A stretch of DNA of 41,890 nt, from the NCBI GenBank assembly GCA_017883615.1, contig JADGNF010000008.1, positions 1 to 41,890 of the forward strand. Direction: 5' to 3'. The DNA comes from Candidatus Bathyarchaeota archaeon (GTDB taxonomy: Archaea > Thermoproteota > Bathyarchaeia > Bathyarchaeales > Bathycorpusculaceae). Under the pieces are notes generated by a model that was given only the letters and a program-made list of their open reading frames with translations, made no database searches and was not told the origin of the DNA. Made by a program: the position numbers and the translations under genes. Within the stretch, counting starts at the first letter, position 1. The number at the start of each line of letters is the position of its first letter. Shown piece after piece: positions 1 through 41,890 of the stretch.

Positions 1-2
1 AA

Positions 3-1055
3 CTGGATGCCATATTGGAACGTTACCAAATTAGCTTAAACTACTCCTACACGAGCTGGATGAAAAAACTTAAGGAAATAGGGTACGAAGTTAAGAACCC
101 TGTCAAAATAGAATTCCAAAAAGATCAGTCCACTGAATCCCGCGTAGAATACATAAACAATGTACTCACAGCAAGCAAAGTTACAGCAAACGATGTTTGT
201 CAACTTGCAGAGCAAATTTATGACGTCATACAATCCGTATATGATCCGTCTTTGCCCACGGAAAGCGGAACTGTTTCCTACTGCAAACAGAAACTTGCTG
301 ACAATGCTGCTCCTTGGCTGGCTTGTGATGCCCTTGTGATGGCTATCAAGAACTGGGCAAAAGAATACAATCCCCAGATTTCGACATCTATTCTGCGCCT
401 TCAAAACGGTCTCGCCTCAATAGCAAATCTGGGCACTCAAAATGTAGCGCTGGAAGGACTGCTTGGCGAGAAATACGCTTCAATTGCTCTGGAAACAAAG
501 AAAGCAGATGAATTACGCTCCTCTTTGATTTCTGGAAAAATCAGCATTATCAATGTGGCTGCTCTTAAGAACTCGATTATGTCTTCGCTTGATGTTTCCA
601 GAAACGTCGTCTCGATTCTGTATGAGGATTTGAAAGCCAAAGAAGAATCAATTGAGAACCTTTCTCCAGTGAAAGATAGTTTCTGGGAGAAAAACGTGAC
701 TGTGAGAGAGCAAACTGCTGCTGCCATACAGAAAATCTCAGACGCCGCTAGATATACTCCGTTTGATATGTTGAAGAATCTTCCTGAGGCGCTTTCATAT
801 GTTGATCCTTGCATTTGGACAATCGAATTGTACAGTGCAAAGAACGAGTTGTTGCTGAATTATCCAGTTGCCAAGAATGCAATTGAAGACCTGCTCAAGA
901 AGAAAAAACGTGTATCAGTTCAAGACTTGCCTTTCGAAACCAAAGACGCGGCAGAATACCTGAAACTGTTCTACGGCGAGCGCCCCGGCAAATTTTCGTT
1001 CGATGAAGAAAACATGCTGCTTGAGAAAAAGAGTGTAGCAAGGGATGTTTACTAG
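3..1055 (+). CDS. Hypothetical protein, C-terminal part (cut by window edge)
   Basis: The frame is open to the left edge, so the true start lies outside the window; the TTG at 15 is only the first possible start codon inside it. About 350 residues are visible. They are rich in Lys, Glu, Leu and Ala and look mainly helical, with no membrane span, signal peptide, cysteine cluster or nucleotide-binding motif that I can see. The C-terminal 60 residues contain a lysine run followed by an acidic stretch. I do not recognise the family. It could be the helical C-terminal half of a larger protein. It ends at TAG 1053-1055, and no obvious partner gene follows on this strand before the tRNA. Confidence 0.6.
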   Translation: MDAILERYQISLNYSYTSWMKKLKEIGYEVKNPVKIEFQKDQSTESRVEYINNVLTASKVTANDVCQLAEQIYDVIQSVYDPSLPTESGTVSYCKQKLADNAAPWLACDALVMAIKNWAKEYNPQISTSILRLQNGLASIANLGTQNVALEGLLGEKYASIALETKKADELRSSLISGKISIINVAALKNSIMSSLDVSRNVVSILYEDLKAKEESIENLSPVKDSFWEKNVTVREQTAAAIQKISDAARYTPFDMLKNLPEALSYVDPCIWTIELYSAKNELLLNYPVAKNAIEDLLKKKKRVSVQDLPFETKDAAEYLKLFYGERPGKFSFDEENMLLEKKSVARDVY

Positions 1056-1286
1056 ACGTCTCTTTAGGGCAAGTGGGCTTATAGAATAACAATTAATGGT
1101 CTATTAGTAAGAAAGCATTCATGGATTTAATAATCGCCACGGACTTTCAGAAAAGAACGACGAAGAAAAGCTGGGGAGTCTTTGTGTTTGCAGCTTACTT
1201 GCGACTTTTGTCTGCATTTAGAGAAAATTAAAGAACGTTGGAGATTAATCTGACCATTTTTGTTTTACAAAGAGTGCGTGAATATG

Positions 1287-1415
1287 TGGTGGGGCCGCTG
1301 GGATTTGAACCCAGGATCGCCTGCGCCCCAGGCAGGTATCCTATTTTGGAACTCAGGAAATTTTCCTAGGATACAGGAAAATCCCTCAGGTTTGTCCAAA
1401 CTAGACGACGACCCC
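1287..1415 (-). tRNA. tRNA-Pro (anticodon GGG) with a ~52-nt insertion in the D-loop
   Basis: Read on the minus strand, the acceptor GGGGTCG (from 1415) pairs with CGGCCCC (1297-1291), followed by discriminator A and an encoded CCA (1289-1287). The anticodon stem is CCTGC/GCAGG around loop CTGGGGC, giving anticodon GGG. The T-arm is CTGGG-TTCAAAT-CCCAG. The D-arm starts normally (GTCTAGTTTGG) and ends normally (TAGGAT), but about 52 extra bases lie between these parts. Removing them leaves a standard ~77-nt tRNA, so the insertion is most simply an intron near position 20. It contains a 7-bp hairpin (TTTTCCT/AGGAAAA). I could not draw a strict bulge-helix-bulge motif at the exact junctions, so the splice sites are uncertain. 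Confidence 0.85.
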
Positions 1416-1655
1416 ACATCTGCTGCTCTAATTTTGTTAGGGTAAAGTTTTCAATACGTTGATTAGACTTAAATGTTCCGTCATCAGGGGAACGTTGCCA
1501 CATTGGTTGAATCCGTAACAACTGTGATTTATGATTTTTTACCGTCCCTTCTTCTTGTAGAGATTGTTTCCCCTTCCTTAATCAGGCATGTGTCAAGACA
1601 AATAAGGATGTTTCCGCACATTTACAAATTACATTAGTGAAGGCAGGTTCATTGG

Positions 1656-2354
1656 ATGAGCAGAAAAACCATATACTTCCATCACAGCTTCTTAGCTTTC
1701 GCCATTCTTCTGTTGTTGCTAATCACTGTTCTTGCTTTGGTTTTTGTAGGCGTCGTGGGTGTCGCGTTCTCCAACATAGGCTTCACTCCCGCCGTTATCC
1801 TATTGATTTTGGTAGGTACCCTTCTGGGAAGCGCCGTAAATATTCCACTCTTCAAACTCAAAACCGCCGTGCCTATAACTCGGGAAGAATACGTGAACCA
1901 TTTTGGTGTTTTCTATCGTATTCCAAAGGTCGAGTATAGCCAAGCAATAACAATTGTTGCTATAAACGTTGGAGGCGCATTGATTCCCACAGCCGTAAGC
2001 ATTTACCTGCTCAGCAGAGCGGCTCCCTCTATGATTTTGGTCAGTCTTGTTGGTGTTGCAGTCGTCGCTTTGGTTGCCCGCGCTGTTGCCAGACCTGTGA
2101 AAGGTATTGGCATAGTCACACCCGCGTTCATTCCGCCAATAGCGGCAGCAGTCGCCGCGCTGGTTCTCGCTCCTTCTGAACCGCGAACAGTGGCTTACGT
2201 CGCAGGTGTTCTGGGGACTCTTATAGGGGCTGACCTCTCAAACCTTGGTGTTATTAAGAAACTTGGGGCTCCCGTTGCAAGCATAGGTGGCGCTGGCACC
2301 TTCGATGGCGTTTTTCTCAGCGGCATAATCGCAGTGCTTCTAGCTGGAATATAG
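1656..2354 (+). CDS. DUF1614 family membrane protein
   Basis: This 232-residue protein has about seven hydrophobic segments. Its C-terminal signature contains GADLSNLG followed by GAPVASIGGAGTFDG, which I recognise from the DUF1614 family of archaeal and bacterial membrane proteins. The biochemical role of that family is not known to me. The first hydrophobic segment begins around residue 12. The short loop around residues 70-80 (PITREEYVNHFG) is likely soluble. The ATG at 1656 is preceded by a purine-rich GAAGGCAGG, a plausible ribosome site. It is the only gene on its strand here and converges on the amt gene downstream. Confidence 0.8.
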   Translation: MSRKTIYFHHSFLAFAILLLLLITVLALVFVGVVGVAFSNIGFTPAVILLILVGTLLGSAVNIPLFKLKTAVPITREEYVNHFGVFYRIPKVEYSQAITIVAINVGGALIPTAVSIYLLSRAAPSMILVSLVGVAVVALVARAVARPVKGIGIVTPAFIPPIAAAVAALVLAPSEPRTVAYVAGVLGTLIGADLSNLGVIKKLGAPVASIGGAGTFDGVFLSGIIAVLLAGI

Positions 2355-2401
2355 GAAGACCTTCAAACTTGAAATGGGAAAAAGATTCGAAAGCAAGTTC
2401 T

Positions 2402-3697
2402 CTAGTCTAGGTGGTACGCTTCTTCTCCGTGCTGGCTGATGTCTAAGCCTGCGTCTTCTTCCTCTTGGCTAACTCGCAGCGGTGTAAACACGTTTACTAG
2501 TCTAAGCAGCAAATAGGAGCCCACAAAAGAAAACACCGAAACCACCACAACCGCCAGCACCTGAACTTCAAGTTGGTAGGCGTTGCCGTAGAAAAGCCCG
2601 CTTACATTGTTGATCAGCGTCGTCGCGAACAAGCCAACTGCTACTGCGCCAATGATGCCGCCGATTCCGTGGCAAGCAAAAACGTCTAGGGTGTCGTCAA
2701 TTCTCGATCTTCCAGACCGCCAATTAGCAACCAAATTTGAAATAATGCCGGCAGCCAAACCGATTATGACTGCGGCTGTAACCGTGACGTACCCCGATGC
2801 CGCCGTAATCGCAGCTAACCCGCACACGGCACCCACAGAGATACCAACCGCAGAAGGCTTACCCTTAATGAGCCAGTCCATAAGCATCCAGGAGACCGCT
2901 GCTGCGGCAGCTGCCAAATTCGTGACGACAACAGCTGAAACCGCCAAAGAATCTCCCGCTAACGCGCTTCCACCGTTGAATCCGAACCAGCCAAACCAAA
3001 GCAACCCTGCACCCAAAATGACGTAAGGTATGTTTGTGGGTTTGAACTCGGTTGCCGGGGAGACTGGCGCTCCGCTTTTGCCGTTCAACGCTTTTGAGTA
3101 ATCTTTCCAGTAAACGCAACCTTTTCGTCTGCCCACGATCAACGCAGCCGCCAGTGCGCTTAAGCCCGCTGCTATGTGCACGACGATTCCGCCCGCAAAA
3201 TCCACGGCGCCTAAAACGTGGAGCCACCCGCTGGTGTTCCACATCCAGTGAGCGATGGGCGAATAAATCAGTGTGGACCACAAAACTACAAAGATGAGTA
3301 GGCTTTTGAAACGGATTCTTTCCGCACAGGCACCGATGATTAATGCTGGGGTTATGGCGGCGAACTTTAGTTGGAACCCAAAGAATAGGAGTTCGGGAAT
3401 TTTCGGCGCGTAGGGGCTGACGCTGTTTATGCCTATACCGTTTAGTCCAACGAGTGACAGGTTGCCTATGATGCCTCCGATGCTGGCTCCGTAAACTAGG
3501 CTGTAGCCCCAGAACAACCAGATAAGGCTGACAACGGCGAATATTATGAGGCACTGAACCAGGGTAGAGACAAGGTTTTTTCTTCGAACCAATCCGCCAT
3601 AGAAGAAGCTTAACGCTGGAGTCATGAGCATAACGAGGGCTGTGGACATGAGAACCCATGCGATGTCGCCTGCCCCGAAAGTTGGTACTGCAGACAT
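2402..3697 (-). CDS. amt: Ammonium transporter (Amt/MEP/Rh family), copy 1
   Basis: This 431-residue, roughly eleven-span channel conducts ammonium across the cytoplasmic membrane. Family motifs are present: FFYGGLVRRKN near the N-terminus, the GACAERIRF segment, DFAGGIVVHIAAG in the middle, and the conserved DDTLDVFACHGIGGI stretch, whose histidine is one of the paired pore histidines. The N-terminus is short with no cleavable signal. It lies 209 bp downstream of a second, clearly related amt copy on the same strand and has its own TATA box and palindrome. No glnB/glnK gene is adjacent, although a PII gene next to amt is the usual arrangement. Confidence 0.95.
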   Translation of the reverse strand: MSAVPTFGAGDIAWVLMSTALVMLMTPALSFFYGGLVRRKNLVSTLVQCLIIFAVVSLIWLFWGYSLVYGASIGGIIGNLSLVGLNGIGINSVSPYAPKIPELLFFGFQLKFAAITPALIIGACAERIRFKSLLIFVVLWSTLIYSPIAHWMWNTSGWLHVLGAVDFAGGIVVHIAAGLSALAAALIVGRRKGCVYWKDYSKALNGKSGAPVSPATEFKPTNIPYVILGAGLLWFGWFGFNGGSALAGDSLAVSAVVVTNLAAAAAAVSWMLMDWLIKGKPSAVGISVGAVCGLAAITAASGYVTVTAAVIIGLAAGIISNLVANWRSGRSRIDDTLDVFACHGIGGIIGAVAVGLFATTLINNVSGLFYGNAYQLEVQVLAVVVVSVFSFVGSYLLLRLVNVFTPLRVSQEEEDAGLDISQHGEEAYHLD

Positions 3698-3726
3698 TTC
3701 CAGCGCCCTCCTAAATTGAATGTTTA

Positions 3727-3754
3727 TTCATTCATGAATGAAGAAATATTTAAA
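3727..3754 (-). promoter_or_regulatory. amt copy 1 promoter with palindromic operator candidate
   Basis: A perfect 16-bp palindrome, TTCATTCATGAATGAA, occupies 3727-3742. Directly upstream on the minus strand is a TATA-like TTTAAATA at 3747-3754. Transcription would be expected to start about 25 bases downstream of the TATA box, at the edge of the palindrome, so a bound protein could block initiation. The amt start codon is at 3697. Which regulator binds is not visible. Confidence 0.5.
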
Positions 3755-3870
3755 CTATTCATTTAATCTGCACAAAAATTCAATACGGGACAACTGTTCA
3801 AGACACAGACGCTCACAGAAACAAATGCACAATTGTCTAAGCCAAAGTGGCGATAATTAGGAAAAGTGTT

Positions 3871-3898
3871 CAAAAAACAAGGGGGGGAGTTTTCCCCT
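3871..3898 (-). terminator. Terminator after amt copy 2
   Basis: On the minus strand a GGGG-AAAACT-CCCC hairpin (3884-3897) is followed by a T-run (the A-run at 3872-3877 on the plus strand). It begins 9 bp past the stop codon of amt copy 2, so the two amt genes are probably separate transcripts. Confidence 0.6.
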
Positions 3899-3906
3899 GA
3901 ATGCAT

Positions 3907-5205
3907 TTAATCCAGTTGGAAGGCTTCTTCTCCGTGTTCACTCAGGTCCAAACCTGCATCTTCTGCTTCGGGGCTGACTCTAAGCGGCGAGATCAAGTTC
4001 ACGAGCCTAAGCAGTGCATACGAGCCGAAGAATGAAAACGGCACCACCACCGCGACAGCTGCTAGCTGGGCTAGGAACTGGTGGATGTTTCCGTATATCA
4101 GGCCACTTGCGCCGCCTACTGCCGCCGAGGCGAATATGCCGGTGCCGATTGCACCCCATATCCCGCCTACACCGTGGCAAGCGAATACATCCAAACTATC
4201 GTCAATTCTGGATCTACCTGATCTCCAGCTGGCGACGAGGTTTGAGATTATGCCTCCTATGAAGCCCATTAATAGAGCTGCCGTTGGGGTAACGAAGCCT
4301 GAAGCAGGCGTGATGACAACTAGGCCGACGACTGCACCGACTGCCATGCCGACTGCTGAAGGTTTGCCCTTTGTAATCCAGTCCACCATCATCCAGCTGA
4401 TTGCAGCGCCTGCTGCTGCCAAGTTTGTGACTACCAAAGCTGAAACTGCCAAGTCGTTTGCTGCCAACGCGCTGCCTGCGTTAAAGCCGAACCAGCCAAA
4501 CCACAATAACGCTGCCCCCAACAGGACGTATGGGATGTTGGTTGGCTTGAATTCGATTTTGCCTTTGGCGTCGATTTCTTTCATGTGTTGCTTCCATGGG
4601 ACAGCGCAACCTTTTCGTCTGCCGACTACGAGGGCTGCAGCGAGAGCGGAAACACCAGCAGATATGTGGACAACTAAACCGCCTGCGAAGTCAATAGCAC
4701 CTATGCCCTTGAGCCATCCCTCGGGGTTCCAGACCCAATGGGCAATTGGCACGTAAATGAATGTTGACCAAAGCACTATAAAGATGAGCAGCGAACGGAA
4801 CTTAATTCTCTCTGCGCAAGCACCGATGATCAGCGCGGGAGTGATAGCAGCGAACTTGAGCTGAAAAGCAAAGACCAATAACGTGGGTATCGTTGGCGCT
4901 AGTAGCGGAGAGACGTCGTGTATGCCTACGCTAGTTAAGCCGAAGAGGGATAGATCACCTATGATGCCATGGAAGCTTGGCCCAAATGCCATGCTGTAAC
5001 CCCACAGCGCCCATACGACGCTCATCACTGCAAATATGATAAAGCACTGTGCAATTGTGGATACAAGGTTTTTCTTGCGCACTAAGCCGCCGTAAAAGAA
5101 GCCTAATGCGGGGGTCATTAGCATGACTAGGGCAGTTGCGGTTATTACCCACGCAACATCTCCAGAATTTGTTGGTATGACTGCACTCATGTTTTCGTTC
5201 ACCAT
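3907..5205 (-). CDS. amt: Ammonium transporter (Amt/MEP/Rh family), copy 2
   Basis: This 432-residue paralogue of the downstream amt gene shares nearly all its motifs: FFYGGLVRKKN, GACAERIKF, DFAGGLVVHISAG and DDSLDVFACHGVGGI with the pore histidine. The two proteins are similar along their whole length, consistent with a tandem duplication followed by divergence. The N-terminus, starting MVNENMSAV, allows an alternative start at the second Met (residue 6), where it lines up with copy 1. A terminator-like hairpin follows the gene, and a separate promoter region lies upstream, shared divergently with a small RAM-domain gene. There is no PII gene in the cluster. Confidence 0.95.
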   Translation of the reverse strand: MVNENMSAVIPTNSGDVAWVITATALVMLMTPALGFFYGGLVRKKNLVSTIAQCFIIFAVMSVVWALWGYSMAFGPSFHGIIGDLSLFGLTSVGIHDVSPLLAPTIPTLLVFAFQLKFAAITPALIIGACAERIKFRSLLIFIVLWSTFIYVPIAHWVWNPEGWLKGIGAIDFAGGLVVHISAGVSALAAALVVGRRKGCAVPWKQHMKEIDAKGKIEFKPTNIPYVLLGAALLWFGWFGFNAGSALAANDLAVSALVVTNLAAAGAAISWMMVDWITKGKPSAVGMAVGAVVGLVVITPASGFVTPTAALLMGFIGGIISNLVASWRSGRSRIDDSLDVFACHGVGGIWGAIGTGIFASAAVGGASGLIYGNIHQFLAQLAAVAVVVPFSFFGSYALLRLVNLISPLRVSPEAEDAGLDLSEHGEEAFQLD

Positions 5206-5657
5206 TTATGGGTTTTTTACAGTTGTTATTGAATGTTTAGTCTTTTCTGTGCATTTATGCTAAACAAGTATTTAAAACTACCCGTTTGAAATGCCAAATC
5301 ACGAAATACTGCACAAACGTTTACAAAAACAAACCAATTTCAAAGTAACATTCAGCCAGGCTCTCAAAAAAATGCTACGATTTGAAATCTGTTCAAAAAT
5401 CCTGTGATTAAACATATATTACTTTTGCCGACTATTTCAAAAAATAGAACCAGTTTCGATTCCAAATCTATCAGATTTCCATGAGACTGAATGGGAGGGG
5501 AAGCTGTATCCCGAGAAATTCTTCAGTATTTTGGACAAAGGTTTATTGATTTTGCTGGTTAACTTATTTTCTTCCAGCATTACACAAAATTTATATACAA
5601 AGATACAGTGTTTAAAGGTAAAACTGGACAAAACCACAAAAGGAGCAATAGAAAAAC
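5206..5657. promoter_or_regulatory. Divergent control region between amt copy 2 and a RAM-domain gene
   Basis: This 452-bp stretch holds no credible gene. On the minus strand, TTTTAAATAC near 5268-5278 is a plausible TATA box for amt copy 2. Downstream of it lies an inverted repeat, GTTTAG (5235-5240) with CTAAAC (5260-5265), overlapping a small palindrome GCATTTATGC (5251-5260). On the plus strand, TTATATA at 5591-5597 is a TATA box for the RAM gene, and AGGAG at 5641-5645 is its ribosome site. The middle, 5280-5580, is A/T-rich with nothing I can name. Confidence 0.5.
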
Positions 5658-5897
5658 ATGAAAGCATACATACTCTTAAGCACCAAACCTGGCACCTCGT
5701 TAGATGTAGTCCAAAAGATAAAAGAAAAAGTCAAAGAAGCAATAATCGCAGATGCCATTTTTGGCAGATACGATGCCATAATCATCTTAGAGGCGCCCGC
5801 GCTTGAAAACATAAACCAAGTAGTCTACAAAATCATCGAAAAAGACCCCAACGTTATCCGCACCGAAACCTCAATTGTGCTCTCGCCGATGAAGTAG
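5658..5897 (+). CDS. Stand-alone Lrp/AsnC ligand-binding (RAM) domain protein
   Basis: At 79 residues this is a complete effector-binding domain of the Lrp/AsnC family (AsnC_trans_reg, about 75 residues) with no helix-turn-helix. The beta-alpha-beta pattern fits: AYILLSTKPG, then a helix, the FGRYDAIIIL strand turn, a second helix, and the terminal RTETSIVLSPM strand. Such domains form dimers and octamer-type rings that bind amino acids in their interfaces. Alone they may modulate full-length Lrp partners by co-assembly; that role is inference here. Its position divergent from amt suggests a nitrogen-status role. A TATA box and AGGAG support the ATG at 5658. Confidence 0.85.
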   Translation: MKAYILLSTKPGTSLDVVQKIKEKVKEAIIADAIFGRYDAIIILEAPALENINQVVYKIIEKDPNVIRTETSIVLSPMK

Positions 5898-5921
5898 ACA
5901 AGCAGAAAACTGCGAAATCAA

Positions 5922-5940
5922 CCCTTTTTTCTTTTTCTTT
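5922..5940 (+). terminator. T-rich terminator after the RAM-domain gene
   Basis: An almost uninterrupted run of T (TTTTTTCTTTTTCTTT) starts about 25 bp after the stop codon. T-tracts of this kind terminate archaeal RNA polymerase without needing a hairpin. Confidence 0.6.
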
Positions 5941-5986
5941 AAATTCAGATTTTTAATTCAGCAAGAAAAGATAACCGCGTTTCTAT

Positions 5987-6019
5987 GAAAAAATTGCTAA
6001 GCCCAGTCAAGATTGGGCT
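5987..6019 (-). terminator. Hairpin terminator at the end of the kdp-side RAM gene
   Basis: A perfect 6-bp stem, AGCCCA (6000-6005) with TGGGCT (6014-6019), overlaps the stop codon of the gene ending at 6007. On the minus strand it is followed by a T-run (5988-5993). Confidence 0.65.
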
Positions 6020-6297
6020 GTGGAAAGTTGGGTTTCTTCGTCGCATTTTGGCCCTTTGTGAGCCTTCAAAACGATGGAGCTAACGGTGCTTTTTATTCCT
6101 TTGATTTTCATGATTTTGTTCTTGAGAATGTCTCGGAACTCTTCTATGTCGGTTGCTGAGACCAAGGTGACTATGTCAAATTCCCCGGTTACTTCGTAAA
6201 GTTCCTCGAGGTGGTCAAGTTTTGCAAGTGCTTCAAGTACGTCGTCCATTTCGGGTGCTTCGACAAATATATCTACGAATGCTAGTAGTTTGGCCAT
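6007..6297 (-). CDS. Stand-alone Lrp/AsnC RAM-domain protein, kdp-linked copy 2
   Basis: This 96-residue protein is a single AsnC-type ligand-binding domain with no DNA-binding part. The core includes YEVTGEFDIVTLVSA, the typical strand-turn of the family, followed by EEFRDILKNKI and KGIKSTVSSIVL. It closely resembles the gene at 10815-11105, including a shared C-terminal HKGPKC tail outside the usual domain. The two copies sit at either end of the kdpABC genes on the same strand. It has its own TATA box and a short leader. Function is inferred only from family and position: perhaps a small-molecule sensor that assembles with a full Lrp regulator. Confidence 0.85.
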   Translation of the reverse strand: MAKLLAFVDIFVEAPEMDDVLEALAKLDHLEELYEVTGEFDIVTLVSATDIEEFRDILKNKIMKIKGIKSTVSSIVLKAHKGPKCDEETQLSTAQS

Positions 6298-6344
6298 ATT
6301 GGTCGTCTTGCCATATTGGACATGCGTATGGGATATTTATACTT
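6293..6344 (-). promoter_or_regulatory. Promoter and direct-repeat operator candidate of the RAM gene
   Basis: On the minus strand a TATA-like AGTATAAATATCC lies at about 6331-6343. Downstream, the 10-bp sequence GCCATATTGG (plus-strand reading) occurs twice, at 6293-6302 and 6310-6319, 17 bp apart. The first copy covers the start codon. CCA-TAT-TGG is nearly symmetric, so each copy could be a dimer site placed to block transcription or translation. Confidence 0.45.
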
Positions 6345-6452
6345 TGCTTGTCAATTGATTAACTAATAAAATACTTGCGCGACAGATGAAAATCAAAACG
6401 AGGTTGAACTTGAAAAATAGATGTGAGCGGATTCCCAAGAACTTAAAGATAA

Positions 6453-6911
6453 TCAAGAGATTGAGAATTCGCTGTAAACTGTAGAGTACTGTTTTATGAG
6501 GCCGATATTGATTTTTAGGACGTTTACGTATGGGCTTCCGAAAATCCACCAGGTGCCTTCTTGATTTTGGTTTACTATGCTTGTTAGGGAATCAACGGGG
6601 ATTCCTGTAGCGTTGCTAATCGCTGGGATCTGCGAGTACGCATCTTGTAAAGTTATGTCTGGGTCCACTCCTGAAGCAGAATCGTTTCTCGGATGGAAGA
6701 AAATGGGCATTGTGAAGGTTTGCGCTATCAAATTTGAACCGATTGGTTTTCCGTTAAACTGGACGATTTCTCCGTTTGCTTGATACGGAAAGAAAACTTG
6801 GGCGATACCCGTAACAATGAGGGGGAAGAACAGCCCGCAAATCAACAGCGAAACTATTGCTAACCCCAAGATCGGTTTGAAGTTATATTTTTCTTTGTTT
6901 TCTGTCGTCAT
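6453..6911 (-). CDS. kdpC: K+-transporting ATPase subunit C
   Basis: KdpC is the single-span accessory subunit of the high-affinity potassium pump KdpFABC. This copy has 152 residues, shorter than the roughly 190 of the E. coli protein. It has one N-terminal membrane span (residues ~14-36) and the family motifs IGSNLIAQTF, FHPRNDSASG-D and the helical segment with ATGIPVDSLTSIV. It begins 11 bp after kdpB ends, with an AGGAAGGAC ribosome site before the ATG. The usual QxxDRVxxL-type region is reduced, but the core domain that contacts KdpB seems present. Confidence 0.92.
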   Translation of the reverse strand: MTTENKEKYNFKPILGLAIVSLLICGLFFPLIVTGIAQVFFPYQANGEIVQFNGKPIGSNLIAQTFTMPIFFHPRNDSASGVDPDITLQDAYSQIPAISNATGIPVDSLTSIVNQNQEGTWWIFGSPYVNVLKINIGLIKQYSTVYSEFSIS

Positions 6912-6922
6912 TTTTGTCCTTC

Positions 6923-9106
6923 CTATATGTGAAATACTCCGACGAGAAGCAGGTCTATCAGTTTGATTCCAATGAATGGCACGATAACTCCGCCTAAACC
7001 GTAGATTAAGGTGTTTTTCAGGAAAAGCGTCATAGTGCTGGTTGGTTTGAAAGCGATTCCGCGCATAGCCAGAGGAATCAAGAGCGGAATGATAATGGCG
7101 TTGAAGATGAGCGCTGATAGTACCGCACTTTTCAGTCCCAGTTGCAGAACGTTTAGGGCTTGCAGTTGTGGGATGGCGGCGCCGAACAGGACAGGCATTA
7201 TTGCGAAGTATTTGGCGATGTCATTTGCGATGCTAAAGGCGGTGACGGCGCCCCTGGTCATGAGCAGTTGTTTACCCAGCATGACGACGTCGATGATTTT
7301 TGCGGGATTCGATTCAAGGTCCACCATGTTCGCAGCTTCTTTGGCAGCTTCGGTGCCAGAGTTCATTGCTAAGCCTACGTCCGCCGCGGAAAGAGCTGGG
7401 GCATCGTTGGTTCCGTCGCCTATCATAGCAACTATTCTGCTTTCCGCCTGTTCCTTCTTGGCGATGCTGTATTTATCTTCGGGTTTAGCTTGCGCCACGT
7501 ACTCATCAATTCCAACCTCCGCGGCAATGCTTTTGGCTGTGAGCGGTTGGTCGCCCGTAATCATCACCGGACGAATGCCCATAGTTTTGAGAGCTTGGAT
7601 TTTCTCTCTGATGCCTTCCTTGAGAACATCTTTGAGACGAATTATCCCGATGGCTTCACCATTTCTCGAGATAGCTATGGGGGTTTCGCCCTTCGCAGAT
7701 ATCCCTTCGACTATTAGGTCATAGTTGGAAGGCACGGAATCGACGATTGTCTTAATGGATTCCGGTGCACCTTTGACTATATCAATTTCAGACTCGATTC
7801 CTGCGGCCATGCTTTGGTCGGAGATTGTGGATGATTTTCTTCGGATTCTCAGTCGGTCTCTTCCTGATTTGCCGCCTTTCGGAAGCCTAAGACCCATACC
7901 CGTTATTTTTACTCCACTTGTACGTGTGCTAGCTGAGAATGGGTAGGTTTCGGAAAGTGCGAGTGAGTTTAGTTCTTTGGGTACGAATCCTTTCTCGTAG
8001 GCAAGTTTGAGTATGCTGCGTCCTTCGGGAGTGTCATCGTGCCATGAGGACAGGAAAGCTGCTTCACCCACATCTTCCTCTGTACAGCTCGCGAATGGGA
8101 CAAACTCTATTGCCTGCCGGTTGCCCACTGTAATGGTGCCAGTTTTGTCCAGAAGGACAACGTCTGCGTCGCCGGCTGTTTCGATAGCTTTGCCGGACTT
8201 GGCAATTATTTTGTGCTTGTAGAGGCGGGACATGCCTGAAAGCCCAATTGCGGGCAACAAAGCTCCAATAGTCGTGGGAAGGAGGCAGACGTAAAGTGCA
8301 ATTAGCACAGACAAGTCTGCTCCAAGATTCAGTATTATCGACATGCCGAGAAGCGCAACTATGATTATAGTGAATATCGCTGTTAACCCTATCAGGACGA
8401 TGGTTATTGCCACTTCGTTAGGGGTTTTGGGTCTCTTGGAAGATTCTACCATTTTTATCATTTGATCGATGAAGGTTTCTCCAGGGTTTGTTGTCACCTT
8501 AGCCGTTAGAGTGTCGCTGACTACCCGTGAACCGCCAATTAAGGAGTCTCCAGGCGCCTTCCGGACGGGAGCTGATTCGCCTGTAACAAGAGACTCATCA
8601 ATCATCGCAATTCCTTCTAACACATCAGCATCTAAAGGAACGAAGTCGCCTGTTTCGATAAGGATAAGATCTTCTTTTCTAAGCTCAGTTGATTTCACTA
8701 TTACTATCTTTTTTTCCCATTTTTCGGTGACAATTTTTTTGCTGGATACCTCGGTTTCCAGTTTTCTGAGGCTGCCGGCTGTGCTTTTTGCCTGTTGCTC
8801 GGCAAGGGCGTCTGAAAGTGTACTAAACCAGACTGTGAGGAGAAGAATTGCTGCGACTTCAACATAGAATATTTGCAGGCTAGGACTAGCCACACCTGCG
8901 AAAGCCTGAGGAACAATAGCCATAGCTGCCACGATAAAGAAGGTGATTTCAACGATCAGCATTACTGGATTTTTGAGAAGTGATTTGGGACTTAAACGAA
9001 CTACTGAATCGATTAACACTTTTCTGGAGAAAGCAGTTCTAAGTCCTCCAGGGGCTGATTCGTTACTTTTTGTCGGTGCTAAAGTTTTCTCGTTATCAGA
9101 AGCCAT
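6923..9106 (-). CDS. kdpB: K+-transporting P-type ATPase subunit B, with N-domain insertion
   Basis: KdpB is the catalytic P-type ATPase of the potassium pump. The phosphorylation motif DKTGT is at residues 320-324, TGES at 175-178, the membrane CLLPTTIGAL segment just before it, and MITGDQPLTA and MIGDGTNDAPAL in the hinge. The protein has 727 residues against about 680 for the E. coli homologue. About 35 extra residues lie in the nucleotide-binding domain, around 402-443, and include the basic stretch GRDRLRIRRKSS. The N-terminus also has a short Thr/Ser-rich extension. The gene overlaps the end of kdpA by 11 bp, so translation is probably coupled. Confidence 0.96.
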   Translation of the reverse strand: MASDNEKTLAPTKSNESAPGGLRTAFSRKVLIDSVVRLSPKSLLKNPVMLIVEITFFIVAAMAIVPQAFAGVASPSLQIFYVEVAAILLLTVWFSTLSDALAEQQAKSTAGSLRKLETEVSSKKIVTEKWEKKIVIVKSTELRKEDLILIETGDFVPLDADVLEGIAMIDESLVTGESAPVRKAPGDSLIGGSRVVSDTLTAKVTTNPGETFIDQMIKMVESSKRPKTPNEVAITIVLIGLTAIFTIIIVALLGMSIILNLGADLSVLIALYVCLLPTTIGALLPAIGLSGMSRLYKHKIIAKSGKAIETAGDADVVLLDKTGTITVGNRQAIEFVPFASCTEEDVGEAAFLSSWHDDTPEGRSILKLAYEKGFVPKELNSLALSETYPFSASTRTSGVKITGMGLRLPKGGKSGRDRLRIRRKSSTISDQSMAAGIESEIDIVKGAPESIKTIVDSVPSNYDLIVEGISAKGETPIAISRNGEAIGIIRLKDVLKEGIREKIQALKTMGIRPVMITGDQPLTAKSIAAEVGIDEYVAQAKPEDKYSIAKKEQAESRIVAMIGDGTNDAPALSAADVGLAMNSGTEAAKEAANMVDLESNPAKIIDVVMLGKQLLMTRGAVTAFSIANDIAKYFAIMPVLFGAAIPQLQALNVLQLGLKSAVLSALIFNAIIIPLLIPLAMRGIAFKPTSTMTLFLKNTLIYGLGGVIVPFIGIKLIDLLLVGVFHI

Positions 9107-10751
9107 TCATTAACCCCCTGAAGAATGATGAAATGGGTCCAAGCGCCAGAAACGGGAAGAAGGCCAAGACCACGAGTATGATTATGCTCGCGACTAAAAC
9201 TATTGTGAATACCGGGCTTTCTGTTTTGAGGCCTGTGGTGCCGCCACTTTTTCGCCCGATCATGGAGCCTGCCAATGCGAGCAAGATTGCAATTGACGCG
9301 TAGCGCCCTATGAACATGACTATGGCAGTTGCTATGTTAAAGAATGGGGTATTTCCTGAGGCTCCTAAGAAATCGGATCCGTTGTTAGCAGCTGATGTTG
9401 TGAATTCGTACAGGATTTGCGTGTAACCAACAGAGGTTCCACCGACCCCGATGGCAGCAGCTGCGCCTGAAGCATACGCGATTATTGTGGGTATTAGTAT
9501 AATGATTGGGTGGATTAAGAAAGCCACCATTACTAGCTTAACGTCGCGGCCAGTGATCTTGATTCCCAAGTATTCAGGGGTTCTTCCAGACATTAGCCCG
9601 ACGATGAATACAGTGATTATTATGTACATGACCATATACATCAAACCGATTCCTTTCCCCCCTGGAATCGACTGAATGAACATACCTAGGAAGCCAGAAG
9701 TTATCGTCAGAGGATGCATGGCCGAGAGCGCAGTATTAACGGACCCAGTTGTGGCGGCTGTTGTCGTGACAGTATAGAAGTTCGACATGAAGCCTCCAAA
9801 CCTTGTCTCGATACCTTGAGCAACAAGTGGGATATTGGGAATGAAGGCTAAGGCTAATGCTATTCCGAATATTATGTAAGCGCCCCACAATAATGGTCGC
9901 GCCTCCCGCTTTTTGCCCAGCAATTCTCCGAAAACAAATATGAGCGCTGTGGGAAGAAGAAGCATCAAAGATATCATAAAAATGTTCGAGTAAGGAGATG
10001 GGTTCATGAAGGGGTAAGCAGCATTGGCACCGTAGAATCCTCCGCCGTTTGTGCCAAGCTGCATTATTGAATCTAAAGAAGCAACAGGCCCCGTGAGAAT
10101 TGTTTGTGTTGTTCCCTGCAAAGTGGTGAGGGTAGTGGAAGCAGACAGAGTTTGCGGAACGCCCATTACAACGAAGACCAGGGAAGCTATGAGACATAGC
10201 GGAAGCAGGATTCTGGTTATTGTTCTGACGAAGTCAACGTGGAAGTTTCCCATGTTTTTGGAGTCAACAATGAATCCACGTACGAAAGCTATGCCCATGC
10301 ATATTCCAGTTGCGGCTGAGGTCCATTGGAGGAACTGGATGGCGGTCATCTGGCTAAGTATGGAAAGTGTTGCTTCGCCGTTGTAGTGCTGAAGGTTTGT
10401 GTTGGTTGCAAACGAGATTACCGTGTTTAGGGCTAAATCCCAATTTAAACCTGGAAAGCCCATTGGGTTAAGCGGTAATTTGCCTTGAAAAACAAGAATA
10501 AGAAAAGCAATGACCATCTGGGCAACGTTAAGCAGCAACCCAGCAAGAAAGTACTGCTTCCAACCCATAGAATGGTTCGGATCAATGCCACATATTTTAT
10601 AAATGAACTTTTCAACTGGGTTCAGAAGTTTATCTAGGCGACTTGGTACTCGGCTATAAACTCTCGTTATGTAAGGTGCGAGGAGTCTCGCTACAAATAT
10701 TGTTACTCCAAGAATAAAGATAACTGCAAAGGCCTGAATTGCATCTATCAT
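9096..10751 (-). CDS. kdpA: K+-transporting ATPase subunit A
   Basis: KdpA is the channel-like, potassium-selective subunit of the pump, related to K+ channels, with four pore loops. Here it has 551 residues and about ten membrane spans. The selectivity-filter regions are visible as ATNTNLQHYNGE, LGTNGGGFYGANAAYPFMNP and SAANNGSDFLGASG. The start ATG at 10751 lies 63 bp after the upstream RAM-domain gene. I find no kdpF-sized gene ahead of it and no kdpDE sensor-regulator genes in the window. The order RAM-kdpA-kdpB-kdpC suggests that the RAM gene is the first gene of the operon. Confidence 0.96.
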   Translation of the reverse strand: MIDAIQAFAVIFILGVTIFVARLLAPYITRVYSRVPSRLDKLLNPVEKFIYKICGIDPNHSMGWKQYFLAGLLLNVAQMVIAFLILVFQGKLPLNPMGFPGLNWDLALNTVISFATNTNLQHYNGEATLSILSQMTAIQFLQWTSAATGICMGIAFVRGFIVDSKNMGNFHVDFVRTITRILLPLCLIASLVFVVMGVPQTLSASTTLTTLQGTTQTILTGPVASLDSIMQLGTNGGGFYGANAAYPFMNPSPYSNIFMISLMLLLPTALIFVFGELLGKKREARPLLWGAYIIFGIALALAFIPNIPLVAQGIETRFGGFMSNFYTVTTTAATTGSVNTALSAMHPLTITSGFLGMFIQSIPGGKGIGLMYMVMYIIITVFIVGLMSGRTPEYLGIKITGRDVKLVMVAFLIHPIIILIPTIIAYASGAAAAIGVGGTSVGYTQILYEFTTSAANNGSDFLGASGNTPFFNIATAIVMFIGRYASIAILLALAGSMIGRKSGGTTGLKTESPVFTIVLVASIIILVVLAFFPFLALGPISSFFRGLMNGF

Positions 10752-10814
10752 CTATTTTGTAACTCCAAAAGACAACAAGTTGACTCACTATGGCTCCTTT
10801 CCGCTCCTACCTGC

Positions 10815-11105
10815 CTATTTTAACGTGGAATTGTTCACGTTTGTTTTATGGCATTTGGGACCTTTATGAGGCTCCAAAATGATAGTGGTAATTGTGCTTT
10901 TTATCCCTTTAATCTTCATAATTTTCTTCTGCAAAACGTCCCTGAATTCTTCGAGGCATGAAGCTGAAACTAAAGAAACGATGTCGTATTCTCCAGCTAC
11001 TTCGTATACTTCTTCGATGCTGGTAAGCTGCGAGAGAGCCATTACTACAGATTGCTTTTGGGACTGTTCCACGAATATGTTAACTGAGGCTAATAGTCGA
11101 TTCAT
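10815..11105 (-). CDS. Stand-alone Lrp/AsnC RAM-domain protein, kdp-linked copy 1
   Basis: This 96-residue, HTH-less AsnC ligand-binding domain is a paralogue of the protein at 6007-6297. It shares YEVAGEYDIVSLVSA, EEFRDVLQKKIMKIKGIKST and the C-terminal HKGPKC tail. It lies directly upstream of kdpA on the same strand (63 bp) and is probably co-transcribed with kdpABC. GGAAAGGATGAG before the ATG is a good ribosome site. In bacteria kdp is controlled by KdpDE; here a small ligand-binding protein occupies the leader position, so a role in sensing an osmolyte or amino acid is possible but only inferred. Confidence 0.85.
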   Translation of the reverse strand: MNRLLASVNIFVEQSQKQSVVMALSQLTSIEEVYEVAGEYDIVSLVSASCLEEFRDVLQKKIMKIKGIKSTITTIILEPHKGPKCHKTNVNNSTLK

Positions 11106-11822
11106 GACTTTCTCATCCTTTCCCTTATTGAACTAACGCTATTGTTGTTTCCGTGTTTTCTCCACGGCTACTTTTGGACGAACATTCAATGCATAACTTT
11201 TCTCATAAATCACAACATAAACCCCGTGATTTTGGCGTTTACCCACTCTACGAAATTGCTTCAGGTTTTGCCCTCTGCTCGATCAAAAAGCTTCGATTGA
11301 AGGAAGCTGAAATTGCCGAGATTGCTATGCCCGATCTTGTCCAGAACGGGGTTGTAAAGTTTTGCACTTGGTTTCTTCCTTAACTTTTAATAGTCATAGC
11401 GCCTTTGGCATATAAAGTTATTTATGATTTGTACACAATTTTTCTGAAAAATTGGACTAATTTACATAATAATGTCTATTATTTGAAAATATGGCTTAAT
11501 CAGCAAATGACCGGCAAAAATATGTCTAAAACATTTTCGTTGGATATATGCTAACTGAAATAAAATTTGCCAAGCGTAAACAACTAAAAACAATGCTTTG
11601 TGACCTATTATAAGTGTCCAATCCGTATTCTTTTAAAACAGTAGGTGCCTGAGATTCATGTCCAAATATTTAACAATTAATTGACCAAGTGTCCAGCACA
11701 GTTAACAACGTCAGCACATTCTTCCTGTTTTTCATACAAGTTATGAACACATCATAACTACATTTATATCTAATAATCGCTTATTGGCTATTTGAACACC
11801 AAAAGAGAGGTTGAATGAAAAA
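11106..11822. other. Long intergenic region upstream of the kdp cluster
   Basis: I see no convincing gene in these 717 bases. An open frame at 11153-11383 (plus) has no ribosome site and unremarkable composition. The stretch 11390-11760 is strongly A/T-rich. TTTATAT at 11764-11770 is a plausible TATA box for the microprotein that starts at 11823. Promoter elements of the RAM-kdp operon should lie in the first 150 bases, but I cannot identify a clear TATA box there. Confidence 0.4.
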
Positions 11823-11921
11823 ATGTTTGGAATAATGGAAATATTCTGGACGAGTTTGATAGTGGGCTCCGCGTTAACAGTTGCAATCATGCTGCGTTCC
11901 GAATTAAAGAGAAGCGCTTAA
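11823..11921 (+). CDS. Putative 32-residue single-span membrane microprotein
   Basis: The frame runs from ATG 11823 to TAA 11921. GAGAGG stands about a dozen bases before the start, and a TATA-like TTTATAT lies about 55 bases upstream. The peptide begins MFGIMEIFW, continues with a hydrophobic stretch (residues ~8-23, rich in Leu, Val, Ile, Ala) and ends with a basic tail, SELKRSA. One span with a positively charged C-terminus resembles accessory peptides of membrane complexes. KdpF is one such peptide, but this gene is divergent from kdp and shows no recognisable KdpF motif. It could also be a chance frame. Confidence 0.4.
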   Translation: MFGIMEIFWTSLIVGSALTVAIMLRSELKRSA

Positions 11922-12402
11922 CTCCACACAGCCCCCCATATTTGGGTACGTAGATACGTCAAGAAAAGGGAACAATGAAAGTTCCACTTCACGTCTCCCG
12001 CTTTCTTAGGGAAATTTTGACTTTTTTTAATATGGATATAGTTTTTTAAATGCAAAGAGACGTCGTACCGACATCAAAAATCTCTTTTAAATCCGTTCGC
12101 AGAAAATCCTATACGTGACGGCTCACTGAATGTCGAACATAGCGGGTCAGCAATGTTGGGTTTGTCAGGTATACAATAACTGGAAATTGAGTGAATAAAT
12201 CAAATTCAGTTACGAATTTAGTTATCCAGTTGGAGCGTTTGTTAATTGAGACTTTTTTTGGTTTTTCTTTAGGTTTTGAAAATTTTTGAAGTTCTGTGAA
12301 ATATTACTTGATCTCCAAAGGGCAAAATTTCTGGAAAGAAAACTTACATAAAAAGTGTTTAAAAAAAGGAAAGGGGAATCATCCCAATAGAGGGGATTAG
12401 CC
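11922..12402. other. Non-coding stretch with T-tracts; possible small RNA
   Basis: There is no credible ORF. T-tracts at about 12021-12030 and 12252-12270 (plus strand) could be terminators, the first for the microprotein. Between them TTTTTTAAATG near 12042-12052 could act as a TATA box, and a 7-bp inverted repeat, AACTGGA (12178-12184) with TCCAGTT (12225-12231), precedes the second T-tract. Together they would fit a transcript of about 180-200 nt, but nothing identifies a known RNA family. Confidence 0.3.
12360..12399 (-). terminator. Terminator after the APC permease
   Basis: On the minus strand a short stem (GGGATT region paired with AATC-AT-CCC, 12377-12399, one small bulge) is followed by a T-run (the A-run at 12361-12367). 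It lies just after the stop codon at 12403. Confidence 0.45.
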
Positions 12403-13941
12403 CTAGCTGACGCTGTACTTTGCGTTTTTGTCTTCTGGCGCTTCTTTGCCGGGGAATGGGAAGATTTGCGAAGGTTTGCTTCTTGAGTTTGCAGCGTAAT
12501 AGACTAAGCCGATGATGATCCATATGGCACTGATTATTATGGCAATGAAGGCTGCTTGCTGTGTTGATCCTCCGCCAAGCACGCCTAACCAGACGACCAC
12601 GGCCATCATGAGTACGTTAGCAGCGAAGCCGGCAATGGGCACGATGTATTTTGTCATTACTGAGCGACGCTCTCGTGATAGCGCAAACATTGCTATGAGG
12701 CATGTGGCACCGTAGACTATGAAGGTTCCAAAGTTTGACAGCAGCATTACTGCGGTGAGGTTTGTCAGAGACAACACGCCGAATGCGCCTATTAGAGCTG
12801 AGACTATGGTGAGTACCCATACGCCTATGGCAGGAGTACCGTACCGTAGGTTTAGTTTACCAAGTGGCTCTGGAACTTCTGTGTCTCGGCTAATGGCATA
12901 TGTAACTCTTACACCAGTGTTTACGCAAGCAAGTGTTGTACCTAATATGGCGGCTGCAACGGCTGCCGCGACAATCAGCATAACTGGGAAACCGCCTCCG
13001 CCAAATAGAGAATTGGTGGAGATGCGAACAACGTCACCTAATGGTCCTGGCGAAGCTGCAGCACTGGAGAAAGTGTAACCAGAGTTGATCCATGCTTGTA
13101 GCCCGAAGAATCCAAGCAGATAAGCGAAGCCCCCTTGAATCACCAACGATAATATGATGGCTTTTGGGATATCTTTTGGGTTCTTTGCTTCGGAGCTTAA
13201 TGCGGTGATGGATTCAAAGCCTACCAGCACTAGTATGGCGAGGCTTGCCTGAAACAGTATGTGACTGAAGTTGCTTGGAATTATCACTTGAGCTACATTT
13301 GAGTAGTAGAAGGTTACGTGGTCGGGGTTTATGAATCGGTACGCGAGAGCGAGTCCTGTTACGCCTACTAGCATGACAAGCTGGATTATGTTGATTATGA
13401 GGTTTGTGTTGGTTGACCCTTGGATTCCTCTGTACGCGATGAAGCCTACGACGACTGAGAACAGGACTACAATGGCAATTTGTCCTAATGGAGATATGGC
13501 GAATCCGACGGATTGCAAAATGTAAGTCATGAAGACGCCCAAAAACGCGACCATTACACCTGGATAGACCCAGTAGTACAGATGTGAAATCCAGCCTACT
13601 AAGAACTTTACGTTGCGTGCTTTCCGGTTGCTGCTGCCTCTGTCAAGTAAAGCGCGTTGAGCGAAATAATATGAGCTGCCAGTTCCAGCGTCAGGATAAC
13701 GTCGCGACAACCATGCGTATGAAGCGGCGGTTAAGAACGAGAGTACCAAAGCAATGAATAGGCCGAACCAAATGTCGGGTGCTGTTGAAATTCCGGAGGG
13801 GTCTACTTGTGCGGCTTGAGCTTGATAGTTCAGCCATAAGAATGCACCTGGAGCGATTAGAGCCATGGCGTTTATGGTTAGCCCTGCCAGGCTTAGCGTT
13901 TTCTTCATTTGGGGGGGACTTTGAGTTTGTTCGCTATCCAC
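12403..13941 (-). CDS. APC-superfamily amino acid permease
   Basis: This 512-residue, twelve-span secondary transporter belongs to the amino acid-polyamine-organocation superfamily. The first span carries the glycine-containing region NAMALIAPGAFLWLNYQAQ, and the AGTGSSYYFAQRAL segment matches the conserved second-helix motif of the family. The later stretch VLVGFESITALSSEAKNPKDIPKA is the typical family signature around helices 6-7. Both termini are polar; the C-terminus ends in a short charged tail. The start is GTG at 13941, chosen because GGAGG lies 9 bases upstream and the start is embedded in the stop of a 42-codon ORF. The substrate cannot be read from sequence. Confidence 0.9.
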   Translation of the reverse strand: MDSEQTQSPPQMKKTLSLAGLTINAMALIAPGAFLWLNYQAQAAQVDPSGISTAPDIWFGLFIALVLSFLTAASYAWLSRRYPDAGTGSSYYFAQRALLDRGSSNRKARNVKFLVGWISHLYYWVYPGVMVAFLGVFMTYILQSVGFAISPLGQIAIVVLFSVVVGFIAYRGIQGSTNTNLIINIIQLVMLVGVTGLALAYRFINPDHVTFYYSNVAQVIIPSNFSHILFQASLAILVLVGFESITALSSEAKNPKDIPKAIILSLVIQGGFAYLLGFFGLQAWINSGYTFSSAAASPGPLGDVVRISTNSLFGGGGFPVMLIVAAAVAAAILGTTLACVNTGVRVTYAISRDTEVPEPLGKLNLRYGTPAIGVWVLTIVSALIGAFGVLSLTNLTAVMLLSNFGTFIVYGATCLIAMFALSRERRSVMTKYIVPIAGFAANVLMMAVVVWLGVLGGGSTQQAAFIAIIISAIWIIIGLVYYAANSRSKPSQIFPFPGKEAPEDKNAKYSVS

Positions 13942-14062
13942 GTTGTTTAGCCTCCACGATTCTTTTTTGATATATTATGTAAGGTCCTCTACTTCCTCGG
14001 TTGACAAGTTCAGTTATGTCTTTACCAAGATCGTTTGAGAGCCCATCTACTTGTTTTTCCAT
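13934..14062 (-). CDS. 42-residue ORF translationally coupled to the permease
   Basis: ATG at 14062, with GGTGAG upstream, opens a 42-codon frame ending in TAG at 13936-13934. The overlapping GTGGATAG provides both the permease start and this stop, an 8-bp overlap typical of coupled genes. The peptide is soluble and charged (begins MEKQVDGLSND, ends KRIVEAKQRG) and has no membrane span. A strong TATA-like run lies about 45-60 bases upstream. I do not recognise it. It may be a real small regulator or subunit of the permease, or a leader peptide that controls permease translation. Confidence 0.55.
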   Translation of the reverse strand: MEKQVDGLSNDLGKDITELVNRGSRGPYIIYQKRIVEAKQRG

Positions 14063-14100
14063 AACGTTCTCACCCAATTAATTTGAAAATTACTGTGTTT

Positions 14101-14124
14101 AGTTAAATATAAATATATTTAATA
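14101..14124 (-). promoter_or_regulatory. TATA box region of the permease operon
   Basis: The minus strand reads through AAATATATTTATATTTAA, an extended TATA-like tract. A start site about 25 bases downstream would leave a leader of roughly 15-25 nt before the ATG at 14062. Confidence 0.5.
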
Positions 14125-14216
14125 CTTGTGCATAATTATTATGAAAAACTAAAAGTATTTACAGTTTAATGATAGTTAACCGAACATATGTCGGCAAGTC
14201 AACCATAACAAACGAT

Positions 14217-14232
14217 GAAAAAAAACTCCAAA
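14217..14232 (-). terminator. T-tract terminator after the Lrp gene
   Basis: The minus strand carries a run of eight T (A-run 14220-14227 on the plus strand) about 45 bp after the stop codon of the Lrp gene. Confidence 0.45.
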
Positions 14233-14271
14233 CAAAAACGCCAACAATCGGCAATCAACTTCCGATAATCC

Positions 14272-14808
14272 TTAACAAACCCCAGTGGATAACTTTGTTT
14301 CTTCCTGAAGCCTCATTTTAAAATCCTCTTTGACAACTTCAAGCGCTACGCTCGTCACTGTCCTCTTAACATGGGGAGTTGCCATAAGGTTCTTTAAAAA
14401 AATGTTCAAATCCCCCCTGTCTTTAAATTTAGTTATCGCCGCCACATCATAATCCCCCGTAATCTCATACACTGCAATAACGTTAGCAGCCTTTGAGATT
14501 TTATCTTCAACCTCTTCGACATGCCCACCTTGGGTTTGAACCAGAATCAAAGCAGTTAAACTGTAGCCTAATTTGGCTGAATCAAGCACTGTGGTGTAAC
14601 CTTTCAGTATACCCCTTTTCTCGAGGCTCTTGACATGGTTAAAAGCCGTGCCTACAGAAATGCCAAGTTTGCTTGCGATCTTGTTGAAACTTAGGCGGGA
14701 GTCGCCTTCTAACAAACTCAGAATTCGGAAATCTATGTCATTGACATTTTCGATTCCCGTTGTTTCGAGATTATTGTGTATTGGATTCTTGTTTGCTGTA
14801 GAAGTCAT
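14272..14808 (-). CDS. Lrp/AsnC family transcriptional regulator
   Basis: This is a full-length regulator. The N-terminal winged helix-turn-helix (DIDFRILSLLEGDSRLSFNK, then IASKLGISVGTAFNHVKSLEKRGILKG) is followed by an AsnC ligand-binding domain with YEITGDYDVAAITKF. The frame extends to an ATG at 14856, but that codon lies inside the TATA box (TTTATATTTAATT, 14841-14853). The ATG at 14808 sits where a short leader would place it, so I prefer that start (178 residues). It diverges from the seven-gene redox operon and shares its control region, which contains an 18-bp palindrome. It is therefore the obvious candidate to regulate itself and that operon. Confidence 0.9.
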   Translation of the reverse strand: MTSTANKNPIHNNLETTGIENVNDIDFRILSLLEGDSRLSFNKIASKLGISVGTAFNHVKSLEKRGILKGYTTVLDSAKLGYSLTALILVQTQGGHVEEVEDKISKAANVIAVYEITGDYDVAAITKFKDRGDLNIFLKNLMATPHVKRTVTSVALEVVKEDFKMRLQEETKLSTGVC

Positions 14809-14840
14809 ATTACCGCATCTGACAGTTGTTGGAATGTTCG

Positions 14841-14891
14841 AATTAAATATAAACATTTCCGCGGAAAAACGAAATATATGTGCACATATAT
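14841..14891 (-). promoter_or_regulatory. lrp-type gene promoter and 18-bp palindrome
   Basis: A perfect palindrome, ATATATGTGCACATATAT, occupies 14874-14891. The TATA box of the Lrp gene is at 14841-14853 on the minus strand, so the palindrome lies just upstream of the basal promoter. Lrp dimers bind symmetric sites of about this size. Autoregulation, or activation of the divergent operon, is a reasonable inference. Confidence 0.55.
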
Positions 14892-15025
14892 GCAGCCAAC
14901 CAAATCATAGACTGGACAATTCCACAATGGCGAAACTGTGATGGCTTTGAAATAGGAACAAAGTTAATAAATAAATGCCGTGAAAACGAGACGCAAATCA
15001 GGTGACCCAACGGAATCTGCTCGAA

Positions 15026-15050
15026 TTCAATATTTTGAAATAATTATATA
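15026..15050 (+). promoter_or_regulatory. Promoter of the seven-gene redox operon
   Basis: TTATATA at 15044-15050 is a good TATA box. It is preceded by the inverted repeat TTCAA-TATT-TTGAA (15026-15039). A start site about 25 bases downstream falls after the ATG at 15058 and close to the ATG at 15079, which favours the latter as the true start of the first gene. Confidence 0.6.
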
Positions 15051-15078
15051 AGCAATAATGCGCCTTATCACTGGTATG

Positions 15079-17988
15079 CCGCCCAAGTCTGCAATAATCA
15101 GGCTCCAAGTTATCTTACTCATAGACTTAATTGTTGTAGCATCAGCAGCCGCCGGATACTTCTACATCAGCACATTGCCTGCTCCTGCTCTTTCCTCTGA
15201 CCAAGTCCAACTGATGGACCTCCGGGTATCCCCTGCGAGCGCAATAGCCGGGCAGTCTGTTGCGGCAACCGTCAACGTAACCAACATCGCGGGACAAGCA
15301 GGAAACTACAACGTTAACTTACTTTTAGATGGAACGCAAAGTCAAACCCAGAAAGTTACGCTTTCATCCGCAGAAACCAAAACTATTGAATTCACAATCA
15401 CCGGAGCAAGCGAAGGATCGCACGTAGTTGGGATTGGCAATCTTCAAGGAAGTTTTAATCTAATCGGGAAAGTCGTTGTTACTAATGTTGCTGCGAACCG
15501 AACAGAAGCACAAATCGGAGAACCTATAGGAATATCAGCACAAATAACGAACAACGCTCAAGACACAGAAAGCTACTCCTTCACACTGACTGTAAACGAC
15601 GCGTTTGTACAAACCAAAACAGGTCAAGTGACTGCGGGCGAAAGCAGAAACGTCTTGTTTGAGGTTACTGAACAGGCAATTGGCACTTACATCTTCAAAG
15701 TGGGCGGTTTAGAAGGAAATTTCAGCGTAACCTCCAACGCTAAACCAGCTAAACCTGCCGAATTCTCGGTTTCAAGTTTAGACATAACCCCCGGAGTTGC
15801 CCAGCCTGGAAAAGCAGTTACTGTTTCAGCTCAAGTAACCAACAACGGAGAAGTCACTGGAACAACCTCTGTTGACTTCGTTGTAAATGGTCAAACGCAG
15901 GGAAGCAAAACCCTTCAACTTTCAGGGGGCGAAACACAAACCGTAAGCTTCTCGATAACTGAAAACGTCAAAGCAACCTACAACGTGGCTATAGGTGCAT
16001 CAACGGGAATCTTCACAATTCAAGACCCCGGACAAGTCACCTTAACCAATTTGGCCCTAACATCAGATGAAGTTTGGAGCGGGCAACCACTCACCGTTAC
16101 AGTCAAAGCAAGTAATGTTGGGTCGAGCGTTAGCAGCCTCGACGTGAACTTCAAGTTGGACGGTTCAGTAGACCAGACTCAAACCATCAAACTTGCACCT
16201 GGAACCTTCGTGCCAGTTAACTTTCCGATTAACGCGCCCGCATTGCTGGCCGGAGATTCAGCAACTCATACAGTCGACGTGAACGGAATCACAGATACAT
16301 TTGCGGTCGTAAAAACGGGCTATCACACAATCAGCGTCGACGTAACTCCAAAGGGCGATGCCAAGATCACCATTACCTTGCCAAGTGGCACCGTGGAACA
16401 ACATGTGACACCCTATGCAGCTCTTTATAAAACTGGGACTTACGTAGTAACGATGCCGGCAACAGATCCAACTGGAAAGATTAGCTTCCAAAAATGGGCC
16501 GACGGAAGCTCAAGCCTCTCCAAAGGATTTAACCTTCAGGGCAAAACAATTCTCGTGGCAACGTTCGTTGGCGGATCATCCTGTCCTTCACTTTACATGT
16601 GGAACGGAACAGCAGACAATTACGTTACAGATGTTTCCAACCATGGCTGGTTAGGATATATCAATTGCATAAATAATGACGGCTCGCTAACCTACTATAG
16701 GAACAATCCATGGGACTATGTTCCGCTAGACGCAAGCCAGCTTAAAGCCACCAATGGATACTACAATTTAACTTTGCTCCAGAGATTCAACGAAGTCTTC
16801 TACACAGACCAAGCCTACATGATGGTAGTTGACCACCCAGCAAACGTGAGCGTCTATTCAACCATGGAAGAACAGTACCTTGACCCGAACTACATGGGAA
16901 ACATCTACACAATAGGCAATCCTCAAACACCGGTTTCCGCAGTTGACCAGAACGGAAGGAACGTGCTTCCCCAAATATCCCAAGTAGACGGTGTATTCAC
17001 TAAGGGCGTTAACGGGCTGTTGAGCCCAGCTTGGAACAATATCTCTTGGGGAAGTATCACGATGGACCTCGGCAATTTGGCGGGTGCTAAGCAGATTAAG
17101 CTGGTCGTGAGAGCAATTGTTGACTGGGGCAATCCTGACGACTATACGACTTGGCTAAATCAGTTTTTCGCGCAGCCAGTCCCTAACGGCACGCAAGTAA
17201 CTCCCCCACCGTTCATGCAGGTTAAAGATTCCCGAGGCAACTGGGTAACAATTCCGGACAGCCGAGAATTCCCGCTTCCACCTGACGGGGCTCCACGCAC
17301 GTACGTTATTGATTTGTCGGGTCTTTTCCCAACCAACGACTACTCGCTCCGGGTAAACAATTTCTGGAATGTGACCTTCGACTACGTCGGCGTAGATACG
17401 ACTCAGCAACAACCTCTAACTATCCAGAAGATTAACTCACAAGCTTACCTCTCTCAAGTGTATGCCGCTCAGATAGGTTCACCCGCTGGCGCCTTCACTA
17501 AATACGGAAATGTAACCCCACTTGTACAGAGCGAAGACGACATGTTCGTAATTGGAACCCAAGGCGACGCCCTTTCTCTACAGTTCCCGCTATCCAGCAT
17601 CGCAGCCCCAGCGCCAGGCATGGTTAGAGACTATTTCCTCTACGAAGCAAGCTGGTTCAAAGACCAATCCGGAAATTGGGGTTTCGGTTTCGGATTCACC
17701 GTCGATCCATTGCCGTTCCAGACTATGAGCGGATTCCCGTATTCCCCCACTGAAAATTACCCCAACGACACAGCCCACCAAACCTACCTCGCTCAATGGA
17801 ACACCCGAGTCTACACAGATCCAGCCACCCTCCAAAATACGACTATAAGCCAAAACAGTTTAGTAATTCCAGGTCTTTCCATCGGAGCTATCACCGCTGC
17901 CTTGGTTTACGCAAACTTTAAAGTCGGCGCATTTAACATCCGCTTCCACAAGAGCAAACGAGAAATAACGCATGTCTTTGCTCCCTGA
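15079..17988 (+). CDS. Membrane-anchored CARDB-repeat surface protein, first gene of the redox operon
   Basis: This protein of about 969 residues is predicted to lie outside the cell. An N-terminal membrane segment (signal or anchor) is followed by four Ig-like repeats of about 85 residues, each with a motif like QxVxVxAxVTNxG, matching CARDB/APHP-type domains. A PEGA-like segment follows (YHTISVDVTPKGDAKITIT). The second half holds a beta-rich domain with SCPSLYMWNGTADNYVTDVS and MVVDHPANVSVYS, an arrangement I associate with recurring C-terminal modules of prokaryotic surface proteins. A C-terminal hydrophobic span near SLVIPGLSIGAITAALVYA ends in a basic tail. TATA placement favours ATG 15079; the frame also allows ATG 15058. 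It overlaps the next gene by 17 bp. Confidence 0.85.
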   Translation, partial: PPKSAIIRLQVILLIDLIVVASAAAGYFYISTLPAPALSSDQVQLMDLRVSPASAIAGQSVAATVNVTNIAGQAGNYNVNLLLDGTQSQTQKVTLSSAETKTIEFTITGASEGSHVVGIGNLQGSFNLIGKVVVTNVAANRTEAQIGEPIGISAQITNNAQDTESYSFTLTVNDAFVQTKTGQVTAGESRNVLFEVTEQAIGTYIFKVGGLEGNFSVTSNAKPAKPAEFSVSSLDITPGVAQPGKAVTVSAQVTNNGEVTGTTSVDFVVNGQTQGSKTLQLSGGETQTVSFSITENVKATYNVAIGASTGIFTIQDPGQVTLTNLALTSDEVWSGQPLTVTVKASNVGSSVSSLDVNFKLDGSVDQTQTIKLAPGTFVPVNFPINAPALLAGDSATHTVDVNGITDTFAVVKTGYHTISVDVTPKGDAKITITLPSGTVEQHVTPYAALYKTGTYVVTMPATDPTGKISFQKWADGSSSLSKGFNLQGKTILVATFVGGSSCPSLYMWNGTADNYVTDVSNHGWLGYINCINNDGSLTYYRNNPWDYVPLDASQLKATNGYYNLTLLQRFNEVFYTDQAYMMVVDHPANVSVYSTMEEQYLDPNYMGNIYTIGNPQTPVSAVDQNGRNVLPQISQVDGVFTKGVNGLLSPAWNNISWGSITMDLGNLAGAKQIKLVVRAIVDWGNPDDYTTWLNQFFAQPVPNGTQVTPPPFMQVKDSRGNWVTIPDSREFPLPPDGAPRTYVIDLSGLFPTNDYSLRVNNFWNVTFDYVGVDTTQQQPLTIQKINSQAYLSQVYAAQIGSPAGAFTKYGNVTPLVQSEDDMFVIGTQGDALSLQFPLSSIAAPAPGMVRDYFLYEASWFKDQSGNWGFGFGFTVDPLPFQTMSGFPYSPTENYPNDTAHQTYLAQWNTRVYTDPATLQNTTISQNSLVIPGLSIGAITAALVYANFKVGAFNIRFHKSKREITHVFAP

Positions 17989-18649
17989 AATCGCTAATCC
18001 ATATGTTGCCGCCTTGGTGTTAGGTTTCTCCTACGGGTTAGTCTTCTGCACTTCAACATGTCTACCATATATCGCCAGCTACATTGCGGGCATAAATGCT
18101 GGTTTCCGACGAGGCGTGACGGTGACGCTGATTTTTAATGCGGGACGTATAACCGCGTACGCCCTAATCGGCGCGGCAATCGGCATCCTTAAGCTACTCG
18201 TTAACGAAACTTTCCAAACCGCATTCCAAACCTACTCCTCCTTTGCTTTCAGCATAATCACCATAGCCATCGGCGTATACCTTCTACTAAAAAAGCAGTC
18301 CGCATGCAATTGTCCCTCAGAAGCAGGCAAACTTGCGAATTCTAAGCGCTTAAGAGACCACTTTGACCTAGGCGCTTACACCTTGGGGCTATCCCGGGGG
18401 TTGCTTCTTTGTACGCCTCTTATGTTTCTCCTAACTTACGCCGTGACGTACGCGTCTCCGGTTGACAGCTTCGCGTTGGCGGTCCTTTTTGGGGTTGGCA
18501 CGTCGATTTCGCCTATTCTGCTGCTTGGAGGCACTACAGGATGGCTGCTTAACAAGGCGCCTCTGTTTAGAAAGTGGATTTCCAGAGTAGGCGCAATTGC
18601 ACTTATTATACTTGGAATTGTCACACTTGTCGACGCAATCATTATTTAA
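17972..18649 (+). CDS. CcdA/DsbD-like membrane thiol-redox protein
   Basis: This 225-residue, six-span protein belongs to the CcdA/DsbD/UreH-2 membrane superfamily. The first span has C26 and C30 in FCTSTCLPY, and the fourth has C147 in LLLCTPL. A cysteine in span 1 and one in span 4 form the redox pair that carries reducing equivalents across the membrane in CcdA. Two further cysteines (CNC, residues 112-114) lie in the central loop. The gene starts inside the end of the surface-protein gene, so the two are translationally coupled. Its likely role is to move electrons between cytoplasm and exterior; a partner thioredoxin-like protein is not in the window. Confidence 0.85.
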   Translation: MSLLPEIANPYVAALVLGFSYGLVFCTSTCLPYIASYIAGINAGFRRGVTVTLIFNAGRITAYALIGAAIGILKLLVNETFQTAFQTYSSFAFSIITIAIGVYLLLKKQSACNCPSEAGKLANSKRLRDHFDLGAYTLGLSRGLLLCTPLMFLLTYAVTYASPVDSFALAVLFGVGTSISPILLLGGTTGWLLNKAPLFRKWISRVGAIALIILGIVTLVDAIII

Positions 18650-18680
18650 CAGTAAATGACTCTTTAGAGGCTGAGAGGGC

Positions 18681-19664
18681 ATGTACGAATCGCTTGCTGG
18701 TGCCTTACTTGGGGCGACCGCAGCATTAGGATTAGCACTTGCGGGTATTCTGGTTATTCTTATCTGGAAGAAGGATCGAACGAGAAAACTCAGCTACCTC
18801 AGATTCTTCATTCAAGTCGTTTCTTTGGTTGGTATATTCTACTCTTTCACCTTGGCGCTTTGGCTGTCGGCGTTCTTTCTGGTGATTTTTGCAGTGACGT
18901 TTTTCAGTGGCAGATTCTTTTGCGGGTGGATTTGCCCTTTCGGCTTCTACATGGATATCGTGGCGCTGGTTCGCCAAAAGCTCGGTATAAGATACTTCTC
19001 GCTTCCAGAAAAGGTCAACAATTCCCTTAACAAGCTCAGATATGTCATCGCGGCAGTCATATTGACTGCTCCATTGTTTTTGGGAGCATTAACAATCAAC
19101 CCGGCATCCGGAATTCAGGCGCTATTTCTACGGGGTCCTTTCAGACCCATCGACATATTGTTGAGCCCACTGGAACCCCTGATTGTGCCCTTCACTGGAA
19201 GCATCGCGAACTTGGGTTTCAACGGTTGGAGCATCAGTTACCCCTACGCGCGAGACATCTTGACTTACATCAGTGTACCCAACGTTACTTTAATTCTGAT
19301 TTACGTTTTCATCGCATTGACTTTGATAAGTACGTTCATGTTTAGACGATTCTGGTGCAGATTCTGCCCCACAGGCATATCCATCGCTGCCGCTAACCGA
19401 TTCAAAGCCCTTAAATGGATGCCTCTACTGCACATAAACAAGGAAGAAGAGAAATGCACCAAATGCGGCATCTGCAAACGCGTTTGCCCCGTACAAGTCA
19501 CAGACGTTTACGAGCAGAAAGGCGGGAACATAAAAACGTCCCTTTGCCTGAACTGTATGCGTTGTGTCGAGATGTGCCCGTACGAAGGATGCCTTAAGAT
19601 GAACTTAGCGAATAAAACCGTGTTCAAGTCACGTAACTGGCTAGAACCATCAAACAGCGAATAG
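18681..19664 (+). CDS. NapH/NosR-like membrane polyferredoxin
   Basis: This 327-residue protein has about five membrane spans. Two membrane-border cysteine motifs, CGWICP (C81, C85) and CRFCP (C226, C229), are the hallmark of the NapH/NosR/RdxA family. After the last span come two classical [4Fe-4S] motifs: C259xxC262xxC265xxxC269P and C289xxC292xxC295xxxC299P. The family transfers electrons between membrane carriers and cytoplasmic or exterior redox partners. There is no FMN-binding NosR domain. It is 31 bp after the CcdA-like gene and 14 bp before the HgdB-like gene, so all are likely one transcript. It could feed or drain the iron-sulfur enzymes encoded next. Confidence 0.88.
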   Translation: MYESLAGALLGATAALGLALAGILVILIWKKDRTRKLSYLRFFIQVVSLVGIFYSFTLALWLSAFFLVIFAVTFFSGRFFCGWICPFGFYMDIVALVRQKLGIRYFSLPEKVNNSLNKLRYVIAAVILTAPLFLGALTINPASGIQALFLRGPFRPIDILLSPLEPLIVPFTGSIANLGFNGWSISYPYARDILTYISVPNVTLILIYVFIALTLISTFMFRRFWCRFCPTGISIAAANRFKALKWMPLLHINKEEEKCTKCGICKRVCPVQVTDVYEQKGGNIKTSLCLNCMRCVEMCPYEGCLKMNLANKTVFKSRNWLEPSNSE

Positions 19665-19678
19665 GAGAAAGTCTGGAA

Positions 19679-21010
19679 ATGAAGAATGTATCTGCAGAAA
19701 AAAAGTACATGCCTGAAATGCCCCAAAAAGAAATTGAAGAACTAAACTCCTCCGTTAAAGCAACCTCTGCGAAAATCATAGCTGACAACATCGCACGCAT
19801 GAAGAAAACAGACCCCAACCGACCCGAGGGCATGAAATACTTCGATGAAATATCAAACTTTTTTGGGCAACGTCCAAAAGAAATCCAAGACGCAAAAATC
19901 AAAGGGAAAAAAGTCATTGGGTATTTCTGCGTTTTCGCGCCGGTCGAGCTAATCTTGGCGGCAGACGCTATTCCAGTCCGCGTTAATTCCGGTTGGTATG
20001 ATACCTCAAAGCTTGGCGATCGCATCGTGCCGGTCGAAGTTTGTCCAGTTATTCGTTCCACGATAGGCGCCAAAATGATTGGGCTATCGCCTTACCTGGA
20101 ATTAAGCGACGCCGTGATAAGCACTCTGACGTGCGACGGCATGACTAAGCTCAGCGAAATCCTGAGCGATTCCAAAACAATCTGGACTATGACGCCGCCC
20201 AGAGTCAAAGATAGCCCTCAGAGTCTTCAATTGTGGAAAGAAGAAATCAAAACCGTTAAAACCCAACTTGAAAAAATTACAGGAAACAAGATTACCGCTA
20301 AGAAGCTAAAGGAAGCAATCGAAACCATGCAGAAAGCAAGTAAAGCTTTCCGTAGGCTTCAGGAACTCCGAAAAGGCAACACGGTTCTAATGGGCAGAGA
20401 TGCCATGTTGGTTAATCAAGCAGCTTTGTGGGATGACATCAAACGTTGGACAGAGAAAACCGAAGCTCTTTGCGATGAGTTGGAAATGCGTATTAAAGAT
20501 AAAGCCTGGGCTTGCCCGCCTGATACGCCAAGAGTTATTGTAACGGGAACGCCGATGTTTTGGCCCGACAACTGGAAATTACCGACACTCATCGAAGAAG
20601 CGACTCCTCAAGGAGTACTTGTTGGCGACGAGATGTGCTCCAGTGACAGAATCCTCTACGATCCTGTGGGAATTGATGAGTGGACAATGGATGACATGAT
20701 CAATGGCATAGCTGAACGTTACCTTATGGCCTCCACCTGTCCGTGCTTCACCTCGAAAGACGGCAACGAAGATCGCGTCAACTGGCTCATAAACAAAGTT
20801 AAAGAGAACAAGGCGCAAGGGGTCATCTATTACGTGGTTCGAGGCTGCATCCTCTACGCCATGGAATACACCCGAGTCAAGAAGGCACTGGACAAATTGG
20901 GCATACCAGTATACTATTTGGACACAGATTACACGCGGGAAGACGTTGGGCAAATGAAAACGCGTGTAGAAGCATTCTTGGAAATGCTGACAGCCAGAGT
21001 AGACATCTAG
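19679..21010 (+). CDS. 2-hydroxyacyl-CoA dehydratase / BcrBC-like protein with a double-cubane cysteine pattern
   Basis: This 443-residue protein belongs to the HgdB/HadBC/BcrB-BcrC family (PF06050), whose members accept ATP-activated low-potential electrons. Nine cysteines are present: C84 (GYFCVFAP), C122 (VEVCP), C152 (TCDG), C265, C279, C320 (GDEMC), C354 and C356 (STCPCF), and C390 (VRGC). The family needs three for one [4Fe-4S]. Two triads, one in each half of the protein, are what a double-cubane [8Fe-9S] cluster needs, as established for the DCCP branch. Only one catalytic-type gene is present, so a homodimer is likely. Family membership is clear; the substrate (acyl-CoA, aromatic CoA or a small molecule) is unknown. 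Confidence 0.88.
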   Translation: MKNVSAEKKYMPEMPQKEIEELNSSVKATSAKIIADNIARMKKTDPNRPEGMKYFDEISNFFGQRPKEIQDAKIKGKKVIGYFCVFAPVELILAADAIPVRVNSGWYDTSKLGDRIVPVEVCPVIRSTIGAKMIGLSPYLELSDAVISTLTCDGMTKLSEILSDSKTIWTMTPPRVKDSPQSLQLWKEEIKTVKTQLEKITGNKITAKKLKEAIETMQKASKAFRRLQELRKGNTVLMGRDAMLVNQAALWDDIKRWTEKTEALCDELEMRIKDKAWACPPDTPRVIVTGTPMFWPDNWKLPTLIEEATPQGVLVGDEMCSSDRILYDPVGIDEWTMDDMINGIAERYLMASTCPCFTSKDGNEDRVNWLINKVKENKAQGVIYYVVRGCILYAMEYTRVKKALDKLGIPVYYLDTDYTREDVGQMKTRVEAFLEMLTARVDI

Positions 21011-21021
21011 AGGACCTCACT

Positions 21022-21810
21022 ATGGCAATTACTGCCGGAATAGACATGGGCATCCAAACCGTCAAAGTCGTCATACTAAAAGACGGCGCGGTCGTCGGAA
21101 GAGCCAAAGCTTCTTCGGGTTTTGAACCCGCCAAAGCTGCAGAACAAGCGTTTGCTGAAGCGCTGCAAATTTCGAAATCGAGTAAGGAAGAGGTAACACA
21201 GATTTTGGCCACCGGTTCAGGCATGGAAACGGCACCATACGCAAACGGCAACGTTAGTATGATGGGCGCCGACGCGAAGGCAGGCGTTTTTCTTTTTCCC
21301 TCTGCCAGAACAATTGTCGACATCGGAGCAGAAGAAGCACGTGCTGTGAAATGCGACGAACGAGGCATCATGCAAGATTTCGTAGTAAACGAACGCTGCG
21401 CGGCAGGTGCAGGAACCTTCATCGAAGCCATGGCAAGAGCACTAGAGGTAAAGCTGGAGGACATGGGTCCTCTAAGCCTAAAAGCTGAGCGTGCCAGCCC
21501 AATTAACGCGAGCTGCGTTATCTTCGGCGAATCCGACGTGGTTTCGCTCATTCACAGACAGGAATCCAAGCCAGAAATTGCCCGGGCAGTTTTTGACGCG
21601 ATGGCTGACCGCATCTCCTCAATGGTGCATAGGCTTGGAATAAACCTAGATGTCGTCGTGGTCGGAGGGGTAGCCAAAGACGTGGGTTTTGTGGACTCGC
21701 TAAAAAGAAAACTCGGAATTAAAATTCTTGTTCCCGAATACCCCGAATACGTGGGCGCATTAGGCGCGGCGCTAACAGCTGCAAGCCGGGTGAAGGTTGG
21801 TCAACAGTGA
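21022..21810 (+). CDS. BcrD/BzdQ-like ATPase activator of the dehydratase/reductase family
   Basis: This 262-residue ATPase has the acetate kinase/Hsp70/actin fold used by HgdC-type activators, which couple ATP hydrolysis to electron injection. Phosphate loops are GIDMGIQTVK at the N-terminus and VDIGAEEARA in the middle; the latter differs from the common IGGQD and resembles one of the two BCR activator types. Both cysteines of the dimer-bridging [4Fe-4S] cluster are there: NERCAAGAG and NASCVIF. A final GALGAALTA segment closes the nucleotide site. It starts 11 bp after the HgdB-like gene and overlaps the next activator by 4 bp. Confidence 0.9.
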   Translation: MAITAGIDMGIQTVKVVILKDGAVVGRAKASSGFEPAKAAEQAFAEALQISKSSKEEVTQILATGSGMETAPYANGNVSMMGADAKAGVFLFPSARTIVDIGAEEARAVKCDERGIMQDFVVNERCAAGAGTFIEAMARALEVKLEDMGPLSLKAERASPINASCVIFGESDVVSLIHRQESKPEIARAVFDAMADRISSMVHRLGINLDVVVVGGVAKDVGFVDSLKRKLGIKILVPEYPEYVGALGAALTAASRVKVGQQ

Positions 21811-22712
21811 CTGAATTACCAAAAGAACAGAAAGAGTTCTGGCGTTGGCAAGAATACCACAGGGTCCGAAATGACAGAAACTGGAAAAACAAAGACGTAA
21901 TCACGGCTGGCGTTGACGTCGGTTCAGTAGGTTCGAAAGCGGCAATCATGATTGACGGGGAAATGTATGCTTGGGCAGTCACGCGGACTGGATCAAATAG
22001 TCCGGACAGCGCTAAGAAGGTCATGGGTATGGTCTTGGAGGACACCGACCTAAAGCAAAGTGACATTCAGTACACCGTAGGCACAGGGTATGGCAGAGTA
22101 AACGTTCCGATGGCAAACAAAGCCATTACTGAGATTGCATGCCACGCGAAAGGCGCCAACTACATTTGGGGACCCTCAGTTAGAACAATTCTAGACGTAG
22201 GCGGACAAGATATCAAGGCAATTCACTGCGACGAAACAGGTCGCGTCACCGCCTTCCTCATGAACGATAAATGCGCAGCTGGCACGGGCAGAGGAATGGA
22301 AGTTTTCGCTGACCTGCTACAAATCCCCATTGAAGACATAGGCAAAGTCAGCCTAAGCGTTGACGAAGACCCCCCACCGGTAAGCTGCACCTGTGTTGCT
22401 TTCGCAAAAACCGAAGCCATCGGCTTACTTCGAAAAGGCTGGACCAAAGAAAAAGTCCTAGCGGCTTACACGCGGGCTATGGCGATTAGGATGGCAAACC
22501 TCGTGAACAGGGTCGGCTTAGAGAAGGATTTCGTCATTACAGGAGGGCAAAGCAAAAACATTGGCATAGTTAGCAGAATAGAAACAATTCTGGGTGTGAA
22601 GACTTTGCCCTCACCTAACTGGCGTGAAGGCGGATTAGACCCTATGATTGCAGGGGCAGCTGGCGCCGCGTTGCTTGGCAAAGCGTTATACCTGAAAAGT
22701 AAAGGCAGCTGA
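21807..22712 (+). CDS. BcrA/BzdP-like ATPase activator of the dehydratase/reductase family
   Basis: This 301-residue paralogue of the preceding gene is the second activator subunit. It has GVDVGSVGSK and LDVGGQDIKAI phosphate motifs and cluster cysteines in NDKCAAGTGRGMEVF and VSCTCVAF. The CAAGTGRGMEV sequence is typical of BcrA-type subunits. An extra N-terminal region of about 35 residues is rich in charged and aromatic residues. The GTG start overlaps the TGA of the previous gene, so the two subunits are likely made in equal amounts and form a heterodimer, as in class I benzoyl-CoA reductases. They would pass electrons one at a time from ferredoxin to the HgdB-like protein. Confidence 0.9.
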   Translation: MTELPKEQKEFWRWQEYHRVRNDRNWKNKDVITAGVDVGSVGSKAAIMIDGEMYAWAVTRTGSNSPDSAKKVMGMVLEDTDLKQSDIQYTVGTGYGRVNVPMANKAITEIACHAKGANYIWGPSVRTILDVGGQDIKAIHCDETGRVTAFLMNDKCAAGTGRGMEVFADLLQIPIEDIGKVSLSVDEDPPPVSCTCVAFAKTEAIGLLRKGWTKEKVLAAYTRAMAIRMANLVNRVGLEKDFVITGGQSKNIGIVSRIETILGVKTLPSPNWREGGLDPMIAGAAGAALLGKALYLKSKGS

Positions 22713-22722
22713 GGCCCAAAAC

Positions 22723-23010
22723 TTGATTACGCATTACGGCTACATCGACGGTTCAGGCGAATACTTCATCGTAATCGACTCCGACAAATGCAACGGTTGC
22801 CGAAAGTGTACAGAAAAATGTCCCCAGAACGCGCTGGAAATGGTGACGGAGTTCATAGACTTGGAAGACAAAACCGTCGCAGCTGTCTCTGAAACTCATC
22901 GCAAAAAAATCCGATACACATGCCAAGAATGCGAGCCAGAAAGGAACAAAACACCTTGCGTATTAGCCTGCCAACAAGGCGCTGTAAAATGTGTATGGAA
23001 GCCACTCTAA
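22723..23010 (+). CDS. 2[4Fe-4S] ferredoxin, Alvin type
   Basis: This 95-residue ferredoxin begins with TTG at 22723, 10 bp after the second activator. Cluster I is C23xxC26xxC29xxxC33P. Cluster II is C67xxC70, eight residues, then C79xxxC83, with C90 after it. The eight-residue insertion between the second and third cysteines of one cluster is characteristic of Allochromatium-type ferredoxins, which have very low potentials and serve as donors to benzoyl-CoA reductase in Thauera and Azoarcus. The middle linker (residues 40-62) is longer than in clostridial ferredoxins. As the last gene of the operon it is the probable direct electron donor to the ATPase pair. Confidence 0.88.
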   Translation: MITHYGYIDGSGEYFIVIDSDKCNGCRKCTEKCPQNALEMVTEFIDLEDKTVAAVSETHRKKIRYTCQECEPERNKTPCVLACQQGAVKCVWKPL

Positions 23011-23034
23011 AATTAGTTCTTCAGGGTTTGAGGA

Positions 23035-23060
23035 GCAGTTTCTTTTTCTTGGTTTTCTAA
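23035..23060 (+). terminator. T-rich terminator of the redox operon
   Basis: TTTCTTTTTCTTGGTTTTC follows the ferredoxin stop codon by about 30 bp, before the repeat region begins. Confidence 0.45.
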
Positions 23061-23203
23061 GATACTTTGCAGCTTGAGAAAGCCACTATGTTTTGACCCA
23101 GATGCGAAATTGACCTTCGAAATAAAGGCAAGTTCTGAAAACACCTATCACAACCGGAAAAGATTACACAGCGGTTTGCCAACGAATTTACGAATTTTCG
23201 ATT

Positions 23204-23710
23204 CATGTTTGGTGCCTAATATTCAATGCATGCAGAAAAGGGGGGAGGGGGTAGGTCAAAGCAGGGTTGCAGGGCGGATACTTAGCAAACGCCCTCATGT
23301 TTGAAGCTTAATCGTGACTCATTGCAGAAACCTATGGGGGGCGGGGCGCTATTGGCTGTTTCTTCTTCCATTAGCATGCTGGAAGAAGGTAAGGGGGGAA
23401 GGTAGGGCGAAAACGCAACTTATCTGCCAACGGTTCCGGAAAGAGTGTTTTCAGCCTTTAAATAAGGGAGGGGTAGGTCTTGAACGCAACAGGTTCCGGT
23501 AAGCCATTTTTCCGAAGTTTTTTTCTTTGGTTGTGGCTATTTGTAGAGGGGGTAGGTCGCCGCAGAGCAAACGCCTTCAAACAATTGACAAAATTATGTT
23601 TGGAGCCTAATACTCAATCTATGCAGAAAAAGGAGCGAAGGGTAGGTGCTATTGGCTGATTTTCAAGCCATTAGCATGGTGAAAAAAAGATGGAAACCGG
23701 TAGATCAACA
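23204..23710 (+). repeat. Mosaic repeat array, locus A (modules X-Y-Z-W-X-Y)
   Basis: This is non-coding sequence built from modules that recur here and, inverted, at 37.2-37.6 kb. X (23204-23257 and again 23595-23648) starts ATGTTTGG and ends in a G-run plus GTAGGT. Y (hairpins at 23348-23375 and 23648-23675) has arms GCTATTGGCT and AGCCATTAGC, with one mismatch in the second copy. Z (about 23409-23479) contains CTTATCTGCCAACG, TTCCGGAAAGA and CCTTTAAATAAGG. W (about 23480-23558) starts GAACGCAACAGG. Most modules end in a GGGGTAGGTC-like motif. Short open frames across it look accidental. It lies directly upstream of the winged-helix membrane gene. Confidence 0.75.
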
Positions 23711-23826
23711 ACGTAGCCTACCTATCATGTAGTCAACGATGACACCAAAACCCATAAGAACGCAAACTGGCAAGGTTTGACTAACGAAGCAGGTTGTCTT
23801 TGTTCGGGTTTGAGGGGTATTTGGCA

Positions 23827-24282
23827 GTGTCGAACGTCGGCGGCGAGCAAATTGAGGGCACAACTCTCAGAGTTTACGTTTACGTTGTGAAGCAGGGTAG
23901 ACCGCTGGGTCCCCGCGACGTGACGCGGGGTTTGCAACTTAGCAGCCCAAGCGTGGCGTACCGTCATTTGCAGAAGCTCGAAAACGCCAATCTTCTCAAG
24001 AAAGATGAGCATGGCGAATACGTTGTCCAAAAGAAAACAAGTTTGGGCGGCTTCTACTGGGTGGGCAAAAGTTTCCTTCCTAGGACCATGTTCTATTTCT
24101 TTTTCTTTTTGGGGCTTTTCGTCGCCGAAGCCGTCATTTTAGGCATTCATTTGCCATACGAAAAGTACGAGGAATTCGTTTTCTTCGGTCTCGGATTAAC
24201 AATCACGGGGATAGCTATGACATTCTTTCTAATTGAAGGAGTAAAGGCACTTAAGAAACTCAAAAACAAAGAATCCGACTAA
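23827..24282 (+). CDS. Winged-helix protein with two membrane spans
   Basis: About 151 residues. The N-terminal part is a winged helix-turn-helix of the archaeal MarR/ArsR-like kind: GPRDVTRGLQLSSPSVAYRH, then LQKLENANLLKKDEHGEYVV. The C-terminal part has two membrane spans (after FLPRTMFYFFFFLG, and the segment ending FFLIEGVKAL). I chose GTG 23827 because GAGGGG lies 9 bases before it and the N-terminus then matches its paralogue at 38241-38682; the frame is open back to TTG 23794. Membrane-bound HTH proteins of this layout are common in archaea, but their targets are mostly unknown. It is bracketed by repeat modules on both sides. Confidence 0.8.
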   Translation: MSNVGGEQIEGTTLRVYVYVVKQGRPLGPRDVTRGLQLSSPSVAYRHLQKLENANLLKKDEHGEYVVQKKTSLGGFYWVGKSFLPRTMFYFFFFLGLFVAEAVILGIHLPYEKYEEFVFFGLGLTITGIAMTFFLIEGVKALKKLKNKESD

Positions 24283-24410
24283 CATGCCACAGACAAGAAA
24301 CCATACACAGGTAACGAAAAACGCAAATAATGCCTGCAATCAAACGACAAAAAACAGTTCCCGTAAAACAAACGCAATCAATCCAAACCCTTTCCCCAAC
24401 GAGCATTGTA

Positions 24411-24475
24411 ACACCAACGTTTGGCGCCTTTAAATAAGGGGGGTATAGAAGAGAAAACGCAACAGAAGAGAACTC
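24411..24475 (+). repeat. Repeat fragment, locus C (modules Z' and V)
   Basis: The segment GTTTGGCGCCTTTAAATAAGG, followed by a G-run, ATAGAAGA and CGCAACAGAAGAGA, matches the inverse complement of 37178-37228 almost base for base. It therefore represents the terminal part of the same repeat family, separated from locus A by the winged-helix gene. Confidence 0.7.
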
Positions 24476-24521
24476 GTTAGCCTTAAGAATCCGAACGCTA
24501 ATTACAACATGAGGTTTAATT

Positions 24522-24608
24522 TTGACTGCAGACGAAGAACGCATTAGAAAACCTAAACTCCCCAAAAAGAAACTTCTCAAGCAGAATTCCAAAAGAAAAA
24601 GGCGTTAA
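24522..24608 (+). CDS. Putative 28-residue basic peptide
   Basis: TTG 24522 with TGAGGT about 8 bases upstream opens a frame that ends at TAA 24608. After a short acidic start (TADEER) the peptide is strongly basic, with Lys-Lys-Lys and Arg-Lys-Arg-Arg runs, which would suit RNA or ribosome binding. The frame is short and the start codon weak, so chance cannot be excluded. Confidence 0.3.
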   Translation: MTADEERIRKPKLPKKKLLKQNSKRKRR

Positions 24609-24619
24609 AGATAAGATAA

Positions 24620-24654
24620 GAAAAAGTAGAAACCCACAAAACTGGGCACTCTAC
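24620..24654 (-). terminator. Hairpin terminator of the second Lrp gene
   Basis: On the minus strand the arms GTAGA/TCTAC and CCCA/TGGG (24626-24654) form a two-part stem with a small internal loop, followed by a T-run (24620-24625). It lies 12 bp after the stop codon of the Lrp gene. Confidence 0.6.
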
Positions 24655-24666
24655 TACTCTTCAAGA

Positions 24667-25176
24667 TTACTTGCTGGATTTTGCGAGGTACTTTAGATGG
24701 AACGGCTTAACGAGCACGCCAGGTTTCAGGTCCGCTTGGAAACTTTCCGTCTCAACAATGATATCTGACAATTCTGATTCCTGATTGCGCAAAAACTCAG
24801 CAAAGCCAGTATAGTTCTCATGCAATGAAACACAAACCGCGTCCCAACCCATTCCTTGCCCGGATAGAACTGCAACAACATTTGGCTGCTTTAGGTACCA
24901 TTCTTTTAGTTTATTGAAAGCTTCTTCCTTTTCTGTTCCTTTTTTGTGGTTAAGTTTAGTTTTCATGAAGGTGAAAGCGGCAATTTCGAACCCGATTTGA
25001 CCAAACTTAGGGATAACGGTGTAGCCTTCGATGGTGCTGTCCTCAAGCATTGCACGTCTGCGAGTTACTGTTGGCTGAGAAATCCCAAGAGCCTTCGCCA
25101 GTTGACGATCACTTCGGTGAGAATCCTTCATGAGCTCAAAGAGCAGTTGATAATCCAAAGGTTTCAGTTCTTTCAT
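24667..25176 (-). CDS. Lrp/AsnC family transcriptional regulator
   Basis: This 169-residue protein has an N-terminal helix-turn-helix (LDYQLLFELMKDSHRSDRQL, then AKALGISQPTVTRRRAMLE). A diverged C-terminal domain follows, in which only part of the usual AsnC ligand-domain pattern is visible (VVAVLSGQGMGWDAVCVSLH). It starts at ATG 25176 with a TATA box about 60 bases upstream. It is divergent from the M20 peptidase gene, so it may control that gene and itself. The C-terminal domain is longer than in the Lrp gene at 14272, suggesting a different ligand. Confidence 0.85.
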   Translation of the reverse strand: MKELKPLDYQLLFELMKDSHRSDRQLAKALGISQPTVTRRRAMLEDSTIEGYTVIPKFGQIGFEIAAFTFMKTKLNHKKGTEKEEAFNKLKEWYLKQPNVVAVLSGQGMGWDAVCVSLHENYTGFAEFLRNQESELSDIIVETESFQADLKPGVLVKPFHLKYLAKSSK

Positions 25177-25231
25177 TTTGATACGCCTGATTCACTTTTT
25201 ACCTGTTCCCATATCCATTTTAATATTCCTA

Positions 25232-25257
25232 TATAAACATCATGTTGACCCACATGA
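25232..25257 (-). promoter_or_regulatory. Promoter and operator candidate of the second Lrp gene
   Basis: On the minus strand TTTATATAGG (about 25230-25239) is a strong TATA box. Just upstream lies the inverted repeat TCATGT-TGACCC-ACATGA (25240-25257) with 6-bp perfect arms. This position overlaps the B-recognition element, so binding there would affect transcription directly. Confidence 0.5.
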
Positions 25258-25349
25258 ATTTACTCCCTAATTACGCCCAAATCGCACAAACAACCAACAG
25301 AAAAACCTAAAGAACCCAAACATCTAAACCACCATAGGAACAAACCAAA

Positions 25350-26711
25350 ATGCCAATGCAACAGCAAAAACAAATCGAAACAGAAACAGCAAACTTCCTA
25401 AGCCAACTCATCCAAATCAACACCACCAATCCACCCGGAAACGAAACAACAGCAGCAAAATGGCTAGCTCAGAATCTTCAGCAAGAAGGCTTCAAATGCG
25501 AAATCTATGAATCCGCGCCCAACAGAGGCAACGTAATCACCCGACTCAAAGGCACAGGAGAAAAACCCCGGCTGCTACTCCTATCACATCTGGACGTTGT
25601 TGCAGCAAACCCAGCAGAATGGTCCGTGGATCCGTTTGGAGGCGCAATCAAAGACAGCTACGTTTGGGGACGCGGAGCACTCGACATGAAGGGCATGACC
25701 GCCATCGAGGTCATGGCGCTAAAGTTGCTCAAACGCAATAACGTGAAGCTTCGAGGCGACGTAATTTTAGCCGCTACGGCAGACGAGGAAATGGGCGGCA
25801 TCGGAGGCGCAGAATTTATGCTACAGAAACATCCAGAGAAAATCTTCGCCGAATATGTTCTGAATGAAGGCGGCGGCGCATCAGTTTCCACCAGCACAAA
25901 AACAGTTTTTACAGTAAATACAGCTGAAAAAGGGCTGCTTTGGCTCCGGGTCAAGGCAAAAGGAATTCCCGGTCACGGCTCCATGCCTGAAACCGCAGAC
26001 AACGCCATCGCCCGAATGAACAAAGTCTTATCCAAACTAGCCGATTTTCGCAGCAAAGTTATGCTGGTTCCCGCAGTCAGTGGATTTATATCGGAACTTT
26101 CCAAGCAAGATCCAACCTTGAAAACGCCTCTAACGCGGATTCTGGAAAACCCACAACAAAGCGACGCAGAATTGGCTGAGATAGAAAAGTCTGCACCTGC
26201 AATTGCCGACGAAATTCGCCCAAGACTCAAAATGACCATTACGCCGACGATGATTAACGGCGGCGTGAAAGAAAACGTGATTCCTTCCGAGTGTTGGGCG
26301 GTTTTTGATTGCAGGGTACTTCAAGGTCAGTCCACTGCTCAAGCCCAAGCGTTAATTCGGGAGCAGCTAGCAGATGTGGGTTTAGACAAGCTCTCGTTTG
26401 AGGTTATTCAAGCGCAGGAACCCTCAGAATCAACCATGGACACCCAGCTTTATACAACAATACGCAATGTTCTTTGCGAATTTGAGCCCGGCTGCGGCGT
26501 TGCACCCGTTCTTATGGCAGGCGGAACAGATTCACGGTTTTTCCGCCGAAGAGGCGCAATCTGCTACGGTTTTCAACCCCTGCGTAGCGAAACACGGTTT
26601 GGCGAAAAAGCAACCAGGCGAGAACATGGAATTGATGAGCGGATTTCACTGGAGAACCTAGTTTTTGGAGCAAGTGTGTTGTATGAGACCGTTAAGCAAT
26701 TTTTGGCTTAG
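25350..26711 (+). CDS. M20 family metallopeptidase / deacylase (ArgE/DapE-like)
   Basis: This 453-residue, two-zinc hydrolase cleaves amide bonds of small acylated amino acids or dipeptides. The metal and catalytic residues are visible: H80 and D82 in SHLDVVA, D112 in GALDMKG, E146-E147 in ADEEMGG, and a GHGSMP histidine near 213 from the dimerisation lid. The long lid domain follows and the catalytic fold resumes near MAGGTDSRFFR. The exact substrate (N-acetylornithine, succinyl-DAP or dipeptides) cannot be set from sequence. It begins a run of same-strand genes, but the 90-bp gap to the next gene contains its own TATA-like box. Confidence 0.88.
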   Translation: MPMQQQKQIETETANFLSQLIQINTTNPPGNETTAAKWLAQNLQQEGFKCEIYESAPNRGNVITRLKGTGEKPRLLLLSHLDVVAANPAEWSVDPFGGAIKDSYVWGRGALDMKGMTAIEVMALKLLKRNNVKLRGDVILAATADEEMGGIGGAEFMLQKHPEKIFAEYVLNEGGGASVSTSTKTVFTVNTAEKGLLWLRVKAKGIPGHGSMPETADNAIARMNKVLSKLADFRSKVMLVPAVSGFISELSKQDPTLKTPLTRILENPQQSDAELAEIEKSAPAIADEIRPRLKMTITPTMINGGVKENVIPSECWAVFDCRVLQGQSTAQAQALIREQLADVGLDKLSFEVIQAQEPSESTMDTQLYTTIRNVLCEFEPGCGVAPVLMAGGTDSRFFRRRGAICYGFQPLRSETRFGEKATRREHGIDERISLENLVFGASVLYETVKQFLA

Positions 26712-26801
26712 CACCCTCAAACGCCAAGAAGAGAAAACGTTTCAATTTACCATCTGGTTTGATTACATTCTTATACCGCCACAACAAAAAGTTGCCCAAC
26801 G

Positions 26802-27782
26802 GTGCTTTGTTTGCCTAAACTCCTTGAACCACTAAAAGTTAACGACTTCACTCTTCGAAACCGCATTGTAATGCCGCCTATGCAGTCAGGTCGAGCAACG
26901 TTTGAGGGCACGGTAACAACCAAGCTCATCAACTTCTACGTGAAAAGAGCCCCGTTTTTAGGGTTGCCAATTGTGGAACACGCGTATATCTCCATCATGG
27001 GCAAGTTGGGAGTCAAGCAACTTGGAATCTACGACGACGCCTTAACACCGGGTTTTGAAAAGCTGGCAACCGCCATCCACCAGACCGGCGCCCCGGCGGT
27101 CCTCCAAATAACCCACGCAGGAGGCGTCGCCAGCAAAAAAGTCATCGGCACCCAACCCGCCGGACCCTCCGCGCACGGGAAAATGCGGGAACTACTAAAA
27201 GAAGAATTAGAAGCCATCGCCGACCAATTCGTTTCGGCAACCGAGCGAGCGGTTAAGGCAGGTTTCGACGGCGTCGAGTTGCATGGGGCGCATGGTTACC
27301 TACTTTGCCAGTTCTTTTCGCCTTTGCTTAACAAACGAACTGACGAGTTTGGAGGTTCTTTGGAAAATCGGATGCGATTTCCGCTTATGGTAGCAAAAAA
27401 GGTCCGAGCGGTCTTAAAGGGAAAAATCATGCTTTACCGGCTGGGCGCTGATGATTTAGCCTCCAATGGCATCCAAATCGAGGAATCCGCCGCCTTCGCC
27501 CAAAAACTCGAACAAACTGGAGTCGACATAATCGACGTGTCGGGCGGAATGTGCGGCGCCATGCCCAAACAACTTGACAAAGTCAGAGGCTACTTCATTC
27601 CCCAAGCCGCCGAAATCAAGAAAGCAGTCAAAGTCCCCGTCATCGGAGTAGGACATATCACCTCGGCAACTTATGCCGACCAGTTGGTGCGGGAGGGCAA
27701 GGTGGATTTGGTGGCAGTTGGAAGAGCCTTTCTCAAGGATCCAGAATGGGCGCAAAAAGCCACAGTGTTTTTGGGGCGTTAA
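26802..27782 (+). CDS. Old yellow enzyme family NADH:flavin oxidoreductase
   Basis: This 326-residue single-domain FMN enzyme is a TIM barrel. The N-terminal NRIVMPPMQSG, the HGAHGYL pair of histidines with LNKRTDEFGGSLENRMRF, and the C-terminal phosphate-binding VGHITSATYADQLV and DLVAVGRAFLKDP are all family signatures. It lacks the iron-sulfur and second flavin domains of 2,4-dienoyl-CoA reductase and bacterial trimethylamine dehydrogenase types. Such enzymes reduce activated C=C bonds. GTG 26802 or TTG 26808 are the possible starts. A TATA-like CTTATACC about 30 bases upstream implies a leaderless message. It precedes purE by 44 bp. Confidence 0.9.
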   Translation: MLCLPKLLEPLKVNDFTLRNRIVMPPMQSGRATFEGTVTTKLINFYVKRAPFLGLPIVEHAYISIMGKLGVKQLGIYDDALTPGFEKLATAIHQTGAPAVLQITHAGGVASKKVIGTQPAGPSAHGKMRELLKEELEAIADQFVSATERAVKAGFDGVELHGAHGYLLCQFFSPLLNKRTDEFGGSLENRMRFPLMVAKKVRAVLKGKIMLYRLGADDLASNGIQIEESAAFAQKLEQTGVDIIDVSGGMCGAMPKQLDKVRGYFIPQAAEIKKAVKVPVIGVGHITSATYADQLVREGKVDLVAVGRAFLKDPEWAQKATVFLGR

Positions 27783-27826
27783 AAATTTTATTAGCAACCT
27801 GCCAGTATCCTCTGTGTGTGGTTGCG

Positions 27827-28306
27827 ATGAAGGGAAAAGCAGTAATCATAATGGGTTCCGAGCGGGATTTGGAGTTTTGCCGCGAAATAGCCAAAACCCT
27901 GAAAACTTTAACCGTGGACTACGAGTTCCGCGTGGCATCCGCACATAAGACTCCGCAGAAGGTACTTGAGGTGCTCTCTGAGTTTGAAGCCCAGAAAGTC
28001 ATTTATATCACTGTAGCTGGTAGGTCAAATGCGTTAAGCGCATTTGTCGATGCCAACACCTCAAAACCGGTTATTGCTTGCCCACCGTATTCCGAAAAGT
28101 TCGCGGGTTTGGACGTTTATTCTTCTCTAAGGGTTCCAAGCGGCATCGGCTCCCTTGTCACGATTGAAGCGGAAGGCGCCGCAATTGCAGCAGCCAAAAT
28201 CTTAGCCCTCGAATACAAGCCACTAGAAAAAGCTGTCAAAGATTACCAAACTGAAAAGAAGAAAGACATCGAGAAAGCCAACGAAACAATCAAAAACATG
28301 AAATAG
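27827..28306 (+). CDS. purE: Phosphoribosylaminoimidazole carboxylase PurE, class II-like
   Basis: This 159-residue enzyme carboxylates aminoimidazole ribonucleotide in purine synthesis. The substrate loops are GSERDLEF and ASAHKTPQKVL. The segment AGRSNALSAFVDANTSKPVIACPPYSE with SSLRVPSGIGSLVTIE matches the class II form (the AIR carboxylase domain of animal PAICS), which uses CO2 directly and needs no PurK. Class I enzymes have a different AGGAAHLPGM-type loop. The frame extends upstream to 27746, but the protein fold begins at ATG 27827. Genes that follow are PEP carboxylase, purC and two purP genes, all on the same strand. Confidence 0.9.
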   Translation: MKGKAVIIMGSERDLEFCREIAKTLKTLTVDYEFRVASAHKTPQKVLEVLSEFEAQKVIYITVAGRSNALSAFVDANTSKPVIACPPYSEKFAGLDVYSSLRVPSGIGSLVTIEAEGAAIAAAKILALEYKPLEKAVKDYQTEKKKDIEKANETIKNMK

Positions 28307-28356
28307 GAAAGCCACATTTTACACCCGTTCTTCACACTTACAGGTGAGCGTAAACC

Positions 28357-29943
28357 ATGACCGTTAAATTTGCAGAAAGAATAATCCCCAAAACGATGTC
28401 TACGCAGCACCCCGACAACGCCAATGTGCCCGAGTGGAGCCAAGGTGAAGTCATTGATGGCAACGTAGAAGTCTACGAGGCATACTACGCTTACAGCACA
28501 TTGGGCTGCCAAGAAGTCATGTGGGATTCTGAGGGTAAAGACGTTGACACCCGAGTAGTGCGAAAACTGCTCAGCAACTACTGGGACTACTTTAGCCAGA
28601 AAATCATCGGCAAAGACCTGTTCCTGACTTACCGCATCCCCAACCCCTCAATCGAAACGGTGGAGAAGAAGGTGGTTGTGGAAACCCTCCAAAACATCCC
28701 CGTAACCTACGACGTAGCATCATCCGTCTACAAACAAGACATCACACCCATATTCGAACTCATCTTGCCTTTCACTACAAGCGGCGACGAACTCATCTGG
28801 CTATTCAACTATTACCGCAAAGCCATAGTTGCAAACGAAGACATCATGCTCGACGACCACGCGAAAGCCAAGGACTGGATTGGCTGCTTCAAACCCAAAA
28901 CTATAAGCATCATCCCACTCGTCGAGGACTTTGGCAGTCTCCTAAACATCGATAACATAATAAAACCTTACATAAAAGCCGTCAAGCCAAAGCAGCTTCG
29001 CGTCTTCATTGCCCGCTCAGACCCAGCCCTCAACTACGGACTCATAGCGGCAGTTTTGCTATCTAAAATCGCCATGTCTAAACTGAGGAAAACGGAAAAA
29101 GAAACCCAAGTCAAAATCCACCCAATCATCGGCGTAGGGTCAAAGCCGTTCCGTGGGCACCTTGCACCCGATAACCTCGAGGGGTTCCTTCGAGAGTATC
29201 CAGGATTGGCAACCGTAACTATCCAGTCTGCAGCTAGATACGATTATCCTCTGGAACAAGTCAAAGACTTCGTGAACCAGCTAAACCACAAGCTCCCCGA
29301 CGGCGAGGCGGCCGACATAGATCTGGAGGAAGAGACAACCTTGTTGAGTGTGCTGGAGAAATGCTGCAGCCAGTACGAGAGCGTCGCCGAGGTTTTGGCG
29401 CCGTTCGTTAACAGCATCTCGCCATACGTGCCAGCGCGAAGAGCCAGAAAACTGCACATCGGCCTATTCGGTTACAGCAGAAACGTGGCAGGTGTAACCC
29501 TTCCAAGAGCAATTACCTTCGCCGCCGCACTGTACAGTATTGGGATACCACCCGAATTCATAGGCGCCAAAGTCATCGAAGACTTCGACGAGGCAGAGTG
29601 GCGCGTGGCAGAGAAATACTACGTTAACCTCCAAAAAGACTTCGCCTCCGTCGGCGGATACGTCTCATGGCAGAACGTAAACATGCTTATGGACATGCAC
29701 CTCAAAACCGCCAAACGCGTTGAAATGGACGTGGACAACCTGCGGCTAGCACTCACTAGGATACTGGCGGACCTCAAAACCGTGGAAGAGAAGTTGGATG
29801 TGAAACTGGGACCCCGCACCTCAACACAACGCAAACATGAAAACTTCACCAACAACTTCCTAATCAGCTACCTCGAACGCGAAGATGAAGAAGCAAAAAA
29901 AGCCCTGGTGGAAGCAGCGAAACTACGCAAATGCTTAGGTTAG
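28357..29943 (+). CDS. ppcA: Phosphoenolpyruvate carboxylase, archaeal type
   Basis: This 528-residue enzyme makes oxaloacetate from PEP and bicarbonate. It belongs to the short archaeal PEPC family, recognised by the N-terminal MSTQHPDNA, the following GEVIDGNVEVYEAYYAYS, and later VGSKPFRGHLAP and ARRARKLHIGLFGYSR. Its length fits that family and is roughly half that of bacterial PEPC. The gene begins 50 bp after purE with a GGTGAG ribosome site. Its position inside a purine cluster is unusual. A metabolic link can be imagined because oxaloacetate yields the aspartate used by PurC. Confidence 0.93.
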   Translation: MTVKFAERIIPKTMSTQHPDNANVPEWSQGEVIDGNVEVYEAYYAYSTLGCQEVMWDSEGKDVDTRVVRKLLSNYWDYFSQKIIGKDLFLTYRIPNPSIETVEKKVVVETLQNIPVTYDVASSVYKQDITPIFELILPFTTSGDELIWLFNYYRKAIVANEDIMLDDHAKAKDWIGCFKPKTISIIPLVEDFGSLLNIDNIIKPYIKAVKPKQLRVFIARSDPALNYGLIAAVLLSKIAMSKLRKTEKETQVKIHPIIGVGSKPFRGHLAPDNLEGFLREYPGLATVTIQSAARYDYPLEQVKDFVNQLNHKLPDGEAADIDLEEETTLLSVLEKCCSQYESVAEVLAPFVNSISPYVPARRARKLHIGLFGYSRNVAGVTLPRAITFAAALYSIGIPPEFIGAKVIEDFDEAEWRVAEKYYVNLQKDFASVGGYVSWQNVNMLMDMHLKTAKRVEMDVDNLRLALTRILADLKTVEEKLDVKLGPRTSTQRKHENFTNNFLISYLEREDEEAKKALVEAAKLRKCLG

Positions 29944-30020
29944 AAAAAGAAATAAGCTGATATAGGTCAAGGGAAAATAGTACATTCTCCAATGTGGGAC
30001 AAGTTTAGGAGCGTCAAAGC

Positions 30021-31076
30021 GTGGGCAGCGTTAAAGATTTAGAAGTTATCCAGAAACCAACCAAAGACAAGATGGGGTTGGGAAGATTCCACTTTAGCGA
30101 CCGATTCAGCGTTTTCGACTGGGGCGAAATGCCCGACCACATCGACCGCAAGGGCGACGCACTCTGCCTCATGGGCGCATATTGCTTTGAGCGGCTGGAG
30201 GAAAAAAGTGTCCGAACCCACTACAAAGGCTTGGTCGAAAACGGCAAACCTGTCATGTTCAATGAGCTCATGCGACCCAGCAGCCTCATGGAAGTCTCCA
30301 CGGTAAACAGATACCAACCCGAAACCCACGTAGAAAACGGAAAACTCATCTACGACTACAGCGCCTATGGTTCCAACCTCAAGAATTGCCTCATACCGCT
30401 CGAAATCATCTACCGAAACGGTTTACCCGAAGGAAGCAGCGTCTTCAAGCGGTTGGAACAGGGAAAAGTAACATATCAGGAACTTGGCTTAGATCATTAC
30501 CCTAAACCGGGAGAGCGATTGGCAAAACCAATTTTTGACGTCAGCACTAAACTGGAGGAGACCGACCGCTATGTGACTTGGGAGGAAGCAGCCAAAATCG
30601 CTGGACTCACAAACATAGAAGTAGCAGCAGTCAAAGTGGTTCTTGCAAAAGTAAACGAAACCATAAACGAAATCGCCGTCAAAGCAGGCTTAATAAACGA
30701 AGACGGTAAAATCGAGTTAGCCTTTGACCTACAGCGTCGGCTCATGGTTATAGACGTGATCGGAACGCTGGACGAATGCAGATTCACCTTTAACGGATTC
30801 CACGTTAGCAAAGAAATCGCCCGCCAATTCTACAAAAAAACTGATTGGTACAAAGACATCGAGGAAGCCAAAAAAACCGCTGAAGCAAAAGGCATCAAAG
30901 ACTGGAAGGCGCTGGTCAAAGTGCCGACGCCTAAGCTGGACCCCAAACTCAAAACCATCATAAGCGAAATGTACATGGCAGCAGCCAACGAGATGACTGG
31001 ACGCAAGTTTTTCGAAACACCCAAACTTGCAGAGGTCGTTAAAGAGTATAAAGAGTGGAGCGGCGAAAAACTATGA
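30021..31076 (+). CDS. purC: SAICAR synthetase
   Basis: PurC joins aspartate to carboxyaminoimidazole ribonucleotide with ATP. The N-terminal FHFSDRFSVFDWGEMPDHI and RKGDAL, the central MRPSS loop, the LIPLEIIYRNGLPEGSS signature, and the VIDVIGTLDECRFTF segment identify it. At 351 residues it is about 100 longer than bacterial PurC; the extra residues are mainly in the C-terminal half (after ~270), as in many archaeal forms. GTG 30021 is chosen because AGGAG lies about 10 bases upstream. Its stop overlaps the next gene by 4 bp (ATGA). Confidence 0.93.
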   Translation: MGSVKDLEVIQKPTKDKMGLGRFHFSDRFSVFDWGEMPDHIDRKGDALCLMGAYCFERLEEKSVRTHYKGLVENGKPVMFNELMRPSSLMEVSTVNRYQPETHVENGKLIYDYSAYGSNLKNCLIPLEIIYRNGLPEGSSVFKRLEQGKVTYQELGLDHYPKPGERLAKPIFDVSTKLEETDRYVTWEEAAKIAGLTNIEVAAVKVVLAKVNETINEIAVKAGLINEDGKIELAFDLQRRLMVIDVIGTLDECRFTFNGFHVSKEIARQFYKKTDWYKDIEEAKKTAEAKGIKDWKALVKVPTPKLDPKLKTIISEMYMAAANEMTGRKFFETPKLAEVVKEYKEWSGEKL

Positions 31077-32173
31077 TAACAAAAGACAAAATTGCGGAAG
31101 TTATCCATGGATATGACCCAGAGAAAGTCTGCATAGGCGTCTTGGGCAGTCACTCTGCATTGGAAATCGCAGCTGGAGCCAAAGAGGAAGGCTTCAAAAC
31201 CGTGGTCGTATGCCAAAACGGTCGAGAAAAAACCTATGCCCGATACTACAGAAATCTCTTTGACCATTTCATTTTTGTGGACAAATTCTCAGAAATCACC
31301 GACCCCGAAAACGTTAAGCAGCTAACGGATTTGAACACGGTGTTTGTTCCGAACCGCTCGTTTAGCGTTTACGCAGGCTATGAAGCCATAGAGCAAAAGT
31401 TCGCTGTTCCTCTAATGGGCAACAGGTCAATGCTTCGAACGGAAGAGCGCAATACGCCTCGCAATCAACTTTACCTGCTCCAGAAGGCTGGGATAAAAAC
31501 TCCCAAAACTTTCCAGTCTCCGGCAGAAATTGACCGTTTAGCGATAGTAAAAGTCCCTGAGAAAGAACGTGCCATCGAACGTGCCTTCTTCTATGTTTCC
31601 TCTCCTGAAGAATACGAGAGAACTTCCAAAGAACGTATAAAACAAGGCATAATTACCAAAGAAGCTCTCAAACAAGCTGTCATAGAAGAATATGTTCTTG
31701 GCGCAAAATTCAACGCCAACCTTTTCTGGTCGCCATTAAATGACGAAATCGACCTGCTAGGTTTTGACAGGCGCATCCAAACGGACCTCGACGGCGTATT
31801 GGATTTGCCTGCCCAAGAGCAGCTGGAGTTGAAGATTCCCACCCAGAACATCGAGATCGGGCATATGGGTGCCACAATGCGGGAAAGCCAAATTGAGAAA
31901 GTTTTTGAAGCCGCCGAGCGCTTCGTTCAAACGTGCAAAAAAGAGTACTCGCCAGGCATGATTGGCTTATTCGCGTTGCAAGGTGCGGTGACTAAGGATT
32001 TGGAGTTCTATGTTTTTGACGTGAGCCCTCGCGTTCCAGGCTGTCCTTGTGTGGAACCTACTTCGCCTTATATGAAGTACAAGTACGGCGTTGAAGTTGG
32101 TCCGGGTAAACGCGTCGCTATGGAAATTAAACGTGCCCTCAGAAAACATAGGCTCGCAGAAGTGGTCACATGA
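31073..32173 (+). CDS. PurP-like protein, divergent paralogue
   Basis: This ATP-grasp protein of 366 residues is related to formate-dependent AICAR formyltransferase-type PurP. It keeps the GVLGSHSALEIAAGAKEEGF opening and the central FNANLFWSPLNDEIDLLGFDRR region. It has lost the canonical end motifs: where the next gene has RIVAGTNVGIGTSPYAYL and MGRRIAMEI, this one has RVPGCPCVEPTSPYMKY and GPGKRVAMEI. It may have another role in the pathway, for example in a step otherwise done by PurO or PurH, but this is inference. The start ATG 31073 overlaps the purC stop (ATGA); an alternative start at 31055 is less likely. Confidence 0.82.
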   Translation: MITKDKIAEVIHGYDPEKVCIGVLGSHSALEIAAGAKEEGFKTVVVCQNGREKTYARYYRNLFDHFIFVDKFSEITDPENVKQLTDLNTVFVPNRSFSVYAGYEAIEQKFAVPLMGNRSMLRTEERNTPRNQLYLLQKAGIKTPKTFQSPAEIDRLAIVKVPEKERAIERAFFYVSSPEEYERTSKERIKQGIITKEALKQAVIEEYVLGAKFNANLFWSPLNDEIDLLGFDRRIQTDLDGVLDLPAQEQLELKIPTQNIEIGHMGATMRESQIEKVFEAAERFVQTCKKEYSPGMIGLFALQGAVTKDLEFYVFDVSPRVPGCPCVEPTSPYMKYKYGVEVGPGKRVAMEIKRALRKHRLAEVVT

Positions 32174-33255
32174 TAACCGCTGAGGATATGGCTAAAGTTC
32201 TCGAGAATTACGACCTCAAGAAGATTGCGATTGGTACGCTTGGTTCGCACAGTTCGCTTAACATTTTCAAGGGCGCAAAAGAGGAAGGCTTTCGCACTGT
32301 TTGTGTCTGCAAAGAAAAAGACGCCATCATGTACCAGAAATTCCCACTTGCGGACGAGCTCATCATTGTTAAGGACTTCACCGAACTGTTGGGAGAGGAG
32401 TTGCAGGAGAAGCTGCGGCGTTTGAACGTGGTTCTGATTCCGCACGGCTCCTTTACAGCTTATCTGAGCACGGATCAACTTCAGAACAAGCTCAACGTGC
32501 CTATGTTCGGCAACCGCGAACTCCTCCACTGGGAAGCAGACCGTAAACAACAGGAAGAATGGCTTCACAAAGCAGGACTCCGACTACCCGCCACATTCAA
32601 GTCGCCAGACGAAATCGACCGCTTAACAATCGTCAAATTGCCAGGTGCGAAAGGCGGAAAAGGCTACTTCTTGTGCAATTCGCCCTCGGCTTTCTACCGC
32701 AAGTTCACCGAGATGGTTGCTCGACGATTGCTCACCGAAGAAGATATCGACAAGGTGCATCTGCAGGAGTACGCGCTAGGTGTAAACGTTTATCCCAGCT
32801 ACTTTAGCAGCATCATCAAAAACGACGTAGAATTGCTCGCGATGGACAGACGCTACGAATCCGCTGTTGATTCGATTGGAAAAATTCCCGCGAGCCAACA
32901 ACTCGAAATTGATGTGAATCCAACTTACACTGTTGTGGGTAACTTTCCTATCGTACTGCGCGAGTCCTTGCTGCCTGAGATTATGCGGATGGGAGACAAT
33001 GTACACAAGAAAGCTCGGGAACTTGCGCCGCCAGGCATCATTGGGCCTTTCTGTCTTGAAACCGTTATCACTGACGACCTCAAAATCTTCACGTTTGAAA
33101 TCTCCGCTCGGATAGTTGCTGGAACAAATGTTGGCATCGGCACTTCACCCTACGCGTACTTGCGCTATGGGGAGAACGTGTACATGGGCAGACGAATAGC
33201 TATGGAAATTAAAGAAGCCATCAAGGTAAACAGGTTAAACGAAATCGCTGTCTAA
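32170..33255 (+). CDS. purP: 5-formaminoimidazole-4-carboxamide ribonucleotide synthetase (formate-dependent)
   Basis: PurP makes FAICAR from AICAR, formate and ATP, replacing the folate-dependent PurH step in many archaea. At 361 residues it has full family length. Motifs include GTLGSHSSLNIFKGAKEEGF, GNRELLHWEADR, the ATP-grasp VKLPGAKGGKGYF, the RRYESAVDSIGKIP segment, ARIVAGTNVG and YLRYGENVYMGRRIAMEI. It starts at the ATGA overlap with the previous PurP-like gene and ends 4 bp before the convergent kinase gene. No cyclohydrolase (purO or purH) gene is present in the window. Confidence 0.93.
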   Translation: MITAEDMAKVLENYDLKKIAIGTLGSHSSLNIFKGAKEEGFRTVCVCKEKDAIMYQKFPLADELIIVKDFTELLGEELQEKLRRLNVVLIPHGSFTAYLSTDQLQNKLNVPMFGNRELLHWEADRKQQEEWLHKAGLRLPATFKSPDEIDRLTIVKLPGAKGGKGYFLCNSPSAFYRKFTEMVARRLLTEEDIDKVHLQEYALGVNVYPSYFSSIIKNDVELLAMDRRYESAVDSIGKIPASQQLEIDVNPTYTVVGNFPIVLRESLLPEIMRMGDNVHKKARELAPPGIIGPFCLETVITDDLKIFTFEISARIVAGTNVGIGTSPYAYLRYGENVYMGRRIAMEIKEAIKVNRLNEIAV

Positions 33256-33259
33256 TCGA

Positions 33260-34030
33260 TCAGCTTAGGCAAGACTTTAGGACTTCATCCAATGTTTCGA
33301 TGGATCGATGTCGTTTGTAGATATGCAGAGCTTCTATAATTTTTTGGTTATCTTTAACTCCCAGAGTTTCGGTGATTGTTCTTGCCACTTCGCCTGAACT
33401 GTTGAACAGGAAATGACATATTGCGGGTAGGTTGGCGGTTTTACGTTTGTCGCTTGCTGTTTCGAAATCTACAATCCATGGCTTTAGTTGCCGGTCGATG
33501 ATTATGTGTTTGGGGGCTTTGCTGAGTTCGCCGTGGTCTAAACTGATTTCGTCCAGGCGATAGCAGCTTTGCAAGACGTCGCGCAAAACCCGTTTAACAA
33601 TTGCTACATCTTTGTTGGTTTTGAGCCAAGCTGGCAGTAAATCGCCGTCGATAAGTTGCATGAGTAGAAAGTTTTGGCTAACGGAGATAAACTTCGGAGT
33701 CGCATTTGTGGCGTTGGCTTTCTTGAGCATTTCTGCTTCATGCAGCAGATCTATTCGGTCAGCGTCAAGTCTGCGGATTTTCACTGCAACTTTTTCCTCG
33801 TTTAGATGGGCGATTACCACTATGCCCACGAAGCCTTTGCCGAGCACGGGAACTTGGACGCCGTAAACGTTGGCTTTCCCTGAAAACTCTATTGATGTAA
33901 CGCCGTGTTTCTTCAGCTCTTCGATGCGGCTTTGGGCTTCGATATCGTTGGGTTTGGGAAAACATAGAAGGGAAGCGTATGGTTCCTGCCTAAGTTGGTC
34001 AACGGGTATGGTGCCTGCGTATTTTGGCAT
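33260..34030 (-). CDS. Archaeal RIO/COG2112-like predicted Ser/Thr protein kinase
   Basis: This 256-residue protein has a minimal kinase fold. The glycine-rich loop VLGKGFVGIVV is at residues 62-72. VAVKIRR places the ATP-binding lysine at K84, and the C-helix glutamate candidates are E98 and E100. The catalytic loop appears as DHGELSKAPKHIII and the metal-binding DFG as DFE (in WIVDFETAS). The first 50 residues are an N-terminal extension of unknown role. I recognise this as the COG2112 type of archaeal kinase; substrates are not known to me. It is divergent from the EF-2 gene and convergent with purP. Confidence 0.85.
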   Translation of the reverse strand: MPKYAGTIPVDQLRQEPYASLLCFPKPNDIEAQSRIEELKKHGVTSIEFSGKANVYGVQVPVLGKGFVGIVVIAHLNEEKVAVKIRRLDADRIDLLHEAEMLKKANATNATPKFISVSQNFLLMQLIDGDLLPAWLKTNKDVAIVKRVLRDVLQSCYRLDEISLDHGELSKAPKHIIIDRQLKPWIVDFETASDKRKTANLPAICHFLFNSSGEVARTITETLGVKDNQKIIEALHIYKRHRSIETLDEVLKSCLS

Positions 34031-34098
34031 GAGTCTTCGCTGGAGAGATGGGTCTGAGGGAAAAAAGCTTTTTCGCTCAAGGTGCCCGTTTATTGTTG

Positions 34099-34113
34099 GA
34101 TTATAAATTTAAT
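34099..34113. promoter_or_regulatory. TATA region between kinase and EF-2 family genes
   Basis: The sequence GATTATAAATTTAAT can act as a TATA box for the EF-2 family gene (start codon at 34154, leader about 25 nt). Its complement, ATTTATAATC, could equally serve the divergent kinase gene with a leader of about 45 nt. Confidence 0.5.
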
Positions 34114-34153
34114 AGGGATGGCGAGTTACTGGAATTCTGTTTGTGTGTCAACG

Positions 34154-36292
34154 ATGGCAAGGTTCAAGCAAATCGCTCAAATCCAGCAGCTCATGAGTAG
34201 CAAAGAGCAGATTCGTAACTTTGGGATAATCGCTCACATTGACCATGGCAAAACTACGCTGGCTGATTCTTTGCTGGCGGGTGCGGGTTTGCTTTCGACG
34301 CAGATGGCTGGCTCTGCTAGGGTGCTGGATTATTTGGCGGAGGAGCAGAAGCGGAAAATCACGATAAAAACTGCTAACATAAGTTTGCTCTATAAAACTG
34401 GCGACGATAGATACCTCATTAATTTGGTCGATACTCCGGGGCATGTGGATTTCACGGGCAAAGTTACCCGAGCGCTTCGAGCCATCGACGGGGCAGTAGT
34501 TTTAGTGGATGCCGTGGAGGAGATTATGGCTCAGACTGAAATCGTTACGCGTCAAGCTCTGGAACAGCGGGTTAAGCCGGTGCTTTTCATAAACAAAGTG
34601 GACCGGTTGATTACGGAGTTGCATTTAAGTGCTGAAGAAGTCGAAAAGAAGCTGAACCGCATAATGAGCAGCTTTAACGATTTGGTTGAGCTTTATGGGG
34701 AAGAGCAATTCAAGGACGAGTGGAAGGTTGATGCGGCAAAAGGCAATGTCGCGTTTGGTTCTGCGTTGCATGGTTGGGGGTTTACGTTGGATTTGGCGAA
34801 ACGCAAGGGAATGAAGTTTTCCGACGTGATTGCTGCTTACCTTAAAGCGGATTACTCGGGTTTGCAGAAGATTTTGCCTGTTTACGCTGCGGTTTTTGAG
34901 ATGGCTATCTGCAACCTGCCAAATCCCAAGCAGGCGCAGGCGTACAGGGTGGATCGAGTTTGGAGTGGGCTACGTTATTCGAAAGTGGGCAAGGCCATTG
35001 CGGAATGCAGCGACGAAGAGTTAACGGTTATCTGCGTGACTAATGTTCAGCCAGCTCCCGAAAGTGGAAGTGTAATCACAGGAAGAATCTTTTCGGGCAT
35101 CGTAAAGAAGGGTGATAAGCTTTATTGTGTTAATGCCCTGCGAGAAACGGTTGTGGAGAAAGCTTACGTTTACATGGGTTCTTTCAAAGAGGAGGTAAAT
35201 CAGGTTTCTGCAGGTAACATCGCGGTTTTGGAAGTTGCCGAGACATTAACTGCTGGCGAAACCCTTGTGGATGTCGAACATAAAGCGGGAATGGTTCCGT
35301 TTGAAAGCATAAACTACGTTTCCGAACCAGTTATGATTGTAACCATCGAACCTAACGATCCCAAAGACATCTTCGCCTTGTTGAAAGCTCTTCATAAGCT
35401 CATAACGGAAGATCCAAACCTCGCGTTTTCTGTTGACAAGGAAACAGGCGAATACTTGCTGAGCGCTATGGGCGAACTTCACTTGGACGTTGCTTTGAAC
35501 CAGCTGAAAACTGTAAGCGGCGGCATAAAGATTACAGTTTCTCCGCCGAGGGTTGTTTATCGGGAAAGCGTCACTAAGAAAGGTGTGGTTGCCGCAGCGA
35601 CGAGCCCTAACAAGATGAACAGATTCACGGTGCAAATAGAACCAGAAGAGGAGCAGACAAACCAGTTATGCATGGATGAAACAGCCAGTGTGGTTTCTGT
35701 AGATGAACAGCGCAATGTACTTGTGGATTGCAACGGGAAAACCGAGCAGATCAGCGAAGATGTACTGGAGCCAGTTATCGGAGGGTTCGAGTTTGCATGC
35801 AAAGCGGGTCCACTTTGCGGCGAACCCATGCGACACGTGAAAGTGAACTTACTGGACCTACAAGTTAGCGAGGTGGCAGACCAGAGAAGTTCCACCGAAG
35901 TTATGCATAGCGTTGGCAAAGCCATCTTCGGCTCTTTCTTAACCGCAAAACCGGTGCTGCTTGAACCCGTCTACAAAACCGTCGTTACTGTTTCAACGGA
36001 TTTGGCAGGCGAATGCTCCCGAATCATCGAGACCAGACGTGGAAAGATATGCGCCTTCCAACAAAAAGGACTATTGTCAGTCATCACCGCGTACATTCCA
36101 GTCTCAGAAACGTTAGGGTTATCTAAGCAGATGCGTTCGGCCACTTCAGGTAGGGCTTTTTGGCAGAACATTCTTGATCATTGGGAACAGGTTCCTGAGA
36201 AACTTGCGGCAAAAATCATTTTGGAAGTTCGGAAGCGAAAAGGCTTGGCGGCGGAAGTTCCCTCTGCAGGTAGGTTTTTGGAGGAAGGCTAA
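34154..36292 (+). CDS. EF-2 family translational GTPase lacking the diphthamide histidine
   Basis: This 712-residue protein has five-domain EF-G/EF-2 architecture. GTPase motifs are AHIDHGKT (27-34), switch I KITIKTAN (normally RGITI), DTPGH (93-97), NKVD and the SALHGWGF loop. Domain IV carries the EF-2 signature region, but the residue modified to diphthamide in EF-2 (the second His of a sequence like HADAIHRGGGQ) is Gln 577 here: EVADQRSSTEV. The neighbouring glycines are lost too, so this looks like an EF-2 paralogue or a lineage without diphthamide. The frame extends back to GTG 34082, but similarity to EF-2 begins near ATG 34154. The last base of its stop codon overlaps the glycosylase start. 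Confidence 0.88.
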   Translation: MARFKQIAQIQQLMSSKEQIRNFGIIAHIDHGKTTLADSLLAGAGLLSTQMAGSARVLDYLAEEQKRKITIKTANISLLYKTGDDRYLINLVDTPGHVDFTGKVTRALRAIDGAVVLVDAVEEIMAQTEIVTRQALEQRVKPVLFINKVDRLITELHLSAEEVEKKLNRIMSSFNDLVELYGEEQFKDEWKVDAAKGNVAFGSALHGWGFTLDLAKRKGMKFSDVIAAYLKADYSGLQKILPVYAAVFEMAICNLPNPKQAQAYRVDRVWSGLRYSKVGKAIAECSDEELTVICVTNVQPAPESGSVITGRIFSGIVKKGDKLYCVNALRETVVEKAYVYMGSFKEEVNQVSAGNIAVLEVAETLTAGETLVDVEHKAGMVPFESINYVSEPVMIVTIEPNDPKDIFALLKALHKLITEDPNLAFSVDKETGEYLLSAMGELHLDVALNQLKTVSGGIKITVSPPRVVYRESVTKKGVVAAATSPNKMNRFTVQIEPEEEQTNQLCMDETASVVSVDEQRNVLVDCNGKTEQISEDVLEPVIGGFEFACKAGPLCGEPMRHVKVNLLDLQVSEVADQRSSTEVMHSVGKAIFGSFLTAKPVLLEPVYKTVVTVSTDLAGECSRIIETRRGKICAFQQKGLLSVITAYIPVSETLGLSKQMRSATSGRAFWQNILDHWEQVPEKLAAKIILEVRKRKGLAAEVPSAGRFLEEG

Positions 36293-37155
36293 TGGGTTTT
36301 TGTGATGTCCCGTTTTGGTTGGATGTTACGTTGTGTTGTGGGCAGGTTTTCCGTTGGGAAAGGCAAGGAGAATGGTGGTACGGGGTTGCTCGAGACAAAG
36401 TGTTAAAGGTTCGGCAAATCGGGGGGAGATTTGAGTACGCTAACGTGGACGCTAAGTTTGTTGAGTACTATTTCAGTTTGGATGTGGATCTGCAGGGAAT
36501 CGTTGATAGCTTTAATCGGGACGCACATATTGGCAAGGCAGTTAAGGAGTATTGGGGTTTGCGGCTTATCAGGCAGGATCCTTGGGAATGTTTGATCTCT
36601 TATATTTGTGCCACATACAAGAGCATTCCTGCAATCAGGCTCATGTTAAATAAAATGGCAAAGAAATTCGGCGAGAAAACGGTCTTAGACGGCTTGGAAT
36701 TTTACACGTTCCCCGAGTGTAAGAAACTTGCAGAGGCATCTGAGAGGGATTTGTTGGATTGCGGATTGGGTTACCGCACTAAATACGTCCTTGAAACCTC
36801 CAGAAGAATTTGGCAAAGCAACTTTGACCTTGAAAGCATAAAGAAACAACCTTACTCGGAAGCGAAGAAAGCGTTGATGGATTTTCCGGGTGTGGGCGCA
36901 AAGGTAGCTGATTGCGTGTTGCTTTTCTCGCTGGGTAAAACTGAGGCTTTTCCAGTCGACATTTGGGTGAAGAGGGTTATCCTGAACCATTACAGCGATA
37001 AACTTGAGCCTGAACTTGCAAAGAAGCTTTCTGCTCGCGATTCGCTTAGCAGCGGAGATTACGAACGGCTGAACTCGTTTGGCAGAAACTACTTCGGCTT
37101 GCACGCGGGCTACGCTCAAGAATATCTTTATCATTACGAGCGAATGACGCTTTGA
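36292..37155 (+). CDS. ogg: 8-oxoguanine DNA glycosylase/AP lyase (OGG1 type)
   Basis: This 287-residue helix-hairpin-helix GPD glycosylase removes oxidised guanine from DNA. The N-terminal CGQVFRW and the substrate-pocket region match OGG1. The HhH motif FPGVGAKVADCVLLFSLGKTEAFPVDIWVKR contains the catalytic lysine (AKVADC) and the catalytic aspartate (PVD), both conserved. The sequence IRQDPWECLISYICATYKSI matches the OGG1 core. It shares one base with the stop of the EF-2 family gene (TAATG), so it is likely translated from the same message. Its C-terminus is followed by the second repeat array. Confidence 0.93.
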   Translation: MGFCDVPFWLDVTLCCGQVFRWERQGEWWYGVARDKVLKVRQIGGRFEYANVDAKFVEYYFSLDVDLQGIVDSFNRDAHIGKAVKEYWGLRLIRQDPWECLISYICATYKSIPAIRLMLNKMAKKFGEKTVLDGLEFYTFPECKKLAEASERDLLDCGLGYRTKYVLETSRRIWQSNFDLESIKKQPYSEAKKALMDFPGVGAKVADCVLLFSLGKTEAFPVDIWVKRVILNHYSDKLEPELAKKLSARDSLSSGDYERLNSFGRNYFGLHAGYAQEYLYHYERMTL

Positions 37156-37177
37156 CTGAGCGTATTTCAGGGTTTTG

Positions 37178-37607
37178 CTCTCTTCTGTTGCGATTTTTCT
37201 TCTATCCCCCCTTATTTAAAGGCGCCAAACGTCTCCTAGCCGCCGGCAGATAAGCTACGTTTCAGGCCCACCTATCCCTCCTCTTGCTCCACGGCGAGCT
37301 ACCCCCCTCTATTTATGGTCACAAACAAAGAAAGAAACTGGTCAACAAGCTCACCGAGGCCTGTTGCGTGCGAAGCCTACCCCCTTCCTTATTTAAAGGC
37401 TGAAAATATTCTTTCCGGAATCGTTGGCAGATAAGCTACGTTTTAGACCTACCCCTTTCGACCTCTATGGTTTTTTCAACATGCTATTGGGCTGAAAATC
37501 CGCCAATAGCGACCCCTACCCCTACCTTTTTGAATAACGAAAACCCGCCCTTCCATCCGACCCCCCTCCCCCTCTACCGCATACATTGAATATTAGGCAC
37601 CAAACAT
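37178..37607 (-). repeat. Mosaic repeat array, locus B (modules X-Y-Z-W-Z'-V, inverted)
   Basis: Read on the minus strand this region has the same modules and order as locus A: X (37555-37607), Y (perfect 8-bp hairpin GCTATTGG, 37483-37490, with CCAATAGC, 37503-37510), Z (37374-37444, with TTCCGGAAAGA and CCTTTAAATAAGG), W (about 37290-37373), then a second Z-like unit Z' (37206-37266) and V (37178-37205). Modules are separated by C-rich stretches, the complement of GGGGTAGGTC. Identity to locus A is high in module cores and low between them. The region 37156-37767 holds no gene. Confidence 0.75.
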
Positions 37608-37767
37608 GGGGCCTGCTGTCTTCAACTCTTTCAGTTCAGAATGTGTTGCTCTCGGCCTCTACCATCCTTTACATAAATTAAGACACAGTCAATCAAGACT
37701 CGTTTTCCGAATCAAAACAGAACAATTATAGAAGGCTTACCCAAAGAAGGTCATTTTAAGGGAACCG

Positions 37768-38112
37768 TTATGATGCGGAAACCGTTATTGGGGCATAATC
37801 ATCGTTTGTGGTTTGTGAATCTACCACTTCACCGTTCTTGAATATTGTTATGGTGAGGTATCCTGTATCGTTTAGTTTTTGAAGACATGCGGACGCTGAG
37901 GTGGTGTGAATCGTGAAGTTAGCTGAGCCAGTGCCGCTTCTTGGAAGACCGCCGATTGTTCCTGACCACTGGGTGTTTGAGTCTACGGAAACCGTGAAGG
38001 TGGTTGCGGATGAACCTGAGAAAACTGCAAAGCTTTTACCCCAGTAAATAGCCGAGCCTAAAACTGCGGCAGAGAGAAAAACAATTGTTAGGGCAATGTA
38101 GATTGTCCTCAA
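37768..38112 (-). CDS. Small secreted or membrane-anchored protein of unknown function
   Basis: This 114-residue protein has an N-terminal hydrophobic signal or anchor (residues ~5-25, after MRT) followed by a beta-rich exterior domain with Ser/Thr-rich strands (FTVSVDSNTQWSGTIGGLPR). It has one Cys in the mature part. The layout resembles small Ig-like domains exposed on archaeal cell surfaces, but I do not recognise a family. It lies 128 bp downstream of the frameshifted winged-helix gene on the same strand and could belong to the same transcript. Confidence 0.6.
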   Translation of the reverse strand: MRTIYIALTIVFLSAAVLGSAIYWGKSFAVFSGSSATTFTVSVDSNTQWSGTIGGLPRSGTGSANFTIHTTSASACLQKLNDTGYLTITIFKNGEVVDSQTTNDDYAPITVSAS

Positions 38113-38240
38113 ACTTATCCCTCATACGGGTTTGGATGTTAGCCACATTTAAGACTTGCCAATAAGGCGTCCAGTTGCAGAAAGTGTTCAACAAACAAGC
38201 ATTAAACCCAAAAACCTTTACGAGATCGGGAGTCTATTTC

Positions 38241-38682
38241 CTATTCAGGTCGCCTTTTTCTAAATGTTGTCGAAAGCGTCCCTTCTATTAAGAAGAGACC
38301 TGCCGAAATGGCAGTCACCGCGATGAGTAAAATGAAGTCATATTGCAGCGGTTCGTTCTCAACCACCCTAGTAGCAGCGATAACAGCTTCTACACTTAAA
38401 ATGCCCACAAAAAAGAAAGCGTAAAACATCAGCCTCGGGAACAATCTGTTGCCTACCCAGAAGTGTCCCTTTACCCTGACGCATCTTTACAGTGTATTCG
38501 CCAAAAGAGTCTTTCTCGATTAAGCCACTTTCTTCCAGTTTCTGTAGGTTCCTATAGGCAACGCTTGGGCTGCTCAGATTCGCTAGACGGGTGATTTCTC
38601 TGGGTCCCAGCGGTTTATCTTCATTGACCAAAGCAACGTAAATTCTTAGGGCTGTGCCCTCTAATTCTTGGTCGATAGTCAC
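38241..38682 (-). pseudogene. Frameshifted winged-helix/two-span membrane protein (paralogue of the gene at 23827)
   Basis: Two overlapping frames together encode one homologue of the protein at 23827-24282. The first frame (from GTG 38682) has the winged helix: LGPREITRLANLSSPSVAYRN, then LQKLEESGLIEKDSFGEYTV. The second resumes with VKGHFWVGNRLFPRLMFYAFF and two membrane spans ending in LFLIEGTL. A one-base indel near 38480, just after GEYTVKMR, separates them. This may be true decay, a programmed shift or an assembly error. The GTG start overlaps the TAG of the upstream secreted-protein gene by one base, so the genes were translationally coupled. Confidence 0.75.
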
Positions 38683-39389
38683 TACGGTTGCCTCGTGCCG
38701 ATGGAAACGTCCAGTCCGTTGTAGAATACCAGCATTTGGTCCTCATTTAGCATGTTGTTGTATAAGTAGGCGTCTTCGAAAGTCTGAAGTTTCACCTGCT
38801 TAAGGTCGTAGCCTGCATATTGGGCTTTCTCGCCACTCCAAGCTTGCCCGTCAACGCGGGCGAACGTGTAGATGGAGTTGTTCAAAGAACTGTAGCTTAT
38901 GTCGTGAACGCCGATAACTCCCGACAGAAAAATGAGTCTTGAAGTGTTGGCACCCCAAATGTTTCCCCAACCTGGATAATACTGGACGCTTCGGTAGTCA
39001 TTCACGATTGCATTGCCTGCCTCCACGCTTTCGCCTTCGCCGACTGAAATCTGGGGGCCAACAATGAGCTCAAAGCTTGTGATGTATGCCTCATCATAAG
39101 AGTGATTAGTAATATTTAGCACAATTAGATATGAGACCACGTTTACGTCAAACCCCAAGCGTTCACCGTTGACGTCTACAACCTCGTTTGAGAGGCTATT
39201 GTTGCGCCATAACCCGGAAATGTTTGCGTCAAGGTTTGGGCGCCCGAAGTGAGCGTAAACTACATCCACACCTAAATCCACCTTTCTTGTGACGGGCAAC
39301 TCGGAAACCAGAAGTGGGTAAGCCAATGCTGAGCCAAGAACTAAGGCGATTAAGCATCCTGCAACTATTATTATGGGACTTCGTTTCAT
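38682..39389 (-). CDS. Membrane-anchored exterior protein of unknown function
   Basis: This 235-residue protein begins with a basic N-terminus and a hydrophobic anchor (residues ~5-24, MKRSPIIIVAGCLIALVLG), followed by a soluble, beta-rich domain outside the cell with several N-linked glycosylation-type NxS/T sites (for example NISG, NNSL, NITN). I find no known catalytic motif. Its stop overlaps the start of the winged-helix membrane gene by one base, so the pair forms a coupled surface-sensor plus HTH layout; a sensing role is inference. It is divergent from the L14e gene. Confidence 0.65.
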   Translation of the reverse strand: MKRSPIIIVAGCLIALVLGSALAYPLLVSELPVTRKVDLGVDVVYAHFGRPNLDANISGLWRNNSLSNEVVDVNGERLGFDVNVVSYLIVLNITNHSYDEAYITSFELIVGPQISVGEGESVEAGNAIVNDYRSVQYYPGWGNIWGANTSRLIFLSGVIGVHDISYSSLNNSIYTFARVDGQAWSGEKAQYAGYDLKQVKLQTFEDAYLYNNMLNEDQMLVFYNGLDVSIGTRQP

Positions 39390-39496
39390 GCGATTGCACC
39401 TTAAACCTAAACGGTCTCGCCCTCATTTAATTGTCCCTGAGGAACAGAACCGTTCCAGAGAGGAACAGGCAAACCGAGCCAGAAGCGGGATGTTAT

Positions 39497-39508
39497 GCTT
39501 AAATATTG
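39497..39508 (+). promoter_or_regulatory. Promoter of the L14e-Cbf5 genes
   Basis: GCTTAAATATTG around 39497-39508 is a TATA-like element. A start about 25 bases downstream leaves a leader of roughly 25 nt with AAGGAG before the ATG at 39555. Confidence 0.5.
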
Positions 39509-39554
39509 CTTGGGATTCTGTATTCTACAGGTTTATAAGGAGATTGAAAAAGGG

Positions 39555-39836
39555 ATGCCCGCAGTAGAAGTCGGCAGAATTTGCATGAAAACCGCAGGAC
39601 GCGAAAACGGCAAAAAATGCGTCATAGTAGACGTCATGGACAAAAGCTTCGTCTTGATAACTGGACCTAAGGCAGTCACTGGTGTGAAACGGAAAAGAGT
39701 CAACCTCAGTCACATCATGCCCCTCCAAGACAAGGTTGATCTTAAACGGGGTGCGTCTGACGAAGAAGTCACTCAAATGTTGACAGCCGAATGTAAGATT
39801 GACGGGATGAAACAGACAGCAAAACCTGCCGCATAG
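39555..39836 (+). CDS. rpl14e: Ribosomal protein L14e
   Basis: This 93-residue large-subunit protein is specific to archaea and eukaryotes. MPAVEVGRICMKTAGRENGKKCVIV matches the KOW-like start of the family, and GPKAVTGVKRKRVNLSHI is its typical second half. The frame runs back to 39495, but the family N-terminus and the AAGGAG site support ATG 39555. Adjacency to cbf5 is a conserved archaeal gene order. Confidence 0.93.
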   Translation: MPAVEVGRICMKTAGRENGKKCVIVDVMDKSFVLITGPKAVTGVKRKRVNLSHIMPLQDKVDLKRGASDEEVTQMLTAECKIDGMKQTAKPAA

Positions 39837-39898
39837 TAAAGTAGACTCTTATACTTCCCCGATATACTTTTTCTACGTTTAAGGAGTAACAGTTACTT

Positions 39899-40924
39899 AT
39901 GCCCAGAACCGTCCCCCCATGGGAAACCAAACGTGAAGTACACGTCAAAAACGAGGATCACACCGACCCAAAATACGGTCACAAACCTCTTGAGCGACCA
40001 TGGGAACAATACATTCGCTACGGACTAATTAACCTGGACAAGCCGGCAGGACCAACTAGTCACGAAGTTGCTGCTTGGGCAAAAAGAATCCTGAAAGTAA
40101 ACGCCATAGGACACGGCGGCACCCTTGACCCCAAGGTAACCGGTGTTTTGCCAATCACGCTGGAAGATGCAACCAAAGTTGTTCAAGCTCTGCTCTACAG
40201 CGGCAAAGAATACATTTGCGTCATGAAACTTCACGGAAATGCAGAGGAAAGCCGCGTCCGTCAAGTTCTCAAAGAATTCGAAGATGAAATTTACCAGCGT
40301 CCTCCACTGCGTTCCTCGGTTAAACGGCAGATACGTACAAGACGTATTTACTATAACGAGTTTTTGGAGATGAGCGGTAGAAACGTGCTTTTTCGCGTTG
40401 CGTGCGAAGCTGGTACCTATATCCGCAAACTGTGTTACGACGTTGGCGAAATCGTTGGCGTAGGCGCTCACATGCAAGAACTCAGAAGAACACGTTCGGG
40501 ACCTTTCAGCGAACAAAGTCCCTCACTCGTTACCCTACACGACGTAGCTTACCAGTTCGGGGAATGGGAATCAAAGAAAGACCCTGCGATTCTACGTAAG
40601 TTCATCTTGCCTATGGAAAGCGCGCTGGAATTAATACCGAAAATCGTCGTTCGAGATTCAGCCGTAGATGCCGTCTGTCACGGAGCAAACCTCACTGCGC
40701 CAGGAGTTCTTTCGGTGGAAAGCGGGATAGTCAAAAACTCTTTGGTCGTCATCTCCTCGTTGAAGGGAGAAGCCGTGGCGCTTGCAAAAGCGGACATGGG
40801 CACGATCGAAATTTTCAACAGTAATCATGGCACAGTAGCTACGCTGGAACGCGTCCTCATGGAAAGAGGCACCTACGCGAAAACATGGAAAACTGGCAGT
40901 GGCAAAAAAAATGTCCAAGCCTGA
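39899..40924 (+). CDS. cbf5: rRNA pseudouridine synthase Cbf5 (H/ACA RNP)
   Basis: This 341-residue archaeal dyskerin homologue is the catalytic subunit of H/ACA ribonucleoproteins and also acts on tRNA. The TruB-type catalytic core includes GLINLDKPAGPTSHEVAAW and the catalytic aspartate in GHGGTLDPKVTGVL. The later motifs RPPLRSSVKR and CEAGTYIRKLCYDVG follow, and the C-terminal PUA domain spans residues ~250-325 (PKIVVRDSAVDAVCHGANL). An AAGGAG site precedes ATG 39899. It lies 62 bp after L14e and overlaps the methyltransferase gene downstream. Confidence 0.95.
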   Translation: MPRTVPPWETKREVHVKNEDHTDPKYGHKPLERPWEQYIRYGLINLDKPAGPTSHEVAAWAKRILKVNAIGHGGTLDPKVTGVLPITLEDATKVVQALLYSGKEYICVMKLHGNAEESRVRQVLKEFEDEIYQRPPLRSSVKRQIRTRRIYYNEFLEMSGRNVLFRVACEAGTYIRKLCYDVGEIVGVGAHMQELRRTRSGPFSEQSPSLVTLHDVAYQFGEWESKKDPAILRKFILPMESALELIPKIVVRDSAVDAVCHGANLTAPGVLSVESGIVKNSLVVISSLKGEAVALAKADMGTIEIFNSNHGTVATLERVLMERGTYAKTWKTGSGKKNVQA

Positions 40925-41525
40925 CCGCAGTGATCACTACTACTCCGAAAAGCCAAAGAGCGAACCCAAATTCGGGCTCGTTAGTACCTGCCTTTGCGGG
41001 AAACCCTTCGAGTTTACGACAGCTTCAAGTGTTTTTAGCATAAAACGCATTGATTTGGGAACGCGGATTCTCATCGAAAACATGGTTCTGCCTCCCATAG
41101 GTTGCGTGCTGGATGTTGGATGCGGCTACGGCGCCGTAGGGATTGCAGCAGCGAAATTCAACCCCAAACTGCACGTAGTTCTCACCGATGTGAACCGCCG
41201 CGCCGTCCTGTTGGCAAGGAAAAACGCCGAGAAAAACCGAGTCTTTAACGTTGAAGTCAAATCGGGCAATCTGTACGCATCCGTCAGGGAGTTCTGCTTC
41301 AATGCTGTCTTGTCTAACCCGCCAGTGAGTGCTGGAATGGAAACAGTAGAAGCTATCATCCGCGGCGCCCCAGAAGTCATGGTGCAGAAAGGCCGGTTCC
41401 AGATGGTTGTTCGTTCAAAAATCGGCAAAAAAACCCTTCCCAAAACCTTAACTGAAGCGTTCGGGAACTTTGAGGTTTTGGCGATTGAAAGCGGTTACCG
41501 TGTGCTCACGGCAGAGAAGCAATAA
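40911..41525 (+). CDS. Class I SAM-dependent methyltransferase, RsmC/MTS-like
   Basis: About 204 residues with a Rossmann methyltransferase core. The SAM-binding loop is VLDVGCGYGAVGIAAA, the acidic residue at the end of strand 2 lies in VVLTDVNRRAV, and the catalytic NPPVSAG motif (N-P-P-Y type) marks an MTS-like amino-group methyltransferase of the RsmC/RlmG kind. An N-terminal part of about 55 residues with two Cys precedes it. Both GTG 40899 and ATG 40911 are possible starts; I chose the ATG because neither has a clear ribosome site. It overlaps cbf5 by 14 bp, which suggests an RNA substrate. Confidence 0.85.
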   Translation: MSKPDRSDHYYSEKPKSEPKFGLVSTCLCGKPFEFTTASSVFSIKRIDLGTRILIENMVLPPIGCVLDVGCGYGAVGIAAAKFNPKLHVVLTDVNRRAVLLARKNAEKNRVFNVEVKSGNLYASVREFCFNAVLSNPPVSAGMETVEAIIRGAPEVMVQKGRFQMVVRSKIGKKTLPKTLTEAFGNFEVLAIESGYRVLTAEKQ

Positions 41526-41533
41526 TCAGATTT

Positions 41534-41890
41534 CTATTTTTCTGAAAGTTCAGCCACCAACTTAGAAATCTGCTCAACAATGTACTCATTTAGCTGTTTG
41601 CCTTTCTTTTTGCTTGCCAATGTGGGGTCGCCGTTTACGCCGTTTGTGAAATAATTTTCCGGGTTTGCGACAACTTCGAATCTGGGGGTGTTGAGCGAAC
41701 CAGCCTCGCCTTTCCCTTTAATCAAATCAGGTCGTATTGCCATGACACGGCTGGTTTCGATGGCTCCTGCATGCCCGTCTTCTTTGGGGAAATCCAGTTT
41801 TTCTTTGAGTTCGTCGGCGAAGTCATAGTCTGAGAGAACCATGATTCGCGTTTTCCTATTGCTACTCGTCTCTTTTTGCACTATTTCCTG
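41534..41890 (-). CDS. Creatininase-family hydrolase, C-terminal part (cut by window edge)
   Basis: The frame is open to the right edge of the window, so about 119 C-terminal residues are seen. LSDYDFADELKEKL and DGHAGAIETSRVMAIRPDLI are the terminal signature of the creatininase/MftE family, metal-dependent amidohydrolases; the His and Glu in GHAGAIETS are likely metal or catalytic residues. The metal-binding N-terminal half lies outside the window. It converges with the methyltransferase gene (8 bp apart). The GTG at 41881 is not the true start. Confidence 0.85.
   Translation of the reverse strand, partial: QEIVQKETSSNRKTRIMVLSDYDFADELKEKLDFPKEDGHAGAIETSRVMAIRPDLIKGKGEAGSLNTPRFEVVANPENYFTNGVNGDPTLASKKKGKQLNEYIVEQISKLVAELSEK

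Follow-up and report, generated by a model that had tools for sequence, protein, structure and literature searches.

What are the short repeated modules that recur, in two inverted arrays and one fragment, along a 41,890-nucleotide stretch of a Candidatus Bathyarchaeota archaeon genome (contig JADGNF010000008.1; the whole stretch is called the window here)? An account made from the letters alone (the sequence-only reading) had described three loci, A, B, and C, as sharing these modules and had considered a structured RNA family, a DNA-organizing element, and a non-autonomous mobile element. The sharing is real. A repeat search aligned A with B in inverted orientation at 23401-23473 versus 37381-37453 (73 nt, 89%) and at 23204-23255 versus 37557-37608 (52 nt, 87%), and aligned C with B, also inverted, at 24417-24443 versus 37206-37232 (27 nt, 100%); module hidden Markov models (HMMs) likewise recovered modules shared by A and B and by B and C. 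Proteins of the host genome match archaeal EF-2 and PEP carboxylase models.

Modules of loci A, B, and C

Iterated profile HMMs were used to name six module types, X, Y, V, W, Z, and P, the last being the type previously called Z', which has the A/T box of Z and a different tail. Locus A was resolved as X-X'-Y-V-P-W-X-Y-V on the forward strand (23204-23726). Its first X (23204-23257), the left end of an XY unit, starts with CATGTTTGG and is followed by X' (23296-23345; HMM E value, 8.8e-07), a third X-like copy of the array that is absent from the sequence-only reading. Y (23343-23390) contains GCTATTGGC..CCATTAGCATG, V (23401-23435) contains the imperfect inverted repeat GGTAGG..ATCTGCC, P (23449-23503) carries the Z-like A/T box CCTTTAAATAAGG and then GGGGTAGG and CGCAACAG, and W (23520-23570) contains GGCTATTTGTAGAGGGGGTAGGTC. 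A second X (23596-23647), a second Y (23640-23686), and a second V with AACGTAGCCTACCTATC (23699-23726) complete the array, with all nine modules on the forward strand. The far end of A, at about 23726, lies beyond the boundary drawn earlier; the X-to-X and Y-to-Y spacings within it, 392 bp and 297 bp, agree with those first reported.

Locus B was resolved as X-Y-V-P-W-V-Z on the reverse strand (37608-37185), with X at 37561-37608, Y at 37472-37525, V at 37422-37453, P at 37350-37405 (A/T box CCTTTAAATAAGG .. CACGCAACAGG), W at 37284-37336, a second V at 37238-37272, and a terminal Z at 37185-37228, all on the reverse strand. P and W are present in both arrays. The terminal Z lies 30 bp past the stop codon of a convergent OGG-type gene (36292-37155). 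Locus C is a lone Z on the forward strand (24421-24465, GCCTTTAAATAAGGGGGGTATAGAAGAGAAAACGCAACAG). The G-rich word GGGGTAGG, which had been singled out as a conserved feature, recurs in most modules.

A winged-helix gene (23794-24282) sits between A and C, and a paralogue near B (38280-38682, reverse strand) looks frameshifted, with its homology running on in another reading frame. Elsewhere in the window, a double-cubane/2-hydroxyacyl-CoA dehydratase-like reductase and two BadF/BcrAD-type ATPases, then a small ferredoxin-like gene, were found at 19679-22712 on the forward strand. A weak Rfam tRNA match at 1295-1356 on the reverse strand (30.8 bits), not called by ARAGORN, is possibly a decayed or intron-containing tRNA.

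Copies in the host genome and among relatives

The sequence-only reading had proposed a search of the genome and its relatives for further copies, and many were found in both. A blastn search of the 1.73-Mb draft host genome with the 430-bp B element gave 52 matches (E ≤ 0.001), and single-module searches of that genome added further copies. In 358 kb of host sequence, made up of stretches taken around repeat matches, module HMMs matched 40 X, 24 Y, 17 V, 38 Z, 28 P, and 25 W at E ≤ 1, the P and Z matches overlapping in part. These modules form about 59 clusters, a number in which one contig-end overlap (C6/C76) is counted twice. Together with the repeat search, the blastn matches and HMM counts rule out chance similarity.

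All 59 of these clusters lie outside predicted genes. All four orientations relative to the flanking genes were found (16, 13, 11, and 10), with no clear enrichment of clusters in convergent intergenic regions. The modules of any one cluster share a strand and follow the constant order X-(X')-Y-V-P-W-[X-Y]-V-Z with variable composition, and whole units are also encountered solo, as Z or as XY. A CRISPR array, already set aside in the sequence-only reading, was rejected because the modules differ, their spacing is variable, and the linkers are also conserved, a layout unlike that of CRISPR. Many contigs terminate inside repeats, as is expected from recent long identical copies, and the family would account for contig breaks when such genomes are assembled. 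A, B, and C belong to this family, a mosaic of short non-coding interspersed repeats.

Using an X sequence model, the X family was detected in 32 of 91 genomes and 11 of 33 genera of the host's archaeal family, and its presence was found again in a second search. Copy numbers, which were capped in these searches, are bimodal and patchy within genera, with genomes carrying mostly at least 28 copies (up to 120 or more) or zero to six. A search of four genomes counted 45 X in the host and 38 in G005, with minimum counts of 89 in G088 and 123 in G072. The copies are spread along the entire genomes and lie on both strands; the X-Y order is also kept in other genera. G004 is without the family though it belongs to the host's genus, and no X was detected in G071, which has ~80% DNA identity to the element-rich G072. 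Outside the archaeal family, the search returned one weak X match in one genome and nothing more, and as far as searched the repeats appear to be restricted to this family. Exact repeat patterns matched nothing in viral contigs, which argues against a viral origin.

The distribution of Z, followed with its own model, is different. In four genomes (G001, G006, G083, and G088), X is abundant and no Z was detected, and three others (G081, G084, and G087) have 13 to 29 Z but 0 to 6 X. Since X and Z counts are uncoupled across genomes, X(Y) and Z behave as separate families that meet in arrays, and the earlier proposal that modules expand independently is supported by this uncoupling. At least two separately distributed or amplified units exist, XY and Z. 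The XY unit spans ~100-130 bp, from a sharp left end, CATRTTTGG, to a right end after ATAGCATGTTGAAAA; the Z unit spans ~40 bp, from the A/T box CCTTTAAATAAGG to GCAACAG. Information climbs from ~0.2 to 1.2-1.8 bits at the left edge of X and drops to ~0 within two bases to the right of GCAACAG. P and W share the layout of Z and look like its diverged siblings.

In several Z copies from genomes of genus g12 (L301, L302, L304, L306, and L311), the A/T box is immediately preceded by an inverted repeat, GCATACG-N4-CGTATGC or variants of it, and in G082 homology extends downstream of Z. A further dispersed short motif, GTATACAAAAGCATCAAC and then (A)AAACA, is intergenic in the host and g12 genomes (L109 at 3102-3120; L276, L278, L280, L274, L275, and L279; L072 at ~2198) and sometimes lies within ~100 bp of a Z or W module.

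Structured RNA, promoter, and terminator readings

A structured RNA family was one of the natures first suggested for these modules, with a hairpin in Y as a conserved feature. Some copies of Y and V do contain an imperfect hairpin, and RNAalifold predicts a consensus hairpin for V. However, predicted folding of the elements does not exceed that of dinucleotide-shuffled sequences (forward-strand z, -2.2 to 1.2 for nine segments), and the hairpins show no covariation, with 285 of 359 paired cells in Y compared with 284 in shuffles and 88 of 98 in V compared with 89. The Y hairpin can be seen in locus B, but only its left arm, GCTATTGG, is near-invariant among copies; the right arm varies. This left arm looks like a protein-recognized word rather than one side of a helix. 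The repeats have no Rfam match, and a tRNA or other known RNA family was rejected on the basis of the ARAGORN and Rfam searches, in line with the sequence-only reading, which had seen no tRNA in them. Because there is neither excess folding nor covariation in Y and V, a structured RNA family is not supported, and we regard this explanation as highly improbable.

The geometry of Z had also suggested that each copy could be a promoter. Extended to P, W, and Z, this would make the three modules archaeal core promoters, with a TATA box, ~22 nt, and a start at GCAACAG, that have spread through the genome and drive neighboring genes or non-coding RNAs. A TATA-like 8-mer does lie ~22 nt from GCAA(CAG) in Z, P, W, and variants from other genomes, with differing spacer sequences (distances counted by hand, plus or minus one or two from the length of the G run). 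If GCAACAG is the start, the box is centered near -27, the position at which the TATA box of archaeal promoters is centered (PMC5316973); in addition, the bases of Z at -1 and +1 are a pyrimidine and a purine, respectively, and its -10 region is rich in A. On the other hand, the promoter motif derived from 302 regions upstream of genes in the host and related genomes includes an A-rich BRE, and Z, P, and W have other sequence at that place. Their forward-strand motif scores are mostly 0 to 3, with one variant at 4.3, compared with medians of 3.2 for shuffled upstream DNA and 5.7 for real upstream DNA, most P, W, and Z examples falling below the shuffled value. A same-strand downstream gene follows 35 of 55 Z copies, which is not significant, and is rarely within 60 bp. 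The TATA-like box and the 22-nt spacing are thus retained from the earlier proposal, whereas the missing BRE, the low scores, and the lack of a significant orientation bias speak against gene promoters. Judged on motif and spacing, promoter function of P, W, and Z is unproven, and we consider it unlikely that these modules are dispersed core promoters.

A general terminator role was rejected because the orientation of Z relative to genes is inconsistent. In eight cases, a convergent gene ends at a distance of 2-38 bp from a reverse-strand Z whose T-tract is slightly richer than that at other gene ends, suggesting that some Z copies may serve as terminators.

Probable mobile units and their closest known counterparts

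Contigs C32 and C76 share a 303-bp P-W-X-V-Z block at 97% identity. The block starts with the A/T box of its P module and stops at the GCAACAG of its Z module, and its flanks on the two contigs differ and are unrelated by inspection. Two XY copies on C41 have 91% identity over 143 bp. Furthermore, genomes carry their own sequence types of the modules: 66 of 96 X copies had their nearest relative within their own genome (20 expected; maximum of 37 in 500 label shuffles), a bias that is possibly inflated somewhat, as the copies were sampled by similarity to own-genome modules. These genome-specific types could have been produced by gene conversion instead of transposition.

Other copies appear to be old. 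In G006 and G003, the region behind the OGG gene contains modules in the same place and orientation as B (X and a decayed Z in G006, W and V in G003), and G005 and G007 have likely V and Z remnants, as judged by eye. Since copies at this site are kept across species, either some insertions predate species divergence or the site is a hotspot. Orthologous intergenic sites in genus g12 point to copying, as only some of the species carry elements there; these sites were compared at ~65-88% DNA identity, which is too diverged for base-exact empty sites. In gap 1, X-Y with P or W was found in G072, G073, and G094 and X-Y in G083; no element was found there in G071, G084, G079, or G080. At this site, ~16 bp separate the aligned blocks in G071 (L266, C176), compared with ~400 bp in G072 (L194, C1). 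In gap 2, the orientation of the element in G072 is opposite to that in G073 and G094; only Z or W/Z was found in G084 and G087.

The same-site copies, at the OGG gene and in gap 1 of four g12 genomes, also fit vertical inheritance of a functional element. The modules would then be DNA-binding or chromosome-organizing sites whose words (the A/T box, GGGGTAGG, and GCTATTGGC) are bound by a host protein and which are kept intergenic for their function. Conservation of words without RNA covariation, the near-invariant left arm of Y, and the presence of copies on both strands across whole genomes are in line with such a role, as are the site and orientation common to several species. However, whole families are missing from close relatives, as in G004 and G071, X copies are most alike within the same genome, and the XY and Z distributions are uncoupled. 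We therefore find a cellular function of this kind improbable as the explanation of the family.

For the sequence-only proposal of a non-autonomous mobile-type element, the fit is best, given the copy number, sharp ends, copied blocks, nearest relatives within the same genome, patchy presence, uncoupled X and Z counts, and differences in presence and orientation at orthologous sites. The mosaic family probably consists of non-autonomous interspersed repeats, short and non-coding, that were spread by a trans-acting enzyme or recombination process. Such a process would recognize conserved words at the unit ends, namely, the A/T box and GCAACAG, ~22 bp apart, in Z, and CATRTTTGG and GCTATTGGC/GCCAATAGCATG in XY. 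DNA copies would be inserted into tolerated intergenic sites, and arrays would grow through tandem duplication and through insertion beside copies already present, and would decay later. Co-option of some copies is conceivable, as with a reverse-strand Z that may act as a T-rich terminator behind a gene.

The search for ends and for a mobilizer gave the following picture. No terminal inverted repeats were found, as the XY ends (CATRTTTGG and GTTGAAAA) and the Z ends (CCTTTAAATAAGG and GCAACAG) are not inverted copies of each other, and only a weak CATG..TTGG resemblance between unit ends was noted by eye. No target-site duplications were seen by eye at the flanks, the relatives being too diverged for exact empty sites. 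The enzyme search was directed at the Y1/RAYT family PF01797 in view of the GTAGG in front of the Y palindrome, an arrangement known from REP repeats (PMC3733652). It is absent from the host genome, its genus, and most high-copy genomes, which argues against RAYT/IS200 mobilization; the search covered this one family, and a RAYT may have been present in the past. No open reading frame is consistently flanked by modules, and no transposase or recombinase partner was found. The winged-helix gene was rejected as an autonomous partner, with one paralogue near B and none at the other clusters examined.

More tentatively, the family may represent a new class of archaeal mobile DNA, with minimal units down to 40 bp, in which a trans-acting system would move any segment from A/T box to GCAACAG, which would spread and vanish wholesale among related species and form composite arrays with promoter-like geometry. 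The family, which reaches more than 120 copies in a genome and is patchy between close relatives, raises the question of how a 40-bp unit is copied, and it offers many natural presence/absence sites.

High-copy mosaic repeats have been described from bacteria such as pneumococcus and Neisseria; no archaeal counterpart or description of such repeats was found in the literature searched, most subscription papers lying outside the reach of that search. The miniature inverted-repeat transposable elements (MITEs) of archaea and bacteria are likewise short, non-coding, multi-copy, and probably mobilized in trans, but terminal inverted repeats, target-site duplications, and a parent transposon were not recognized for the present family. 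GTAG-tagged REP/RAYT repeats (PMC3733652) are also short, high-copy, and extragenic, and here GTAGG lies just 5' of the imperfect palindrome of Y; in contrast to REP, the Y palindrome is not maintained across copies, and PF01797 is lacking from the host and most high-copy genomes. The neisserial mosaic elements, with dRS3 and RS (PMC3898611), likewise form intergenic arrays of at least 200 bp in which several families of short repeats are combined and a short word recurs. They differ in that the archaeal modules have no 20-bp dRS3-like inverted-repeat boundary, carry the GGGGTAGG word inside the modules, keep a constant order, and have no known linked phage integrase. The BOX elements of Streptococcus are modular, intergenic, non-autonomous interspersed repeats with variable module number, fixed order, and no gene of their own; they have terminal inverted repeats, target-site duplications, a predicted RNA fold, and an insertion sequence with similar ends (PMC3049150). 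Inverted repeats, duplications, a stable fold, and a matching insertion sequence were not seen here, and the archaeal units Z and XY, unlike BOX, also occur alone and with separate distributions among genomes. In its ordered modules, variable copy number, and intergenic location, the archaeal family resembles BOX, and its layout is closest to that of BOX and the neisserial mosaic elements.
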